Assembly: GCA_015485155.1 (NCBI GenBank)
Contig: WFUF01000027.1
Coordinates: forward strand, 1 to 64,000
Direction of reading: 5' to 3'
DNA from: Robiginitomaculum sp.
GTDB lineage: Bacteria > Pseudomonadota > Alphaproteobacteria > Caulobacterales > Maricaulaceae
DNA length: 64,000 nt
Made by a program: the position numbers and the translations under genes. Position 1 is the stretch's first letter; the number at the start of each line of letters is the position of its first letter. Of the stretch, positions 1-64,000 are shown piece after piece. A model generated the notes under the pieces. That model was given only the letters and a program-made list of their open reading frames with translations. It was not told the origin of the DNA and searched no databases.

Positions 1-315
1 AAGGGTAATAAACTGACCCTTAAATGACCCTTCTATATACTAACTGACCCTTTGGTTTAGGGGATAAGTGTAAAAGGCGCCCGCCCTTGCCAGAGCTGTT
101 ATAATGTAAGGGTTGGGGCTAAAGCCTCTGACAAAATGCTCTTTGACAGGTAAATATTTCTTTTCAAACCCAATAAAACAAAAGGGTTCTGCCAGTATGC
201 ATTACGCAAGCAATTTTAGCAGGCAGTCGTATAAATATCCCTGCCTCTGGCTCTTATCCCGTGAAGAAAACGATAAAAAGTTTTTATAACAATGAAGCGG
301 GATATATTCCTGACG

Positions 316-807
316 TTAAGTGCGGATCTGATCAGGGGTTGTTGGATTATAACCAAAGCCTGCGCATGGCGGCGTCAGGCCCAATTGAGTTAGCACATAT
401 CCCATTGCAGCAAAATGATGAATCGTATGGCTGTGCGCTTGAATAAGCAGTGCTGACAGGGTGTAGAGGTTGGTTACTTCACCTGCGCCAAGATCATCGG
501 TAACGCTGATAATTTGTTCAAAATCAACACCTTGAAGATCGGCAATCTGGCTTAGGATATGCTCAAGATAGGTTAAGGCAGCATGGCGATCATACTCAAT
601 ATTACGATTACGCTGCCTTGCTGCCAGATTAACATTGTAATCAGCCATGCCTTCAAAAATACAGTTAAAGATATCCAGAACATGGCGGATATGGCTACCA
701 ATGCTAGAGTGATAAGGCGCAACGGAGCTGTCCTGATACTGTTCATCGGTAACCGAATTGATCAGTATAATGCCGGTTTTCAAATTATTGGCTATGGTTT
801 CAAGCAT
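316..807 (-). CDS. DinB-like family protein
   Basis: 163 aa ORF; N-terminal SSIGSHIRHVLDIFNCI and C-terminal HSHTIHHFAAMGYVL resemble the His-rich helical bundle of DinB/YfiT-like proteins. Confidence 0.55.
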   Translation of the reverse strand: MLETIANNLKTGIILINSVTDEQYQDSSVAPYHSSIGSHIRHVLDIFNCIFEGMADYNVNLAARQRNRNIEYDRHAALTYLEHILSQIADLQGVDFEQIISVTDDLGAGEVTNLYTLSALLIQAHSHTIHHFAAMGYVLTQLGLTPPCAGFGYNPTTPDQIRT

Positions 808-869
808 GAGCGCAATCTACTAAAAGCCCCCGACAACGCAACCCGGCGCTGCTCACAGTTTTGTGTAGA

Positions 870-913
870 GCATTTTTAGCAAAAGTGGGAACCGGTTTTG
901 CGGCCAAAAATGC
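870..913. repeat. Dispersed palindromic element, simple copy (GCATTTTT-a-GCAAAA...TTTTGC-ggcc-AAAAATGC)
   Basis: Nested inverted repeats read directly; further copies at 930-1044 and 13150-13236. Confidence 0.8.
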
Positions 914-929
914 GATAAACAAAGATTCT

Positions 930-1044
930 GCATTTTTAGCAAAAGTGGGAAGGTTTTTGTTCGCTACCGCCTAGCGGCTACTTGAGGACTCTTTTGTGCG
1001 CTACCGCTTCGCTACTTGAGCGCGGGTTTTGCGGCCAAAAATGC
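930..1044. repeat. Dispersed palindromic element, composite copy with an insertion in its loop
   Basis: Same GCATTTTTAGCAAAAGTGGGAA start and GGTTTTGCGGCCAAAAATGC end as 870-913, separated by an internally repeated segment (cgctaccgc...ctacttgag twice). Confidence 0.8.
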
Positions 1045-1119
1045 GACAGATAAAAGATTAGAGCAAATTAACAGACCCTGGCCCTAAAATGCTCTAATCG
1101 GAATGTCCCTTTCCTTAAA

Positions 1120-2202
1120 TCAAGCTGCCTTTAAACCTTTGTCTCTGGCGGCCAATATGCGTCTGGTTGCGATTTCATCGGCCACTGTCACCGTGGACAT
1201 ATCATTAGCCAAGGATGCATCAATAATCTCTGCAACCGTTTGCTCGATACCTGCAACTTTTTGGTCAACCCATTTGTGATCAATAACTCCCTTGACCTCA
1301 GGAGCAATATTGATCACTCCACCAGCATTGATTACATAATCAGGAGCATAAATAATCCCGTCTTTGTGTAAACGCTCTCCAAGCACATCATTTGACAACT
1401 GATTATTGGCTGACCCTGCGATAACTTTGGCCTGCAACTGCCCGACATTGTCCTCATTTATAACACCGCCTCTGGCGCATGGAGCAAAAATATCGCATGT
1501 CTCGACCACTATTTGATCAGGATCCACGATTTTAGCGCCGAACTCTTTTTGTGCTTTTTGTAAAGTGGCATCATCAATATCAGCGACCAGCAATTTGGCA
1601 CCCGCCTTGTGCAGATCCTCGCACAACCGCCAGCCAACCTTGCCCAGCCCCTGTACTGCGACTTTAAGCCCCTGAAAACTGTTTGTTGAAAACGCTCTTA
1701 CAATACAGGCCCGCATGCCAACAAACACCCCTTGCGCAGTCAATGGCGACGGATCACCCATACCACTGTCCAGCCCGACCACATGAGTGGTAGTAAGACG
1801 CATATTACTGGCGTCTTCAACGCTTACATTCATGTCTTCTGCTGTGATATAGCGACCGCCCAGACTATCTACAGCCCGACCAAAGGCCTTAAACAGCTCT
1901 GCCCGTTCCGGCCCTTGATAGCGCGGATTATTATTCCAGCTTTCAGGGACCATGATAACCGCCTTGCCACCACCAAGCTCTAATCCTGCCAGTGAGTTTT
2001 TCAGGCTCATTCCCCGCGATAACCGCAACACATCATTTAAGGCTTCGGAGGAATTGGAATAATTCACCAGGCGGCACCCGCCCAAAGCAGGGCCAATATC
2101 CGTCGAATGAATAGCAATAATCGCTCTCATTCCTGTAGGTTCATCAACAAAAAAATGTACCGATTCATGGTGTCGATACGCACTGTCTTCAAATACGCTC
2201 AT
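1120..2202 (-). CDS. Glu/Leu/Phe/Val dehydrogenase family amino-acid dehydrogenase
   Basis: 360 aa; GGCRLVNY, LGGGKAVI, VQGLGKVGWRLCEDL Rossmann motif, PDYVINAGGVIN. Confidence 0.93.
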   Translation of the reverse strand: MSVFEDSAYRHHESVHFFVDEPTGMRAIIAIHSTDIGPALGGCRLVNYSNSSEALNDVLRLSRGMSLKNSLAGLELGGGKAVIMVPESWNNNPRYQGPERAELFKAFGRAVDSLGGRYITAEDMNVSVEDASNMRLTTTHVVGLDSGMGDPSPLTAQGVFVGMRACIVRAFSTNSFQGLKVAVQGLGKVGWRLCEDLHKAGAKLLVADIDDATLQKAQKEFGAKIVDPDQIVVETCDIFAPCARGGVINEDNVGQLQAKVIAGSANNQLSNDVLGERLHKDGIIYAPDYVINAGGVINIAPEVKGVIDHKWVDQKVAGIEQTVAEIIDASLANDMSTVTVADEIATRRILAARDKGLKAA

Positions 2203-2303
2203 AAAGCCCGCTCGCCATTTGAAATCACAAAACCGTTATAATCTGGGGTCCTGTGATTTGGGTTCAGAAATTGCGCCAACTGCGGACCTGATTTTTGGTG
2301 GCC

Positions 2304-3209
2304 TCACCTCTCGGCGCGCTGCTTGATAACCCGATAACGATAAACGGCTGCGTCACCTACTTCAAGTGCGTGAAGGCGATTTTTTGCTGAATTCAGCTCT
2401 CTTACGAAAAAATCGCGCACAGGCTCAAGAATCGGCACCAAATCTATTGCGTTATTCAGTTCAATCGCAGAAGACTCGGCTTTTGCAATTGCTGCGCGCA
2501 AAGCCCGCATGGAACCTCCTGTGGTTTCCTGTACTCTTTGCACCGTAAAACCAGCCTGACGCAAAGCGCTCTCCCTTTCTCCGGGACTTTGCCAATAGCA
2601 TTCTTTGGCTGAACGATTGGCAAACCATGAAATCTCAGGTGCGCCAGGCTCGAGGCTTGGTTCCTCAAATACCATGGTCCCACCGCCAATAACTGCCAAT
2701 CCCAGCCAGTCTATGACTTTGGGCTGCGCAAAGGTAAGGACGGGCTCAACAGCTATCATGCCATGGGATCTGGTTTTAGGTGGAAATACCGTGTCCAGAT
2801 CTATGGTTCTGACCAGAACCTTGCCGCTTTGCCCTGAGTGTTCAATCAGCTCTTTAGCGGTATCTTCAACCTTGCAGCGCCAGTCATAGCCATGCACGAA
2901 GGTGGGTAGCATCTTGGCTATGTGTAAAGGAGCGCCTGCGCTGCCACAGCCTAAAACGCCGACAATTTTGTCTGCAGACAACTGAAAGCAGGAACTGGCC
3001 TTTTGCTCAAATGCTTCATCCGCAGGCCAAAATCGCCCACTGCCCCATGCTGCGTGCATCGCAACAATTTCAGGATCTCCGGAATATTTGGCAAGCACCC
3101 TGTCGCTTTCCAACGATTTGCGAGACACAGGCTTTGCCGGTGCTGCTGTTTTGACAGGCTTCGGCTTCTTCCATAATCCCGAAAATGAATCTGCAGAATT
3201 TTTCATCAT
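2304..3209 (-). CDS. Putative SAM-dependent methyltransferase-like protein
   Basis: VGVLGCGSAGAPLHIAKMLP resembles a class I methyltransferase motif; start taken at an internal Met because the upstream residues look non-coding. Confidence 0.45.
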   Translation of the reverse strand: MMKNSADSFSGLWKKPKPVKTAAPAKPVSRKSLESDRVLAKYSGDPEIVAMHAAWGSGRFWPADEAFEQKASSCFQLSADKIVGVLGCGSAGAPLHIAKMLPTFVHGYDWRCKVEDTAKELIEHSGQSGKVLVRTIDLDTVFPPKTRSHGMIAVEPVLTFAQPKVIDWLGLAVIGGGTMVFEEPSLEPGAPEISWFANRSAKECYWQSPGERESALRQAGFTVQRVQETTGGSMRALRAAIAKAESSAIELNNAIDLVPILEPVRDFFVRELNSAKNRLHALEVGDAAVYRYRVIKQRAER

Positions 3210-3282
3210 ATTTCTCATCCGCCAACAATAACACCTGCAGAGTAACCGAGCGGTTTCCAAACACAGTAAATATCAGGTAAAC

Positions 3283-4038
3283 TTGGACAACGCCCAAACC
3301 CGTCTGGAGACAAAAATGCGCCGAGACAGCCGACCAAAATGGCTCTTTGACTATATGACCCAATTCCGTGACTGGTGGGCTAAACACTTTGTATTTCCTC
3401 ACTTTGAAACAATAGGGCCGGATGCAAAATTCATTGGCCCCCGGCACATTCAGGTTTTCGGGCGTGGCATCAATGCCGGCAGAGCCTTACATATTATTGC
3501 AAGTTTTGATGCTCCAGTGCGCTTAACCGTATGGGCTGGCGCGGGAAAATCAGGGCAGATTACGCTTGGAGACTGCGTGTTGATTACCGGAGGAACCCGG
3601 CTGTTAGCGGCCAAAAACATCACCATTGGTGATGGTTGCATGTTTGCCTCCGGCGCAATAATCAGCGATTGCGACTGGCATGGCATTTATGACCGTACAG
3701 AAATCGACGAGCAGGCAAAACCTGTAATTTTAGAAGAAAATGTCTGGGTCGGCACCAATGCCTTTATTGGCAAAGGCGTAACCATAGGAAAAAACAGCAT
3801 TGTTGGCGCCGGATCGATTGTCACAAAGAATGTACCCGCCAATGTAGTGGTCGCAGGCAATCCTGCAAGAATCGTGAAACAGCTAAACCCCGACGGCCCG
3901 TTCAAAACCCGCATGGACATGCTGGCTGACCCCCCTGCTCTAGAGCGCTTTATGGATGCAGCTTATGAAGAAATGCTAAAAGGCAATACCCTGCTTGACT
4001 GGATACGTTCGCAGATTGCACCTACAAGGAATGATTAA
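3283..4038 (+). CDS. Acyltransferase of the left-handed beta-helix (hexapeptide repeat) family
   Basis: ENVWVGTNAFIGKGVTIGKNSIVGAGSIVTKNVPANVVVAGNPARIVK. Confidence 0.85.
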   Translation: MDNAQTRLETKMRRDSRPKWLFDYMTQFRDWWAKHFVFPHFETIGPDAKFIGPRHIQVFGRGINAGRALHIIASFDAPVRLTVWAGAGKSGQITLGDCVLITGGTRLLAAKNITIGDGCMFASGAIISDCDWHGIYDRTEIDEQAKPVILEENVWVGTNAFIGKGVTIGKNSIVGAGSIVTKNVPANVVVAGNPARIVKQLNPDGPFKTRMDMLADPPALERFMDAAYEEMLKGNTLLDWIRSQIAPTRND

Positions 4039-4047
4039 ATCCTGATC

Positions 4048-6819
4048 TCAATCAACAAACGCCATGGGTGGTTTCCGGTGCCTTGTTGCCTGTTCATACG
4101 AATAGCCTAAAGAAAACAATTCCTTCTCATCAAATGGACGGGCAATCATTGTAATCCCTGCTGGCCATTTCTGATAAGAAAACCCCATAGGGATAGTCAT
4201 AGCCGGAAGCCCGGTGGCTGGGGCAAGGTTTTGCGAATTATCGCCTTTGTATTCGGCACTGCCGCGATCAATATGCGCAGGAGGATTGCTCCATGTGGGA
4301 TAGACCAGCACATCCAGATCCGCAGCATCCATTGCTGCTATCACATCAGAGCGATACATCTGACGCTTTTCATTAGCGGCAAACCTTTGACATGGCTGAT
4401 CCCACTGCTCCGGTGGGCGATCATCAGGGTATTGGGCAAAAAACTCCAGTCCGCCTTTGGCAGCAGGGCCATATTGACCAGATTGCAGCACCTCCCCTAT
4501 ACCGCTAATTGGTGCATTCTCCCCCAAAGTCCTTAGATAGGAACGCAAGTCATAACCAAAGGCCGGGCAGAACATACCATTTTTCAGATACTCTTGTATG
4601 TTTGGCACAACAACCGGATCAATGATTATTGCTCCTTGCGCCTGCATATCTTTAAGTGCCTGAAAGAATAAGCTGGTGACTTTGGGGTCAGCATCTTCAT
4701 GATCCACCCATTCGCGCAACACACCAATACGTGCGCCTTTTAGCGCCCCTTCATCAAGGAATTTTGTGTAATCTACTTCGCGCTTGCCCTTGCCAAGCTC
4801 TGTTGCCGTATCTTTGGCATCATAGCCGGCCAGCACATTAAAAAGCCGCGCAGTATCTGCTACAGAGCGTGCCATCGGCCCGGCAATATCACGATCAGAA
4901 GCAAGCGGTATAACCCCGTCACGACTGGTCAGACCAAAGGTCGAACGAATGCCGACCAATGCCAAATGCGAACTGGGGCCGCGAATGGAATTGCCCGTAT
5001 CTGAACCCAAACCTGCCACTGCAAAAGATGCGGCCACACCTGAAGCCGTACCACCGGAAGAGCCTGCTGGAACCCTGTTCAGGTCATAGGCGTTTTTTGT
5101 GCGCCCGAACGAGGATGAAATGGTTTCCCTGGGACTAAATGCCCATTCTGCCATATTGGTTTTTGCCAGCACTATGGCTCCGGCTTTGCGCAAGTTTTGC
5201 ACCATAAAGGCATCATCAGGCGGAATCGAGCTTTTCAAGGCAATGGAGCCACCAGTCGTTGGCATATCATAAGTATCAAAATTATCCTTCACCAAAACCG
5301 GCACGCAGTGCAATTCTTTGGTGATTCCACTAATCTTTTGCTCTTCATCCAAAGATCTTGCCTTACGCAAAGCATTGGTATTGATCATGGAAATGGCATT
5401 TAATCCGCTTTGCTGGTCGTATTTTGCAATTCGCCAAAGATATCTTGAAATAAGCTGCTGACAACTTATCTGTTTGTTGTTTAGAGCTTCCAGCACATCA
5501 GCAATTGAAGCTTCCACCGGATTAAAACTGCTCTTTGCGCTGGCACCAAAATGAGCATCGGCAAATTGTAGAAATGCCGGCCAGTCCTCTTTGGTTACCC
5601 CGTGAGTTCCCGGACGTATCCAGAACGCAATATTGGCCTCTGGCTTAAATGGAACCAGCCTGTCTTGCTGCAATCCGGTTTCGCCAAAAAACTCCCACGC
5701 CCTGCTCGCAGCCTGCGCCGCACGAAATGCCCCGTTAGGATCAGACCATACATCACGTCTGGCATTTCCCAAAAATACCGGTCGCGGCGCAATCAAGGCC
5801 AGCAATTGGTGCTGATCCACCGGCAGCTTGTCTGTGTTATTGGAAAATGATGCAAATTTTCTGGAAAACCAGTGCGGATAAGATTTGGCAATTTTAGCAA
5901 CGGTTTCACCAATATTGCCCCGGCTAAGAGATGCGCCACCAGTGCCTGACTGATGGGCAATTACACCATCAATTCGCCGGTCAAATGCCGTAGCCAGCAA
6001 TGACGCTTTGCCATAACGGGAGTGACCATAAGATATGATAGCATCAAACCGATCATCAGATTGCAATGCATCAACCACCCGACCCTGCAGCCAGGCCCAC
6101 GCCGCCACTGCGCCCCAGCGTGTGTCGTCATTCTCATGACCGCTGGACATTGCAATAAGCGCTGCCGGGCCAGTATTGGTATTATCGGGGAAAACTTCGC
6201 CCGGATAGTGGGTGGCGATTGCATAACCACGATCAATAATTTCCTCGATCGGCGGGGTGGCAATATAGCGGCCAAATACATAACCGGCAATTTTTGAGAC
6301 TAGCCCGTTGCCCTCACAACCACGATGTGCCGGTAATTTGCTAATGCCAGCCAATGGAATAGTCACATTGGACGGACAAAAGGTCTGCATCATTATGACC
6401 GGCACCGGGCCATCCATATTTGCAGGCATCAGCACCACCAGATTAAACTGTCCGCGATTGGATTTTTGCAAAGCAGCATTGGCACCAAAACCGGCTTCAA
6501 CTTCTATCTGCCACTCTTCAAGCCGGGCCTTACCTGAGAGCGCCTTAAGGTCAAGGACAGTTTTAAGCTTTATATTCGTTGCTGATCTGTCCGGAAAATA
6601 GCCATATATATTTTCCTGTAAACCTGTAGCAAAAGCAGAAAATGGCTCGGCACTGGATGGGCCTTGCGCTTGCTGCTGCTCTGATAAAATCGGCGGGCGG
6701 GCAGCACTCCCTTCGGGTGTCAGACTTGCCCTGGCGATAGTTGCTTGCACACAGGCGCTCAATAATATAAGCGCAGTAATTACCAGCGCCCACCGCATTA
6801 TCATGATTTGCTTCCACAT
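4048..6819 (-). CDS. Lipoprotein fusing a CE15/glucuronoyl-esterase-like alpha/beta hydrolase to an amidase-signature domain
   Basis: Lipobox LLSAC; GHSRYGKASLLATAFDRRIDGVIAHQSGTGGA; then LVKDNFDTYDMPTTGGSIAL...PAGSSGGTASGVAASFAVAGLGSDTGNSIRGPSS amidase signature. Confidence 0.85.
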   Translation of the reverse strand: MWKQIMIMRWALVITALILLSACVQATIARASLTPEGSAARPPILSEQQQAQGPSSAEPFSAFATGLQENIYGYFPDRSATNIKLKTVLDLKALSGKARLEEWQIEVEAGFGANAALQKSNRGQFNLVVLMPANMDGPVPVIMMQTFCPSNVTIPLAGISKLPAHRGCEGNGLVSKIAGYVFGRYIATPPIEEIIDRGYAIATHYPGEVFPDNTNTGPAALIAMSSGHENDDTRWGAVAAWAWLQGRVVDALQSDDRFDAIISYGHSRYGKASLLATAFDRRIDGVIAHQSGTGGASLSRGNIGETVAKIAKSYPHWFSRKFASFSNNTDKLPVDQHQLLALIAPRPVFLGNARRDVWSDPNGAFRAAQAASRAWEFFGETGLQQDRLVPFKPEANIAFWIRPGTHGVTKEDWPAFLQFADAHFGASAKSSFNPVEASIADVLEALNNKQISCQQLISRYLWRIAKYDQQSGLNAISMINTNALRKARSLDEEQKISGITKELHCVPVLVKDNFDTYDMPTTGGSIALKSSIPPDDAFMVQNLRKAGAIVLAKTNMAEWAFSPRETISSSFGRTKNAYDLNRVPAGSSGGTASGVAASFAVAGLGSDTGNSIRGPSSHLALVGIRSTFGLTSRDGVIPLASDRDIAGPMARSVADTARLFNVLAGYDAKDTATELGKGKREVDYTKFLDEGALKGARIGVLREWVDHEDADPKVTSLFFQALKDMQAQGAIIIDPVVVPNIQEYLKNGMFCPAFGYDLRSYLRTLGENAPISGIGEVLQSGQYGPAAKGGLEFFAQYPDDRPPEQWDQPCQRFAANEKRQMYRSDVIAAMDAADLDVLVYPTWSNPPAHIDRGSAEYKGDNSQNLAPATGLPAMTIPMGFSYQKWPAGITMIARPFDEKELFSLGYSYEQATRHRKPPMAFVD

Positions 6820-7418
6820 GGCCTTTCAAACATCCGTGCGCGCCATGCATGTAGATGCGGTAGTTTTTCCTGATCAGGCTTCCACCTTGCAACCCGGGCA
6901 AAACCAATAGTGGCAAAGGCTGTAATATCGGCAATAGTAAAGCGATCACCGGCAATAAAGTCACGGGTCTTTAACTCACTGTTCAGGGTTTTGGCAAAGT
7001 TTTCAAATCCCTTTTCGCCTCGTGGAGCCAGTTCCGGGATTTGTTTTTCCAGTGCCGCAAATGCCGGGTGTCCGTGACGCAACCACCATGCCAGCGGCAT
7101 CAGCCACATCATTTCAACCCTGCGATCCCACATTTCAATAAAAGCGGTTTCTGAAGGAGTTTCTCCCATCAGGTTTGGATCAGGATACAGCCCTTCCAGA
7201 TAGCGGCAAATTGCCCGGCTTTCAGTCAAAGCCTGACCGTTTTGCAGCTCCAGCACCGGAACCTGTGCAAACGGACTTAGTTCACGAAAATCATCCCTTC
7301 GATGTTCTCCTTGAAACAGATCAATAAAGACGTGCTCAAGATCCGTAATATTCTTTTCCTTCAGAAAAAAATACACACGCTCCGCATTGGGTGCGCCTTT
7401 TGTACCATATAGTTTCAA
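6801..7418 (-). CDS. Glutathione S-transferase family protein
   Basis: MKLYGTKGAPNAERVYFFLKEKN...ALTESRAICRYLEGLYP; C-terminal FIAGDRFTIADITAFATIGFA. Confidence 0.92.
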   Translation of the reverse strand: MKLYGTKGAPNAERVYFFLKEKNITDLEHVFIDLFQGEHRRDDFRELSPFAQVPVLELQNGQALTESRAICRYLEGLYPDPNLMGETPSETAFIEMWDRRVEMMWLMPLAWWLRHGHPAFAALEKQIPELAPRGEKGFENFAKTLNSELKTRDFIAGDRFTIADITAFATIGFARVARWKPDQEKLPHLHAWRARMFERPCGSKS

Positions 7419-7570
7419 AACACATGCTCCAGCATTAAAACCACAGTGTGAGAGTCTACTAACGACTTGGCAAGCGCCTGCACGTTAAAAAATACAAAAC
7501 CCTGATATGCAAATTTTAAGTTCATTTTGAACCCAAGCGCTTCAGATGGGTTATGCGCTGGGTATAATCC

Positions 7571-8578
7571 CTAGACTCCGCCTACACCAATTCCCCTGTG
7601 GCAGGCCGCTGCTGCCTTGATAATGCTGACAGCCAATGCCCCTCCAGAGCCATCACCAAGCCCAAGACCCAAATCCAGAATTGGCTTTTTGCCAATACGA
7701 TCCAGCAATGCCCGGTGACTGTCTCTTGAGGTTACGGAACCTGCAACACAATGATCTATGCTTTTGGGATCAATGGCATGCAAAATAGCGGCACTGGCAG
7801 CAGCTACAAACCCGTCCAGCACAACCGGCACTTTCTGATATCTTGCGGCCAGTATTGCCCCGGCAATCGCCGCCAGATCTCGCCCGCCCAACCGCCTCAT
7901 AACCTCAAGCGGATCACCAAGCTGCCCCTGCTCCCGGGTGATTGCATCGTCAATGGCTCTGGTTTTTTCTAATAACAGGTCGGGTTTTTTCATTGCTGAT
8001 CCCGATTGTGACCAGAATGAGGCAGAACCGCCGAACAAGGCCAAGGCAACCGCACCGGCAGCAGTGGTGGCACCAGCGCCAACGGCACCTACCCCGATTA
8101 AATCAGGATTTTCGCTTAACGCTTCCATGCCATAGGCGATAGTAGCGGCACAGTCCTTTTCGCTCATTGCCGCTTCCAGTGTAATATCATTGGTTGGCAT
8201 TTCAGGAGCCAGCTCAACAATTCTAAGCCCACAACCAACCGTGCCTGCAATCTGGTTTACTCCGCCTTTACCTCCGGTCAAATCACTTATTTTGCTCATG
8301 GTTTCGTCAACCCCATAGGCAGAGACGTTTTGCCTTGCCACACCATGAGAACTGGCAAAAACTACAATTTGTGAGTTTTGCACTCTTGGTTGGCTTTGCC
8401 CCTGCCATCCTGCCAGCCAGATAGCAAGTTCGCTAAGCAGACCTAACTCACCTGAGGGCAGGGCAATTTCAACCTGTCGCTTTCCAGCTTCATTTTTTGC
8501 ATCAATATCTGCATCAGGAACTTTTGCGATCAGATCCCTGATATCATCAAATGGACTGTTTGTAAGCGGAAGGGCCAA
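7571..8578 (-). CDS. cobT: Nicotinate-nucleotide-dimethylbenzimidazole phosphoribosyltransferase
   Basis: VVFASSHGVARQNVSAY, GVGAVGAGATTAAGA, RLGGRDLAAIAGAILAARYQKVPVVLDGFVAAA. Confidence 0.9.
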   Translation of the reverse strand: MALPLTNSPFDDIRDLIAKVPDADIDAKNEAGKRQVEIALPSGELGLLSELAIWLAGWQGQSQPRVQNSQIVVFASSHGVARQNVSAYGVDETMSKISDLTGGKGGVNQIAGTVGCGLRIVELAPEMPTNDITLEAAMSEKDCAATIAYGMEALSENPDLIGVGAVGAGATTAAGAVALALFGGSASFWSQSGSAMKKPDLLLEKTRAIDDAITREQGQLGDPLEVMRRLGGRDLAAIAGAILAARYQKVPVVLDGFVAAASAAILHAIDPKSIDHCVAGSVTSRDSHRALLDRIGKKPILDLGLGLGDGSGGALAVSIIKAAAACHRGIGVGGV

Positions 8579-8724
8579 AGATTTGATCCCGTCTTTTACT
8601 AGAATCTGTCAAGACCACCAATATGCATGAATTTGACATCAAAGAACAGTCCTTACAGATAACAAGTTTGTTAGACAGCTTGTAACTGCTAGGCTAATAA
8701 GTTCTGATCTCAAGATCATAATTT

Positions 8725-9450
8725 ATGGAGAGCTTCATGCGCTTTGCCTTGGGTTATTTTGCAATCTTTGCACTTCTGGTGGCAGGATTGATACTTTTGG
8801 TGCGCCTGATTGCGCCTGAACAAATACAAGGCGAAGATCAGCAAATGAGACTGATCTACTTGTTATTGCTGTTATTCCTGATCGGTGGCGGTATATTTAG
8901 CACTAATCGTGCACAGATGGCATTGGCCTTAAAACAGGCCCTTATCTGGATAGCTATATTTTTGCTGGTAGTATTGGCCTTTTCATTTCGCCATGATTTT
9001 TCCATGATGGGAAACCGGATGGCTGGTGAACTAATGCCCGGCAAGACGATCCCTGTGCAAACCGATAAGGAACAAGGTAGCGGCTCTACCGTTGCCATTA
9101 CAAAATCCAATGACGGCCATTTTCGCGCCAATGGTAAGGTCAATAATACCCATGTAAGGTTTCTGGTTGATACCGGAGCCTCGATTATCGCCTTGACATT
9201 GAACGACGCCATACGTGCCGGCATTGCTATTGATAAGTTGAATTACACCATGCGCATAAGCACAGCCTCAGGCGAGACTTTTGGCGCTCCGGTGATGCTG
9301 GATAAGGTTTCAATCGGGCAAATTACCTTGCGCGATGTGCAGGCAGTTGTGCTAAAAGAAGGCTTGAATAACTCCCTACTTGGCATGAGTTTTTTAGGAC
9401 GTTTACAAAAATTTGAGGCCAGCAAAAATCAGTTGATTCTCAAGAAATAA
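8725..9450 (+). CDS. Retropepsin-like aspartic protease with N-terminal TM segments (TIGR02281-like)
   Basis: VRFLVDTGASIIALTLNDAIRAGI and NSLLGMSFLGRLQKFE motifs. Confidence 0.88.
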   Translation: MESFMRFALGYFAIFALLVAGLILLVRLIAPEQIQGEDQQMRLIYLLLLLFLIGGGIFSTNRAQMALALKQALIWIAIFLLVVLAFSFRHDFSMMGNRMAGELMPGKTIPVQTDKEQGSGSTVAITKSNDGHFRANGKVNNTHVRFLVDTGASIIALTLNDAIRAGIAIDKLNYTMRISTASGETFGAPVMLDKVSIGQITLRDVQAVVLKEGLNNSLLGMSFLGRLQKFEASKNQLILKK

Positions 9451-10264
9451 GCCCATCACGGAACATCAAAATTCCGGTTACCAGCAATAACACTCCAAAC
9501 AATCTCCGCAAGGCAAGCGCCGGTAAAGCGTGAGCCATGCGTGCCCCCACCGGAGCCAGGGAAGCGGTTAATATGGAAATAGCCAAAAACCCTGGTATAT
9601 TTACGAACCCCACCGAAAACGGCACCGATATTTGCGACCACCAGCCAGTAACCATATAAAGCAAGGCAGCAGGCAAACCAACAGCCACCCCAAATCCGGC
9701 AGCAGTACCAACAGCCCGGTGGATCGGCTTGCCGCATAAAGTCATAAGAATAACCCCAACCACACCGCCACCAATACCTGCCATGGCCGAACTTATTCCG
9801 ATAAATCCTGCTAGCCCTATCTTTGCCAATCCACCGGGAAGTTGGGAGGCAAGCCGCCAGTCTTGGTTGGCAAACCCCATTTGCAAGGCAATAAGGATCA
9901 TAAAACCACCAAAGCCTGTGATCAACCAATGCCCCGGCAGATAAGAAGCCAATAGCGCACCTGCAATCACTCCTGGCACTATCCATGGTATCCATGATTT
10001 TAACACGGACACATCCACTGCCCCACGCTTATAATGAGCAAATACTGACCTAAGCGATGTTACCACAATGGTTGCAAGAGATGTGGCAATTGCAGACTTC
10101 ATTGCCACATCATCAGCCACACCAAACTGGATCAGCACTGCATAAAGTGCAGGAACTATTACCACGCCGCCACCAACACCAAACATTCCGGCCACCATGC
10201 CTGCAAATGCTCCAGCAGCAATGAGCGCTAAAAAAAGATCAATGTTTTGCACCAGCGCTTCCAT
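9440..10264 (-). CDS. TauE/SafE family sulfite exporter-like membrane protein
   Basis: GMVAGMFGVGGGVVIVPALY and GISSAMAGIGGGVVGVILM motifs; start set at internal MEALVQ. Confidence 0.9.
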   Translation of the reverse strand: MEALVQNIDLFLALIAAGAFAGMVAGMFGVGGGVVIVPALYAVLIQFGVADDVAMKSAIATSLATIVVTSLRSVFAHYKRGAVDVSVLKSWIPWIVPGVIAGALLASYLPGHWLITGFGGFMILIALQMGFANQDWRLASQLPGGLAKIGLAGFIGISSAMAGIGGGVVGVILMTLCGKPIHRAVGTAAGFGVAVGLPAALLYMVTGWWSQISVPFSVGFVNIPGFLAISILTASLAPVGARMAHALPALALRRLFGVLLLVTGILMFRDGLIS

Positions 10265-11252
10265 CAGCTGCCCCCTGTGATGCCATAACCTCGGCAGCAG
10301 CTTTGGCAATTACACGCCAGTCAGCACCTGGTTTTACGCCTTCTTCGGATAGTATGCGTCGCCAGTTCCTTGCCCCCGGCTGTCTGTAAAACAATCCCAT
10401 AACATGCCGGGTTATATCATGCAGGCGAGTGCCATTTTCCTGTTCAAGCGCGGCGTATTCGATCAACCCCTCCACTACTTGCTTGCGGCTGACCGGAGCA
10501 GATTCTTCGTTAAATATTATCTGATCCACCTGCGACCATTCAAACGGATCATGATAGGCAGCCCGCCCGACCATTACCCCATCAAGCCCGTGACTTTCGC
10601 TAATAACCTGATCAATAGTTTCAAGACCACCATTCAAGCTGATACTTAAATCTGCAAAATCCTGTTTCATTTGCCGAACCAACGGATAGTCCAGAGGTGG
10701 TATTTCCCGGTTTTGCTTGGGGCTAAGACCTTTTAACCATGCTTTTCTGGCATGAATAATGAATTTCCTGCACCCCGCATCTGATACTGTTTTTATGAAT
10801 TTTGGTAAGGTTTCCTCTGCAACCTGCTCATCAACTCCAATGCGACATTTGACGGTTAATGGCACCGTAACAGCATCCCTCATGGAGCTAATAATCCTGG
10901 CTACCAGCTCCGGTTCCAGCATCAGCACTGCACCAAAACGTCCCGATTTCACCCGATCAGAGGGACAACCCACATTCAGGTTTATTTCGCAATATCCAAA
11001 ATCTTCGCCAATGCGTGCAGCTTCGGCCAATTGAGCAGGATCAGATCCGCCTAATTGTAGAGCCACCGGATGTTCCAATGGCGAAAACCCCAACAAACGT
11101 TCTTTATCTCCATACACGATTGCAGCGGAAGTTACCATTTCCGAATATAATAATGCCCTTTTGGTGATCAAACGGATGAAGGCGCGAAAATGTCGATCAG
11201 ACCAATCCATCATCGGAGCGACGGAAAATCGTTCATATGATATTTTAGCCAA
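10239..11252 (-). CDS. dusA: tRNA-dihydrouridine synthase (DusA-type)
   Basis: RFSVAPMMDWSDRHFRAFIRLI, EINLNVGCPSDRVKSGRFGAVLM, GVMVGRAAYHDPFEW. Confidence 0.95.
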   Translation of the reverse strand: MAKISYERFSVAPMMDWSDRHFRAFIRLITKRALLYSEMVTSAAIVYGDKERLLGFSPLEHPVALQLGGSDPAQLAEAARIGEDFGYCEINLNVGCPSDRVKSGRFGAVLMLEPELVARIISSMRDAVTVPLTVKCRIGVDEQVAEETLPKFIKTVSDAGCRKFIIHARKAWLKGLSPKQNREIPPLDYPLVRQMKQDFADLSISLNGGLETIDQVISESHGLDGVMVGRAAYHDPFEWSQVDQIIFNEESAPVSRKQVVEGLIEYAALEQENGTRLHDITRHVMGLFYRQPGARNWRRILSEEGVKPGADWRVIAKAAAEVMASQGAADGSAGAKH

Positions 11253-11359
11253 AGCTTACAATCCAACAGCACACAAAGAAAGATGCATGGTAGCTGTGAT
11301 CTGACATACTTCAAGTTGATATAAGTGATAAAAATTCTGAAATAATTATTTCTCCTGCA

Positions 11360-11387
11360 CAAAAAAACCCCGCCCGAAGGCGGGGTC
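11360..11387 (-). terminator. Rho-independent terminator
   Basis: CCCCGCC-CGAA-GGCGGGG hairpin; the A7 tract on + becomes a U-tract for minus-strand transcripts, downstream of the 11466-11996 ORF. Confidence 0.85.
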
Positions 11388-11465
11388 TTAAGGTGGAAAA
11401 GCCGTTGACTTTTCTGGCTGTGATCCGAGGGGACGGAGCAGCCCTTCTTGGAAGATGAAACGAAC

Positions 11466-11996
11466 TTATTTGGTAGAAGCCAGTTTATGAGCCGCAGCAA
11501 GTTTTACATTTTTATTGGTTAGATCATTATCGGAACCGGCGATTCTTGCGGCTGCTGAAAGCTGAGAAGAAGCTGTAATATGATCACCGGACAACCAGGT
11601 AACCACACCCTTATTGTTCAAAGCCTGCCAGCTATCAGGGGAAATAGCCAGGGCTGCATCACATGCCTTAGCAGCAGCACTCAACTCACCAAGAGCGCCT
11701 TTGGCCGCACATAAATTAGTATAGGCCGCCAGCTTGCGTGACTTGGACAATTTGTTCTTTAATGCTGCTTCTTGAAAAAACGCAGCCTTTTTGAACGAAC
11801 CCTTATCAAAAGCGGCAATACCAGCGCGAATTTTACCATTGGACACAGATTTGGTGGCAAACTCCGGTACAGCTTCTGATGCAATGGATGCTGTGACCAG
11901 AGGCGCAATTGATATGGCAAGACCAAGAGAGAATACTTTTAACAGATTTGGGGAGGACATTGTTATTTCCTGTTTTGTTTTCGACGGATATAACAT
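11466..11996 (-). CDS. Secreted TPR-like protein
   Basis: Signal-peptide-like N-terminus; ACDAALAISPDSWQALNNKGVVTWLSGD resembles TPR. Confidence 0.55.
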   Translation of the reverse strand: MLYPSKTKQEITMSSPNLLKVFSLGLAISIAPLVTASIASEAVPEFATKSVSNGKIRAGIAAFDKGSFKKAAFFQEAALKNKLSKSRKLAAYTNLCAAKGALGELSAAAKACDAALAISPDSWQALNNKGVVTWLSGDHITASSQLSAAARIAGSDNDLTNKNVKLAAAHKLASTK

Positions 11997-12141
11997 AACA
12001 TATTTCGCTCGTTTGAAAAGTGAACAATGTTTACTTTTTTTGCATAAGTGCTATGCACAAATGAAAAGAAGCCAAAACACCCTTTCAAATTTTCGCTATG
12101 ATCCCATATATTGCTAGCAGAACAACAATACTGGTCTTAAC

Positions 12142-13071
12142 ATGGAACTGAAAATAAACTGGTCTGACTTTCCAATTTTTCTGGCTGTTGTAAATGCCGG
12201 TAACCTTTCAGGAGCTGCCCGGGATCTGGGTTTAAGCCAGCCCACTGTCAGCAGACGCATGAACGCATTGGAAGAGCAGATGGGGATCCCCCTGTTACAA
12301 AAAACCAACACCGGAATTGCTCCCACTGAAATGGGGCTGGCCGTATTGGACCACATCCGCCGCATGGAACACGAAGCAGAAGCCATTACCCGCGCCACTG
12401 CTGCCAGCGATCAATCTCTGGCCGGCACTGTTACCATCTCGGCCACTCAAGGCGTAGGCGATATGTGGCTACCTGAGGCCATGCGCCCTTTTCACGTCAA
12501 ATACCCGGAAATAGAATTTATTATTGATGTAAACATTCAAATGGCCAATCTGGCCAAGCGTGAAGCAGATATCGCCTTGCGCTGGATGGGGCCAGGCAAT
12601 CAAAATTCCCTGATTGGCCGCAAGGTCATCACCCTTGGCATTGGGCTTTATGCTTCCAAGTGTTATCTTGAAAAACATGGGTGCCCGAAAACCCTTGAGC
12701 AACTGGCCGATCATTCCGCTGTGGGTATACGCATGTCAAGAACCAGCCCGCTATGGCCAATCAATCTTAATGACTTGTCCATTGTTCCCCAGAAAATCAG
12801 TTTTTTATCCAATAGCTTGCGCACCCAGGAAGAGGCCATTGCCTCGGGCTATGGAATTGGTGCACTGGCGCATCTGCAAGCCGAACGGCAGGACGGGCTG
12901 GTGCGAGTACTTCCTGATTTTGAGCATTTGCAGGATTTATGGATTGTAGCCCATGATGATTTATCAAAAAACCGGCGCATTCGACTGGTGTTCGACTTCC
13001 TCATAAAAGTATTACAAAAGGATCAGGAGTATTTTCTGACAGGAAAATCAAAAAAATCCGTGGCATTATGA
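12142..13071 (+). CDS. LysR-family transcriptional regulator
   Basis: FLAVVNAGNLSGAARDLGLSQPTVSRRMNALEEQMGIPLLQK HTH; substrate-binding domain. Confidence 0.95.
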   Translation: MELKINWSDFPIFLAVVNAGNLSGAARDLGLSQPTVSRRMNALEEQMGIPLLQKTNTGIAPTEMGLAVLDHIRRMEHEAEAITRATAASDQSLAGTVTISATQGVGDMWLPEAMRPFHVKYPEIEFIIDVNIQMANLAKREADIALRWMGPGNQNSLIGRKVITLGIGLYASKCYLEKHGCPKTLEQLADHSAVGIRMSRTSPLWPINLNDLSIVPQKISFLSNSLRTQEEAIASGYGIGALAHLQAERQDGLVRVLPDFEHLQDLWIVAHDDLSKNRRIRLVFDFLIKVLQKDQEYFLTGKSKKSVAL

Positions 13072-13149
13072 TACTTAGCAGCATGCCCCTAAATTCCCAG
13101 CCTGGTGTTAGGTTAAAATGAACCATACTGGCTCTAATCTTTGTTTATC

Positions 13150-13236
13150 GCATTTTTGAACTGCAAAATCCCGCACTAAAAATAGCCGTCAGGCGATAGC
13201 GCAAACAAAGACCTTCCCACTTTTGCTTGCAAATGC
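13150..13236. repeat. Dispersed palindromic element, third copy (opposite orientation), abutting the MCP stop codon
   Basis: Reverse complement gcaaaagtgggaaggtctttg...ttttgcag..aaaaatgcgataaacaaagattagag aligns with 930-1060. Confidence 0.7.
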
Positions 13237-14838
13237 TTAAGCCGCCCTGATTTCCCGCAGGAATACTTCCACCTCACGGTTCAGCTCTTCTGCTTTACTC
13301 GATAAGGATTTAGCAGCGCTTAAAGTCTCGGAGGCCGATGCACTCGCCTTATTTGAAGAGTGATTTACATCTTCTATATCTGCAGATATCTGGCTGGTAC
13401 CGGTTGAGGCTGTACTCATGCTTGAGGATATTTCGCTGGTTACAGAGCCTTGTTCTTGTACCGCATTGGAAATGGCTGCGGATATATCATGAACACCGCC
13501 AACAGTTTGTCGTATGGAATCAAGGGCGCCAACGACCTGTTTGGAAACTTCTCGAATATTGGATATGCTTTCGCCGATTTCGCTGGTGGCAGAAGTGGTT
13601 TGCGTAGCCAAATTTTTGACCTCGCTGGCAACGACCGCAAACCCGCGCCCGGCATCACCGGCACGAGCCGACTCAATAGTTGCATTTAACGCCAGCAGGT
13701 TAATCTGGGCGGCAATATCTTCAATAAGGGTTACAATCTCGCCAATGCGGTCTGTGGCCTCTTCCAGTTCTTTGGAGGTTTGATCAGCCTTTTGCATTTC
13801 CGATACCGCAGCACTTACTGCTTCGTCTGATCGGGAAATCTGTTGTGAAATTTCCTGTACAGATGCTGACATTTCTTCGGTTGCGGAAGCTACGGCCTGC
13901 ACATTTTCGGAAGTTTCTGTTGAGGCCTTTGATACACTTTCAACTTTTTCGCTGGTATTTTCGACCACAGTGCATACCAGTTCGGAGTTTTTATACAATT
14001 GATCAGCGGCAGCGGTAACCGATTGAATAATTCCGGAAACCTTATCTTCAAAACTGTCTGCAAGCTGGTTTCTTTCTTTTATCTTTTCCTCTTCTGCCAG
14101 CTTTTCCACCTGCGCCTGTGTTGCTTCGAACTGTAGTTTTTCTACTGCATTTTCCCTAAAAACTTCCAGCGCCCGTGCCATTTCGCCAACTTCGTCTTTG
14201 CGGCTGGTACCAACAATATTGATATTTGTATCACCTTCCACCAGATCTTTCATGCTTCTGGCAGCGCCGGAAATCGGGGCAATCATAATGGTTACCTGCC
14301 AGGCAACGAATGCAATTACCAACAAGGCGATAATGGTGGCAACACCTGCTGCATACAGCATGGACTTGTTAATAGTGCTTTGGATTACTCCGCGGTCAAA
14401 TGACAACATTAAATAGCCAAGCTGTTCGCCATCTTCGTCCAAAATGCTTGAAAGTGCGTAAGTTAACTGACCTTCGAAAACTGAAACCGGGCCGGATTTG
14501 ATCTGCCCGCTAGCTGCTTCGAGTTTTTCCATAATTGCATCGGAAAGCTCAAATTCTGATGGCGCTGACATTATCGGGGTCATGTCTTCATCAAAAACCA
14601 CCGCACCATTGAAGCTTTCATCTTCCTGCAGCTCTTTCATTGTGCTTTGAATATAAGGGATCAACCCATTAGCCAAGCCCACTTCAATGGCCGAACTGGC
14701 AAAGGAAATAGTCATGTCCTCTTTTACATATGCGTCCTGCATCAAGCCCTTTTTGTGCTCAAATGTAATAGCGAAAACCGTTCCTATTACAGTTACAAGA
14801 ATACTCAACACGGTAAAAATCAGAAATTTGTTTCTCAT
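13237..14838 (-). CDS. Methyl-accepting chemotaxis protein
   Basis: Two TM segments, HAMP, and signalling hairpin [33 protein letters not shown]. Confidence 0.96.
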
Positions 14839-14911
14839 AAAACGCCCCGAATGGATATTTCACTTAACCGATGAGCTAAATACGCAGCCCCCTTCAACAA
14901 ACCATTGTTAT

Positions 14912-15268
14912 TTAGTTTAATTTCTCGGTAATAGCACCAACATCATCCGCACTATCCACCGAGATAACATTGGAAAACTCAGCCCCTTCCAAAGCCTCTT
15001 CCGGCTTATTATTTACCAGAACCACCAGCTTAGCCTTGGCTATTTTGGAAATGGCTTTTTGCTTGCCCGAGTAATCAGCCATGGCCAACATGTCCACATT
15101 GTAGGATTTTACCTGAAAATTACTGGACAGTGCTGCCTTTAATTCCTTTTGTATGGGTTTATCAGATCCGGCATAAACCAAATATATATCAACAGCATAG
15201 GCCGCCGGAGATAATGCGAGCAAAGCAGACAGAGCCAGGCCGACGATAATTTTTCTTGTGATATTCAT
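14912..15268 (-). CDS. Small secreted protein of unknown function
   Basis: 118 aa with signal peptide, directly downstream of the porin-like gene on the same strand. Confidence 0.5.
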   Translation of the reverse strand: MNITRKIIVGLALSALLALSPAAYAVDIYLVYAGSDKPIQKELKAALSSNFQVKSYNVDMLAMADYSGKQKAISKIAKAKLVVLVNNKPEEALEGAEFSNVISVDSADDVGAITEKLN

Positions 15269-15278
15269 TTTCTTGATC

Positions 15279-16640
15279 CTAAAAATATGAAATCAGAGAC
15301 AGCATGTTCATTTTTATTTTTTGATCCCCGCCAGCCGCAATAAACGGCGCCGGAGCATTGGCAAAGTTGTCAATACTATGCGATTGCCACTCATATCTGG
15401 CGCGGATATTGTTCAAAAACCCCCACTCAAGGCCAAGCGTAACCCGTGAGCGATCAAACGGATTGAACATAGCCTGATTATTGGTATCGACATCGTCATA
15501 TCTGGCAATCATTCGCAAAAACCTGGCATCCTCGTCGCCATAGCGAAACGGAATTACCGAACCTTCAACATACCATGACATCATATTATAATTGCCGGTA
15601 GTCTGGTTTAATGCCGCCGGCCCTGGTGCAGTCACCGGATTGATGCCGGCTACCTGTTCAACATTCGCCTTTACGTATTCGCCCTTTAGCGTCCAGTTTT
15701 TCTCCAGATAGTTCATGTGAAAGCCATACATGGACAGGTTTTGCGAACCGGAATTATCCCAAGCACCGGTATAATAAGAAACTCCAACATCCAAAGGCAT
15801 TGAAAACGGGGCATAGGACACCTTGGCTACGATTGCCTTATTGGAATTATTGTCACTAAATTGATCCCAATCTGATTTATTGGCAAACAAGCCATCACGC
15901 GGGCGAACCGTTGGCCCGGTAATTAATTGTGCTGAATTACCATCAAGCGCCGGGCCCTCAGAAAACAGCCCGTTTATTATCGATAGCTTTACGTCAAACA
16001 AGCCCGAGTCACCAACGATATAAGACCAATTGACCGATGCTCCTACATCTGTCCACCCAAAGCGATTAAAACTTGCCGCAACATTATTAACAGGTGAAAG
16101 CATTTGCGCCGTAAATGGCTGGCTCATTAAAACCTGCTTAAAGGAAGGTTTGTTTTCATTATAGGATAAAAACGGCACCAATAAACGACCCGCACGAATA
16201 CTCAAATTCCCATAAGCATCTGTATCCCAGTCTGCAGCCGAAGCCAGATCAAAATCAAAATAGTAATAATTAAATGCAACCTTTACCCTGTCATCGCGAC
16301 CGCTAGTGCTTTTGGCGCTAAAGTCCACACTGGTTTCCATCTCAGTGGAAAAAAGTAGATTATCCGAAAGACTTACATCCGCAAAAATACTAGCCTCACG
16401 CAATTGATACAATGGCTTATTGATATTCTTGTCAACGAATTTTGGCGCACCATCATGCACCATATAATGGCCGTTCATATAACCGCTAACATTGACCTTG
16501 CCATTGGTTGATTTGGAGATTGATTTGGCCAGTTTTGTAAACCCGCCCATCGGATCAGGCTCAGCTGCCTGCGCAGAATATGGTGCCATTACCCCCGCCA
16601 AAACAAATAAGGCAAGGCTTTTTCGACGGAATTTCTTCAT
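15279..16640 (-). CDS. Porin-like outer-membrane beta-barrel protein
   Basis: Signal peptide MKKFRRKSLALFVLAGVMAPYSAQA, alternating amphipathic strands, terminal Phe (SLISYF). Confidence 0.7.
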   Translation of the reverse strand: MKKFRRKSLALFVLAGVMAPYSAQAAEPDPMGGFTKLAKSISKSTNGKVNVSGYMNGHYMVHDGAPKFVDKNINKPLYQLREASIFADVSLSDNLLFSTEMETSVDFSAKSTSGRDDRVKVAFNYYYFDFDLASAADWDTDAYGNLSIRAGRLLVPFLSYNENKPSFKQVLMSQPFTAQMLSPVNNVAASFNRFGWTDVGASVNWSYIVGDSGLFDVKLSIINGLFSEGPALDGNSAQLITGPTVRPRDGLFANKSDWDQFSDNNSNKAIVAKVSYAPFSMPLDVGVSYYTGAWDNSGSQNLSMYGFHMNYLEKNWTLKGEYVKANVEQVAGINPVTAPGPAALNQTTGNYNMMSWYVEGSVIPFRYGDEDARFLRMIARYDDVDTNNQAMFNPFDRSRVTLGLEWGFLNNIRARYEWQSHSIDNFANAPAPFIAAGGDQKIKMNMLSLISYF

Positions 16641-16969
16641 TGCGCGCTCCCGCTGACAAGTTGTAGATGCGGTAACATTGGACACACAGGGTTAATAAAA
16701 TATTTTTGCAACTGATATTGACATTTGCTGTATCGTTGATAACGAAAACAAAATTATCAACCTGATGATTCAGCTAGGTTTTTCTGCGTATGCGCCTATG
16801 CTATTGAAAATACATGAAAAATCATATTAGGCTATAATCCGGCGACATTTTAGGCTTTGCCGCAAATATGTCTCAAAACTGATTCTAAATAAAAGGGCAA
16901 AATGTCTCACACAATCTGGATTGAAATGCCCTTACTATACCACCCTTGACCAGTTCAGACGGAATTACT

Positions 16970-18232
16970 CTAACGCCACAGTCCTTGCAGAACAATCTGT
17001 AATCCCGTCATCACTGACAGGCGGGCCTTGTCGCCCATGGTAACACTTACCAGATCATCCATTATCGCCGGTTTTTTCGCACAAGCTGCAACTACCATAT
17101 TACACCAGAACCGTGAGACCATCATTTGCTTCATTTTCCAGTTGCTCAAGAAATGGTGCGCAAAACGCTGATAAAACAATTGCTGATAATTGTTCAATGC
17201 CGTTGATAATGTAACCTGTTGACCATAGGCCTGATGCACAGCTTCGGCACATGATATACCGGCGAACATGCCGTAAAAAATACCTTCGCCAGTAAGCGGG
17301 TTGACCATGGAAGCCGCATCCCCGATCAGGGCTGCCGATTGGTCTTCAAATGCCAACCTGCAGAGCGGGGCCGCGTAGGGTAAAGGCGCCGAGAGGTGAT
17401 CCGATAGTTCTACCGGAGTGCCCAGACAGCGCACAGCCCATATTCGATATCCCTCCAACAACTCAGCCAAACTTGTTCCTGCTAACTGCAGCCGATGAGC
17501 ATCAATGCCAATCCCGAAATTTGCTCGCCCGGCGGCAAGCGGAAAGGCCCAGCCATAGGCCGGAAGCAATGGTTTAATAAAATCCAGCCTTAATTCATCA
17601 CTGGCGCTTTGCATCTGGCTGTAAGAGCGAATACCAACCCCGGTAGTTTGCGCAGAATTAAGCGGCGCACCCAAATGCCTGCGCACCTTTGATGTCGCAC
17701 CATCCGCACCAATAAGAATCTTTGCGCGCAGCGTGACTCTTGCGCCATCGCTGTTCCGTTTCAAGGTAACCGTCCACATTTTGGCTTTGCGATCAAAATC
17801 CAGACTGCTGCACGAATGATCTGAATAATCTGCAGCCCCCGACCTTAAAGCGTGTACAAACAGGATATTATCAAATCGTTTGCGGGGGATCACATAACCT
17901 ATAGCTCCCTTGCCATCAATTCTGGGTAAATAACCCGCAGCCTCAACACCTGACGGGCCATGTACGCAAACAGTTTTAATCGCCGAAAACCTGGCCAATT
18001 CCTGCTCAAGCCCAAGACGATGCAGACAATTAACCACTCCCGGCCCCAAGCCATCGCCACAACTCTTGTCCCTGGGAAAGCTCTTGCGGTCAACCAGAGC
18101 AACATCCAGCCCGCTTTGCTCGCAAAGCACAGTAGCCGCGCTGCTCCCTGCCGGGCCAGCACCGACCACAATAGCGTAAAATGTATTTTTCACCGCCATC
18201 GCATGGGGCACCTGAACCATGGCCTTAAACAC
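16970..18232 (-). CDS. Geranylgeranyl-reductase-family FAD-dependent oxidoreductase
   Basis: VVGAGPAGSSAATVL, DRKSFPRDKSCGDGLGPG, LIGDAASMVNPLTGEGIFYGM. Confidence 0.88.
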   Translation of the reverse strand: MFKAMVQVPHAMAVKNTFYAIVVGAGPAGSSAATVLCEQSGLDVALVDRKSFPRDKSCGDGLGPGVVNCLHRLGLEQELARFSAIKTVCVHGPSGVEAAGYLPRIDGKGAIGYVIPRKRFDNILFVHALRSGAADYSDHSCSSLDFDRKAKMWTVTLKRNSDGARVTLRAKILIGADGATSKVRRHLGAPLNSAQTTGVGIRSYSQMQSASDELRLDFIKPLLPAYGWAFPLAAGRANFGIGIDAHRLQLAGTSLAELLEGYRIWAVRCLGTPVELSDHLSAPLPYAAPLCRLAFEDQSAALIGDAASMVNPLTGEGIFYGMFAGISCAEAVHQAYGQQVTLSTALNNYQQLFYQRFAHHFLSNWKMKQMMVSRFWCNMVVAACAKKPAIMDDLVSVTMGDKARLSVMTGLQIVLQGLWR

Positions 18233-18250
18233 TGGTACTGAAGCCCGGCC

Positions 18251-18712
18251 TCACCCCCGTCCACGATAATTTGCAACCCCCTGCTCCGGTAGCCATAGCC
18301 CATTCGGCGCCGGGCCGGATTGCCAGAACACGTCTATGGGAATACCGCCTCTTGGATACCAATAGCCACCAATACGAAGCCATTTGGGATCCAGCGTATC
18401 CACCAGACGCTTACCAATGGCAATGGTGCAATCCTCGTGAAATGCGCCATGATTACGAAAACTGCCCAGATATAATTTTAATGACTTGCTCTCGACCAGC
18501 CATTTATCCGGAACATAATCAATCACCAGATGAGCAAAATCAGGCTGTCCGGTTACCGGGCACAGGGAGGTGAATTCAGGAGCAGAAAACCGCACCAGAT
18601 ACTCATCCTCCGGATGCGGATCAGCCACTCGCTCCAAAACAGCAGACTCCGGTGAAGCAGGCAGTTCAGTATTACCGCCCAATTGGGTAAGGTTTTTTGG
18701 ATCTTTTGTCAT
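18251..18712 (-). CDS. queF: NADPH-dependent 7-cyano-7-deazaguanine (preQ0) reductase
   Basis: [50 protein letters not shown]. Confidence 0.95.
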
Positions 18713-19188
18713 TTTATCTGATTAACCTCACTGACGGCCAACGGCAAGGCAGTTCTGCGAAACACCTTGCGGATGGCATAATTGGAATTAACCCGCTTTA
18801 CCCCCGGAAGACGGGTCAGTACATCATGATGCAAACGCTCATAATCGGTGGCATCGCGCACACTTACCCGCAATAAATAATCGGCATCGCCAGTCATCAG
18901 GAAACATTCCATAATCTGCGGGCAATGAGTAATGGCTTCTTCAAAACGGTTAAGGTTCTCCCGGCGCTGGTTCTCCAAAGTAACCTGCACAAAAACTGAA
19001 GAAGCCATGCCCAGCTTTTCGGCACTAAGCAAAGCCACATAACTTGAAATAATGCCAGCTTTCTCCAAAGCCCGAACCCGGCGATGACAGGCCGAAGCCG
19101 ACAGCCCGACCTGCCCGGCCAGATCAGCATTATTTATCCTGCCATTGCGCTGCAGAATCTGCAAAATAGCCACATCAATTTTATCCAT
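18709..19188 (-). CDS. Lrp/AsnC-family transcriptional regulator
   Basis: [40 protein letters not shown]; divergent to ald. Confidence 0.94.
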
Positions 19189-19349
19189 GTTGATGACAGA
19201 TTCTCCCTATAATATAGGATTTAATCGAATATTTTTGCAAATTTCTATATTTTTTACGCAAAAAAGCAAGCACATTCAACCAAATTACGATTAACCTTGC
19301 GCGCACATCAGCACCGACCCTAGTTTCAAACAAGATTTGTGAGACAATT

Positions 19350-20465
19350 ATGCGCATAGGCATTCCCAAAGAAATCAAGACACATGAATATCGCGTCAGC
19401 CTGACCCCTGATGCTGCCGCAGATATCACTGAGGCCGGGCACCGAGTTCTGGTGCAGACAAATGCCGGTGCGGGTGTTGGATTTGAAGACGCAGACTATG
19501 AGGCTGCGGGCTGCATAATAGCCCCCGACGCCAAAGCGGTATTTGATGAATCTGAAATGATCGTCAAAGTTAAAGAACCGCAACAGGTTGAATATGAAAT
19601 GCTGCGTCCTGATCAGACATTGTTCACCTATTTGCACCTTGCGGCTGATAAGGCACAGGCTGAGGGCCTGCGGCAATCAGGTTGCACCGCCATTGCTTAT
19701 GAAACCATTGTCGGCCCCAAAGGTGGATTGCCATTGTTACAACCCATGTCCGAAGTCGCAGGCCGCATGTCAGTGCATGTTGGGGCCAATTATCTGGAAC
19801 GCTCCAAAGGTGGACGCGGAGTTCTCTTGGGCGGTGTTCCCGGGGTAGCTCCGGCCAAAGTGGTAATCCTGGGCGGTGGCGTTTCCGGCACCAATGCGGC
19901 GCAAATGGCCATGGGTTTGCGTGCTGATGTAACTATTTTTGATATTTCTGATAACCGGCTAAACGAGCTGGACATGGTTTATGGCGGGCGATTGAAGACC
20001 GAATACTCCACCAAAAGAGCCGTTGCCAATGCCTGCATGGAAGCGGATTTGATTATTGGGGCAGTATTGGTTCCCGGAGCGGCTGCGCCAAAGCTGGTCA
20101 CCCGCGAAATGGTTTGCACCATGAAATCAGGTGCAGTTCTGGTTGACATTGCCATTGATCAGGGGGGATGCTTTGAAACCTCCTACGCCACCACTCATGA
20201 TGACCCTGTTTTTGAGGTTGACGGGGTGGTGCATTATTGCGTGGCCAATATGCCAGGAGCAGTGGCGCGCACATCGACCTTTGCTTTGGTAAAATCCACC
20301 TTGCCTTATTTGCGTCGTTTGCTCGATCAGGGAGTGCAAAGCGCCCTTAATTCCGATGCTGGCTTTGCTTTGGGACTAAATGTAGCCGAAGGCGAGATTA
20401 CCCACGCCGCTGTTGCCCGTGACCTGGACCTGCCATTCAAAAAACCAGACTGGCTGCAAATATAA
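19350..20465 (+). CDS. ald: Alanine dehydrogenase
   Basis: MRIGIPKEIKTHEYRVSLTP...VQTNAGAGVGFEDADYEAAG...GGGVSGTNAAQMAMGL. Confidence 0.97.
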   Translation: MRIGIPKEIKTHEYRVSLTPDAAADITEAGHRVLVQTNAGAGVGFEDADYEAAGCIIAPDAKAVFDESEMIVKVKEPQQVEYEMLRPDQTLFTYLHLAADKAQAEGLRQSGCTAIAYETIVGPKGGLPLLQPMSEVAGRMSVHVGANYLERSKGGRGVLLGGVPGVAPAKVVILGGGVSGTNAAQMAMGLRADVTIFDISDNRLNELDMVYGGRLKTEYSTKRAVANACMEADLIIGAVLVPGAAAPKLVTREMVCTMKSGAVLVDIAIDQGGCFETSYATTHDDPVFEVDGVVHYCVANMPGAVARTSTFALVKSTLPYLRRLLDQGVQSALNSDAGFALGLNVAEGEITHAAVARDLDLPFKKPDWLQI

Positions 20466-20550
20466 CAAATCCATAGATGCCATTGCCATGGCCTTCTTCG
20501 GTTATTTTCAGTCCACCGGACTGAAAATTTAGCTGCGCTAACCACCTGCG
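20466..20550 (+). repeat. Palindromic element, copy D, starting immediately after the ald stop
   Basis: CCAT-TGCC-ATGG hairpin, ggccttcttcggtt, ATTTTCAGTCC-ACC-GGACTGAAAAT palindrome, ctgcgctaaccacctgcgaag; aligns with copies in 35-38 kb. Confidence 0.8.
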
Positions 20551-20657
20551 AAGCATCATAGACGTTATAAATCGTCTTGCCATTTACCACCGACTTCACC
20601 CGCTTGCGATTGCCATCATAGGTGTATGTCCCACTGGCCGCACCAGAGATGCTGGTT
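20551..20657 (-). pseudogene. rhs core remnant (about 100 bp) downstream of the immunity-like gene
   Basis: Near-identical to about 21955-22050 of the full rhs gene; encodes SISGAASGTYTYDGNRKRVKSVVNGKTIYNVYDAS. Confidence 0.85.
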
Positions 20658-21096
20658 GCTTTTTAAGAAAATCAGGTAACGGCATATCTGCATCACACGG
20701 TAAGTCCCTATCTTTGACATATCCTGTGATTTTAATTCTTTCCCAAGGCTTTTCTGCATTTAAATCTACAATATCATAGCGACTAGTCCTAACGCCTTTG
20801 CCAAAAAATGCCTCATAATACCTTTTTGATATTTCGATATTTTCACCAGCATCACTAATTCCCAAGATATTAATCACCTCACAATTGCCTATATTTATAG
20901 TGCCTTTTGTTGACCAAATTTTGTCGGATATCTCTTGAAGCGGAAAAAATTGTCCACAGGCAGTTATCTTAATTTTGGAAAAGCTATGTGCCTTGGTATT
21001 TAGACAAATTTTCTCTTGCGCTCGATACAAATTAGAGCATCCATATAAAGCTATTACCAACACAATTGCTGTGGAACGCTTTAAACCATCTAACAT
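20596..21096 (-). CDS. Putative immunity lipoprotein of the upstream RHS toxin, with a C-terminus derived from the rhs remnant
   Basis: Lipobox VIALYGC; starts 26 nt after the rhs stop on the same strand; last residues SLVRPVGHTPMMAIASG are an out-of-frame reading of the rhs repeat. Confidence 0.6.
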   Translation of the reverse strand: MLDGLKRSTAIVLVIALYGCSNLYRAQEKICLNTKAHSFSKIKITACGQFFPLQEISDKIWSTKGTINIGNCEVINILGISDAGENIEISKRYYEAFFGKGVRTSRYDIVDLNAEKPWERIKITGYVKDRDLPCDADMPLPDFLKKQPASLVRPVGHTPMMAIASG

Positions 21097-21121
21097 TATA
21101 ATATCTCCCAAACATGAATTA

Positions 21122-24100
21122 TTATTTTGATTCTTCCGTAGGAAATGGAACGATTTTCTTTGTCCCGTTTTCATCTGTTTCGATAACAACTAGATTGTCA
21201 GGGTTTATTTCCCGCCCTTCAGATGCAGCATTACGTCCTTCCGTATCGTTGGTTAGATCCATTTCCCTTTGGAGTGGAGTGTTCTTTTCTCCCGCCGGAT
21301 TTTCAGAATGTTGCCCTCGCAATTCATTCAAATTACTAAGAACTTTTGCTCCTAATTCACCAGTTTCTAATTCCTCAGTTAGACGTTTACTCGTAGTTGC
21401 ATGTCTCATGGCATCGTTTGCATTATCCACTCCCGGAAATAATCTGCTTTGCTCAGCAACAATACCTACGGCCAAATCATAATCAGCAACTAATACCTGA
21501 GTCGCTTTGAATACTTGGTCGGCACGTCGGTCAATTGCTGGATTCTTCCCCGTTGGGTCTGTGAGGTTGATGGGATCGTTACCGACATAGGTATACCGCC
21601 CGAACATGAACGGCATGTCTGGCGAAAACCCCACGGGGTCGATAGACAGGAAGCGACCTATCAGGGGATCATAATACCGCGCTTGCATGTAATTCAGGCC
21701 GGTGGCCGCATCTTTGATATGGCCGGTAAAGCCATCAAGGTTGTCGTTAGCGGCGGGGTTTAGGATCGTCTCACCAAAGGGTGTGTATTGTTCGTTCCAC
21801 GCTACTGCGCCGGTGCTGGTGGTTCCCGAACTGGCCGAACCTAGATGATCCTTGTGCAGATACGTCACATTGCCATTGGTAATCCGCGCTATCTCGCCGA
21901 TATAATCGGTGCGCTTATTGGCACTTTGATCAAAAACATGAACCAAAGTTCCAGAAGCATCATAGACGTTATAAATCGTCTTGCCATTTACCACCGACTT
22001 CACCCGCTTGCGATTGCCATCATAGGTGTATGTCCCACTGGCCGCACCGAAGATACTAACCGGTTGATCAGACATGTCGTAAGCAAACCCCTGCGCGCCC
22101 AGTTGCACAACATTACCACGAACATCATGAGAGATAGAACGAGTGCCCTTGACACTATCTGCGGTCTGGCTAACCCGGTTAAGACTGTCATAGCTGTTGA
22201 TAACATTCCGGGTGCCCAATGTCTTGGTACGGATATTACCAAGTGCATCATAAGTAAAACTTCCCGCGCCCCACGGGCCACTTGCCGAAGTAAGACGACC
22301 CAATTGATCATAAGCGTAATTACGATTATTGGCAGTGTTGATTAAATCAGTAACCGAGGTCACTTTGCCACGAACATTATAAGCATAAGTGTAATCCAGT
22401 GCCACTGCTCCGCCGGGCTTAGCCGTGCGGGTGTTAAACGGTTGCAGGCGTGCATTCAAAGTCTGGGTAAACACTTGGCCGTTTCCGTAGGTCATAGACG
22501 CCATTGCACCAGATGGATGATAATTGATATTATCAGCGTAAACTTGGGTGGCAGATTGTAATTTGGTCACACGACCAAGACCGTCAAAACTACTGATCAG
22601 GCCCACGCCCGGTGTCGGATAAGTTCGGGCAATCATATTACCAGCAGTGTCATAAGCATAACCAGAGTTAAAGCTTTCCGTGTCTACATGTAATATCTCG
22701 GCGGTTAGCATGTTTAGTTCGTTATACCAGTAAAACCAGTTAACTCCATCTCTGGCAAGAACTGTTACATTGCCATTGGCGTCAAACATCCGGCTGATAG
22801 TCGGGGTGTTGGCATCGGCAAAAACCTCGGCCCAGTTCCGCCCCAGATCATCATAAAACAAATCAACGCGGGTTTGACCCGATGGCGTGACACATGTACT
22901 GCCAGCGGCATTGCCCTTGGAATAGGCAATCATCTGCCCCGCAGCATCATATTGGTAAAGGGTCGAACCGCCCTCATTGGTGTGATGACGACACAGGCGT
23001 TGCTGGGCATCATAGACGTAAGTGTTAGTCTGATCCATGGTTATGCCGTTTTGAGTGCCGGCCTGGCGCAGGCTTAACATCTGTCCCCAGATATTACGGT
23101 TCAAATAGGTGTTTACGCCCAATGGCTGTTCAATGCGGATCAACTCACCAAAGCCATTATTATAATTGGTGGTCTGTGCGCCAGAGGCATCGGTAATTCG
23201 GGTGCGGTGACCGGACAAATACTCAGTAGACGTAGTGGCAAATGGCGCCACGGTCTCTGCCGTGCTAATTACCCGGCCAAGACCGTCATAAAAGGTGTTA
23301 ATACCGGCAGCTTCGGTTGGGTCGTAACTGGGCTGAGAGGTAAAAACAGTCTCGTTCAGGCCATTATATCTTGTATTCACATAACTGGATATTCCAGTGG
23401 ATAGATCCTTGGTCTCCACCAGGGCCGGGCGCAACATTCCATCATAGGTAACAATGGTTTGCGCATTACCCTTGGTGATGGTTTGAACCGTATTGGCACC
23501 AAAGGAATAGGATATATCCGTATCCAGCCATGAATTTTCAGTCTTTGACGGAATGATCTTGGTCAACCTACCCATATTATCACGAGTGTAAGAAGTGGTA
23601 AAACCCCTTGCGTCAACCAAAGAGCTTAACCAGCCATTATCATCAACATATTGATATTCCGACAAACCATCAGGACGGGTGATCTGCTGCGCCGTGCCGC
23701 GTTTCCAGTCAAGCGCGTAGGTAGTAAAATTATTGGCATTGGTAATTGAATATGGTGCACCCAAATATGCCGGATTGCTGTGATAGGCATAAGAGGCAAT
23801 TCGCACGCCATATCTGTCTGTCCATGATTTACGCCCCAAAGCGTCATAACCATTGGTGATTTCTAACCGGCCATTTACCGTGATTGTTGTGGGCAGACCC
23901 AATATCCATTTCACCTTGTCGTGTTGATAGGTGGTCAGCGTTTCGCGTGGTGTGGTTGAGACACTGCTCCAGCTTTTGCTGATGATCGGATTGCCATAAC
24001 TGTAATCGGCAGAGGCAGTATTCATATTATACTGATTTTCAATGTAAAATATATCACCATCGCGGCTGGTGTTGCTAGTGGCCAGAGGGCGGGGTTTTCT

Positions 24101-25630
24101 TGCCCCAGGTGTATAAAGCGGGAACGGTTCACTGATAGACGCCCCAATGGTATAGGTGTTGTAAACGATTTGCAGCAAGTTCCCGTTTTGATATGCTTCC
24201 TGTCGGATCAAAAGCCCCTCATAATCCCCAACAACTCGATTATGGTACCATTTGGTAACGCGGCCTTCCGGGTCGGTCATGGTTGTCCATTTCAACTCAC
24301 CACCAGCAGTTTGATAACTCTGACCGTTCCAGCCTTCATAACTCCAATTCCAATTGGCCGCCGGATATCCGGGGCCAGATAAAGTCTTTTGGGTCACCGA
24401 CATGGTTTCAAAAAATGGCTGGTCTTTTGTGATTTTTGAAGGGACTGAGTCACAATCTCCAGCCAAGTTTTTAAGTAAACCAACTTTTTTCCAATGTCGG
24501 GTCTCTTTTAAGGTATAGGTTCCTGTCATGCCCGTCGGGTGAGTCAATGACAAAGTAATGTCTGGCTGAACGCACATTTGCCCAGATTGCGCATTGATAT
24601 AACCAGTTCTTGGCCGAGTCCGCATGCCCCCAAGACTAAATGTCCATTGCCTACCATCAGGTTTGGTAACAGATTTCAAATTACGCCCGTATTGATCATA
24701 GTCATATTGCCATGTACGACCATTAGTACTTATGCTTTCGATTAATTTGGAACTGCCGGAATAGTTAAAATCAATCCGGCGCCCATCATTGCTGGTGATA
24801 TCCAACAGTCGGCCATTGACATCATAATTGTAGCGCACCCAATTGCCATTTACATCGGTAACCTCTGTGGCCAACCATATGTAATACTCTCTATCAACAA
24901 TGCCGCCACCTTCATAGCCAACCATGGTCGCATCACGAGTAATCATACGATCAAAACGGTAATAATCTCCATTGGGTGCCGTTGCAGAAAAACCCTCACG
25001 CCCAAGAGTATTGCCACTAGCAGGCAGACATTTGATAGCCCAATTATCAATCGTGACTAATTCCGTTCCTGCAGGCCATTGCGGGCCGGTGGCCAGCCTC
25101 TGTACAGAGCGCGCTCCTTGTCCGGGAATATGCAGGCTAATGCCATTGGAGTATTTGTCATACGGAATGATCGTCGTAGGACCTGTTCCGCTTTCATCAG
25201 GATTGGGAATTTGACTACCACTGCAATGATCCGGCATCGGGCCACCGGAGCCAAAAGTATATATATCGGTTATTTTGGGAATATCCAAAGCCCAATCAGC
25301 AAAATCAACTTGTACTGTTTGGCGGTATGTCCAGCCCTGCGCAAGGCGTCTGCGAACTGATACATCCAGGGACGAATTGCCAGGAAGAGATATATCTGTG
25401 TGCGAAAATACAATACCTCCAGTATCAGGATCGACGCTGTCCCCGAGTAAATCTGTGCCCAGCATTACCAGGCGCTCTTCGGCCAATTGCCGAACAATCC
25501 AGTCTGTTTCAACATTCTCAGGCTGAGTTACCCCATATTCACCTCCAGGCTCGCCTTGTGCCCAGGAAGCGGTGCTGCCCCCCAATATAACAAGATAAAT
25601 CGCAATAAGTGAAAAGAACAACCGGGACAT
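21122..25630 (-). CDS. RHS/YD-repeat polymorphic toxin with signal peptide and variable C-terminal tip
   Basis: Many YD repeats, RHS core FLSIDPVGFSPDMPFMFGRYTYVGNDPINLTDPTG then a unique tip NDAMRHATTSKRLTEELETGELG...MDLTNDTEGRNAASEGREI; start set at MSRLFFSLIAIYLVILGG. Confidence 0.93.
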   Translation of the reverse strand: MSRLFFSLIAIYLVILGGSTASWAQGEPGGEYGVTQPENVETDWIVRQLAEERLVMLGTDLLGDSVDPDTGGIVFSHTDISLPGNSSLDVSVRRRLAQGWTYRQTVQVDFADWALDIPKITDIYTFGSGGPMPDHCSGSQIPNPDESGTGPTTIIPYDKYSNGISLHIPGQGARSVQRLATGPQWPAGTELVTIDNWAIKCLPASGNTLGREGFSATAPNGDYYRFDRMITRDATMVGYEGGGIVDREYYIWLATEVTDVNGNWVRYNYDVNGRLLDITSNDGRRIDFNYSGSSKLIESISTNGRTWQYDYDQYGRNLKSVTKPDGRQWTFSLGGMRTRPRTGYINAQSGQMCVQPDITLSLTHPTGMTGTYTLKETRHWKKVGLLKNLAGDCDSVPSKITKDQPFFETMSVTQKTLSGPGYPAANWNWSYEGWNGQSYQTAGGELKWTTMTDPEGRVTKWYHNRVVGDYEGLLIRQEAYQNGNLLQIVYNTYTIGASISEPFPLYTPGARKPRPLATSNTSRDGDIFYIENQYNMNTASADYSYGNPIISKSWSSVSTTPRETLTTYQHDKVKWILGLPTTITVNGRLEITNGYDALGRKSWTDRYGVRIASYAYHSNPAYLGAPYSITNANNFTTYALDWKRGTAQQITRPDGLSEYQYVDDNGWLSSLVDARGFTTSYTRDNMGRLTKIIPSKTENSWLDTDISYSFGANTVQTITKGNAQTIVTYDGMLRPALVETKDLSTGISSYVNTRYNGLNETVFTSQPSYDPTEAAGINTFYDGLGRVISTAETVAPFATTSTEYLSGHRTRITDASGAQTTNYNNGFGELIRIEQPLGVNTYLNRNIWGQMLSLRQAGTQNGITMDQTNTYVYDAQQRLCRHHTNEGGSTLYQYDAAGQMIAYSKGNAAGSTCVTPSGQTRVDLFYDDLGRNWAEVFADANTPTISRMFDANGNVTVLARDGVNWFYWYNELNMLTAEILHVDTESFNSGYAYDTAGNMIARTYPTPGVGLISSFDGLGRVTKLQSATQVYADNINYHPSGAMASMTYGNGQVFTQTLNARLQPFNTRTAKPGGAVALDYTYAYNVRGKVTSVTDLINTANNRNYAYDQLGRLTSASGPWGAGSFTYDALGNIRTKTLGTRNVINSYDSLNRVSQTADSVKGTRSISHDVRGNVVQLGAQGFAYDMSDQPVSIFGAASGTYTYDGNRKRVKSVVNGKTIYNVYDASGTLVHVFDQSANKRTDYIGEIARITNGNVTYLHKDHLGSASSGTTSTGAVAWNEQYTPFGETILNPAANDNLDGFTGHIKDAATGLNYMQARYYDPLIGRFLSIDPVGFSPDMPFMFGRYTYVGNDPINLTDPTGKNPAIDRRADQVFKATQVLVADYDLAVGIVAEQSRLFPGVDNANDAMRHATTSKRLTEELETGELGAKVLSNLNELRGQHSENPAGEKNTPLQREMDLTNDTEGRNAASEGREINPDNLVVIETDENGTKKIVPFPTEESK

Positions 25631-25808
25631 GCAAAACTCCAAAAATGATTCCAGAATCAAAATACAATCTAACCGCGATCTACTTATTGTAAATGCTGAA
25701 AAATATTCTCCCCTTAAGATTGAGGCGCAATGAACAACAAGGGACTTTTGCGTCACCATACACCAAGATATATTTACCTTGCCTGCCTATGGTTTGATGT
25801 TCTTGTTA

Positions 25809-26483
25809 TCAGGCCGGAGGGGGGCACAGTTCAACAGGGCCGAAAATTTCCGCAAACTGGACCCGCAGCTGTTCCTCGGCAGCAGTTATTGATACAGGCA
25901 TTTGCAAATCCTCAAAACTGGTGACACCCAGATTAGAAATTCCGCATGGAATAATAGCATCAAAGTGCGACAGATCAGGGGCAACATTAAGCGATATTCC
26001 GTGAAAAGTGACCCAGCGCCTTATCCTGATGCCAATGGCTGCGATTTTTGCCTCAGAACCATCAAGGCGATCAACCCAGACACCAACCCTGTCATCATAG
26101 CGCCGGGCAGCCAAATCGAACCCTCCCAAAGTTCCGATAAGCCATTGCTCCAGCTTGCGGACAAATCCGCGTACATCGCGCTCCCTTTGGTTAAGATCCA
26201 GCATCACATAGGCCACCAATTGCCCCGGCCCGTGATAGGTGTATTGGCCGCCACGCCCCGAATGAAACACCCGAAACCGCTCCGGTTGCAGCAAATCGCT
26301 GCTATTAGCACTGGTGCCAGCAGTTATGATAGCAGGGTGTTCGAGTATCCAGACCAGTTCACCAGCATTACCTTCGCGGATCTGTTTCACCCGCTCGTTC
26401 ATGATCTCAACTGCATTTTCGTATTCAACGAAACTGGTTGATCTGGCCCATTGGATTTTCTTGTTCTTTGGCGGGAAATTCAT
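25809..26483 (-). CDS. lipB: Lipoyl(octanoyl) transferase
   Basis: VWILEHPAIITAGTSA, GRGGQYTYHGPGQLVAYVMLDL, FHGISLNVAPDLSHFDAIIPCGI. Confidence 0.95.
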   Translation of the reverse strand: MNFPPKNKKIQWARSTSFVEYENAVEIMNERVKQIREGNAGELVWILEHPAIITAGTSANSSDLLQPERFRVFHSGRGGQYTYHGPGQLVAYVMLDLNQRERDVRGFVRKLEQWLIGTLGGFDLAARRYDDRVGVWVDRLDGSEAKIAAIGIRIRRWVTFHGISLNVAPDLSHFDAIIPCGISNLGVTSFEDLQMPVSITAAEEQLRVQFAEIFGPVELCPPPA

Positions 26484-26600
26484 TGAATCAGGCGCTTATT
26501 CCAGAAAATTTTGCATTTAATTTGCCCATATTAACCCTTCGGGAACCCAAAAGCGAGAGACTTGGCCTTCGTATCGTGTAAATAACAGGGTGAATTTACT

Positions 26601-26849
26601 GTGTCACAAATAGGAGCGGTCAAAGTTGAAATTGCGGTTCTTCTTGGGAGATGCATTCTTCCAATGGAGCAACTATTGCGTATGGGGCGTGGAGCCGTGA
26701 TCCCGTTGGACAGTTTTGAAGGTGATGATGTCTGGATTTTGGCAAATGATCACCCGATTGCCCGCGGCGAGATTGTAATAGAAAACGAAAAAGTCTGCAT
26801 AAGGGTTACCGATTCTGCGGACGTTCTGGATTTTCAGGCTGCTGCCTGA
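26601..26849 (+). CDS. FliN/SpoA-domain flagellar motor switch-like protein
   Basis: VEIAVLLGRCILPMEQLLRMGRGAVIPLDSFEGDDVWILANDHPIARGEIVIENEKVCIRVT. Confidence 0.88.
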   Translation: MSQIGAVKVEIAVLLGRCILPMEQLLRMGRGAVIPLDSFEGDDVWILANDHPIARGEIVIENEKVCIRVTDSADVLDFQAAA

Positions 26850-26957
26850 TCTTAGGCTCTCATCTTAAAATCTGCCTTCAATCTTATTTTTGTTGTCAAT
26901 AGCACTTCACAAGTGTTCCGGAGTTTGTTACCTGCCTGACATCTGTGTGATCGGTGT

Positions 26958-27044
26958 GCGGCCGTGGCGGAACTGGTAGACGCGCAGCGTTGAGGTCGCT
27001 GTGGGGTAAAACCCGTGGAAGTTCAAATCTTCTCGGCCGCACCA
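26958..27044 (+). tRNA. tRNA-Leu (anticodon GAG), encoded CCA
   Basis: Acceptor GCGGCCG/CGGCCGC, D-arm, anticodon loop TTGAGGT, long variable arm, GTTCAAATC T-arm, ACCA. Confidence 0.95.
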
Positions 27045-27252
27045 TTTTTTTACAAAAATAGTACGGCCTATCTCTTTTGTTCGGACTTCGTCCTTCAGGG
27101 CGCACCATTTTTTTACAAAATAACACGGCCTATCTCTTTTGTTCGGACTTCGTCCTTCAGGCCGCACCATTTTTTTACAAAATAACACGGCCTATCTCTT
27201 TTGTTCGGACTTCGTCCTTCAGGGCGCACCATTTTCACAAAATAACACGGCC
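27034..27252 (+). repeat. 62-63 bp tandem repeats starting with a copy of the tRNA-Leu 3' end
   Basis: gcacca(t)5-7 recurs with accat at 27041, 27104, 27166 and 27228; intervening ggcctatctcttttgttcggacttcgtccttcagg near-identical in three full units. Confidence 0.95.
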
Positions 27253-27343
27253 GATAACGGGTAATTGGCATCGCCATACAATAATCAGCAATAAAACTTG
27301 AAATGAAACACTGTCTCATATTATTTCATGCTATAGTGTAACA

Positions 27344-28636
27344 GTGCAGATGAATTTGGAGCAAAATGGCGGGATGATAATTTTTAGGTTGGCTTGTTTT
27401 CAAATTATCGCTGGCTTTATTGCCAGTGCCGTTATTTTACATTTTGCTACCGGCGCAATAGCTGCAAACACAAATCCAGTCACACAAAGTCATGAAACAC
27501 CGGCCGCATTTGAGTATTTTACCAAATCCTCAAACACAATGTCCTACCAGATTGATTATTCCGAGCTGGATAGTTTTTTGAACAGCGTTGTAGTTAATTT
27601 TGGGCCCTCAGAACGACAAGTAAACCATGGTCTTGGTAAAATTACCGGCACCAGATTGCGTTTTGGTCATTATGGAAAAACTGCGCTGGAAGGAAACCGC
27701 ATCCTGTTTTCCATGTTCAGGGATGAAAACCGGAAACGCGCCACTTATTTGCGAAACTATCTGGAAATATTAAGCGAAATCATCGAATTTGATCGTCTAA
27801 CCCCTGATCAGCAATTGTCATTTTGGTTAAACATCTACAATATCACGGTGATTGAGCAGATCGCCGATCGCTATCCGGTTCAGTACCCATCACGCATAAA
27901 AATTGGCGATGATAAACAATCCATGTTTGATGCCAAAATCATTCGTGTTAGCGGTGTTTTACTAAGCCTCAATGATATTCAACAGCATATTGTTTATAAA
28001 AACTGGTCTGACCCACGGGTTATTTACGGATTTTTCAGTGGCATGGCTGGCGGGCCCAATATCCGGGCCTTTGCCTATACATATGATCAAGTCTGGCGCC
28101 AACTGGACAGCAATGCAAACGAATTTATAAACTCCCTGCGCGGGGTGCGAGAGGAGGCGGGAGTTATTCTTGTCTCCGAAATCTACCAGAGATCCGGACA
28201 GTTATTTGCCAATGATAACGAACTATTGCGCAACCATCTTAGGCAGTTTGCCAATCCAGAGGTAATGAACATATTAAGCCAGAATAAACCAATGGAAACG
28301 GCAAAATTTTATGACCGGATTGCCGATTTGAGCGGCGGGCAGAGAGTGACCGCGACCATGCAGAGCCTGGTCTCTGTCAGCATTACACAGGATGGCCCGA
28401 TTTTGCCTCTGGGTACCGGGCGCACCTTGCCGCCGCATGGGCAGCAATTAATGGCAGCAGTACAAAGAAAATTTCGGCGCCTAAAACGCAAGGGTATTTC
28501 TCCAATGGTGACTATTATAGATAATCCAACATTGGAGGAAGTCATGTCGTCATCAGCCAACACAGATGAACCGGCACAAAATGATATTCCAACTACTGAT
28601 ATTTCTTCTACTGAGCCTGCGAACGATCAGCAGTAA
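27344..28636 (+). CDS. DUF547-domain secreted protein
   Basis: LSFWLNIYNITVIEQIADRYPVQYPSRI...NDIQQHIVYKNWSDPRVIYGF; start could be internal. Confidence 0.8.
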   Translation: MQMNLEQNGGMIIFRLACFQIIAGFIASAVILHFATGAIAANTNPVTQSHETPAAFEYFTKSSNTMSYQIDYSELDSFLNSVVVNFGPSERQVNHGLGKITGTRLRFGHYGKTALEGNRILFSMFRDENRKRATYLRNYLEILSEIIEFDRLTPDQQLSFWLNIYNITVIEQIADRYPVQYPSRIKIGDDKQSMFDAKIIRVSGVLLSLNDIQQHIVYKNWSDPRVIYGFFSGMAGGPNIRAFAYTYDQVWRQLDSNANEFINSLRGVREEAGVILVSEIYQRSGQLFANDNELLRNHLRQFANPEVMNILSQNKPMETAKFYDRIADLSGGQRVTATMQSLVSVSITQDGPILPLGTGRTLPPHGQQLMAAVQRKFRRLKRKGISPMVTIIDNPTLEEVMSSSANTDEPAQNDIPTTDISSTEPANDQQ

Positions 28637-28638
28637 CC

Positions 28639-28673
28639 GCACCAAAGACAAAGCCCCCCTTGGCCTTTGGTGC
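28639..28673. terminator. Putative bidirectional terminator hairpin
   Basis: GCACCAAAG...CTTTGGTGC between convergent genes. Confidence 0.45.
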
Positions 28674-28688
28674 TGGCTGTGATGGATA

Positions 28689-29090
28689 TCAGTTTACAGG
28701 ATTACCAAACTGATTTTCTTCCGGGTCAGATTTAATTATTGCGTTAAATAAAAACACCACAAGCAAAGATACGATAATACTGGAGGCAAGGGCCAAAAAG
28801 AACTGTGGGCGTGCCGCCAGCGTGGAAGCCTCGATAATCGTAGCCAAGTTACCACTGGTCATAGCCTCTTGCATCATGTCTTTATCAATGGGTTTGATGA
28901 TATTTACAACCAGCGACCCGACCCATGAAAACACTCCCCAGACGATCAAGGCCAGCACGGACATCCACCCCGATTTTCCGGCATCGTGAAACCGTTTGAT
29001 CCAAAGAGCAAGCCAGGGCCAGATCAGAACCAGACTTAACAGGCTAAGAATAATCGTTAAACCAGGCACGAAATAAGTAATCAATGTCAA
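28689..29090 (-). CDS. DUF805-like membrane protein (C-terminal part or short ORF)
   Basis: IWPWLALWIKRFHDAGKSGWMSVL. Confidence 0.75.
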   Translation of the reverse strand: MTLITYFVPGLTIILSLLSLVLIWPWLALWIKRFHDAGKSGWMSVLALIVWGVFSWVGSLVVNIIKPIDKDMMQEAMTSGNLATIIEASTLAARPQFFLALASSIIVSLLVVFLFNAIIKSDPEENQFGNPVN

Positions 29091-29258
29091 TACTGCGCCG
29101 ATGGCAATTAGAATAAATGCGCCCTTTTGAAAGATGGATCCATTGATCCGGCCTTCATGCTAAAAACAAGCTTCCCATAAACTTTTCCTTGTAAATGCTG
29201 CCCCCCACGGCAATGGCGCATAGTGGCCGAGCCAGAACCAATACGTCAAGTATTATGA

Positions 29259-29882
29259 TTAATTATTCCACCGGTTCACGCCTTTTGTACTTGGCATTCT
29301 TTGAAAAACAATCAGGCTTAACAGTGACATAAGCATAGCAAAAAAAGAATACGCCGTAACTGAAGCCCCGGTTTTCATCAATAAAACATTTGGAGCCCGT
29401 TTACTACCGCCGGGTCTTTTGGCTCTCATGGCTCGTCTGCTTTTCCGTTTTTGAGCTTTTGCTCGGTCAATCTTTGCGGTGTTTGGGTCTAATTGTTGTT
29501 CCATCTGGGCAAGGCCTGCAAGCTGTTGGTCTGAGCGTTTTTTTGGCACCATAACCATTATCGCCACCAAAATAGGGACAAACACAAATAATGCCCACCA
29601 CCCGGAACGGCCATTATCATGCAACCTTCGGATATGGAGCACCCATATCATCCATGAACCAATAAACAGGCCAGAAAACACCAGTACAATCCCGGCAAGA
29701 GATATCCTTGATGACAATAAAGCAAGTCCAGCCAGCACCAATATTATCTGTCCCAGAACCACCATCAGCCAGCCGCGCCCGAATTCGCCTTTGGAGGTTC
29801 GTCCAAACGGCCAGAAAAACTGTTCTGGCCATCGGGTGGCGGCAAAATTATCTGGAGCTTTGCTATTCCGGTTTTTTGTCAT
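29259..29882 (-). CDS. DUF805 family membrane protein
   Basis: WMIWVLHIRRLHDNGRSGWWALFVFVPILVAIMV; PFGRTSKGEFGRGWLMVVL. Confidence 0.82.
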   Translation of the reverse strand: MTKNRNSKAPDNFAATRWPEQFFWPFGRTSKGEFGRGWLMVVLGQIILVLAGLALLSSRISLAGIVLVFSGLFIGSWMIWVLHIRRLHDNGRSGWWALFVFVPILVAIMVMVPKKRSDQQLAGLAQMEQQLDPNTAKIDRAKAQKRKSRRAMRAKRPGGSKRAPNVLLMKTGASVTAYSFFAMLMSLLSLIVFQRMPSTKGVNRWNN

Positions 29883-31861
29883 GCAAACCTGACCAGCAAA
29901 TCATCAGCATTTACCGTATCTCCGGCGCTTACCTGCACCTGTTCGACAATACCATCACGCTCGGCGCGGATCACGTTTTCCATCTTCATTGCCTCAACCA
30001 CCAGCAAGGTTTCTCCTGCGCGAATTTCCTGCCCCGGACGTACCTCAACCCGAACTATGCTGCCCGGCATCGGGCTGGTCACCAGGTTTGCCGTATCAGG
30101 CTTTTCTTTTCGGGGCAGGCGACCATGAATTTGGGCAGCACGAGGTGAGCATACGATCGCATTTACGCTGGTTCCACGCAAATGCAGCAAATATCCTTCG
30201 GTCAGATATTCCATTTGCACACAAAATTCCTGATCATCCATAGAAGCGCTAAACAGGTGCTCTCCTGGCACCCAACTGGTTTGTAAATAGCGCCATGAAC
30301 CATCCACGAATAAATCTGCGCCACCATCAGACAGATTTATCTTTACGCAAAACGGCTTACGATCCAGCAACACAACCCAATCAGCAGGTAATTTTGGTAC
30401 CGGTGTTATGCGCCCGGATATCTGTGCGGCCCGCTCTACGAATCTGGCATGCATATAGGATGCTGCACAGACCAAATACCAAAGACGCTGCTCATCAGGG
30501 ATAACCCCGTCAAAGCCTTCAGCAAATTCTTCAGCAATATAACCTGTGGTTATTTTTCCGCTTTGAAAACGCTGCTGCGCATAAATTGCCGATAAAAACG
30601 GGGTGTTGGACTGCACCCCCTTGATTTCAAAGCGGTCCAGAGCCTTTTGCATTTCTATAATCGCTGTTTTGCGATCGGGGCCATGGGTGATGAGTTTTGC
30701 GATCATTGGGTCATAAAACATTGATATTTGATCGCCTTCACGCACACCGCTATCAATACGAACCCTATCGCTTTGCTCTGGCGTGCGATAATGTTTAAGG
30801 CGGCCTATGGACGGCAAAAAGCCACGATAGGGATCTTCGGCATAGATCCTGCTCTCCATGGCCCAGCCCGTGATACCGATATCATCCTGGGTTAATTGCA
30901 ACACCTGACCGTTAGCGATCAATATCATCTGCTCGACCAGATCAACGCCGGTAATCATCTCAGTTACCGGGTGTTCCACCTGCAATCTTGTGTTCATCTC
31001 CAGAAAATAGAAATTACGGTCTTTATCGACAATAAATTCAACGGTTCCAGCACTGTCATAAGCAACGGCCCGGGCCAAAGCCACCGCCTGCGCCCCCATT
31101 GCTGCGCGGGTTTTTTCGTCAATAAATGGACTTGGTGCTTCTTCTATTACTTTTTGATTGCGGCGCTGAATGGAACATTCGCGCTCGTTCAAATGAATAC
31201 AGTTTCCGTGCTTATCGCCTAAAACCTGAATTTCAATGTGTCTGGGCTGTTCGATGAATTTCTCAATAAAGATTCTGCTATCACCAAACGAGGCACTTGC
31301 TTCGTTTTGTGCCGAGACAAAGCCTTCACGAGCCTCCCCCTCATTCCATGCAATGCGCATGCCCTTGCCACCGCCACCGGCAGAAGCCTTGATCATCACC
31401 GGAAAGCCCACTTTAGTGCCTATTTCGGCTGCCTGTTCTGCAGTTTCAATCAGACCCATATGCCCTGGAATAGTGTTCACGCCGGCCTTATCAGCAAACT
31501 TCTTTGAGGCTATCTTGTCGCCCATTATCTCAATGGCATTGCTGTTGGGGCCAATAAAAGCAATCCCTTCATCAGCAAGGCGCTGGGCAAAACTTGGATT
31601 CTCTGACAGGAAGCCAAAGCCCGGGTGAATGGCCTCAGCACCGGTGGTTTTGGCAGCAGCAATAATCTGATCAGCACGCAAATAGCTATCTGCTGCTGCA
31701 CTGCCACCAATATGCACCGCCTCATCGGCCAATTCCACTGCCAAAGACCCGGCATCGGCATCAGAATAGACCATGACACTGGCAATTTTCATCTTGTTCA
31801 GTGCCGTTAGCACCCGAACTGCGATTTCACCACGATTGGCAATCAAGATTTTTTTGAACAA
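29879..31861 (-). CDS. pccA: Propionyl/acetyl-CoA carboxylase alpha subunit (biotin carboxylase + BCCP)
   Basis: MFKKILIANRGEIAVRV...GGGGKGMRI...LQVEHPVTEMITG...VEAMKMENVIRAERDG. Confidence 0.9.
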   Translation of the reverse strand: MFKKILIANRGEIAVRVLTALNKMKIASVMVYSDADAGSLAVELADEAVHIGGSAAADSYLRADQIIAAAKTTGAEAIHPGFGFLSENPSFAQRLADEGIAFIGPNSNAIEIMGDKIASKKFADKAGVNTIPGHMGLIETAEQAAEIGTKVGFPVMIKASAGGGGKGMRIAWNEGEAREGFVSAQNEASASFGDSRIFIEKFIEQPRHIEIQVLGDKHGNCIHLNERECSIQRRNQKVIEEAPSPFIDEKTRAAMGAQAVALARAVAYDSAGTVEFIVDKDRNFYFLEMNTRLQVEHPVTEMITGVDLVEQMILIANGQVLQLTQDDIGITGWAMESRIYAEDPYRGFLPSIGRLKHYRTPEQSDRVRIDSGVREGDQISMFYDPMIAKLITHGPDRKTAIIEMQKALDRFEIKGVQSNTPFLSAIYAQQRFQSGKITTGYIAEEFAEGFDGVIPDEQRLWYLVCAASYMHARFVERAAQISGRITPVPKLPADWVVLLDRKPFCVKINLSDGGADLFVDGSWRYLQTSWVPGEHLFSASMDDQEFCVQMEYLTEGYLLHLRGTSVNAIVCSPRAAQIHGRLPRKEKPDTANLVTSPMPGSIVRVEVRPGQEIRAGETLLVVEAMKMENVIRAERDGIVEQVQVSAGDTVNADDLLVRFA

Positions 31862-31992
31862 GCAGACCCCCGCCCGAATAGAAATATTGCTACTGTTCTA
31901 ACCGGGGAAGTTCAGTTGGACAATGGCAGAATGCCATAAGTCACAGATTACAATTCACCAAATCCCAATCCTTTTGCCCCATAAACCATAAT

Positions 31993-32985
31993 ATGAAAAA
32001 GCTATTGCCAGTTTTATTGTTTTTATTCGCCTGTTCCCCGGAGCCATCTGACGCACAAATTGCCTTTTTCCCGGCAAAGAAGTGCATCAATCTGGCCAAT
32101 GCCTTAAATGCCCCAACTGAAGGCGATTGGGGTTACAAGATTCATGTAACTCATATTCAGGCGGCAGCCAAAGCCGGTTTTGACAGCATCCGCATACCGA
32201 TTGCATGGTCTGAACACGCAAGCAAACAGCCCCCATACACCATTGACCCGGCGTTTTTTAATCGTGTTGATGAAATAGTGACACAAGCCTTGGATAATCA
32301 GCTAAAGATCATTATTGACGTGCACAATTTTGAAGAGCTAAACGAATATCCGGCCCGTGAAACACCAAGATTACGCGCCATATGGCAACAGATTGCCTGG
32401 CATTATGCCAAGGCACCGGATGCGGTTATTTTTGAGCTGTTAAACGAGCCTATGGGCAAAATGCGCGGGCGGCGCTGGGAAATATTATTGCAAAAACTGA
32501 TTGTTGATATTCGCAAAACCAATCCTGATCGCTGGATAATTGTTGGTGGTGACAATTGGAATTCCATAGATGGACTTGAACAACTGAATGTAGCCTTTGA
32601 CCCAAAGCTGGTGCTGACATTTCATGATTATGCTCCTTATGATTTCACCCATCAGGGTGCAAGCTGGATAGAAAATGCTCCGCCAACGGGAACCAGATGG
32701 GGCAGTGCCGAACAATATGCCGAAATTGACCGGACTCTTGCCCGGGCTGCACGAATTGAACAGCGTACAAAAATGCCAGTATGGATGGGGGAATTCGGAG
32801 TGCATAAAAGCGCGCCGCAAGCCGACAGAAGCAATTGGCTAAAGGCAATGCGCCTGTCCGCCGAACAACGGGGCATTGGCTGGTGCGTATTTGACTTTGG
32901 CGCTGAATTTGCTCTTTGGTCACAAAAAAATCAGCAATGGAAACAGCCGGAACTTGACGCAGTTTTAGGCGCAAATCCCAATTAA
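31993..32985 (+). CDS. Glycoside hydrolase family 5 endoglucanase-like lipoprotein
   Basis: Lipobox LFACS; GFDSIRIPIAWSEH, VIFELLNEPMGKMRG, PVWMGEFGVHKSA. Confidence 0.9.
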   Translation: MKKLLPVLLFLFACSPEPSDAQIAFFPAKKCINLANALNAPTEGDWGYKIHVTHIQAAAKAGFDSIRIPIAWSEHASKQPPYTIDPAFFNRVDEIVTQALDNQLKIIIDVHNFEELNEYPARETPRLRAIWQQIAWHYAKAPDAVIFELLNEPMGKMRGRRWEILLQKLIVDIRKTNPDRWIIVGGDNWNSIDGLEQLNVAFDPKLVLTFHDYAPYDFTHQGASWIENAPPTGTRWGSAEQYAEIDRTLARAARIEQRTKMPVWMGEFGVHKSAPQADRSNWLKAMRLSAEQRGIGWCVFDFGAEFALWSQKNQQWKQPELDAVLGANPN

Positions 32986-33200
32986 ACCCTGTGGCGGGAA
33001 CAGGGCAATTTCAATTGCTGACCGCGGAACCCTTGACCGCTTGAATCCTCACTCAGGCAAAAGCCTGTCGACAGATGGGGTTTGAATCTGCGTCCGGCGA
33101 TAGGGAAAATGGCTCAAAATTAGGGCTTGATCAACACGGATACTCTAGACCTTGATCTTTGATAGAAATATGCGAATATGCCAGAAGCAAGAGTGAATCC

Positions 33201-33467
33201 ATGATTGAATTTTTACAAGCTATATTTGAAACATTGCTGCAAGCTACGCTTGCACTAATTCTTGGCGTGTTCGGTTTTTCTTGGGAGCCCCCGGAAGAGG
33301 AGGACGAGGAAGAAGCCATTACAGCCATGTTATCAGTGCCGCAAATCTCCCGTATTTATAAAATTACTACTCCGGTCATTCATCTGCCCATCGTCAAGAA
33401 TTGCGAGCATGATTCGGATGATGCTTCAAAACTTATGGACCATACCTCAAGAGCCACCGAGCTTTGA
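33201..33467 (+). CDS. Small hypothetical protein, one TM segment plus acidic stretch
   Basis: MIEFLQAIFETLLQATLALILGVFGFSWEPPEEEDEEEA; no recognised family. Confidence 0.25.
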   Translation: MIEFLQAIFETLLQATLALILGVFGFSWEPPEEEDEEEAITAMLSVPQISRIYKITTPVIHLPIVKNCEHDSDDASKLMDHTSRATEL

Positions 33468-33502
33468 GCTTGAAACCCAACCCAACGGCTGAGATATATT
33501 AA

Positions 33503-33943
33503 CAAGGAACTGTTATCGGCTGTGCTGTTACTGGCCCGGCCTGCCCTGCGGGAGCCACTGCCGGAATTATCGTTGGCACAGCCGCTGTGACCGGCGTCGG
33601 TATTGGAATTATAATAAACAATGATGAAACTGAGGAAACGCCTTTACCAGAAGACTTAGTAGGAGAAAACCCTCAAGACTCCAGAGGAAAAAGAAAGAAC
33701 AGTGGTCCACTAACTCCTGAAAATGGCGGAACTGCTGATGCTGAAGAAGATTTTGATACCTTGACGGGTGGTGAATCAGACCCATCTGATCCAGATAAAG
33801 GATATCCAGCAGGTAGTCAAACTGGGGGTAATGGGGTAACAATAAGGCCGGGTACAGATACTAAAGGGCCGAGAATAGACATTCCGGCAAACCCAGACAC
33901 AGGGAAAAAACCAGAAACACTACATTACCCCGATCCTCAATAG
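33503..33943 (+). pseudogene. Orphan RHS-type C-terminal toxin tip, no core and no proper start (module 1)
   Basis: Frame opens after TAA at 33500: QGTVIGCAVTGPACPAGATAGIIVGTAAVTGVGIGIIINN then compact C-domain FDTLTGGESDPSDPDKGYPAGSQTGGNGVTIRPGTDTKGPRIDIPANPDTGKKPETLHYPDPQ. Confidence 0.6.
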
Positions 33944-33967
33944 ATCGTAACAAAAGAAAATGACGCG

Positions 33968-34447
33968 ATGAAATCAATCCTATTCACATTAAAAGAAATT
34001 GATAATCTAGAAAAACAGCTACAGCGAGATTTTTTAAAATTATCTGTTTACACATCTAAACAAGCTTATAGTCAGCCAAGTTTTGTAACTCTTTGGGATT
34101 CAAGACAGCAAGGTTTGAGAATTAGGTCAAGTATGTATGATGTTGCTGAACGAATGGAAGTCGGTGTTCTTTGTTTTGAAATGGCAAAAAAACCTCACTC
34201 GAAGGAGGTGTTCTATTCTCTACCAAAATCATTCTCAAAAGGAACAAAGCTTCAAAAATTTGTTATCGAAGAGTCAGGTTACGTGCTTGAATCAGGGTTA
34301 AGAATTGAAGCTGGTAATGGTGATAATATAGTCATTGTCCCAAATGCAATGCCGTTTTCGCTTGCTATTCACTGTACAGGGATTGAGTTAAATGGTTTTG
34401 AGCCAGAATATGATCTTGAGGAATACGAACTTAAAGAATTACGGTGA
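33968..34447 (+). CDS. Putative immunity protein for module 1 tip
   Basis: 159 aa ORF 24 nt downstream of the orphan tip on the same strand; lower GC; no recognised family. Confidence 0.5.
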   Translation: MKSILFTLKEIDNLEKQLQRDFLKLSVYTSKQAYSQPSFVTLWDSRQQGLRIRSSMYDVAERMEVGVLCFEMAKKPHSKEVFYSLPKSFSKGTKLQKFVIEESGYVLESGLRIEAGNGDNIVIVPNAMPFSLAIHCTGIELNGFEPEYDLEEYELKELR

Positions 34448-34474
34448 CAGTTTACTAAATGCACTTAATTGTTC
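34443..34474 (+). mobile_element. IS-end-like junction sequence (32 bp, copy 1)
   Basis: ggtgacagtttactaaatgcacttaattgttc identical at 37987-38018, where it directly follows a transposase fragment. Confidence 0.55.
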
Positions 34475-35041
34475 GTACCAACACCGCCAACAACCGGGTA
34501 TATGGTTATGATGCGCTTGGTCGCTTGACCAGTGCCAGTGGCCCGTGGGGCGGGGGCAGCTTCATCTATGACGCACTGGGCAATATCCGCAGCAAGACCC
34601 TTGGCACCCGTACCGTTAACAATGTGTATGACAACGCCTTAAATCGCGTCACCCAAACCGCCGATACGGTACGTGGCACAAGAGCCATCGCTCATGATGC
34701 CCGTGGTAATATCACCGCTCTTGGTGGGTTGAACTTTGCTTACGACACCTCGGATCAACCGACCAGCATATCTGGTTCCGCCAGTGGTGCGTATCTTTAC
34801 GATGGCAATCGCAAGCTGGTGAGATCGGTGGTCAATGGCAAAACCATTTATAACGTCTACGATGCTGGTGGTACGTTAAGCCACGTTTATGACGCCAGCA
34901 CTGGCAAACGAACCGACTATATCGGCCAGATCCTACGCATCACCAACGGCACGGTAACGTATCTGCACAAGGATCACCTTGGTTCGGCCAGTTCGGGAAC
35001 CACCAGCACCGGCGCAGTGGCGTGGAACGAGCAATACACAC

Positions 35042-35123
35042 TCAGCCACTGCCGTGGCCTTTTCCATTTACAAATGATTCACTGGATCATTTGTTCTGCA
35101 TTCGCAGACCAATTCCAAAGTGG
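35042..35123 (+). repeat. Palindromic element, copy B1, in-frame inside rhs
   Basis: Replaces the PF codons of EQYT(PF)GETILNP; net +75 nt; CAAATGAT-TCACTGG-ATCATTTG palindrome. Confidence 0.9.
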
Positions 35124-35200
35124 AGAGACTATCCTCAATCCAGCAGCGAATGATAACCTTGACGGCTTTACCGGCCACATCAAGGACAAAGCCACCGGCC

Positions 35201-35280
35201 TTCAGCCCCTGCCGGGGCCTTCTTCGTTTAAAATTGATTCACTGGATCAATTTTTTGGCTTCGCCAACCAACTACGAAGT
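35201..35280 (+). repeat. Palindromic element, copy A1, in-frame inside rhs
   Basis: Replaces NY of ATGL(NY)MQARYYD; net +72 nt; AAAATTGAT-TCACTGG-ATCAATTTT palindrome. Confidence 0.9.
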
Positions 35281-35987
35281 ATGCAAGCCCGTTACTACGA
35301 TCCGGCACTCGGGCGGTTCTTAAGCATCGATCCCGTGGGGTTTTCGCCCGACCAACCCTTCATGTTCAACAGATACACATACGTAGGCAACGACCCCATC
35401 AACGCCTGGGATCCGTTTGGAACCGAGTGCGTCAACGCAGATGACGGGAACACGACTTGCACAACTAATGATTATGATGTGACGTTTGAAACTCCAAAAG
35501 GATTTCCCGGAAGCGACCCGGATGGTGAAAATGGACACTACTATAATACCCAAGCTCAATCCCCGCTCGGAGCAGAAGAAACTAGAGATTTTGTTAAAAA
35601 CAATCCGACACCAGGCAACCCGAAACCAGCTACTCCAGAAGGAACGGTGAATGATGCTACACCAGTTATTGGAGGTTTGCCCGGAAATATAAGTCCTGTT
35701 GAATCCATAACGACTACAAATAATGTTAGTGGAAACGAAGTCGTAGTAAATGTTACTCTTCCCGGCCACCCCCTGTTCCCTGGAATTGTTGTTCGCGACG
35801 TGTCACCTAACTCAGATGGAACCTCGACCATCAATAATTATGGCGAGGGAAATGGTGCTCTTCAAAAGCCCGGAGGGCGTTTTGCCAATCGAATAAACGG
35901 TGTGTGGAAAGGGGAAGTTCCTCGTGCCCCTGTTGATCCGAGCAACATATGTAGGACTTGTCCATAAGTCGGTGTCTCAAACTATAG

Positions 35988-36401
35988 GTGAATCGTATGA
36001 CTAGATTGCTGTCTGCATTTTTAATTAGCCCGATTTCGATTGGATTGCTGATGTTAGTTGCATCGCTGTTTTTGTCATCATCATCAGAAGGTGTTTGGGC
36101 TTTGAAGATGTCAGCCTCGGTAGGATACCCCCTTGCAATATTAGTTGGTATTCCCGTTTTTCTTTTTTTGAAGAAAAACACAGAAAACAAGTTATCTCAA
36201 TATCTATTATCCTCGCTTCTATTTTCTATTTTATTGATTGGACATTTTGTGCTTTGGCCTATGTTGTCGTTACCAGAAGCAACATCTTCAAACTTGCTTT
36301 CTACACCCCGGATATACCAAATGTTGATAATTATCCTTGCTAGCGGGTTCACGGTTTTTGTTTTTTGGATAATCGCTCGTCCCGATAAGGCTAATTTGTG
36401 A
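35988..36401 (+). CDS. Putative membrane immunity protein for module 2
   Basis: Four hydrophobic segments; starts 20 nt after the module 2 stop. Confidence 0.5.
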   Translation: MNRMTRLLSAFLISPISIGLLMLVASLFLSSSSEGVWALKMSASVGYPLAILVGIPVFLFLKKNTENKLSQYLLSSLLFSILLIGHFVLWPMLSLPEATSSNLLSTPRIYQMLIIILASGFTVFVFWIIARPDKANL

Positions 36402-36418
36402 TGATGGCTATGTAAGAA

Positions 36419-37348
36419 ATGGAGGCGACAAAAAAGGGAAATGACTGCGCAGAGCAAGATAAAGCTAGGTGGGCCAGTTCCGGCACGACCAGCACCGGCG
36501 CAGTGGCTTGGACGGAACAATACACACCTTTCGGAGAAACCATTCTCAATCCGGCGGCTAACGATAATCTTGATGGCTATACTGGACACATCAAGGACAA
36601 AGCCACCGGCCTTCAGCCCCTGCCGGGGCCTTCTTCGTTTAAAATTGATTCACTGGATCAATTTTTTGGCTTCTCCAACCAACTGCGAAGTATGCAAGCC
36701 CGTTACTACGATCCGGCACTCGGGCGGTTTCTAAGCATTGACCCGGTGGGGTTCAGCCCCGACATGCCATTCATGTTTGGCAGGTATACGTATGTCGGTA
36801 ACGACCCCATCAACGCCTGGGATCCATTTGGGTTGCAAAGCTGCTCAAATGGAACAAAATGCCCTGATATAATGCCCCTTCCACCTAAAAAAGCCCTTAA
36901 AGTAGCGGATGCGGCAGCAAAAAGCCAGAAAAGTGGTAAGGAGGGAGGATCGAGCATGTATCGTAATCGTGAAACCGGTGAAGAACGTATTGTAGCAGGA
37001 GATGACGCAGGATCGTGCAAGGAAAACAGTTTTAGGCATAAGATTGGAAACCGTGATGAGAATGAGGATGTCGTAGCGCTTGGCCATACGCATTTAGACA
37101 AGGGACAAGGACAGGGCGGTCTTGCCCGCTACAAAGGTAGAAGAGATCAAAACGCGCCCAGTGAAGCTGATCAAGCAGCTATGGATAAAGTCAATGCTCC
37201 AATTATAACGGTTGGACCAGATGTTACGTCACAGTTATACCGTGTAGACGGTCAAGACAGAGTTCAGATTCTGAAAGGGTCAGAAAAAAAGATGCCTAAC
37301 TTAAAGCGCCAGAGAATTAAAAAATGCACGGGAGAAACTCAATGTTAA
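36419..37348 (+). pseudogene. Truncated RHS protein with JAMM/DUF4329-like tip (module 3)
   Basis: RHS core from about 36472; tip VVALGHTHLDKG...APSEADQAAMDKVNAPIITVGPDVTSQLYRVDGQ carries an HxH...SxxD pattern. Confidence 0.75.
36612..36691 (+). repeat. Palindromic element, copy A2, in-frame inside rhs
   Basis: Same insertion site as A1; two substitutions visible (cttctccaaccaactgcgaag). Confidence 0.9.
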
Positions 37349-37791
37349 AAAACTTCATTCCAATAGCGACGTTGGGTTTTTCTATTTTTTTTCTTGCAGG
37401 TTGTCAGGTATCTGCAGTTAGTGAGGGTTTTGAACATGTGCCGATAGAAATCTTGCTCTCGGAGGCATCTTCTTTCGATGGCCATTCAATTTGCAGCACA
37501 GGATTCGTTAAGGCTGGTGAGGGTGTATATGTATACGCAAGTATTGATGATTTGAGGCACAAAACTTACGATAAAATGGTTGTGTTACATTTTTATGATA
37601 CTAAACGCCCTGACTATAATGCATTGAGGCTTAACCAAAAAGTTCAATTTTGCGGAGTAGTTGAATTTGATAAAGATTGTTGGAGAGAGATCAATCCTAA
37701 GATTAGTGGTCCCAACTGTGTTCCGTATAACAAACCTGTTGATGTTAATGTCAGCAAATTTAATTATGGAACTGACATAGATAGCAGATAA
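37324..37791 (+). CDS. Putative immunity lipoprotein for module 3
   Basis: Lipobox FLAGC; overlaps the end of the module 3 ORF. Confidence 0.55.
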   Translation: MHGRNSMLKNFIPIATLGFSIFFLAGCQVSAVSEGFEHVPIEILLSEASSFDGHSICSTGFVKAGEGVYVYASIDDLRHKTYDKMVVLHFYDTKRPDYNALRLNQKVQFCGVVEFDKDCWREINPKISGPNCVPYNKPVDVNVSKFNYGTDIDSR

Positions 37792-37807
37792 AGGCTATTG
37801 ATGTTAG

Positions 37808-38002
37808 ATGGTTAGCACGAGACGACGGAGCAGGCTCTCAACAAGTATTCAAAGTGAGCTTATCAAGTATTTCTGTGCGGGTGTGACGGCTCGTTCGGCG
37901 GCCCAGTTGACGGGGGTAAATCGCAACACGGCGATCCTGTTTTACCACAAACTGCGCGAGGTGATCTTCTGCCGTCTGGAAATTATGGTGACAGTTTACT
38001 AA
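37808..38002 (+). mobile_element. IS1595-like transposase N-terminal fragment
   Basis: LSTSIQSELIKYFCAGVTARSAAQLTGVNRNTAILFYHKLREVI followed by premature junction LEIMVTVY*. Confidence 0.75.
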
Positions 38003-38018
38003 ATGCACTTAATTGTTC
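37987..38018 (+). mobile_element. IS-end-like junction sequence (32 bp, copy 2)
   Basis: Identical to 34443-34474. Confidence 0.55.
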
Positions 38019-38170
38019 ATACCAATACTGCCAACAAGCGCACCGATTACATCGGCGAGGTAGCGCGGATAACCAATGGCAATGTAACTTACTTGCACAA
38101 GGATCATCTCGGTTCAGCCAGTTCTGGCACCACCAGCACCGGCGCAATAGTGTGGAACGAGCAATACACC

Positions 38171-38253
38171 TTCAGCCACTGCCGTGGCCTTTTCCATTTA
38201 CAAATGATTCACTGGATCATTTGTTCTGCATTCGCAGACCAATTCCAAAGTGG
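38171..38253 (+). repeat. Palindromic element, copy B2, in-frame inside rhs
   Basis: Same site and nearly same sequence as B1. Confidence 0.9.
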
Positions 38254-38284
38254 CGAAACTATCCTAAATCCAGCCGCAAACGAT

Positions 38285-38365
38285 ACTTCGGAGGCGGTTG
38301 AACGAGAGTTCAAATTTTTGATCCGGGGGATTAAAAATAGCTGTAGAAGGCCCGGCAGGACAGAC
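38285..38365 (-). repeat. Palindromic element, copy C, in reverse orientation, in-frame inside rhs
   Basis: Reverse complement tcctgccgggccttctacagctatttttaatcccccggatcaaaaat...cgcctccgaagtatc aligns with A; replaces NL of NPAAND(NL)DGYTG; net +72 nt. Confidence 0.8.
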
Positions 38366-38402
38366 GGATACACCGGCCACATCAAAGACAAAGCCACCGG
38401 CC

Positions 38403-38482
38403 TTCAGCCCCTGCCGGGGCCTTCTTCGTTTAAAATTGATTCACTGGATCAATTTTTTGGCTTCGCCAACCAACTACGAAGT
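38403..38482 (+). repeat. Palindromic element, copy A3, in-frame inside rhs
   Basis: Same insertion site and sequence as A1. Confidence 0.9.
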
Positions 38483-39183
38483 ATGCAAGCCAGATACTAC
38501 GATCCGGCACTGGGTAGGTTCCTGTCGATTGACCCGGTGGGGTTCATGCCATCCCGCCCGGGACAATTTAACCGCTATAGCTACACATATAACGATCCGG
38601 TTAATTTTATTGATCCAGATGGTAAGATTGCTGCCGGGTTAAAAATTGAAGGACAAGCAGTTGCGGGCAAAGGTGGTAAATTCTCTCTTGAGGTCTCTGT
38701 AGATTTTAAAACTGGAGAAATTAGAGCTTCAGGCTCGGTCGGTTTCCGAGCGGGACTTAGGGGCAAGGGAAATATTTCTGGTTTTGTCGAGCCAAGCCTA
38801 AAACGAGGCAATAGTCTCAGCGCCAAAGGCGTTGTTTCTGTAGAAGGCGGCGTAGATATTGAGACTCCAATTGGCACAGGAGAGATAGATTCCTACGCGG
38901 AGTTTGGCGCAGGAACTGACGTGTTGGTGACTCCTGATCTAGATGCTTTGCTCGATGTCTCGGGCAATTTGGGTCCAGTTAGCGTTGATGAAAATGGCCG
39001 CGCTTCAGTTGGCATCGGTGGCGCTCTTGGTGCGAGCGCCGGAATCGAATATACTATTGAGGGTAGTTTTTCGATACCAGACACTGTCGATGCTGTCATA
39101 AACGTAGTTGATAGTATCAAGGAGAAGTTTGAATGATCACAACTGATTGTTTTGAAAAAAAACAAGCACATGAGAATTAGATT

Positions 39184-39501
39184 ATGAGCATCGGTCGGGT
39201 TGTAAAAATTGCCTTTTCACCTTTGGTTGGCACAACGACCCTTTTGGGAATTGTCGTTGCCACAACCTTGCTTCAGTTCCTCGTGATTGAACATGAAACG
39301 CTGCCGCAAGCGGCTTTTTACGCGATTGGATACGTGGCTTTTACCCTCAGTTTGAAGCTGATTTTGGGAGCGGTGTTCGGACTTTTCGTTAATCAGGCAA
39401 GTGGTGTATCACCGCGAGGATCGATGCTTCTACTGGCACTGATTTTGATGATTGGCGGAATGTTTTTGTTGATGCCCCTGCTATCAGAATATGCGGTTTG
39501 A
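39184..39501 (+). CDS. Putative membrane immunity protein for module 4
   Basis: 105 aa with three hydrophobic segments, downstream of the module 4 tip. Confidence 0.5.
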   Translation: MSIGRVVKIAFSPLVGTTTLLGIVVATTLLQFLVIEHETLPQAAFYAIGYVAFTLSLKLILGAVFGLFVNQASGVSPRGSMLLLALILMIGGMFLLMPLLSEYAV

Positions 39502-39570
39502 ATGATACTAAGCTGGTCTTTATCTAACAAATATATCTAATGTACTTACGCTTATGAATTACGGTAATAA

Positions 39571-40131
39571 ATTACGGCAGCAATTGGTGCAGCCATAGGT
39601 GCAGGTATTGAAACCACTTCTCAATTGATACAAAATGGAGGGGATTTTAGTAATTTGGATAGCGCAGCAATTGGTAAGGCTGCTCTTGTTGGCGGTGTTA
39701 TAGGCTTAACAGGTGGCATTGCAGGTGCTGCTACAAAAGGAGCCATAACAGTGACTAAAGGTGCTTTATCTGCAAGCACGACTGGTGGACGCGTTGCGCA
39801 GGGTGTGGCCATTGGATCGGTTGGTAACGCATCAAGTGAGTTAGCGGCACAGGTGATAAACGGAGAAAATATTGATGCAGGCGCAATAGCGGAGGCAGGC
39901 GCCATTGGCGCTGTAGCCGGTATTGCTGGCGGGGTAGCGGGCGCAAAAGCTGGCGATGGTCTTAAGGCTATGGGTTTTCGACGCGCTACCCCTGCTGATC
40001 TCGTACCAAACAATGCTGGAATATCTGGAGGGATTAGAAATCCAAAAGTAGCGGAAGCAGGAGCTAACGTAGTGCAAGCGGCGGTTGGTTCTGCAGTTAA
40101 AGTGGCAGAGGATCGATACTCTAGTGATTAA
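39571..40131 (+). pseudogene. Orphan RHS-type tip, Gly/Ala-rich, no core (module 5)
   Basis: AAIGAAIGAGIETTSQLIQNGGDFSNLDSAAIGKAALVGGVIGLTGGIAG...; repeated GAIGAVAGIAGGVAGAKAG; the track starts the ORF at 39625. Confidence 0.5.
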
Positions 40132-40159
40132 GTTCTTAATAATGAGTTTGGAAGTTTAG

Positions 40160-40417
40160 ATGAGTTTTAAGTCTTTATGGATTTATGTATTGTTGTCGAT
40201 AGTGATGATACTTCTTGCATTATTATATTGCGCTCTGTTAGTTCCCGCGCTGCTATTTGCAATGCTATTAGGGGAATTAGGACTTCCAGAATCATTTCAG
40301 ATGCCAATGTTTTTCATGATTACCGGTTTGTATTTCATTCCATGGGGGTTCTTCGGATTATTATATTATAATACTGTCGAGGGGCGTGTGAAGAAATGGC
40401 TAATGAAAGTTATATGA
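40160..40417 (+). CDS. Putative membrane immunity protein for module 5
   Basis: 85 aa, two TM segments, 28 nt after the module 5 stop. Confidence 0.5.
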   Translation: MSFKSLWIYVLLSIVMILLALLYCALLVPALLFAMLLGELGLPESFQMPMFFMITGLYFIPWGFFGLLYYNTVEGRVKKWLMKVI

Positions 40418-40472
40418 CTTTCTATAGCGATCAGAATTACGGTAATGGTATGGAGGCCCCACGCGGCTTTTA

Positions 40473-40836
40473 GGGTGTGAACCCAATTCATAGCATTGAT
40501 TTTATTACCGAACGCTGATTCAAACTCTCAAAAGGAGATTGAATTATGCGTCTTTACTTGTTGGATGAAGAATGGGCCATTATTGAGCCGCTATTACCCT
40601 TGAAAAAGAGAGGGACGAAACGGGTAGATGACCGCAAACCCACCTGCCACCACATGAAGAAAACCCTTGCAATCAAAGGGCCCTCCATAGATGATAGGAA
40701 AAAGTTTCTCGACTCTGACCGATGGGATATCTCGTTATCCATCCTGCACAATGACATGAGCAGTGCGGCGGATGATAAAATCTATTCACGCCGCTGCCAG
40801 CAGATTCCTGCCAGCAAGAATATCTGCGCTGCATAA
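40473..40836 (+). mobile_element. IS5-family element remnant (left end + N-terminal transposase fragment)
   Basis: gggtgtgaacccaattcatag end-like sequence, then MRLYLLDEEWAIIEPLLPLKKRGTKRVDDRK; family similarity lost after about 40650. Confidence 0.7.
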
Positions 40837-41429
40837 TAGCTGGCCATCACCGCAATGTGGCGAAACTCCAATGGAGCCACAAAACGATCAATTCCGATCA
40901 TGGTATCGGATAAAACAAACAATACTGCCCCCAATCGTGTCCAGCGCGATACTGTTCCGGCAAAACTAGCCGCCACCATTAAAGATAAAATAAGAAAATA
41001 TGCTGCAATTGCCGGCATTAGCGGGCCGGTTTTTGGAAGAACAAGCGCCCCCATCACCAGCGCATAGACACCAATCAAAACAATGATGGTGCGCCGCGAA
41101 GTATCCAACTCGCTCCATTTACGCAAATAACGGGTCAAAATCCATAAATAAAACAAATGCGCGATAAAAAATGCCGCCATTCCTGTCAAAAATGCCAGAT
41201 CAAAGGGGCTGGCCAGTATAAAATCACCCAGACCTGAAAAAACCAATGCCAAACTCAGGGCCGTGCGAGATCGTATCGGCGCTTCCAGCCAAGCAATCAA
41301 TGCCAAGAACCAGATCGGCATGGATTTAACCAAGGCCTGCGCCGGGAACGTAAACAATTGCGGTACAAACAAATAGCTTGCGGATAACAGGGCAGCTAGA
41401 ACAAGAAGGAACTTGCTGTAATTACTCAT
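40782..41429 (-). CDS. Lysoplasmalogenase (YhhN family)
   Basis: Multi-TM; LVFSGLGDFILA, TGMAAFFIAHLFYLWIL, LFVLSDTMIGIDRF. Confidence 0.85.
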   Translation of the reverse strand: MSNYSKFLLVLAALLSASYLFVPQLFTFPAQALVKSMPIWFLALIAWLEAPIRSRTALSLALVFSGLGDFILASPFDLAFLTGMAAFFIAHLFYLWILTRYLRKWSELDTSRRTIIVLIGVYALVMGALVLPKTGPLMPAIAAYFLILSLMVAASFAGTVSRWTRLGAVLFVLSDTMIGIDRFVAPLEFRHIAVMASYYAAQIFLLAGICWQRRE

Positions 41430-42208
41430 AAATCGAGCTCGGCAATTACCGGCACATGATCTGATGGTTTTTCCATTCCCCGTACTTTTTTGGCGATTTC
41501 AATTCCTTGCAGATGATCTGTAGCCTGTGCTGATAGCAAAATATGGTCTATGTGAATGCCATGGTCTTTAGCCCATGCCCCGCGCTGATAATCCCAAAAT
41601 GTGTACTGGTGATCGCGCCCGTCTTTGACTTCCCAGGCATTAGCAAGGCCCAGCCAATGCAAAGCCGCAAAGCGACTGCGGGTTTCATCAGCCATCAACG
41701 CATCATCCTTCCACACAGCCGGATCCCAGCAATGACTATCTTTGGCAATAACATTATAATCTCCGGCTAAAATCAGCGGTTCTTCAAACGCCAGCAAGGA
41801 TTTGGCATGATCGCGCAATCTTTCCATCCATTGCAATTTATAATCAAATTTTTGCGTTTCCTTTGGATTACCATTGGGCAGATAAATACTGGCTACCCGG
41901 ATTGGAGCTTTTGCTGCAGCAATCACACATTCGATGTATCTGGCCTGTTCATCGCCTTCGTCACCAGGCAAGCCCGGCAAGGTCTCCTCAATTGCATATT
42001 TGGAAAGAATAGCCACACCGTTATAGGATTTTTGTCCCAAAACCGCGCAATTATAACCCAAGTCCTCAAACTCAAGATACGGGAACTGATCGCTTTGGCA
42101 TTTGATCTCCTGCAAACAAACCACATCTGGTTTGGCTTCGGACAGCCAAGCAGTGATGGTTGCAATACGAGTTCGCACCGAATTTACATTCCATGTGGCA
42201 ATTTTCAC
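41426..42208 (-). CDS. xth: Exodeoxyribonuclease III
   Basis: (V)KIATWNVNSVRTRIATITAWLSEAKPDVVCLQEIKCQSDQFP...SDHVPVIAELDL; GTG start inferred at 42208. Confidence 0.95.
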   Translation of the reverse strand: MKIATWNVNSVRTRIATITAWLSEAKPDVVCLQEIKCQSDQFPYLEFEDLGYNCAVLGQKSYNGVAILSKYAIEETLPGLPGDEGDEQARYIECVIAAAKAPIRVASIYLPNGNPKETQKFDYKLQWMERLRDHAKSLLAFEEPLILAGDYNVIAKDSHCWDPAVWKDDALMADETRSRFAALHWLGLANAWEVKDGRDHQYTFWDYQRGAWAKDHGIHIDHILLSAQATDHLQGIEIAKKVRGMEKPSDHVPVIAELDL

Positions 42209-42218
42209 CAAAAACCCC

Positions 42219-42548
42219 TTAAACCGAAAAGCTGGTGCCGCAGCCACAACCCGCAGTGGCATTGGGGTTATTAATTTTGAAAGCAGCTCCGATAAGTTCA
42301 TCTGAAAAATCAATTTCAGAGCCACTTAAAAACTCCAATGACATAGCATCAATCACCACTGTCGCTCCATCACGCTCAATTACCAAATCATCATCCGCCG
42401 GCGCATCGGCAAAGTCAAAGGTATAGGAAAAACCTGAACAGCCGCCACCTACTACGCCCACTCGCAAGGCATAGCGTTTTTGCTGCTCCATTATTTCATT
42501 TATACGCCTGGCGGCATTAGCGCTTAGGGTTACGTTGGTATCAGACAT
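42219..42548 (-). CDS. erpA: Iron-sulfur cluster insertion/assembly protein (A-type carrier)
   Basis: LRVGVVGGGCSGFSYTFDF...NPNATAGCGCGTSF. Confidence 0.93.
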   Translation of the reverse strand: MSDTNVTLSANAARRINEIMEQQKRYALRVGVVGGGCSGFSYTFDFADAPADDDLVIERDGATVVIDAMSLEFLSGSEIDFSDELIGAAFKINNPNATAGCGCGTSFSV

Positions 42549-42630
42549 GGTATTGATCCAATTTCACGGGTGGGATTACATAATATTTTGCTATATATGG
42601 GTACAAAATTGCAAAAGGCAAAATGAAATT

Positions 42631-43815
42631 ATGTCTAAACTGTTTCAAATTCCACCACGCGCCCCATTTGCCGCCGATCCGTTGAACTCTCGTGGCCGGT
42701 TGTTTGACCAGGAAGCCAGCCCGACCCGCACTCCATATCAACGTGATCGCGACCGGGTAATTCATTGCACAGCCTTTCGCAGGCTAAAGCACAAAACCCA
42801 GGTTTTTGTAGCTGATGAAGATGATTATTATCGCACTCGCCTCACCCATTCGCTGGAAGTAGCGCAAATTGCCCGTTCAATATCCCGCGTCTTGGGATTG
42901 GACGAGGATTTGGCAGAAACCCTAGCCCTAGGCCATGACCTTGGTCACCCCCCCTTTGGCCATGCCGGAGAAGATGTTCTTAACGAAGCAATGAAAGAGT
43001 TTGAAGGTTTTGACCATAACGCCCAGACTTTGCGTATTGTTACCCATATCGAACAGGTCTACCCGGATTTCGATGGCCTGAACCTTACTTGGGAGACACT
43101 GGAGGGCATCGTCAAACATAACGGGCCAATTATTACTAAACCTGACACAAAGCTGCCATGGGCATTTCGTGCATTTGAAGGTTGGGACTGGCTGCAAACC
43201 CACACCTATGCCGGAGCCGAAGCCCAGGTTGCGGCATTGGCTGATGATATTGCCTATAACAATCACGATATTGACGATGGACTGCGGGCAGGACTCATAA
43301 GCATCGAGCAATTGCTTGAATTACCAATGGTGGGAGATGCATTCAAGAATGTTATGGATCAGTACCCGGATCTGAAACAGACCAAGATAATTCGCGAGGC
43401 AGTGCGCCGTCTGATCGGTTACTGGATTGACGACTTATTGCGTGAGACCCGCGCCAATATTGAGCGCTTTAAACCAGAATGTGCTGATGATGTGCGCGAG
43501 ATGGGTCAGCCATTGGTAATTTTTTCTGAAGAAATGGAGCAAAATATTACTACTTTACGCTCTTTTTTACAGGAAAAACTATATCGCCACTATCAGGTAA
43601 ACGGCACTCGGAACAAATCAAAACGCGCTGTTCGTCAACTATTTGATGTGTTCTTGCATGACCCCTATTTACTCCCCCCTCACCTGCAACAACTGATCGG
43701 CAAACCAGGAGATGTCAAAACCGCCCGCGTGGTCTGTGATCACATTGCCGCCATGACTGATACTTTTGCCATTGGCGAACACAAGCGTCTATTTTCCCTT
43801 GATGTGGGACTTTAG
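42631..43815 (+). CDS. dgt: dGTP triphosphohydrolase-like protein
   Basis: RDRDRVIHCTAFRRLKHKTQVFVADEDDYYRTRLTHSLEVAQIARSI...LGHDLGHPPFGHAGE. Confidence 0.95.
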   Translation: MSKLFQIPPRAPFAADPLNSRGRLFDQEASPTRTPYQRDRDRVIHCTAFRRLKHKTQVFVADEDDYYRTRLTHSLEVAQIARSISRVLGLDEDLAETLALGHDLGHPPFGHAGEDVLNEAMKEFEGFDHNAQTLRIVTHIEQVYPDFDGLNLTWETLEGIVKHNGPIITKPDTKLPWAFRAFEGWDWLQTHTYAGAEAQVAALADDIAYNNHDIDDGLRAGLISIEQLLELPMVGDAFKNVMDQYPDLKQTKIIREAVRRLIGYWIDDLLRETRANIERFKPECADDVREMGQPLVIFSEEMEQNITTLRSFLQEKLYRHYQVNGTRNKSKRAVRQLFDVFLHDPYLLPPHLQQLIGKPGDVKTARVVCDHIAAMTDTFAIGEHKRLFSLDVGL

Positions 43816-43866
43816 GGCAGTTTCAATAGAACACGATGATTCGTAAAACGATTACAAGGCTACGAA

Positions 43867-44619
43867 ATGAGCAATGATGATCGTGGTGTGTATTCACCAC
43901 CACCTGATGAATATGATAGATTTGATGTAAGCGAAGACGACGATAGTCGTCGTGGCCCATTACTGCTGGCAGTTGCCATTGCTGTACTAATAGCATTGGC
44001 TGCGGTGGTTTATACTGCCTACAATCAAGGTATCCGTTCCGGTGGCCGTAATCAAGCACCATTGATATCAGCACCTGCCGGCCCAATTAAAAGTAAACCT
44101 GAAAATCCTGGCGGTAAAAAACAGCCCGACACCAATAGTGCTGCCTATGATCCACTGGACTCAAAATCAGGTGCAAAGCCTAAGCCGGTAAAAGTAGCTC
44201 CTCCGCCCGAGCAGCCAATTGAGCGGGCTACCAAGCCCAAACCTGTAAATCAAAAACCAGAACCAATAGCACAAAAGCCGACAACGCCAGAACCGAAACC
44301 AGAACCGAAACCAGAGCCGAAACCAGAGCCGAAACCGGCTGACAAACCAAAACCATACCCAAAAGCAACAGGGAAATTTGTAGTACAAATTGGGTCGTTT
44401 CGATCTGAAAAACAGGCAAGCAGCACGTGGGATGCCTTGCGCAACAGACTGCCAATATTGCTCGATGGTGTCAGCCCCGACATACAACGGGCGGATTTAG
44501 GAGCCAAGGGGATTTACTTCAGGCTGCGCGCGGCAGATTTTGGAACCAGAGCAGATGCTAGTGAATTTTGTGCGCAATTAAAAGCCAAAGCACAGGATTG
44601 TATAGTCGTTAGCAGATGA
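43867..44619 (+). CDS. SPOR-domain membrane protein with (EPKP)n linker
   Basis: One TM, EPKPEPKPEPKP repeat, FVVQIGSFRSEKQASSTWDAL SPOR. Confidence 0.88.
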   Translation: MSNDDRGVYSPPPDEYDRFDVSEDDDSRRGPLLLAVAIAVLIALAAVVYTAYNQGIRSGGRNQAPLISAPAGPIKSKPENPGGKKQPDTNSAAYDPLDSKSGAKPKPVKVAPPPEQPIERATKPKPVNQKPEPIAQKPTTPEPKPEPKPEPKPEPKPADKPKPYPKATGKFVVQIGSFRSEKQASSTWDALRNRLPILLDGVSPDIQRADLGAKGIYFRLRAADFGTRADASEFCAQLKAKAQDCIVVSR

Positions 44620-45638
44620 GCGCAAAAGCGATTATTTTTGGCTGTTCCGGCACATCCCTTGGCACCGATGAGCGCAGGTTTTTTGAAAAATCCAGCCCCT
44701 GGGGCTTTATCTTGTTCGCACGAAACCTGCGCAATGAAGATCAAACCAGAAGACTAATCAATGAACTAAAAGAAACTGTCGGGCACGAACCGCATATATT
44801 TATTGATGAAGAGGGAGGCAGAGTCTCAAGACTGCGGTCTCTAGGTGGCTGGATTGGCCCGCCTGCCGCTGATTTTTTACGCAAAAATCCTGATATGGAG
44901 CTGTGTGCAGCAGCAATTCGCGACAATTATCGTGCCATTGGTGCAAGACTGGCTGCTCTTGGATTTACTGCTGACTGCGCGCCGGTATTGGACGTTCCGG
45001 TGCAAAATGCTGACCCTGTTATTGGTGATCGGGCATTTAGCTACGATCACAAACAAATAGCCTCATTGGCTAAAGCCTGTATTGCCGGGCTTAAGGATGC
45101 TGGAATTTGTCACGTGATCAAACATATTCCCGGCCATGGCCGCGCCGATGTGGATTCGCATAAATCCCTGCCTGTTGTCACCACTTCTCATGCGCAATTA
45201 TCAGCTACCGACTTTCTGCCCTTTCAACAGTTATCCAGCGCACAAATGGCAATGAGCGCCCATGTGGTTTATTCGGATATTGACCCCCATTCACCTGCTA
45301 CCACTTCCAAAACCGTAATTAGTGACATCATTAGAAAAGAGATTGGTTTTGACGGACTGCTTATGAGCGATGATCTGGACATGAAGGCCTTAAGCGGCAG
45401 TCTGTCTGAGCGTGCCCAAAAATCACTGTTAGCTGGTTGCGATATGTTACTGCATTGCAGTGGTGATCTTAAAGCCATGAAAGAGCTGGATGCCGTCACC
45501 CCTATTTTAGGCGGACGATCACTGGAGCGCGCCAAACAAGCTGCTCCACTGTCACCAACCTGTCAGATAAATCCGGAAAATGCCATCATACAGGCACAAA
45601 GAAGTTTTACTGCTTTTAATAAATCTATGGAGAAGTGA
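44616..45638 (+). CDS. nagZ: Beta-N-acetylhexosaminidase
   Basis: FIDEEGGRVSRLR, VIKHIPGHGRADVDSHKSLPVV, GLLMSDDLDMKAL. Confidence 0.95.
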   Translation: MSAKAIIFGCSGTSLGTDERRFFEKSSPWGFILFARNLRNEDQTRRLINELKETVGHEPHIFIDEEGGRVSRLRSLGGWIGPPAADFLRKNPDMELCAAAIRDNYRAIGARLAALGFTADCAPVLDVPVQNADPVIGDRAFSYDHKQIASLAKACIAGLKDAGICHVIKHIPGHGRADVDSHKSLPVVTTSHAQLSATDFLPFQQLSSAQMAMSAHVVYSDIDPHSPATTSKTVISDIIRKEIGFDGLLMSDDLDMKALSGSLSERAQKSLLAGCDMLLHCSGDLKAMKELDAVTPILGGRSLERAKQAAPLSPTCQINPENAIIQAQRSFTAFNKSMEK

Positions 45639-45639
45639 T

Positions 45640-47382
45640 GTGAGCACAGGCCCAACACGACGTTCTTTATTACTGGCTGGCGCTATTGGTGCCGGCAGTA
45701 CAATTTCAAGCAGTTCTGGAATATTGGCGCAAACCAGCGATCATACTGATGATAACGGGCCCGCTCTTAGCCCTGATATTGTTGCTGCAGCTGAGAAAAT
45801 GCTGCCAATTTCCTATTCCGATGCCGAGCGTGAACAATTACTACATGGCTTTGAAGCCCAATTGCAGGCTATTGGACAGCTTCGTGAACAACGGCTAAAG
45901 AACGAACTGGCCCCGGCACAAGTGTTTGATCCACGCCTGCCTGACAAGAAATTTACACAACAAAAAGATGTTGTAACCATTTCGTCACCAACCAGAAAAA
46001 CTCCACCTGATAACGACAGTGAAATTGCCTATGCCAGCCTTGGTGAGCTTGGCCACTGGATGCGCAATTACGGGCTATCCAGTGAAAAACTAACCGGCAT
46101 TTACCTTAGTCGCATTCAAAAATATGCTCACAAACTGGAATCTTTTATAACAGTGACAAATGATTTGGCCATGGAACAGGCCAAACAGGCCGATCGGGAT
46201 ATGGCAAATGGCAATGATCACGGCCCATTACATGGCATGCCTTATGGACTAAAGGATTTATTTGACACCAAGGGTATCAAGACCACATGGGGTGCGGCTC
46301 CTTATAAGAACCGCATTGGCACTATAGATGCGCACATTGTACAAAGACTAAAGGAATCCGGGGCTGTATTACTTGGCAAAACCACTTGCGGGGCCATTGC
46401 CTATGGCGATATCTGGTTTGGTGGGAAAACCCGCAATCCATGGAATATTGAAGAAGGTTCCTCCGGCTCCAGCGCCGGTTCAGCAGCAAGCACAGCCGCC
46501 GCCTTATGCAGTTTTTCCATTGGCACCGAAACCCTTGGCTCCATTGTTTCTCCGTCTAATCGCTGTGGCACCACCGGATTGCGCCCAACATTTGGCAGAG
46601 TATCCAGAGCCGGCGGCATGGCATTGTGCTGGTCATTGGATAAGGTTGGCCCCATCTGCCGCTCTGCAGAAGATACAGCGTTGGTGCTTGCTGCGATCAA
46701 TGGCATGGATGTCAATGACCCCGGTTCTTTGGATATGGGGTTTTCCTATGATCCGGATATTGATTTTAGACAACTGACCATTGGTTATAATCCCAAATGG
46801 TTCGAAGGTAATGGCACAAAGTCCCTTGATCGCAAAGTACTGCAAATGCTGCTCGACATGGGAGTTTCCAGCAAAGAAGTCTCACTGCCTGATCTTCCTT
46901 ATGGTGCCTTATTTCTGTCACTGATCGCTGAGAGCGCTGCCGCTTTTGAAGAACTCACCCTGTCAAACCGTGATGACTTAATGGTGTGGCAGGAAGACAA
47001 TGCCTGGCCAAATTCATGGCGTAAAATTCGCTTTTTATCGGCGATTGATTATGTGCAGCTTGATAGGCTGAGACGTAAGATCATGATGGAGATGAATGCT
47101 CTATTTGAGAATGTGGATGCGCTTATCACCCCGAATTTTGCAGCTAATCTTCTTACCATTACCAACTTTACCGGCCACCCGTGCCTGACTTTTCGCGCCG
47201 GGTTTTATGACAGCCCGACCAGAGGCAATGGAAAAATAGATCAAACTGCCAAAAAGATACGTGTTCCTCACAACATTTCTCTAATCGGCAATCTGTTTGA
47301 GGAGGGAAATATTTGCGCGCTTGGAAGAGCCTTGGAAAGCAAGCTGGGTGTTGCCGGACAAACTCCGCCTGCATTTTCATGA
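45640..47382 (+). CDS. Amidase-signature family protein with twin-arginine-like leader
   Basis: VSTGPTRRSLLLAGAIGAGSTI leader; YGLKDLFDTKGIKTTWGA...EEGSSGSSAGSAASTAAALCSFSIGTETLGSIVSPS; GTG start inferred. Confidence 0.9.
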   Translation: MSTGPTRRSLLLAGAIGAGSTISSSSGILAQTSDHTDDNGPALSPDIVAAAEKMLPISYSDAEREQLLHGFEAQLQAIGQLREQRLKNELAPAQVFDPRLPDKKFTQQKDVVTISSPTRKTPPDNDSEIAYASLGELGHWMRNYGLSSEKLTGIYLSRIQKYAHKLESFITVTNDLAMEQAKQADRDMANGNDHGPLHGMPYGLKDLFDTKGIKTTWGAAPYKNRIGTIDAHIVQRLKESGAVLLGKTTCGAIAYGDIWFGGKTRNPWNIEEGSSGSSAGSAASTAAALCSFSIGTETLGSIVSPSNRCGTTGLRPTFGRVSRAGGMALCWSLDKVGPICRSAEDTALVLAAINGMDVNDPGSLDMGFSYDPDIDFRQLTIGYNPKWFEGNGTKSLDRKVLQMLLDMGVSSKEVSLPDLPYGALFLSLIAESAAAFEELTLSNRDDLMVWQEDNAWPNSWRKIRFLSAIDYVQLDRLRRKIMMEMNALFENVDALITPNFAANLLTITNFTGHPCLTFRAGFYDSPTRGNGKIDQTAKKIRVPHNISLIGNLFEEGNICALGRALESKLGVAGQTPPAFS

Positions 47383-47495
47383 CACCATCATGTTTCTTTG
47401 CAAAACTGGAAACATAAGAGGCCGGATCAAACGATTCCATATCCTGCAGAAAGGCTTTAACATTGGGAATCAGGTGATTCTATAAAAAGGAAAAG

Positions 47496-48338
47496 TTGAC
47501 TGTTTTGAACACGACTGAATTTGAAGAAGACATTCACTTTGATGCGGCAAAGGCTGCCGACGGATCGCGACAGGTGTTGAGCGTTGATCTTGATGGCTAT
47601 GAGGGGCCGCTACACCTTTTATTGGAATTATCCCGCAACCAAAAAGTTGACCTTCGCAATGTATCAATCTTGCAGCTTGCCGACCAATACCTTGACTTTA
47701 TCAAAAAAATCAAAAACTTGCGCATTGAGCTTGCTGCAGATTACCTGGTAATGGCGGCGTGGCTTACATATTTGAAATCCCGCCTGATTTTACCAAAACC
47801 CAAGACCAGTGAACAGGCACCTGATGCAGACGAATTAGCTGCCGTTCTGGCATTTCGCTTACAGCGCTTAGATGCGATGCGGGCAGCATCAAAAGCATTA
47901 CAGTCCAGAAATCGTGCTGGAATAAACGTTATGTTGCGCGGAAAACCTGAAGGTATACGGCGAATTCGTTCTCCGATTTATGAAGCCAGCATTTATGATC
48001 TTCTTAGCGCCTATGCAATTAAACGCTCAAGAATTGCCAGAGCAAAGGTGGTATTCAAAAAACCAGTATTGCTGGCGCTGGAAGAGGCCAGACACCGGCT
48101 GGAAAGAATACTTGGCAAAATGTCTGACTGGTTGCCTCTGGACCAAATGATCGTTGATTTTGCCCTTGATGATCCTGACAATAAACCACCAAGATCCAGC
48201 CTGCTTGCTTCGTCACTGGTCGCAAGTCTTGAGTTGGCCAAGGAAGGACAGGCAGAATTACGCCAGACCCACCCCTTTGCTCCGCTTTTCGTCCGTGCAA
48301 GGCAGTTAGCAGATACAAATCCGGAAAAGCAAAAATGA
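47496..48338 (+). CDS. scpA: Segregation and condensation protein A
   Basis: LDGYEGPLHLLLELSRNQKVDLRNVSILQLADQYLDFI. Confidence 0.95.
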   Translation: MTVLNTTEFEEDIHFDAAKAADGSRQVLSVDLDGYEGPLHLLLELSRNQKVDLRNVSILQLADQYLDFIKKIKNLRIELAADYLVMAAWLTYLKSRLILPKPKTSEQAPDADELAAVLAFRLQRLDAMRAASKALQSRNRAGINVMLRGKPEGIRRIRSPIYEASIYDLLSAYAIKRSRIARAKVVFKKPVLLALEEARHRLERILGKMSDWLPLDQMIVDFALDDPDNKPPRSSLLASSLVASLELAKEGQAELRQTHPFAPLFVRARQLADTNPEKQK

Positions 48339-49099
48339 GCCAATCTGAAAATTCAACCCTAGATGCTATAGAGGCTGCCGTAAAAACTTTGGCTCAGCGT
48401 TCAAAGCGTCTGTCCGGTAATGAAAAAACACTTCAGGCAGAATATATTGATCAAGAAATGAGGATGCTTGAGGCACTTATGTTTGCAGCCCGCGAGCCGC
48501 TGGACATGCAAAGCATACGAGCCAGAATGCCCGATAATATTGATTGCAATGCCTTGCTTGCAAAAATGCAGGCAGATTATGCTGGCCGCGGTGTTAATCT
48601 GGTGTGTGTGGCGGATAAATGGCGCTTGCAAACTGCTCCTGATCTTGCCGATATCTTGATTGATGAACGCGAAGAACCCAGAAAATTGTCAAATGCAGCT
48701 TTGGAAACCTTGTCGATAATTGCTTATCATCAGCCAGTCACCAGAGCTGAAATAGAAGAAATACGCGGCGTTGCAGTTTCAAAAGGCACCCTTGATTTAC
48801 TTCTTGAATTACAATGGATCTGTTTGCGCGGACGGCGCAGAACTCCTGGCAAACCGGTAACTTGGGGCACTACAGACGATTTTCTGGCACACTTCTCACT
48901 TGAGAGAATTGAAGACCTTCCGGGCAAGGACGAATTAAAGGCCGCTGGACTGCTAGATAGCCGGGTTCCGGCTGATTTTGAGGTCCCCACCCCCTCTTCG
49001 CAACCTAAAATGGATGATCTGCTGCCAGTTGATGAAACTGATTATGACGGCGATTTTCATACTGATTTTCTAAAAGCAGACGAAAACACTGAAAATTAG
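48335..49099 (+). CDS. scpB: Segregation and condensation protein B
   Basis: ALETLSIIAYHQPVTRAEIEEIRGVAVSKGTLDLLLE. Confidence 0.95.
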   Translation: MSQSENSTLDAIEAAVKTLAQRSKRLSGNEKTLQAEYIDQEMRMLEALMFAAREPLDMQSIRARMPDNIDCNALLAKMQADYAGRGVNLVCVADKWRLQTAPDLADILIDEREEPRKLSNAALETLSIIAYHQPVTRAEIEEIRGVAVSKGTLDLLLELQWICLRGRRRTPGKPVTWGTTDDFLAHFSLERIEDLPGKDELKAAGLLDSRVPADFEVPTPSSQPKMDDLLPVDETDYDGDFHTDFLKADENTEN

Positions 49100-49177
49100 G
49101 CTCGCAATTAACAGCAAACAGGAGTATCCTGATGCTTGGCAGTTTATTAGTTTGTCTACCATATAAGGAAGAGTGTT

Positions 49178-49390
49178 ATGGGATCCATCGGCCCGCTACA
49201 AATTATTGTTGTTGCCGTAGTTGCATTGATTTTATTTGGTGGACGCGGAAAAATATCGTCAGTCATGGGTGATCTGGCCAAAGGTATTAAGAGTTTTCGC
49301 AAAGGGTTAAAAGACGATGACCCTGCCATCGAAGATGCCGGTGAAACCATTGACGTTGAAGCCAATGTCAAAGAATCTGAGAAAGAATAA
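49178..49390 (+). CDS. tatA: Sec-independent protein translocase TatA
   Basis: [38 protein letters not shown]. Confidence 0.95.
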
Positions 49391-49420
49391 TCAAAGCTAT
49401 CTGACACTGGAAACCAGATA

Positions 49421-49711
49421 ATGATCCCGCAAATTGGGTTTGTCGAAATTCTGATATTGGGGGTTGTGGCTTTGGTAGTTGTCGGGCCTAAGGACTTACC
49501 GGCTTTGCTTCGTAAAATTGGCAGAATAACCGCCAAAGCCAGAGGCATGGCCAACGAGTTTAAGGGTGCATTTGATGATATGGGCCGGGAAGTTGAACTT
49601 GATGAGCTAAAAAAGGAAATCGAAGCCATCAAGAATGCTAATCCTGTAAACAAGATAAAACAGGAATTAACAGATGTTACCCGCGATATTGATGCCTCAT
49701 CAAAGGATTGA
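49421..49711 (+). CDS. tatB: Sec-independent protein translocase TatB
   Basis: IGFVEILILGVVALVVVGPKDLPALLRKIGRI. Confidence 0.95.
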   Translation: MIPQIGFVEILILGVVALVVVGPKDLPALLRKIGRITAKARGMANEFKGAFDDMGREVELDELKKEIEAIKNANPVNKIKQELTDVTRDIDASSKD

Positions 49712-50551
49712 TTGACCGTGGAAAATCAAATTGACCCCGCAGATATTGATGATGAAATGGAGTCGAGCCGTGCCCCGTTACTCGATCATTTGCTGGAGCT
49801 TAGAACCCGTATAATCCACTGTTTTATTGCTATTGCCATTGCCTTTGGCATTTGTTTCTTTTTTGCGCAGGATATTTATAACTTCCTGCTGGTACCGTTT
49901 TTGAGCGCCGCCGAAAACGCCAAGACAATGCAAGAAGGCAGCTCACAGCTTGAGCTTATCTTTACTGGCCCGCTAGAATTTTTCTTTGCAAAAATGAAAC
50001 TGGCGCTGTTCGGCGCAATCATTTTATCTTTTCCGTATTTAGCCTGGCAAATATACCGTTTTGTCGCTCCGGGGCTTTATCGTAATGAACGTGGAGCATT
50101 CCTGCCATTTTTACTGGCAGCACCGGTTTTATTCGCAGCCGGTGCCAGTTTTGTCTATTATGTGATGCTGCCCATGGTTATGCGCTTTGCCTTTAATCAG
50201 GAGCAAGTTGCCAGCGCCGAACAAGTGGCAATCCAGTTATTGCCGCGTGTGTCTGAATACCTCTCGCTGGTAACCACCTTGATTCTGGCATTTGGCATAT
50301 CCTTTCAACTGCCCGTAATATTATCATTAATGGGCAGGGTCGGACTGGTCAGTTCCGATGGTCTGCGAAAGGGCCGCAAATACGCCGTGGTCGGGATTTT
50401 GGCTTTTGCAGCATTTTTCACCCCGCCCGATGTGATTTCACAATTCCTGCTGGGCGTTCCAGTATTACTTCTGTATGAAATTTCAATCTGGTCGGTAGCT
50501 TTAATTGAAAAAAAACGTGCTGAAGAAGCCAGTTCTATAGACACTAATTAA
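49712..50551 (+). CDS. tatC: Sec-independent protein translocase TatC
   Basis: PLLDHLLELRTRIIHCFIAIAIAFGICF; six TM segments; FTPPDVISQFLLGVPVLLLYE. Confidence 0.97.
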   Translation: MTVENQIDPADIDDEMESSRAPLLDHLLELRTRIIHCFIAIAIAFGICFFFAQDIYNFLLVPFLSAAENAKTMQEGSSQLELIFTGPLEFFFAKMKLALFGAIILSFPYLAWQIYRFVAPGLYRNERGAFLPFLLAAPVLFAAGASFVYYVMLPMVMRFAFNQEQVASAEQVAIQLLPRVSEYLSLVTTLILAFGISFQLPVILSLMGRVGLVSSDGLRKGRKYAVVGILAFAAFFTPPDVISQFLLGVPVLLLYEISIWSVALIEKKRAEEASSIDTN

Positions 50552-50660
50552 CAAGAATAAGCATAATAACTTTCAGTAATAATTCTTGTATTGAGTGTGT
50601 GACGGTCATTCAGCTATCTTGAATTTCACCTGTTGGTTTGCAAGAGATGGATAGCTAAAC

Positions 50661-51491
50661 ATGCACAGACTTCATATTGTTGTATTTTTGCTAATTGTCC
50701 AGATCTTATTAGTGGGGTGTGCAACTGCCACCAGAGGTGGTAGCACCATGTTAATTGTTGAGACTACACCGGTTGGTGCGCGTGTAGATACCACTGTACC
50801 CTCCAAGGGCATGCCAAAACTTAACAGATCCCAGATCAAAAAAATCAAACGTGGCAAAATGGCTCAACCAGAATTCAGCTATCGATATTGTGAGCCAACC
50901 CCGTGCGGTATTGAAGTGCCACGGAAACTCGAATTGGATATACTGATTACCAAGGATGGCTATGCACCGCAAACCCACACAATTGGGTATTTGCACCGCA
51001 AGCAGATTGCCAAGGAAACGGCGCGAAACACTGCTATTGCTGCCGCAGGAGCTGGTGCCACCGGCGCTGCTGCTATGGGAAGTATGGCAAGTGCTCTTGC
51101 TGGAGGGGTCACAGCCGGGTCGCTTGTTGCTGGGGCGGCGGTTTTCGCGGCACCAGTGCTTTTGGTGGGGGCGATTGCTAATGGTGTAGATAGCTCAACC
51201 GGGGCAAATTACGATTATTGGCCTAATCCAGCTCTGGCTGAGTTAATTGAGCTACCAAATGAGGAAAGTGCAAACGCTAACTCACAAGCGATTATTCAGG
51301 AGTTTAAAGAAAAACAACGCCTTGCAGTGCTAACCATAGAGCCGTCTGTACATGAAAAGCGGGTACAAAAGGCTAAACAAAAAGAAAAGCTCCGCAAGCA
51401 GGAAAAAGCAAAAAGAATTGCAGCCAAAAGAGCAAAAGCCAAGCTAAAAAAAGAACAGCGAGAAGCAGATAAAAATAGAGCGGCTCAATGA
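50661..51491 (+). CDS. Lipoprotein with PEGA-like segment and alanine/glycine-rich TM region
   Basis: Lipobox LLVGC; PTPCGIEVPRKLELDILITKDGYAPQTHTI; paralogous to next ORF. Confidence 0.6.
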   Translation: MHRLHIVVFLLIVQILLVGCATATRGGSTMLIVETTPVGARVDTTVPSKGMPKLNRSQIKKIKRGKMAQPEFSYRYCEPTPCGIEVPRKLELDILITKDGYAPQTHTIGYLHRKQIAKETARNTAIAAAGAGATGAAAMGSMASALAGGVTAGSLVAGAAVFAAPVLLVGAIANGVDSSTGANYDYWPNPALAELIELPNEESANANSQAIIQEFKEKQRLAVLTIEPSVHEKRVQKAKQKEKLRKQEKAKRIAAKRAKAKLKKEQREADKNRAAQ

Positions 51492-52132
51492 GAATATTTT
51501 TTTCTGTCAAAACCATTGTATTTTTTTCAATTATTTCCCTTGCCTTAAGTTCTTGCGCCACGGTCACGCGCGGCTCATACAATGAATTCGTTGTGCAAAC
51601 TATTCCAGCAGGCGCAAAAGTCACCACAGACCTGATACGCAACAAAGATCGAACAGGAGCAATAGAATATTATAGTTGCCCCGCCACGCCGTGCTCGATC
51701 AAACTACCCAGAAGATCAGACTTTAATGTCATGATTACATTATCCGGTTTCCAGCCATTTACCTATGCCATAACCAAAGAACGAAACAAAGAAGCCGCCA
51801 AGCGCAACAATAAAACCGTATTGGCTTCTTCGGCTGCAACAACTGGCGGCCTAGCCGTTGGCAGCATTATGGTGGCATCTATGTTCACCAATCTGCGGGC
51901 GTTAGCAACAGTGTCCGCCCCCACAGCTATTGCAGGAACCGCCACAGTGACCGCCCTTTATGCCGGGCCCGTTATTGGTGCTGCAGCTGGCATTGATCTG
52001 GCCTCAGGTTCGCTGATCGATTTGTACCCAAACCCGCTGGTTGTGCAATTAGCCCCTGAAAGCACACCTGAACAGACAAAAGAATTGATCACGATGTTTG
52101 AAAATACACGTGCAGATCAAACCAAACCATAA
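51488..52132 (+). CDS. Paralogous lipoprotein, overlapping the previous ORF by 4 nt
   Basis: Lipobox ALSSC; ATVTRGSYNEFVVQTIPAGAKV and CPATPCSIKLPRRSDFNVMITLSGFQPFTYAI parallel 50661-51491. Confidence 0.6.
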   Translation: MRIFFSVKTIVFFSIISLALSSCATVTRGSYNEFVVQTIPAGAKVTTDLIRNKDRTGAIEYYSCPATPCSIKLPRRSDFNVMITLSGFQPFTYAITKERNKEAAKRNNKTVLASSAATTGGLAVGSIMVASMFTNLRALATVSAPTAIAGTATVTALYAGPVIGAAAGIDLASGSLIDLYPNPLVVQLAPESTPEQTKELITMFENTRADQTKP

Positions 52133-52155
52133 TTCACAAAATTCCTATTTGCAGA

Positions 52156-54870
52156 TCAACTCAACCGGTTGAGGATAGCCTGGGTTTTACTTAACTTTTC
52201 CTGATAACCAGCTAGTTTTTCCTGTTCCTTGGTCACTACTGTTTCCGGTGCTCTGGCAACAAAGTTTTCATTATCCAGTTTTTGCTTGATTTTGCTAATT
52301 TCAGCCATGATTTTGTCGATTTGCTTGGCTAAACGATCCCGTTCTTCGGACATATCAATCACGCCCTCGGTAACAAGTCCGAACACTGAATCGTCCAGCA
52401 CAATTTGCAAGGCAGAATTTGGAAGCTCAGCAACATTCTCAACTGATATCACCCGCCCCAGCCATTTAAGTAATGCCTGATGACGCTCTAACCGCTCTTT
52501 TGTTTGTGATGATGCTCCGGCCACCAATAGGGGAAGTTTTGCGCCGGGGGCAATGTTCATTTCCGACTTTACCGAACGAATAGCAGTGATCAATTTTATC
52601 AACCAGTTTATTTCATCTGCATCTTGTTCTGAGTGTAATTTGCTCCCAAATTCCGGCCATTTGGCAGTGACCAATTGTGTGTCGCGCTTAGCGCTTTGCC
52701 CCCATAAGGCTTCGGTTTGAAATGGCATAATCGGATGCAGCAAGATCAAAACCTGATCGCGTACGAAAGCCGCTGTTGCTCTGGTTTCTTCCTTGGCTGC
52801 GGCATCATCACCTTGTAACACCGGCTTCATCAGCTCCAGATACCAGTCACAAAACACATGCCAGATAAACCGGTACAAGCCTTGCGCAGCATCATTAAAA
52901 CGATATTTATCCAGACCATCGGTCACAGTCGTAGCGACCAATGCCAGTTCGTGGATAATCCAGCGGTTTAGCGGTTGCTCAAGCTCTGCCGGGTTAAATC
53001 CATCTACAGGTTTACACTCGTTCATTTCGCAAAAACGCGCGGCATTCCAAAGTTTGGTACCAAAATTACGATAACCCTCAACACGGGATTCCGACATACG
53101 AACATTTGTGCCTTGCGCCGCAGAAATTGCCATAGTGAAACGAAGCGCATCAGCTCCAAACTTGTCAATCATGCTTAAAGGGTCGATGGTATTACCCTTG
53201 GACTTTGACATTTTCTTGCCGTTTTCATCCAACACAAGCCCGTGAATGAGAACATCAGGAAATGGAACTTGATCGGTTAAATACAGCCCCTGCATCATCA
53301 TTCTGGCCACCCAGAAGAAGATAATATCATGACCGGTAACCAGAACATTGGTCGGATAAAATTTTGCTAGTTCCGGTGTTTGCTCCGGCCAACCTAACGT
53401 CGAAAACGGCCACAGCGCCGATGAAAACCAGGTATCGAGTACGTCCTCGTCCTGGCGCAAATCTGTTTCCTTGCCGTAATGATCATTGGCCTTTGCCTGT
53501 GCCTGACTTTGGCTTTCTGCGCAAAACGCCTCACCATCCGGCCCGTACCAGACCGGGATCCGGTGTCCCCACCAAAGCTGCCGCGAGATACACCAGGGCT
53601 GAATGTCTTCTAACCAGTTAAAATAAGTTTTCTCCCAGTTTTCAGGATAAAACTTTGTGGTGCCATCACGAACAGCCCTTATAGCAGGTTTGGCCAAAGT
53701 TTTGGCATCCACATACCATTGATCGGTAAGCATTGGCTCAATCACCACGCCGGAGCGATCACCAACTGGTTGCTGGATTACCCGATCCTCGACCTTGATA
53801 AGCAAACCCAAAGCATCAATATCGGCAACCACGTGTTTTCTTGCCTCAAAGCGATCCATGCCGACATATTTGTCCGGCATAATGTCACTGCCCACCATAC
53901 GCGCCTGCTCGTCCATAAGTACGTACATTGGCAAGTTGTTGCGCTTGGCAACTTCATAGTCATTAAAATCATGGGCGCCGGTAATTTTCACGGCACCGGA
54001 ACCTAATTCCGGGTCCGGGTATTTATCCGCAATAATTGGAATATAACGATCGGCCAAAGGCAACAAAACCTTCTTACCAACAATGCTTGTATATCGGGTA
54101 TCGTCGGGGTGTACCGCCACCGCACCATCACCAAGCATGGTTTCAGGCCGCGTAGTGGCAATGGAAATATAATCACGGGTTTCCCATTTGGTTGGCTTAC
54201 CGTCCTCATCATGTTCAATCGGAAACTCATAGGTTTCGCCATTTTCCAGCGGATATTTGAAATGCCAGAAATGCCCCTGCACTTCTTTTTGTTCAACTTC
54301 CAGATCTGATATGGCCGTTTGAAAATGCGGATCCCAATTGACCAGCCGTTTGGCTCTATAGATCAGGCCCTCACTGTGCATTTTGACAAACACTTTACGC
54401 ACTGCATCAGACAATCCATCATCCAAAGTAAATCGTTCCCGCGACCAGTCACAAGAAGCACCAAGCCGGCGCAATTGTTTGATAATAGTGCCGCCGGATT
54501 GCTCTTTCCACTGCCAGACCTTGTTGACAAATGCTTTGCGCCCCATGTCACGCCTGCCAGGACTTCCATCTTCGGCCAGCTTTCGCTCGACCACCATTTG
54601 CGTGGCAATACCAGCATGATCCATTCCCGGTTGCCATAAAACCGATTTGCCGCGCAGGCGCTGAAATCTGATCAGGATGTCCTGTAATGTGTTATTAAGC
54701 GCATGGCCCATATGCAATGAGCCAGTAACATTTGGCGGCGGAATTACGATGCAATATGGATCAGCATCAGGATCGCTTTTTGGCTTAAAAGCACCAGATG
54801 CTTCCCAATTTTCATAAATTTCAGTTTCGGCTTCTGCCGGGTTGAAGGATTTGTCCAGCATAACAGGCAC
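52156..54870 (-). CDS. valS: Valyl-tRNA synthetase
   Basis: PPPNVTGSLHMGHALNNT (HIGH), KMSKSKGNTIDPL (KMSKS), DTWFSSALWPFSTLGWP. Confidence 0.98.
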   Translation of the reverse strand: MPVMLDKSFNPAEAETEIYENWEASGAFKPKSDPDADPYCIVIPPPNVTGSLHMGHALNNTLQDILIRFQRLRGKSVLWQPGMDHAGIATQMVVERKLAEDGSPGRRDMGRKAFVNKVWQWKEQSGGTIIKQLRRLGASCDWSRERFTLDDGLSDAVRKVFVKMHSEGLIYRAKRLVNWDPHFQTAISDLEVEQKEVQGHFWHFKYPLENGETYEFPIEHDEDGKPTKWETRDYISIATTRPETMLGDGAVAVHPDDTRYTSIVGKKVLLPLADRYIPIIADKYPDPELGSGAVKITGAHDFNDYEVAKRNNLPMYVLMDEQARMVGSDIMPDKYVGMDRFEARKHVVADIDALGLLIKVEDRVIQQPVGDRSGVVIEPMLTDQWYVDAKTLAKPAIRAVRDGTTKFYPENWEKTYFNWLEDIQPWCISRQLWWGHRIPVWYGPDGEAFCAESQSQAQAKANDHYGKETDLRQDEDVLDTWFSSALWPFSTLGWPEQTPELAKFYPTNVLVTGHDIIFFWVARMMMQGLYLTDQVPFPDVLIHGLVLDENGKKMSKSKGNTIDPLSMIDKFGADALRFTMAISAAQGTNVRMSESRVEGYRNFGTKLWNAARFCEMNECKPVDGFNPAELEQPLNRWIIHELALVATTVTDGLDKYRFNDAAQGLYRFIWHVFCDWYLELMKPVLQGDDAAAKEETRATAAFVRDQVLILLHPIMPFQTEALWGQSAKRDTQLVTAKWPEFGSKLHSEQDADEINWLIKLITAIRSVKSEMNIAPGAKLPLLVAGASSQTKERLERHQALLKWLGRVISVENVAELPNSALQIVLDDSVFGLVTEGVIDMSEERDRLAKQIDKIMAEISKIKQKLDNENFVARAPETVVTKEQEKLAGYQEKLSKTQAILNRLS

Positions 54871-54946
54871 ACCTAAAATTCAGGGTAAATGAAAACCCCT
54901 CTATGAAAACACCGGATTTGGCGGCTAATTGGTAACAAGCTTAAGA

Positions 54947-55558
54947 TCAGGCTCTGGTTTGACGTACCACCTTGTCAATTGCGGCTTCCACCTTGGCTTC
55001 AACAATTGCAGGAAGATTTGCATCAAGCCAGTCTTTTAGCAATGGCCGTAACAATTCGCGCATGACACCTTCAAGTGTCTGGCCGTCCTTGTCAGCAACC
55101 CGTATTGACGATGCCAGTGTGCCCAGCGTGCTAGCCGTAGCTGCCGCGGTCGCATCGCTTAACAGCTCTTCCTCTGATTCTTCATCTGCTGGTTCAGCAA
55201 GCTGCTCAGGCTCAGGCTCAGGCTCATGGGATTCATCAAAAATGATCAGATCACCATCTTCTTCCACGGCAGGTTCTTCGGCACCAACGGTTTCGGTTAG
55301 CTCCAGAACATCATCCTCAGGTTCTGGTGCAGCCATTTCCGGCTCTGGTTCGGGTGAGGCCATTTCTGGCTCCGGCTCTGGTTCAGGCTCAGGTTCTGGT
55401 GCGGCCATTTCCGGCTCCGGCTCTGGTTCAGCTTCCGGGGCTGGTTCTTCAGCAACCGCCTCTTTGGTATCGCCCTCATCATCATCTGAAATAATATTGC
55501 GTATAGAGGCGAGAATCTCCTCCATCGTAGGTTCAGCATCTGTGCCTGTATCTGCCAT
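54947..55558 (-). CDS. PopZ-like (DUF2497) polar organizing protein
   Basis: EPTMEEILASIRNIISDD, long E/P-rich linker, C-terminal LEGVMRELLRPLLKDWLDANLPAIVEAKVEAAI. Confidence 0.87.
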   Translation of the reverse strand: MADTGTDAEPTMEEILASIRNIISDDDEGDTKEAVAEEPAPEAEPEPEPEMAAPEPEPEPEPEPEMASPEPEPEMAAPEPEDDVLELTETVGAEEPAVEEDGDLIIFDESHEPEPEPEQLAEPADEESEEELLSDATAAATASTLGTLASSIRVADKDGQTLEGVMRELLRPLLKDWLDANLPAIVEAKVEAAIDKVVRQTRA

Positions 55559-55688
55559 AATTTCTCGTCCGATTCTAAAATTCAAGCCATTAGCGGATAC
55601 GCTAAAAGGTTTCTATTGCCCCTGTCTAGTGGCGACGGCAAGTTTAACAAGAAAGCATCACATTCTTCAATGAAAGTATTAGCATTTT

Positions 55689-57020
55689 TTATGGAAAAGT
55701 TCCCTGTTTAGTATTTGTTTTAGGTGTATCTATTCCCAACTCTGCAAGCTCCAGCCTTCCGGTAGCAGCAAGCAACCCAAAACTGGCAACCAAAGCATCG
55801 CGCTTCGCCGACACCAGGGCTAATCTGGCATCAAGTAATTCCTGTTCTGCATCCAGCACGTCAAGAGTTGTCCGAGAGCCTACTTCAGCCTCTAACACCA
55901 CACCATCAAAAGCCAACTCATTGGCCTGCACCTGTAGTTCACTTGCCGCAATTACTGACTTGGCAGCAATCAGGCGATTCCATGCAATTGCTACCTGTTC
56001 ATCAGTCACTCTTTTAGCCTGTAACACGCTAATTCGGGCTTTGCTCGCCTGCTCTTTGGCTTCTCTTACTACAGACCGATTCAATCCTCCGGTAAAAAGC
56101 GGTATTCGCAAATTAACACTCGCGGCAACCAGATCAGACTCACCACCAATAAAACCTGCATCATCTGCTGTTGCTGCCTGCGCACCAATGCTCAAATTCG
56201 GTCGCAGGCCGGCCTTGGCAATGGACACTCCATGAGCCGCCGCCAATTCAGACAACCGGGCGTTTAATAAAACCGGTGAATTTGCTTCTGCCCATTGTAT
56301 GGCCATTGCCAATCCATCAGGCAAAAAATCCGGATCAGGTATCGGCTGCAGGCTTCCTGGGGCCTGTCCTACAGTTCGTACATAGGCTGAACGAGCAATT
56401 GCCAGTTCCGCACGAGCTGCTGCAAGCTGTGATCTGGCTCCGGCTAATCTGGCTTTGGCCTGACTAACCCCGGTGCGGGTAATTTCACCAACAGAAAAGC
56501 GATCTTGTGCTGCATCCAATTGCCGAAGCAGCACTTCAACATTACTTGACCTTATCCTCACTACTTCTGCATTGCGCTGCACATCGGCGTAGGCTGTAAC
56601 CGCCGCCAGTAAAACCTGATGCTCCAATTGCCGAAGATTATTTATTCCGATTTCAATATTCACCTGCGTAAGATCAATTTGCCCTTTAATAGCACCACCG
56701 CCATAAAGTGTTTGCTGTCCAGACAGGGCGATTGATCGCGGATAATAAGTTTGCAGGGCGCTAAAAAAAGGACTGGTTTGCTTTTGCCGGGTGGCTCCTG
56801 CGCTAATATCAGCCTGCACATTGGGTAATCTGGCGGCACGAGCCTGTACCAGCTTTTCATCAAGGGCTCGCAGGCCTGCACGTTCTGCCTGCAATTGCGG
56901 ATTGGATTCATAAGTCATACGCAAAGCATCGTGCAGGGTTTCAGCATAACCAACAGAATGTATACTAACTACAAATATCGTGAATGCTGATAAAACTCTG
57001 ATAATCATTTTGACACCCAT
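55689..57020 (-). CDS. TolC-family outer-membrane efflux protein
   Basis: YAETLHDALRMTYESNPQLQAERAGLRALDEKLVQARA...EAEVGSRTTLDVLDAEQELLDARLALVSAKRD. Confidence 0.95.
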   Translation of the reverse strand: MGVKMIIRVLSAFTIFVVSIHSVGYAETLHDALRMTYESNPQLQAERAGLRALDEKLVQARAARLPNVQADISAGATRQKQTSPFFSALQTYYPRSIALSGQQTLYGGGAIKGQIDLTQVNIEIGINNLRQLEHQVLLAAVTAYADVQRNAEVVRIRSSNVEVLLRQLDAAQDRFSVGEITRTGVSQAKARLAGARSQLAAARAELAIARSAYVRTVGQAPGSLQPIPDPDFLPDGLAMAIQWAEANSPVLLNARLSELAAAHGVSIAKAGLRPNLSIGAQAATADDAGFIGGESDLVAASVNLRIPLFTGGLNRSVVREAKEQASKARISVLQAKRVTDEQVAIAWNRLIAAKSVIAASELQVQANELAFDGVVLEAEVGSRTTLDVLDAEQELLDARLALVSAKRDALVASFGLLAATGRLELAELGIDTPKTNTKQGTFP

Positions 57021-57117
57021 GTGGTCAATTTTATTGTGATACAGCTAGGCTTAAGGGGCTAATATAGGGAAGAAAACATAAATTACACCCAAGCTGATAT
57101 ATATTATTTCTGCATAG

Positions 57118-57771
57118 CTATAATGCAAACTCTTGCACTTGTTCAAACCCAGGAAGATATGGGGCCAAAGCATCAAACACCACCCGCGAGCCTATTACAT
57201 TATCAGAGCGGGTATATAATTTGACTTGCCCGAAATTTCCTTCGCGCTCAATAACTGCCAAACGGCCACCATCTGCCAATTGCTGCAGCCATGCCTCCGG
57301 CGTTTTTGCAACAGCACCCCCAACAAGAATCGCATTAAATGGCCCCTGGTCTGGTAAACCAACACAGAATTTACCCTCGACAACGGCGACATTATCGACT
57401 TCGGCCATTTCAATTGCTTTTTCAGCCCGTTCAGCAAGATCTTTACTTTCCTCTAATGCAACAACCGTCTCTGCAAGATGTCCCAATACCGCCGAGGAAT
57501 AGCCTGTGGCCGGAGCAATATCCAATACCAGATCCGTAGATTGAATATCCAGCGCCTGCAACATTTTTGCAAAATCTCTTGGCTTGAGAAGGAAGCGCCC
57601 TTCGGCAACAGACAAATCAACATCGCTATATGCTAATGCGCGGCTCGATTTTGGCACAAAAGCCTCGCGATCAACCGTCAACATCGCTTTTTGAATTTTA
57701 TAACTGGTCACATCATTAACCCTGACCTGTCCGTCAACCATTGCCTGTCTGGCCTGCGTAGCATTGCTCAT
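57118..57771 (-). CDS. Protein-L-isoaspartate O-methyltransferase family protein
   Basis: ARQAMVDGQVRVNDVT...FLLKPRDFAKMLQALDIQSTDLVLDIAPATGYSSAVLGHLA. Confidence 0.88.
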   Translation of the reverse strand: MSNATQARQAMVDGQVRVNDVTSYKIQKAMLTVDREAFVPKSSRALAYSDVDLSVAEGRFLLKPRDFAKMLQALDIQSTDLVLDIAPATGYSSAVLGHLAETVVALEESKDLAERAEKAIEMAEVDNVAVVEGKFCVGLPDQGPFNAILVGGAVAKTPEAWLQQLADGGRLAVIEREGNFGQVKLYTRSDNVIGSRVVFDALAPYLPGFEQVQEFAL

Positions 57772-57931
57772 TGGGCTATTATCTCCAAAATATAACCACC
57801 GAATCCCATATTGTTATATCCCGGAAGAACAAGAATATGCAATCAATCGATTTCACGGATTTACGAACGGCTTTCAGGCTTGTATAGGATCACTCGCCTT
57901 ACAAGTTTTAAGAGCTTGTAATGCTGTTCGA

Positions 57932-58005
57932 GGCCCTGTGGCGGAGTGGTGACGCTGGGGATTGCAAATCCTCCTACCCCGGTTCGATTCCGGGCGGGGC
58001 CTCCA
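57932..58005 (+). tRNA. tRNA-Cys (anticodon GCA), encoded CCA
   Basis: GGCCCTG/CGGGGCC acceptor, anticodon loop TTGCAAA, GGTTCGATTCC T-arm, TCCA end. Confidence 0.95.
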
Positions 58006-58079
58006 TATTTTTTACATATTTATTTTAACTGGATTATTTGGAACCAAAGCATGGCTTTCCAATACCGGGATAGCGCAGA

Positions 58080-58940
58080 CTAAAATGGCAGTGTCTTTCC
58101 GGCCAAAAATGGCAGTTTCAGCACAATAAGCAAATCGCGTAATTCCTGACGGGCGGCCACATGGCTCATGGAAAAATTCACCTGACTGCCTTTTTCCGTT
58201 ACATCAAGCAAGGTAAGACCCGCCGGGAACAACTCCCGATAAATCACCCGCTCGGCAAAACCCGGGGCCAACCGAAAACCAATCCTGTCTGACAATTGCG
58301 CCAGCCCCTCGCCCACTCTTTGTTTATTGCGTGCATTGATTGAACTCATGCGATTACGCATCACCACCCAATCTATAGGTGTTTTTTCCTGAACAGCCTT
58401 TTTCTTTCTCGCGGCCCACACCATTTCACTGTAGAATGAGGGGCTTTGCACCTCAAGCGTTGCCGGATCAACCTTAGCCAGCAGATCAAAGTCCACAAAG
58501 CTGTCATTTATTGGTGTAATCAGCGTATCAGCCGCTGCATGGGCAATACGCGAATAATTGGTATCACTGCCCGGAGCATCAATTACAATATGATCGCAAT
58601 GCACCGCCAGAGCAGTAATTGCATCATTCCACAAGCAGGCTTCTTCAGCCTCGGCAAGATCAAGCTCCCGGTGGGCGGAGCGCTCTATAGTTACCTGAGC
58701 TGGCATTGGCAGAACCTGCTTGTTACGTTCACACCAGCGAGCGCGATTTTCCATAAATCGACTTAAAGTTCGCTGCCGAATATCAAGATCAACAACCCCT
58801 ACCCTCGCCCCGGCACGAATCAAGGCAATTGCCACATGAAATGCAATTGTTGACTTTCCTGCTCCACCTTTTTCATTCCCAACCACAATTGTATAGAGGC
58901 TGGTAACAGGTTCCAGTGTAGGCTCACTTTGCTGTTCCAT
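58080..58940 (-). CDS. mipZ: MipZ-like ParA-family ATPase
   Basis: TIVVGNEKGGAGKSTIAFHVAIALIRAGARVGVVDLDIRQRTLSRFMENRARW; VMRNRMSSINARNK. Confidence 0.92.
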   Translation of the reverse strand: MEQQSEPTLEPVTSLYTIVVGNEKGGAGKSTIAFHVAIALIRAGARVGVVDLDIRQRTLSRFMENRARWCERNKQVLPMPAQVTIERSAHRELDLAEAEEACLWNDAITALAVHCDHIVIDAPGSDTNYSRIAHAAADTLITPINDSFVDFDLLAKVDPATLEVQSPSFYSEMVWAARKKKAVQEKTPIDWVVMRNRMSSINARNKQRVGEGLAQLSDRIGFRLAPGFAERVIYRELFPAGLTLLDVTEKGSQVNFSMSHVAARQELRDLLIVLKLPFLAGKTLPF

Positions 58941-58967
58941 AAATCCTTCCCTTATTGGTGAAAACTC

Positions 58968-59756
58968 ATGCTAAGAGAATCAATATCACAAGAATTCAAC
59001 ACCTCCGCTATTATGCATCGAGTCGCGGGGTTCGTGTTAATTTTCATGCTTGCAATTACAATAAATGACAGTGCACTGGCTGAAATCAGTGTGGAGCCAA
59101 CAAGAATCGTACTGACAAAAAACAATCAAACAACTTTGGTTACTGTGCAAAATACGGGTTTGCGCTCACAAAGAATAACCCCGGCATGGGTGAATATAGT
59201 GCAAGCCAATGACAGCGTATTACACCCTTCGGGGAATGAAATATCGCTGGCAGATATGCAAACTGTCCGGGTCTGGCCAAGCACATTAGTTGTTGAGCCC
59301 ATGTCATCGCAGGCTTTTACACTACTGACACCGCCAAAAACTGCTTTTACTGGTGAGAAGCGAATTCATTTGCGCCTGAATATAGACCCGGCCCATGGCG
59401 CCGGGCCACGCTGGGCTGTAGTTCTGCCTGTGCTGGTAAAGAATGATCTAATCCGACCAGAGGTCAGGATAACTCATCTCGATTTGCAAAAAAATGGTGA
59501 CATCTCTATTACCATGAAAAACACTGCCAGTGTCAGTTCACACGGGCATATAGTGGTGTTTGATCGCGATGGACTGCGACTGGCTACATTGAACAATGTC
59601 AACTTATATACGCCAGAAACAGAAGTTACGTTTTCAATAAAACTGCCCAAAATACCGAAAGACCAACTAACGGTTCGGTATCTTGGTGATGCTGAATTTG
59701 CCGGTATCGCCTTTGCGGAACAGGTATTGAAAATCAGCCCTGAGCTTTCCCGGTAA
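58968..59756 (+). CDS. PapD-like pilus-chaperone family protein
   Basis: EISVEPTRIVLTKNNQTTLVTVQNTGLRSQRITPAWVNI; VRVWPSTLVVEPMSSQAFTLL. Confidence 0.7.
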   Translation: MLRESISQEFNTSAIMHRVAGFVLIFMLAITINDSALAEISVEPTRIVLTKNNQTTLVTVQNTGLRSQRITPAWVNIVQANDSVLHPSGNEISLADMQTVRVWPSTLVVEPMSSQAFTLLTPPKTAFTGEKRIHLRLNIDPAHGAGPRWAVVLPVLVKNDLIRPEVRITHLDLQKNGDISITMKNTASVSSHGHIVVFDRDGLRLATLNNVNLYTPETEVTFSIKLPKIPKDQLTVRYLGDAEFAGIAFAEQVLKISPELSR

Positions 59757-60465
59757 AATCAGCTCTTGCACAGGAAAGACCTTTTAATTGCAGGTTCTTG
59801 CACTTTGTATGTACTACTGTTTCTTGCAATATTGGTCCAGCCTTCAGGCGCATGAATATGCCTTTGGCACCAAGATCAACACGCTCAAGCCTTGGCTGCA
59901 GACCTGCAAGCTCCTTTGGCGCCTTGCTTTGCAATTCCGCCCAACCTGCTATTGCTGTTTGTTCATCGCGGTATGAGCCAAGATGTAATGCAAAAAACAT
60001 TGATCGCCCATCACGCAGTTTTGGCGGCAAAGGAAAATCCTTTGCTGTATCTGATGGTGAAACAGAAGCTTGCAACACCCGTGCACCTGTATTTTCCTCT
60101 GCAGAAACCAGCGGCAATAAAACCGGCAGCTTTTTCGGCTCGGCATAGGAGATTCTTGGCAGGGAATCACCAAGATACCGATCAGGCGCATATGTCTCTT
60201 CAGGGCCCAAAGCAGGATTGGGCAAAAGATCAGCAGCCAATTGATAAATTTGTGGCTCCAAAGAGGCAATATCCTGCCACTGTTCTTTAGCTTCGACTTC
60301 GCGCAGGCGCTCAACGACCACGTTTACTGCAATGCGTAAATCCCTGTCTTCATGCGCCAGCCTTGATAGATGCTCCGCCTGTTGCGCCCTTACAGGATCA
60401 TATTCAACACAAGCCGAAAGTGAAATCCAGCTCATTGCAATTAACAAATATAATAGTGCTCTCAT
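59734..60465 (-). CDS. SPOR-like domain lipoprotein
   Basis: Lipobox SLSAC; MFFALHLGSYRDEQTAIAGWAELQSKAPKELAGLQPRLERVDLGAKGIFMRLKAGP. Confidence 0.7.
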   Translation of the reverse strand: MRALLYLLIAMSWISLSACVEYDPVRAQQAEHLSRLAHEDRDLRIAVNVVVERLREVEAKEQWQDIASLEPQIYQLAADLLPNPALGPEETYAPDRYLGDSLPRISYAEPKKLPVLLPLVSAEENTGARVLQASVSPSDTAKDFPLPPKLRDGRSMFFALHLGSYRDEQTAIAGWAELQSKAPKELAGLQPRLERVDLGAKGIFMRLKAGPILQETVVHTKCKNLQLKGLSCARADFTGKAQG

Positions 60466-60511
60466 AAAGCCTTGTTTGCGGTGCTTCGCCTTGCAAAAAG
60501 GTTAACAAAAT

Positions 60512-60979
60512 CTACCACGCACCAAGTTCCCGCAATCGCCGTTGCATTTGCAGCGGCAGGCCGTCTGAGGTTTTGCTGTTAGTGATATCTTTTGGAGCAT
60601 CAGCCACATCGAGATAACGCCACCCCTGAAAAGGACGCCTTGGTTGTAATTCTGTTGCCGTTAGCTTGTAATCCAGTACAATTCGGCACCTCCTTATCCC
60701 GGTTGCATCGGTAACGGGTTCCAGCGCCAGAATATTCTGGCGCACCTGCAGAGACCCCTTAATTACCCAGTAAATTGATCCTCCTTGCAATATTTCGGCA
60801 CTGCGGCGCGGCATCATGCGCGTTACATGAACAGGGTTTTGGCGTTCACCGGCAGCGCGGCACTCAGCCCGGCGTAGGGCCTGACGTTCAGCCAGTTCCT
60901 CAACGCTTTGCACGCCAACGCATAATTTTACCAAATGCAGGGTCATGAGACCGGGATCACAATCAATTATCTGAATCAC
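60512..60979 (-). CDS. Hypothetical protein
   Basis: 155 aa ORF overlapping the end of the upstream ORF on the same strand. Confidence 0.45.
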   Translation of the reverse strand: MIQIIDCDPGLMTLHLVKLCVGVQSVEELAERQALRRAECRAAGERQNPVHVTRMMPRRSAEILQGGSIYWVIKGSLQVRQNILALEPVTDATGIRRCRIVLDYKLTATELQPRRPFQGWRYLDVADAPKDITNSKTSDGLPLQMQRRLRELGAW

Positions 60980-61772
60980 TCTTTACCATGACATCATGGT
61001 CAGGATTTTGTTTTTGCACAATTGCAGAAATTTCCATGTCCGAGCGCTCGACAAATTTCTTAAACAAAGCCGATCCGGAAACATCAGATATGGATTTTTG
61101 CTGTATAATTGGACCGCCCTGCCATGCGGGTGCAAATAATAACCTGATATCGAATTTTTTGATCTTGGCCACAGGCACAGGCTTAAAAGGTTTTTTTGAA
61201 TATATGCGCAGCCATGACAACTGCTCGGTTCTAGTATCAATAGCCAGTTCACCGCTTAAAAACCTTGATAACTTTTTCATATCGCCAGAGCCATCCACGC
61301 CGTCTGAACTCATAAAATCTTCGGTTATATCGAACGAATAAATGGCAAGACCATCGGAACCTGTACCAATGTAGGAGGCTTCTTGTTCACTTTTCAGCGG
61401 GAAGCTGGCTAAAATCAGCTCACGATCATCTTGTGCATCAGGGTTGTTTTGAACATTTTGATCAATACGTTTTTTGGCCTGATTAAACAGCTCACGATCT
61501 TCGGTTTCTGCTGGCGCCAGAACTTTCCATTGTTCCAAACGTGGCAGATCCGGATCAAAAAACAAGGAAACCTGGTAATTTTCACTCCCCGAAACCGCAA
61601 GTCTCATTTCATGGGAAAAACGGATACCAACAGATGCCTTATGCCTTGCCTCAATATCCGACCTTACCCGCTCCAATAAGCCCTTCGGATCGACTTGCCC
61701 AGAAACTGGATGCGCAATAATGAAAAAAGCAAAAACAAGAGGCAAAACCAGGTGAAATTTACGGAATGTCAT
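60963..61772 (-). CDS. Hypothetical secreted protein
   Basis: Signal peptide HLVLPLVFAFFIIAHPVSG; no family recognised. Confidence 0.5.
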   Translation of the reverse strand: MTFRKFHLVLPLVFAFFIIAHPVSGQVDPKGLLERVRSDIEARHKASVGIRFSHEMRLAVSGSENYQVSLFFDPDLPRLEQWKVLAPAETEDRELFNQAKKRIDQNVQNNPDAQDDRELILASFPLKSEQEASYIGTGSDGLAIYSFDITEDFMSSDGVDGSGDMKKLSRFLSGELAIDTRTEQLSWLRIYSKKPFKPVPVAKIKKFDIRLLFAPAWQGGPIIQQKSISDVSGSALFKKFVERSDMEISAIVQKQNPDHDVMVKSDSDN

Positions 61773-61836
61773 GAGAACTCTCTAATCAATACCCCCGGCA
61801 ACTCTTGTAGCTGCAGTTTTTATCAGGCACAAGCAA

Positions 61837-63768
61837 TCAGGTTTCAAACAAAATCAGCTCTGCACCTTCGGTTACCTGATCACCAGCGACAAAACAAATG
61901 TCTGCAATAATTCCATCGCCTGGCGCATATAAAGCTTGTTCCATCTTCATGGCCTCCATCACCAGTAAGACCTCTCCAGCCTTTACCCTGCTTCCCACTT
62001 CGGTACGAATTTCAAGGATTTTTCCCGGCATCGGGGCGCTGATTGCGTTACCACCATCAATTTTTGCAAGTTCGTCATGAGCCTCAGGGCGGCAAATTTC
62101 AAAAAACTGTCCCCGATAAAACACCGGGCCAAAACCATCGCTTAGCAAGGACGTTAAATTCCGGGTATCTTTCGGTAATTTAACCGGGTTTTCATCAACC
62201 GATATCTGCCAGCATGATGATGAGCCAATAGCCTTGACATCAAAACATATGCCGTTGATTTGCACACGCCTGCAAACACGATTTGGCCCATTTAAGCGCC
62301 AGCCATCCTGTGCGCCTTCCCACGGACTTGTGACAAAACTGTCCGCAGCACCGCTCACAAGATCAGCAATTGACAAGGCAGCAACAGTCTCCACAGGCAT
62401 TGCCTTTGCCACCAGTTCGTCAAGATTTTTTTCAATAAACCCGGTATTGTGCACGCCTTCATAAAACTGTGATGCCGCAAGGATTTCCAGCACAAACCCT
62501 GCATTGGTTTTAACCGGTCCAATACGGGTGTTTGCAAGAACTTCAGACAATAAGGAAATTGCCTGTTTTCTGTCCCTGCCAGTTGCAATAATTTTACCCA
62601 GCATGGGATCGTAAAATGAACCTACCTCATCATCTTGTTCAAAGCCCGTATCAAGACGAACTTCATCAGACTGGACGATTGAGAACCATTTCAACCTACC
62701 GGTTGATGGCATAAATCCCTTGTCCGGCTGTTCCGCATAAAGACGTGCTTCTATGGCATGACCGGATAGCTTGATATCCTCTTGTTTTGGCAATATCCCG
62801 CCTGCGGCCACTTCCAATTGCAACCGAACCAGGTCAAAGCCGGTAATAGCCTCACTTACCGGATGCTCTACTTGCAAACGGGTATTCATCTCCATAAACC
62901 AGAATTTTGATGGATCCAAAGCACCAGAACCATCAACAATAAATTCTACTGTGCCTGCATTTATATAATTTACCGCCTGTGCAGCCCGAACCGCCGCATC
63001 GGTCATGGCAGTACGCATTTTTGTAGTCATCCCCGGAGCAGGAGCTTCCTCGATCACCTTTTGGTGGCGCCGTTGCACTGAACAATCACGTTCAAAGAAG
63101 TGCACAACATTACCGTGAGCGTCACCAAATACCTGCACTTCAATATGTCTTGGATTTTGGATAAACTTTTCAAGCAACACCTTGTCATTACCAAAAGCCG
63201 ACAGGGATTCCCGGCGCGCCGCAATAAGTTGCTCATCAAAATCATCAGCCGTTTCAACCAGACGCATCCCACGGCCACCGCCGCCAGCTACTGCCTTGAT
63301 CAGAACCGGATAACCAATACCATCCGCAGCTTTGGCCAAAGCCTCGTCATCCTGATTATCACCGTGATAACCCGGAGTTACCGGAACTCCAGAATTTTCC
63401 ATCAGTTTTTTGGCCTGATCCTTTAGTGCCATCTGGCGCATAGAGATTGCATTTGGCCCAATAAAGGTAATACCGGCCTCAGTACATGCCTCGGCAAATT
63501 CCGGGTTTTCCGACAAAAAACCGTAACCGGGATGAATGGCTTCGGCACCGGATTTGCGTGCGGCTGCCAGTATTCTTTCTACATCAAGATAACTTTTTGC
63601 AGCCTCTGGAGGCCCAATATGCACCGCCTCATCAGCAAGACGTACATGGCGAGACAGGATGTCGGCATCTGAATAAACAGCAATGGTACGAATACCCATT
63701 TGCTTCGCCGTATCCATTATCCGGCAGGCAATTTCACCACGATTGGCAATTAGCAATGATTTGAACAA
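61837..63768 (-). CDS. Acyl-CoA (methylcrotonyl-type) carboxylase biotin-carboxylase/BCCP subunit
   Basis: MFKSLLIANRGEIACRIMDTAKQMGIRTIAVYSDAD...LQVEHPVSEAITGFDLVRLQLEVAAG...VMEAMKMEQALYAPGDG. Confidence 0.92.
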   Translation of the reverse strand: MFKSLLIANRGEIACRIMDTAKQMGIRTIAVYSDADILSRHVRLADEAVHIGPPEAAKSYLDVERILAAARKSGAEAIHPGYGFLSENPEFAEACTEAGITFIGPNAISMRQMALKDQAKKLMENSGVPVTPGYHGDNQDDEALAKAADGIGYPVLIKAVAGGGGRGMRLVETADDFDEQLIAARRESLSAFGNDKVLLEKFIQNPRHIEVQVFGDAHGNVVHFFERDCSVQRRHQKVIEEAPAPGMTTKMRTAMTDAAVRAAQAVNYINAGTVEFIVDGSGALDPSKFWFMEMNTRLQVEHPVSEAITGFDLVRLQLEVAAGGILPKQEDIKLSGHAIEARLYAEQPDKGFMPSTGRLKWFSIVQSDEVRLDTGFEQDDEVGSFYDPMLGKIIATGRDRKQAISLLSEVLANTRIGPVKTNAGFVLEILAASQFYEGVHNTGFIEKNLDELVAKAMPVETVAALSIADLVSGAADSFVTSPWEGAQDGWRLNGPNRVCRRVQINGICFDVKAIGSSSCWQISVDENPVKLPKDTRNLTSLLSDGFGPVFYRGQFFEICRPEAHDELAKIDGGNAISAPMPGKILEIRTEVGSRVKAGEVLLVMEAMKMEQALYAPGDGIIADICFVAGDQVTEGAELILFET

Positions 63769-63771
63769 TTT

Positions 63772-64000
63772 TTATTCCTGTTTCTTAATGTTGGAATTGA
63801 GGTTTTCTTTACGGTCACGATATTTATTGGTTATCGGGTATCGTCGATCCCGGCCAAAATTTCTATCACCTATTTTCACCCCCGGCGGGGCCTGCCTGCG
63901 TTTATATTCAGCCAGATAAAGCAAATGCTCAATCCGACGCACATCCTCGGCGCTATGCCCCTGTAAAAGCAAAGAAGAAGTTTCTGCCTCTCCCTCAACC
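63772..64000 (-). CDS. nadE: NAD+ synthase C-terminus (truncated by window end)
   Basis: EHLLYLAEYKRRQAPPGVKIGDRNFGRDRRYPITNKYRD resembles the glutamine-dependent NadE C-terminus; the frame stays open to the window edge. Confidence 0.75.
   Translation of the reverse strand, partial: VEGEAETSSLLLQGHSAEDVRRIEHLLYLAEYKRRQAPPGVKIGDRNFGRDRRYPITNKYRDRKENLNSNIKKQE

What the first reader, a model, noticed from the sequence alone, without database searches (positions are those of the whole stretch)
35042..38482. About 80-bp palindromic element family inserted in frame in rhs coding sequence (RPE-like)
Comparing the truncated rhs ORFs with the intact rhs gene (21122-25630) shows extra segments exactly where the intact protein is continuous. 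EQYT(PF)GETILNP becomes EQYT-LSHCRGLFHLQMIHWIICSAFADQFQS-GETILNP (35042-35123 and 38171-38253). ATGL(NY)MQARYYD becomes ATGL-QPLPGPSSFKIDSLDQFFGFANQLRS-MQARYYD (35201-35280, 36612-36691, 38403-38482). NPAAND(NL)DGYTG gains TSEAVEREFKFLIRGIKNSCRRPGRT (38285-38365). Net gains are +75, +72 and +72 nt, always a multiple of 3 with no stop. All inserts carry long central palindromes. In-frame palindromic elements in coding genes are established for Rickettsia and Wolbachia; a small covarying family targeting rhs tips in this kind of bacterium is, as far as I can tell without a search, undescribed.
Basis: partly seen in the sequence, partly recalled or inferred. Interest (0 to 1): 0.88.

Follow-up and report, generated by a model that had tools for sequence, protein, structure and literature searches.

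The report
Hairpin element family in rhs genes
A family of roughly 80-letter DNA hairpin elements, shared by a group of mostly marine bacteria, sits inside Rhs toxin-type genes in this genome, and in related bacteria it also lies exactly at the 3' ends of tRNA, RNase P and housekeeping genes, a placement I found no description of.

Summary
Six in-frame inserts lie in three truncated rhs ORFs at the stated places. They form one family of about 80 nt with four helices (5' GCCnC-TGCC-GnGGC hairpin, outer stem, two inner hairpins). Covariation is very strong: over 102 distinct copies 96.9% of cells pair and 467 cells change on both sides (134 in shuffles).

The insertions are derived: orphan 2 has an empty A site, only orphan 3 has C, and the intact rhs gene has none. 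In this genome 11 of 12 copies touch rhs sequence.

'Undescribed family targeting rhs tips' is only part of it. The family occurs in 101 of 298 genomes of the order and is rare elsewhere in the class. It has a second home: 39 of 157 distinct copies lie within 15 nt of a tRNA, all at the tRNA 3' end in one orientation, 24 at exactly 0 nt. Others abut RNase P RNA or the native stop codons of GroEL, PntB, SOD and thiolase genes. Some rhs copies elsewhere carry a stop. The REP/RAYT transposase is absent from the copy-rich genomes.

Best reading: RPE-like dispersed palindromes whose structure is under selection at gene 3' ends; rhs copies are tolerated insertions. How they move is unknown.

The parts
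35042..35123 (+). Element A1, in frame in rhs orphan 1 (EQYT^GETILNP); R2 core 35044-35122
   Evidence: 85.8 bits, E=4e-17; the A site is empty in orphan 2
35201..35280 (+). Element B1, in frame in rhs orphan 1 (ATGL^MQARYYD); R2 core 35204-35281
   Evidence: 94.0 bits, E=7e-19; splits TIGR03696 Rhs_assc_core at profile position 28/29
36612..36691 (+). Element B2, in frame in rhs orphan 2 (same B site); R2 core 36615-36692
   Evidence: 88.6 bits
38171..38253 (+). Element A2, in frame in rhs orphan 3; identical to A1; R2 core 38174-38252
38285..38365 (-). Element C, antisense but open in frame, only in rhs orphan 3 (NPAAND^DGYTG); R2 core 38284-38362
   Evidence: 62.9 bits, E=5e-12
38403..38482 (+). 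Element B3, in frame in rhs orphan 3; identical to B1; R2 core 38406-38483
20478..20555 (+).
   Evidence: 85.9 bits, E=4e-17
34459..35967 (+). rhs orphan 1 ORF (502 aa), carries A1 and B1
   Evidence: RHS_repeat and Rhs_assc_core hits
36419..37348 (+). rhs orphan 2 ORF (309 aa), A site empty, carries B2
38003..39136 (+). rhs orphan 3 ORF (377 aa), carries A2, C and B3
21122..25759 (-). Intact rhs gene (1545 aa), all three sites empty: the reference state

Best explanation
These are copies of a dispersed, non-autonomous palindromic element of about 80 nt that has spread in the families around Maricaulaceae, Hyphomonadaceae and Parvularculaceae. Shown: the four-helix structure is held by compensatory change; copies entered rhs orphan genes after those genes arose, replacing about 5-9 nt of target; the three rhs ORFs here stayed open; elsewhere the family sits flush with 3' ends of stable-RNA genes and with stop codons, in one orientation. 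Inferred: a trans-acting factor, not identified, moves or copies the element; selection then leaves copies where they do no harm (after a CCA end or a stop codon, or in frame in spare rhs tips). At gene 3' ends the structure has become useful or is at least preserved, probably as a 3' RNA structure that affects trimming or decay. In rhs the extra 26 or so residues are tolerated because orphan tips are spare cassettes. Pairs of elements there also act as recombination points: the C5 copy looks like a hybrid of two right arms left by a deletion between two inverted copies in one rhs gene.
For: Covariation: 96.9% of cells paired against 76.7% shuffled, covariation score 0.501 against 0.144, slid structures at most 0.133. 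Polymorphic occupancy of the A, B and C sites among paralogues. 11 of 12 copies in this genome touch rhs, which by inspection is about 1% of 2.39 Mb. In-frame rhs insertions also in G006, G024 (3 copies), G022, G034 and a MAG outside the order. The 'GL^..ARxYD' position recurs in rhs genes of several lineages. tRNA 3' ends: 39 of 39 near copies in one of eight possible configurations, 24 at 0 nt; RNase P RNA 3' ends. Flush with full-length GroEL, PntB, SOD, thiolase, carboxyltransferase and NAD synthase genes. Orthologous tRNA-Thr copies in Henriciella keep 10-11 of 11 outer pairs, including the CA of CCA, while the sequence changes. Order-wide distribution.
Against: No mobilising enzyme was found; Y1/RAYT transposases are absent from this genome and from G024, G028, G049 and G057. 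No clean orthologous empty site could be shown at a tRNA: downstream sequence of the tRNA-Thr gene without an element is not homologous. Flush placement in one orientation at tRNA ends is more precise than harmlessness alone predicts. Frame openness of the elements is close to shuffled (0.44 against 0.39), so nothing suggests a design for coding.
Confidence: 0.6

Rival explanations
1. The family is primarily a functional RNA structure of gene 3' ends: a trailer that begins at the CCA, RNase P RNA 3' end or stop codon and governs 3' trimming, stability or termination. The rhs and intergenic copies are strays spread by recombination.
For: Single orientation and zero spacing at many unrelated tRNAs, at RNase P RNA and at several housekeeping CDSs; compensatory evolution at an orthologous tRNA-Thr locus, with the CA of CCA inside the stem. 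Rhizobiaceae relatives also start at stop codons of transport genes.
Against: Not conserved at a given gene across species; no T-run follows (0 of 50 with T5), so not an ordinary intrinsic terminator; copy numbers and locations vary widely among genomes; several independent in-frame rhs insertions.
Confidence: 0.27
2. REP/RAYT-type elements mobilised by a Y1 (IS200/IS605-like) transposase.
For: Small hairpin elements placed at gene ends, also reported in CDSs for REPs (PMC3733652).
Against: PF01797 is absent in this genome and the copy-rich relatives; 3 of 25 element-bearing against 11 of 36 element-free genomes have it.
Confidence: 0.04
3. Sites that shuffle rhs C-terminal cassettes: palindromes in rhs tips that promote exchange between the full rhs gene and orphan tips.
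For: Copies lie at rhs break points (20478; C27:72.8 kb and 175 kb) and the C5 copy is a two-right-arm hybrid.
Against: Most copies in relatives are not in rhs; the intact rhs genes of this genome hold none.
Confidence: 0.06
4. The segments are an ancestral part of rhs that the intact gene lost.
For: The B position is occupied in rhs of several lineages.
Against: The same element lies at tRNA and other genes; A and C are occupied in only some paralogues; the intact gene and orphan 2 read through to the conserved Rhs motif.
Confidence: 0.01

Closest known systems
Rickettsia palindromic elements (RPE)
   Same: Palindromic elements of 100-150 bp inserted in frame in protein genes of an alphaproteobacterium; RPEs also lie in tmRNA and RNase P (M1) RNA genes (PMC2229807; PMC10969869).
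   Different: Here about 80 nt with four helices; precisely at 3' ends of tRNA/RNase P genes rather than inside; CDS insertions concentrate in rhs; no coding bias of the frames. Homology to RPE families could not be tested: no RPE sequence was at hand.
REP/REPIN with RAYT; GTAG- and CGTC-tagged REPs
   Same: Small dispersed hairpins near gene ends, some inside CDSs (PMC3733652).
   Different: Longer and multi-hairpin; PF01797 absent from the copy-rich genomes.
Caulobacter CIR elements
   Same: Intergenic repeats of about 110 bp in a related lineage, two hairpin arms, GANTC near a terminal loop (PMC2229807).
   Different: GANTC is not conserved here: the loop-side pair is GATCC in about two thirds and GATTC in one third of copies. 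No hit listed for family f3 of the order. CIR sequences were not at hand for a direct comparison.
Rhizobial RIME and related repeats
   Same: Alphaproteobacterial intergenic palindromic repeats; element-like copies with good CM scores exist in Rhizobium and Neorhizobium.
   Different: Model R2 finds nothing convincing in 250 kb of S. meliloti pSymB; RIME sequences were not at hand.

Membership tests
Rickettsia palindromic elements (RPE) | Palindromic, stable hairpin structure | tested here: met
Rickettsia palindromic elements (RPE) | In-frame insertion in protein genes | tested here: met
   for rhs; some rhs copies are not in frame
Rickettsia palindromic elements (RPE) | Insertion into many unrelated metabolic genes in frame | tested here: not met
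   internal in-frame cases with homology support are rhs only; other CDS cases are at the stop codon
Rickettsia palindromic elements (RPE) | Sequence homology to an RPE family | not testable with these tools
   no RPE sequence available; key paper not held
REP/RAYT elements | A cognate Y1 (RAYT) transposase in the genome | tested here: not met
   none in this genome or in G018, G024, G028, G034, G049, G057
Caulobacter CIR | Conserved GANTC site | tested here: not met
   col 49/55: CG 69, UG 32 (GATCC in most copies)
Caulobacter CIR | Sequence homology to CIR1-4 | not testable with these tools
   paper not held
Rhizobial RIME | Sequence homology to RIME1 | tested here: inconclusive
   no convincing R2 hit in 250 kb of pSymB, but where RIMEs lie in that stretch is unknown
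MITE | Terminal inverted repeats | tested here: met
   outer stem of 4 to 11 pairs joins the 3' end with the arm behind the 5' hairpin
MITE | Target site duplication | tested here: not met
   at A, B and C about 5-9 nt of target are replaced and no duplication is seen
Rfam RNA families | Score at or above a family's threshold | tested here: not met
   only tRNA and RNase P neighbours score
Intrinsic terminators | Hairpin followed by a T-run | tested here: not met
   0 of 50 tRNA-linked copies are followed by T5, 7 of 50 by T4

The most novel reading that the evidence does not exclude
A new class of structured element that goes to, or is kept at, the exact 3' ends of genes (tRNA CCA, RNase P RNA, stop codons) in one orientation and pairs with the CA of the CCA. 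It might be laid down by priming on RNA 3' ends: a tRNA 3'-OH copying an element RNA would give exactly the observed order and strand at tRNAs. It invades rhs genes as a second niche.
Probability: 0.25. Interest if true: 0.88.

Novelty: new variant of a known kind. Interest (0 to 1): 0.74.

Why it matters
In-frame palindromes are best known from Rickettsia (PMC2229807, PMC10969869) and Wolbachia. Here is a free-living lineage with a family that does the same in rhs genes and also marks the exact 3' ends of tRNA, RNase P and housekeeping genes. That combination gives a tractable system (Henriciella, Maricaulis and Hellea have isolate genomes) for two open questions: how such protein-coding palindromes move without a known transposase, and whether they act as RNA structures at gene ends.

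Tried and rejected
Plain BLAST for copies: misses divergent ones (one search gave E=0.58 for the 20478 copy that the CM scores at E=2e-19). RAYT as mobiliser: rejected. Carriage by viruses, phages or plasmids: no exact pattern match in viral contigs, none in phages, only weak Rhizobiaceae megaplasmid relatives. Intrinsic terminator: rejected. A special coding frame: not supported. A clean empty site at tRNA-Thr of Henriciella: not obtained, the downstream sequence differs. The flanks of rhs insertions were compared side by side, not joined. RIME: no convincing hit in 250 kb of pSymB. Literature on such elements in this lineage: nothing found in the open-access library; subscription papers on RPE, CIR and RIME were not readable.

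Full report
Observation. Compared with the intact rhs gene (21122-25759, minus strand), each insert replaces two residues by 26 or 27, net +75, +72 and +72 nt, without stops. NCBIfam's Rhs_assc_core model (TIGR03696) matches these ORFs only from profile position 29, directly behind insert B, so B splits a conserved domain.

Insertion, not loss. Occupancy differs among paralogues. Site A is filled in orphans 1 and 3 and empty in orphan 2. Site C is filled only in orphan 3. Site B is filled in all three orphans and empty in the intact gene. A1 and A2 are identical, B1 and B3 are identical and B2 is 98% identical, so B probably came first and was copied with the fragments. About 5-9 nt of target are replaced and no target duplication is visible.

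One family. C is the same element in the other orientation. A covariance model from eight copies finds 7 copies in the window and 12 in the genome with the hybrid and a weak one: C27 (9), C13, C5 and a weak one on C8. All but the C8 copy touch rhs sequence, although rhs is by inspection about 1% of the genome. Over 102 distinct sequences from relatives the four helices pair in 96.9% of cells (76.7% in shuffles), with 467 double changes (134) and covariation 0.501 (0.144); slid structures reach at most 0.133. Rfam 15 has no such family.

Distribution. 101 of 298 genomes of the order have hits at E<=1e-4, in 32 of 54 genera, with up to about 15-19 copies, but none listed in family f3. Named records are mainly Henriciella, Maricaulis, Hellea, Robiginitomaculum, Hyphobacterium, Marinicauda, Aquisalinus and unnamed Hyphomonadaceae and Parvularculaceae. 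Across the class, only four of about 380 genomes outside the order have hits at E<=1e-5. Related but distinct forms occur on Rhizobium and Neorhizobium megaplasmids.

rhs as a recurrent home. The position between 'GL' and 'ARxYDP' is used in this genome, G006, G024, L098, a decayed Henriciella rhs (L197) and by the right half of the C5 copy. But antisense copies in rhs of C13, C5 and G010 carry a TGA or break the frame. Frame openness over 148 copies is 0.44, against 0.39 in shuffles, so staying in frame is best seen as selection on the rhs ORF, not a property of the element.

A second home: 3' ends of genes. Of 157 distinct copies, 39 lie within 15 nt of a tRNA, and all 39 are at the tRNA 3' end with the element's 3' end, on the opposite strand; 24 are at distance 0. 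Nine kinds of tRNA are involved. Copies also abut RNase P RNA 3' ends in the same way (L105/L193 and L114). For protein genes, ten copies overlap or touch a stop codon on the opposite strand within 13 nt, against three between 14 and 60 nt beyond. The genes include GroEL, Fe-type SOD, PntB (twice), a thiolase, a carboxyltransferase and NAD synthase, and the profile matches run to or close to the end of the profile, so the genes are full length at their 3' end. The sample is partly selected by a sequence pattern, so these fractions are not unbiased frequencies.

Structure is kept at one orthologous locus. Behind tRNA-Thr(CGT), 13 Henriciella-genus genomes have an element whose outer stem, counted with the CA of the CCA, pairs in 10 or 11 of 11 positions although the sequences differ (ATTCATTTCC, ATTCAAATCC, ATTTTTCATC and others); arms of different copies combined pair in 8.4 on average. 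The counted model agrees (it also includes two partial tandem copies). Other species of the genus have no element there. Selection on structure, or repeated replacement by structured copies, is needed to explain this.

Mechanism. What is shown: structure, derived insertions, order-wide spread, fixed orientation at gene 3' ends. What is inferred: movement by an unknown trans-acting factor and survival where harmless or useful. RAYT/Y1 is not the factor. The order tRNA-CCA followed by the complement of the element is what priming of an element RNA by a tRNA 3' end would give; this is only a hypothesis. The elements are not ordinary terminators, since no T5 follows in 50 cases. In rhs, the C5 copy joins two right arms, the left from an antisense copy after NKYNA and the right from a copy at the ARAYDP site, as expected from deletion between inverted copies.

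Known kinds. The closest is RPE: palindromes in frame in genes, also in tmRNA and M1 RNA (PMC2229807; PMC10969869). CIR elements of Caulobacter (same review) are similar in outline but keep a GANTC site that is not conserved here. REPs in CDSs are known (PMC3733652). No source found describes this family or its placement at tRNA 3' ends; the library holds open-access papers only.

Verdict. Observation confirmed; interpretation partly right and too narrow. New variant of a known kind, with an unusual and testable placement rule.

Noticed in passing
window 34445-34470 and 37989-38014; C27:175 kb (L022): A 26-nt motif TGACAGTTTACTAAATGCACTTAATT marks the 5' edge of two rhs orphans and recurs beside an element at an rhs junction; possibly a transposon end or a recombination break point.
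   Followed up: partly
window 36452-36472: GAGCAAGATAAAGCTAGGTGG at the edge of rhs orphan 2 resembles a motif (GAGCAAGATAAAGCGA) next to elements in G022, G024 and G034.
   Followed up: partly
L025 (C5:4172-4250): Hybrid element made of two right arms, apparently left by a deletion between two inverted copies within one rhs gene.
   Followed up: partly
L093, L095, L104, L142, L146, L148 (Hyphomonadaceae UBA5336): Elements sit inside or beside longer repeats with GCGAAGCGGAGAGCAAACAGGGA-like flanks, perhaps a larger composite family.
   Followed up: no
L102, L107, L128, L144, L058 and others: Behind tRNA-linked copies in Maricaulaceae a further hairpin follows (TTCGCTCGC..GCGAGCTTCGGC), so the trailer is longer than the element.
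   Followed up: no
L231, L232 (Neorhizobium, Rhizobium megaplasmids): Related elements with a different 3' end (CCGCTCCTCAC) begin at the stop codon of transporter binding-protein genes.
   Followed up: partly
window 40546-40836: Remnant of an IS5-like transposase ORF near the rhs orphans; a similar ORF lies near the element in L022.
   Followed up: no
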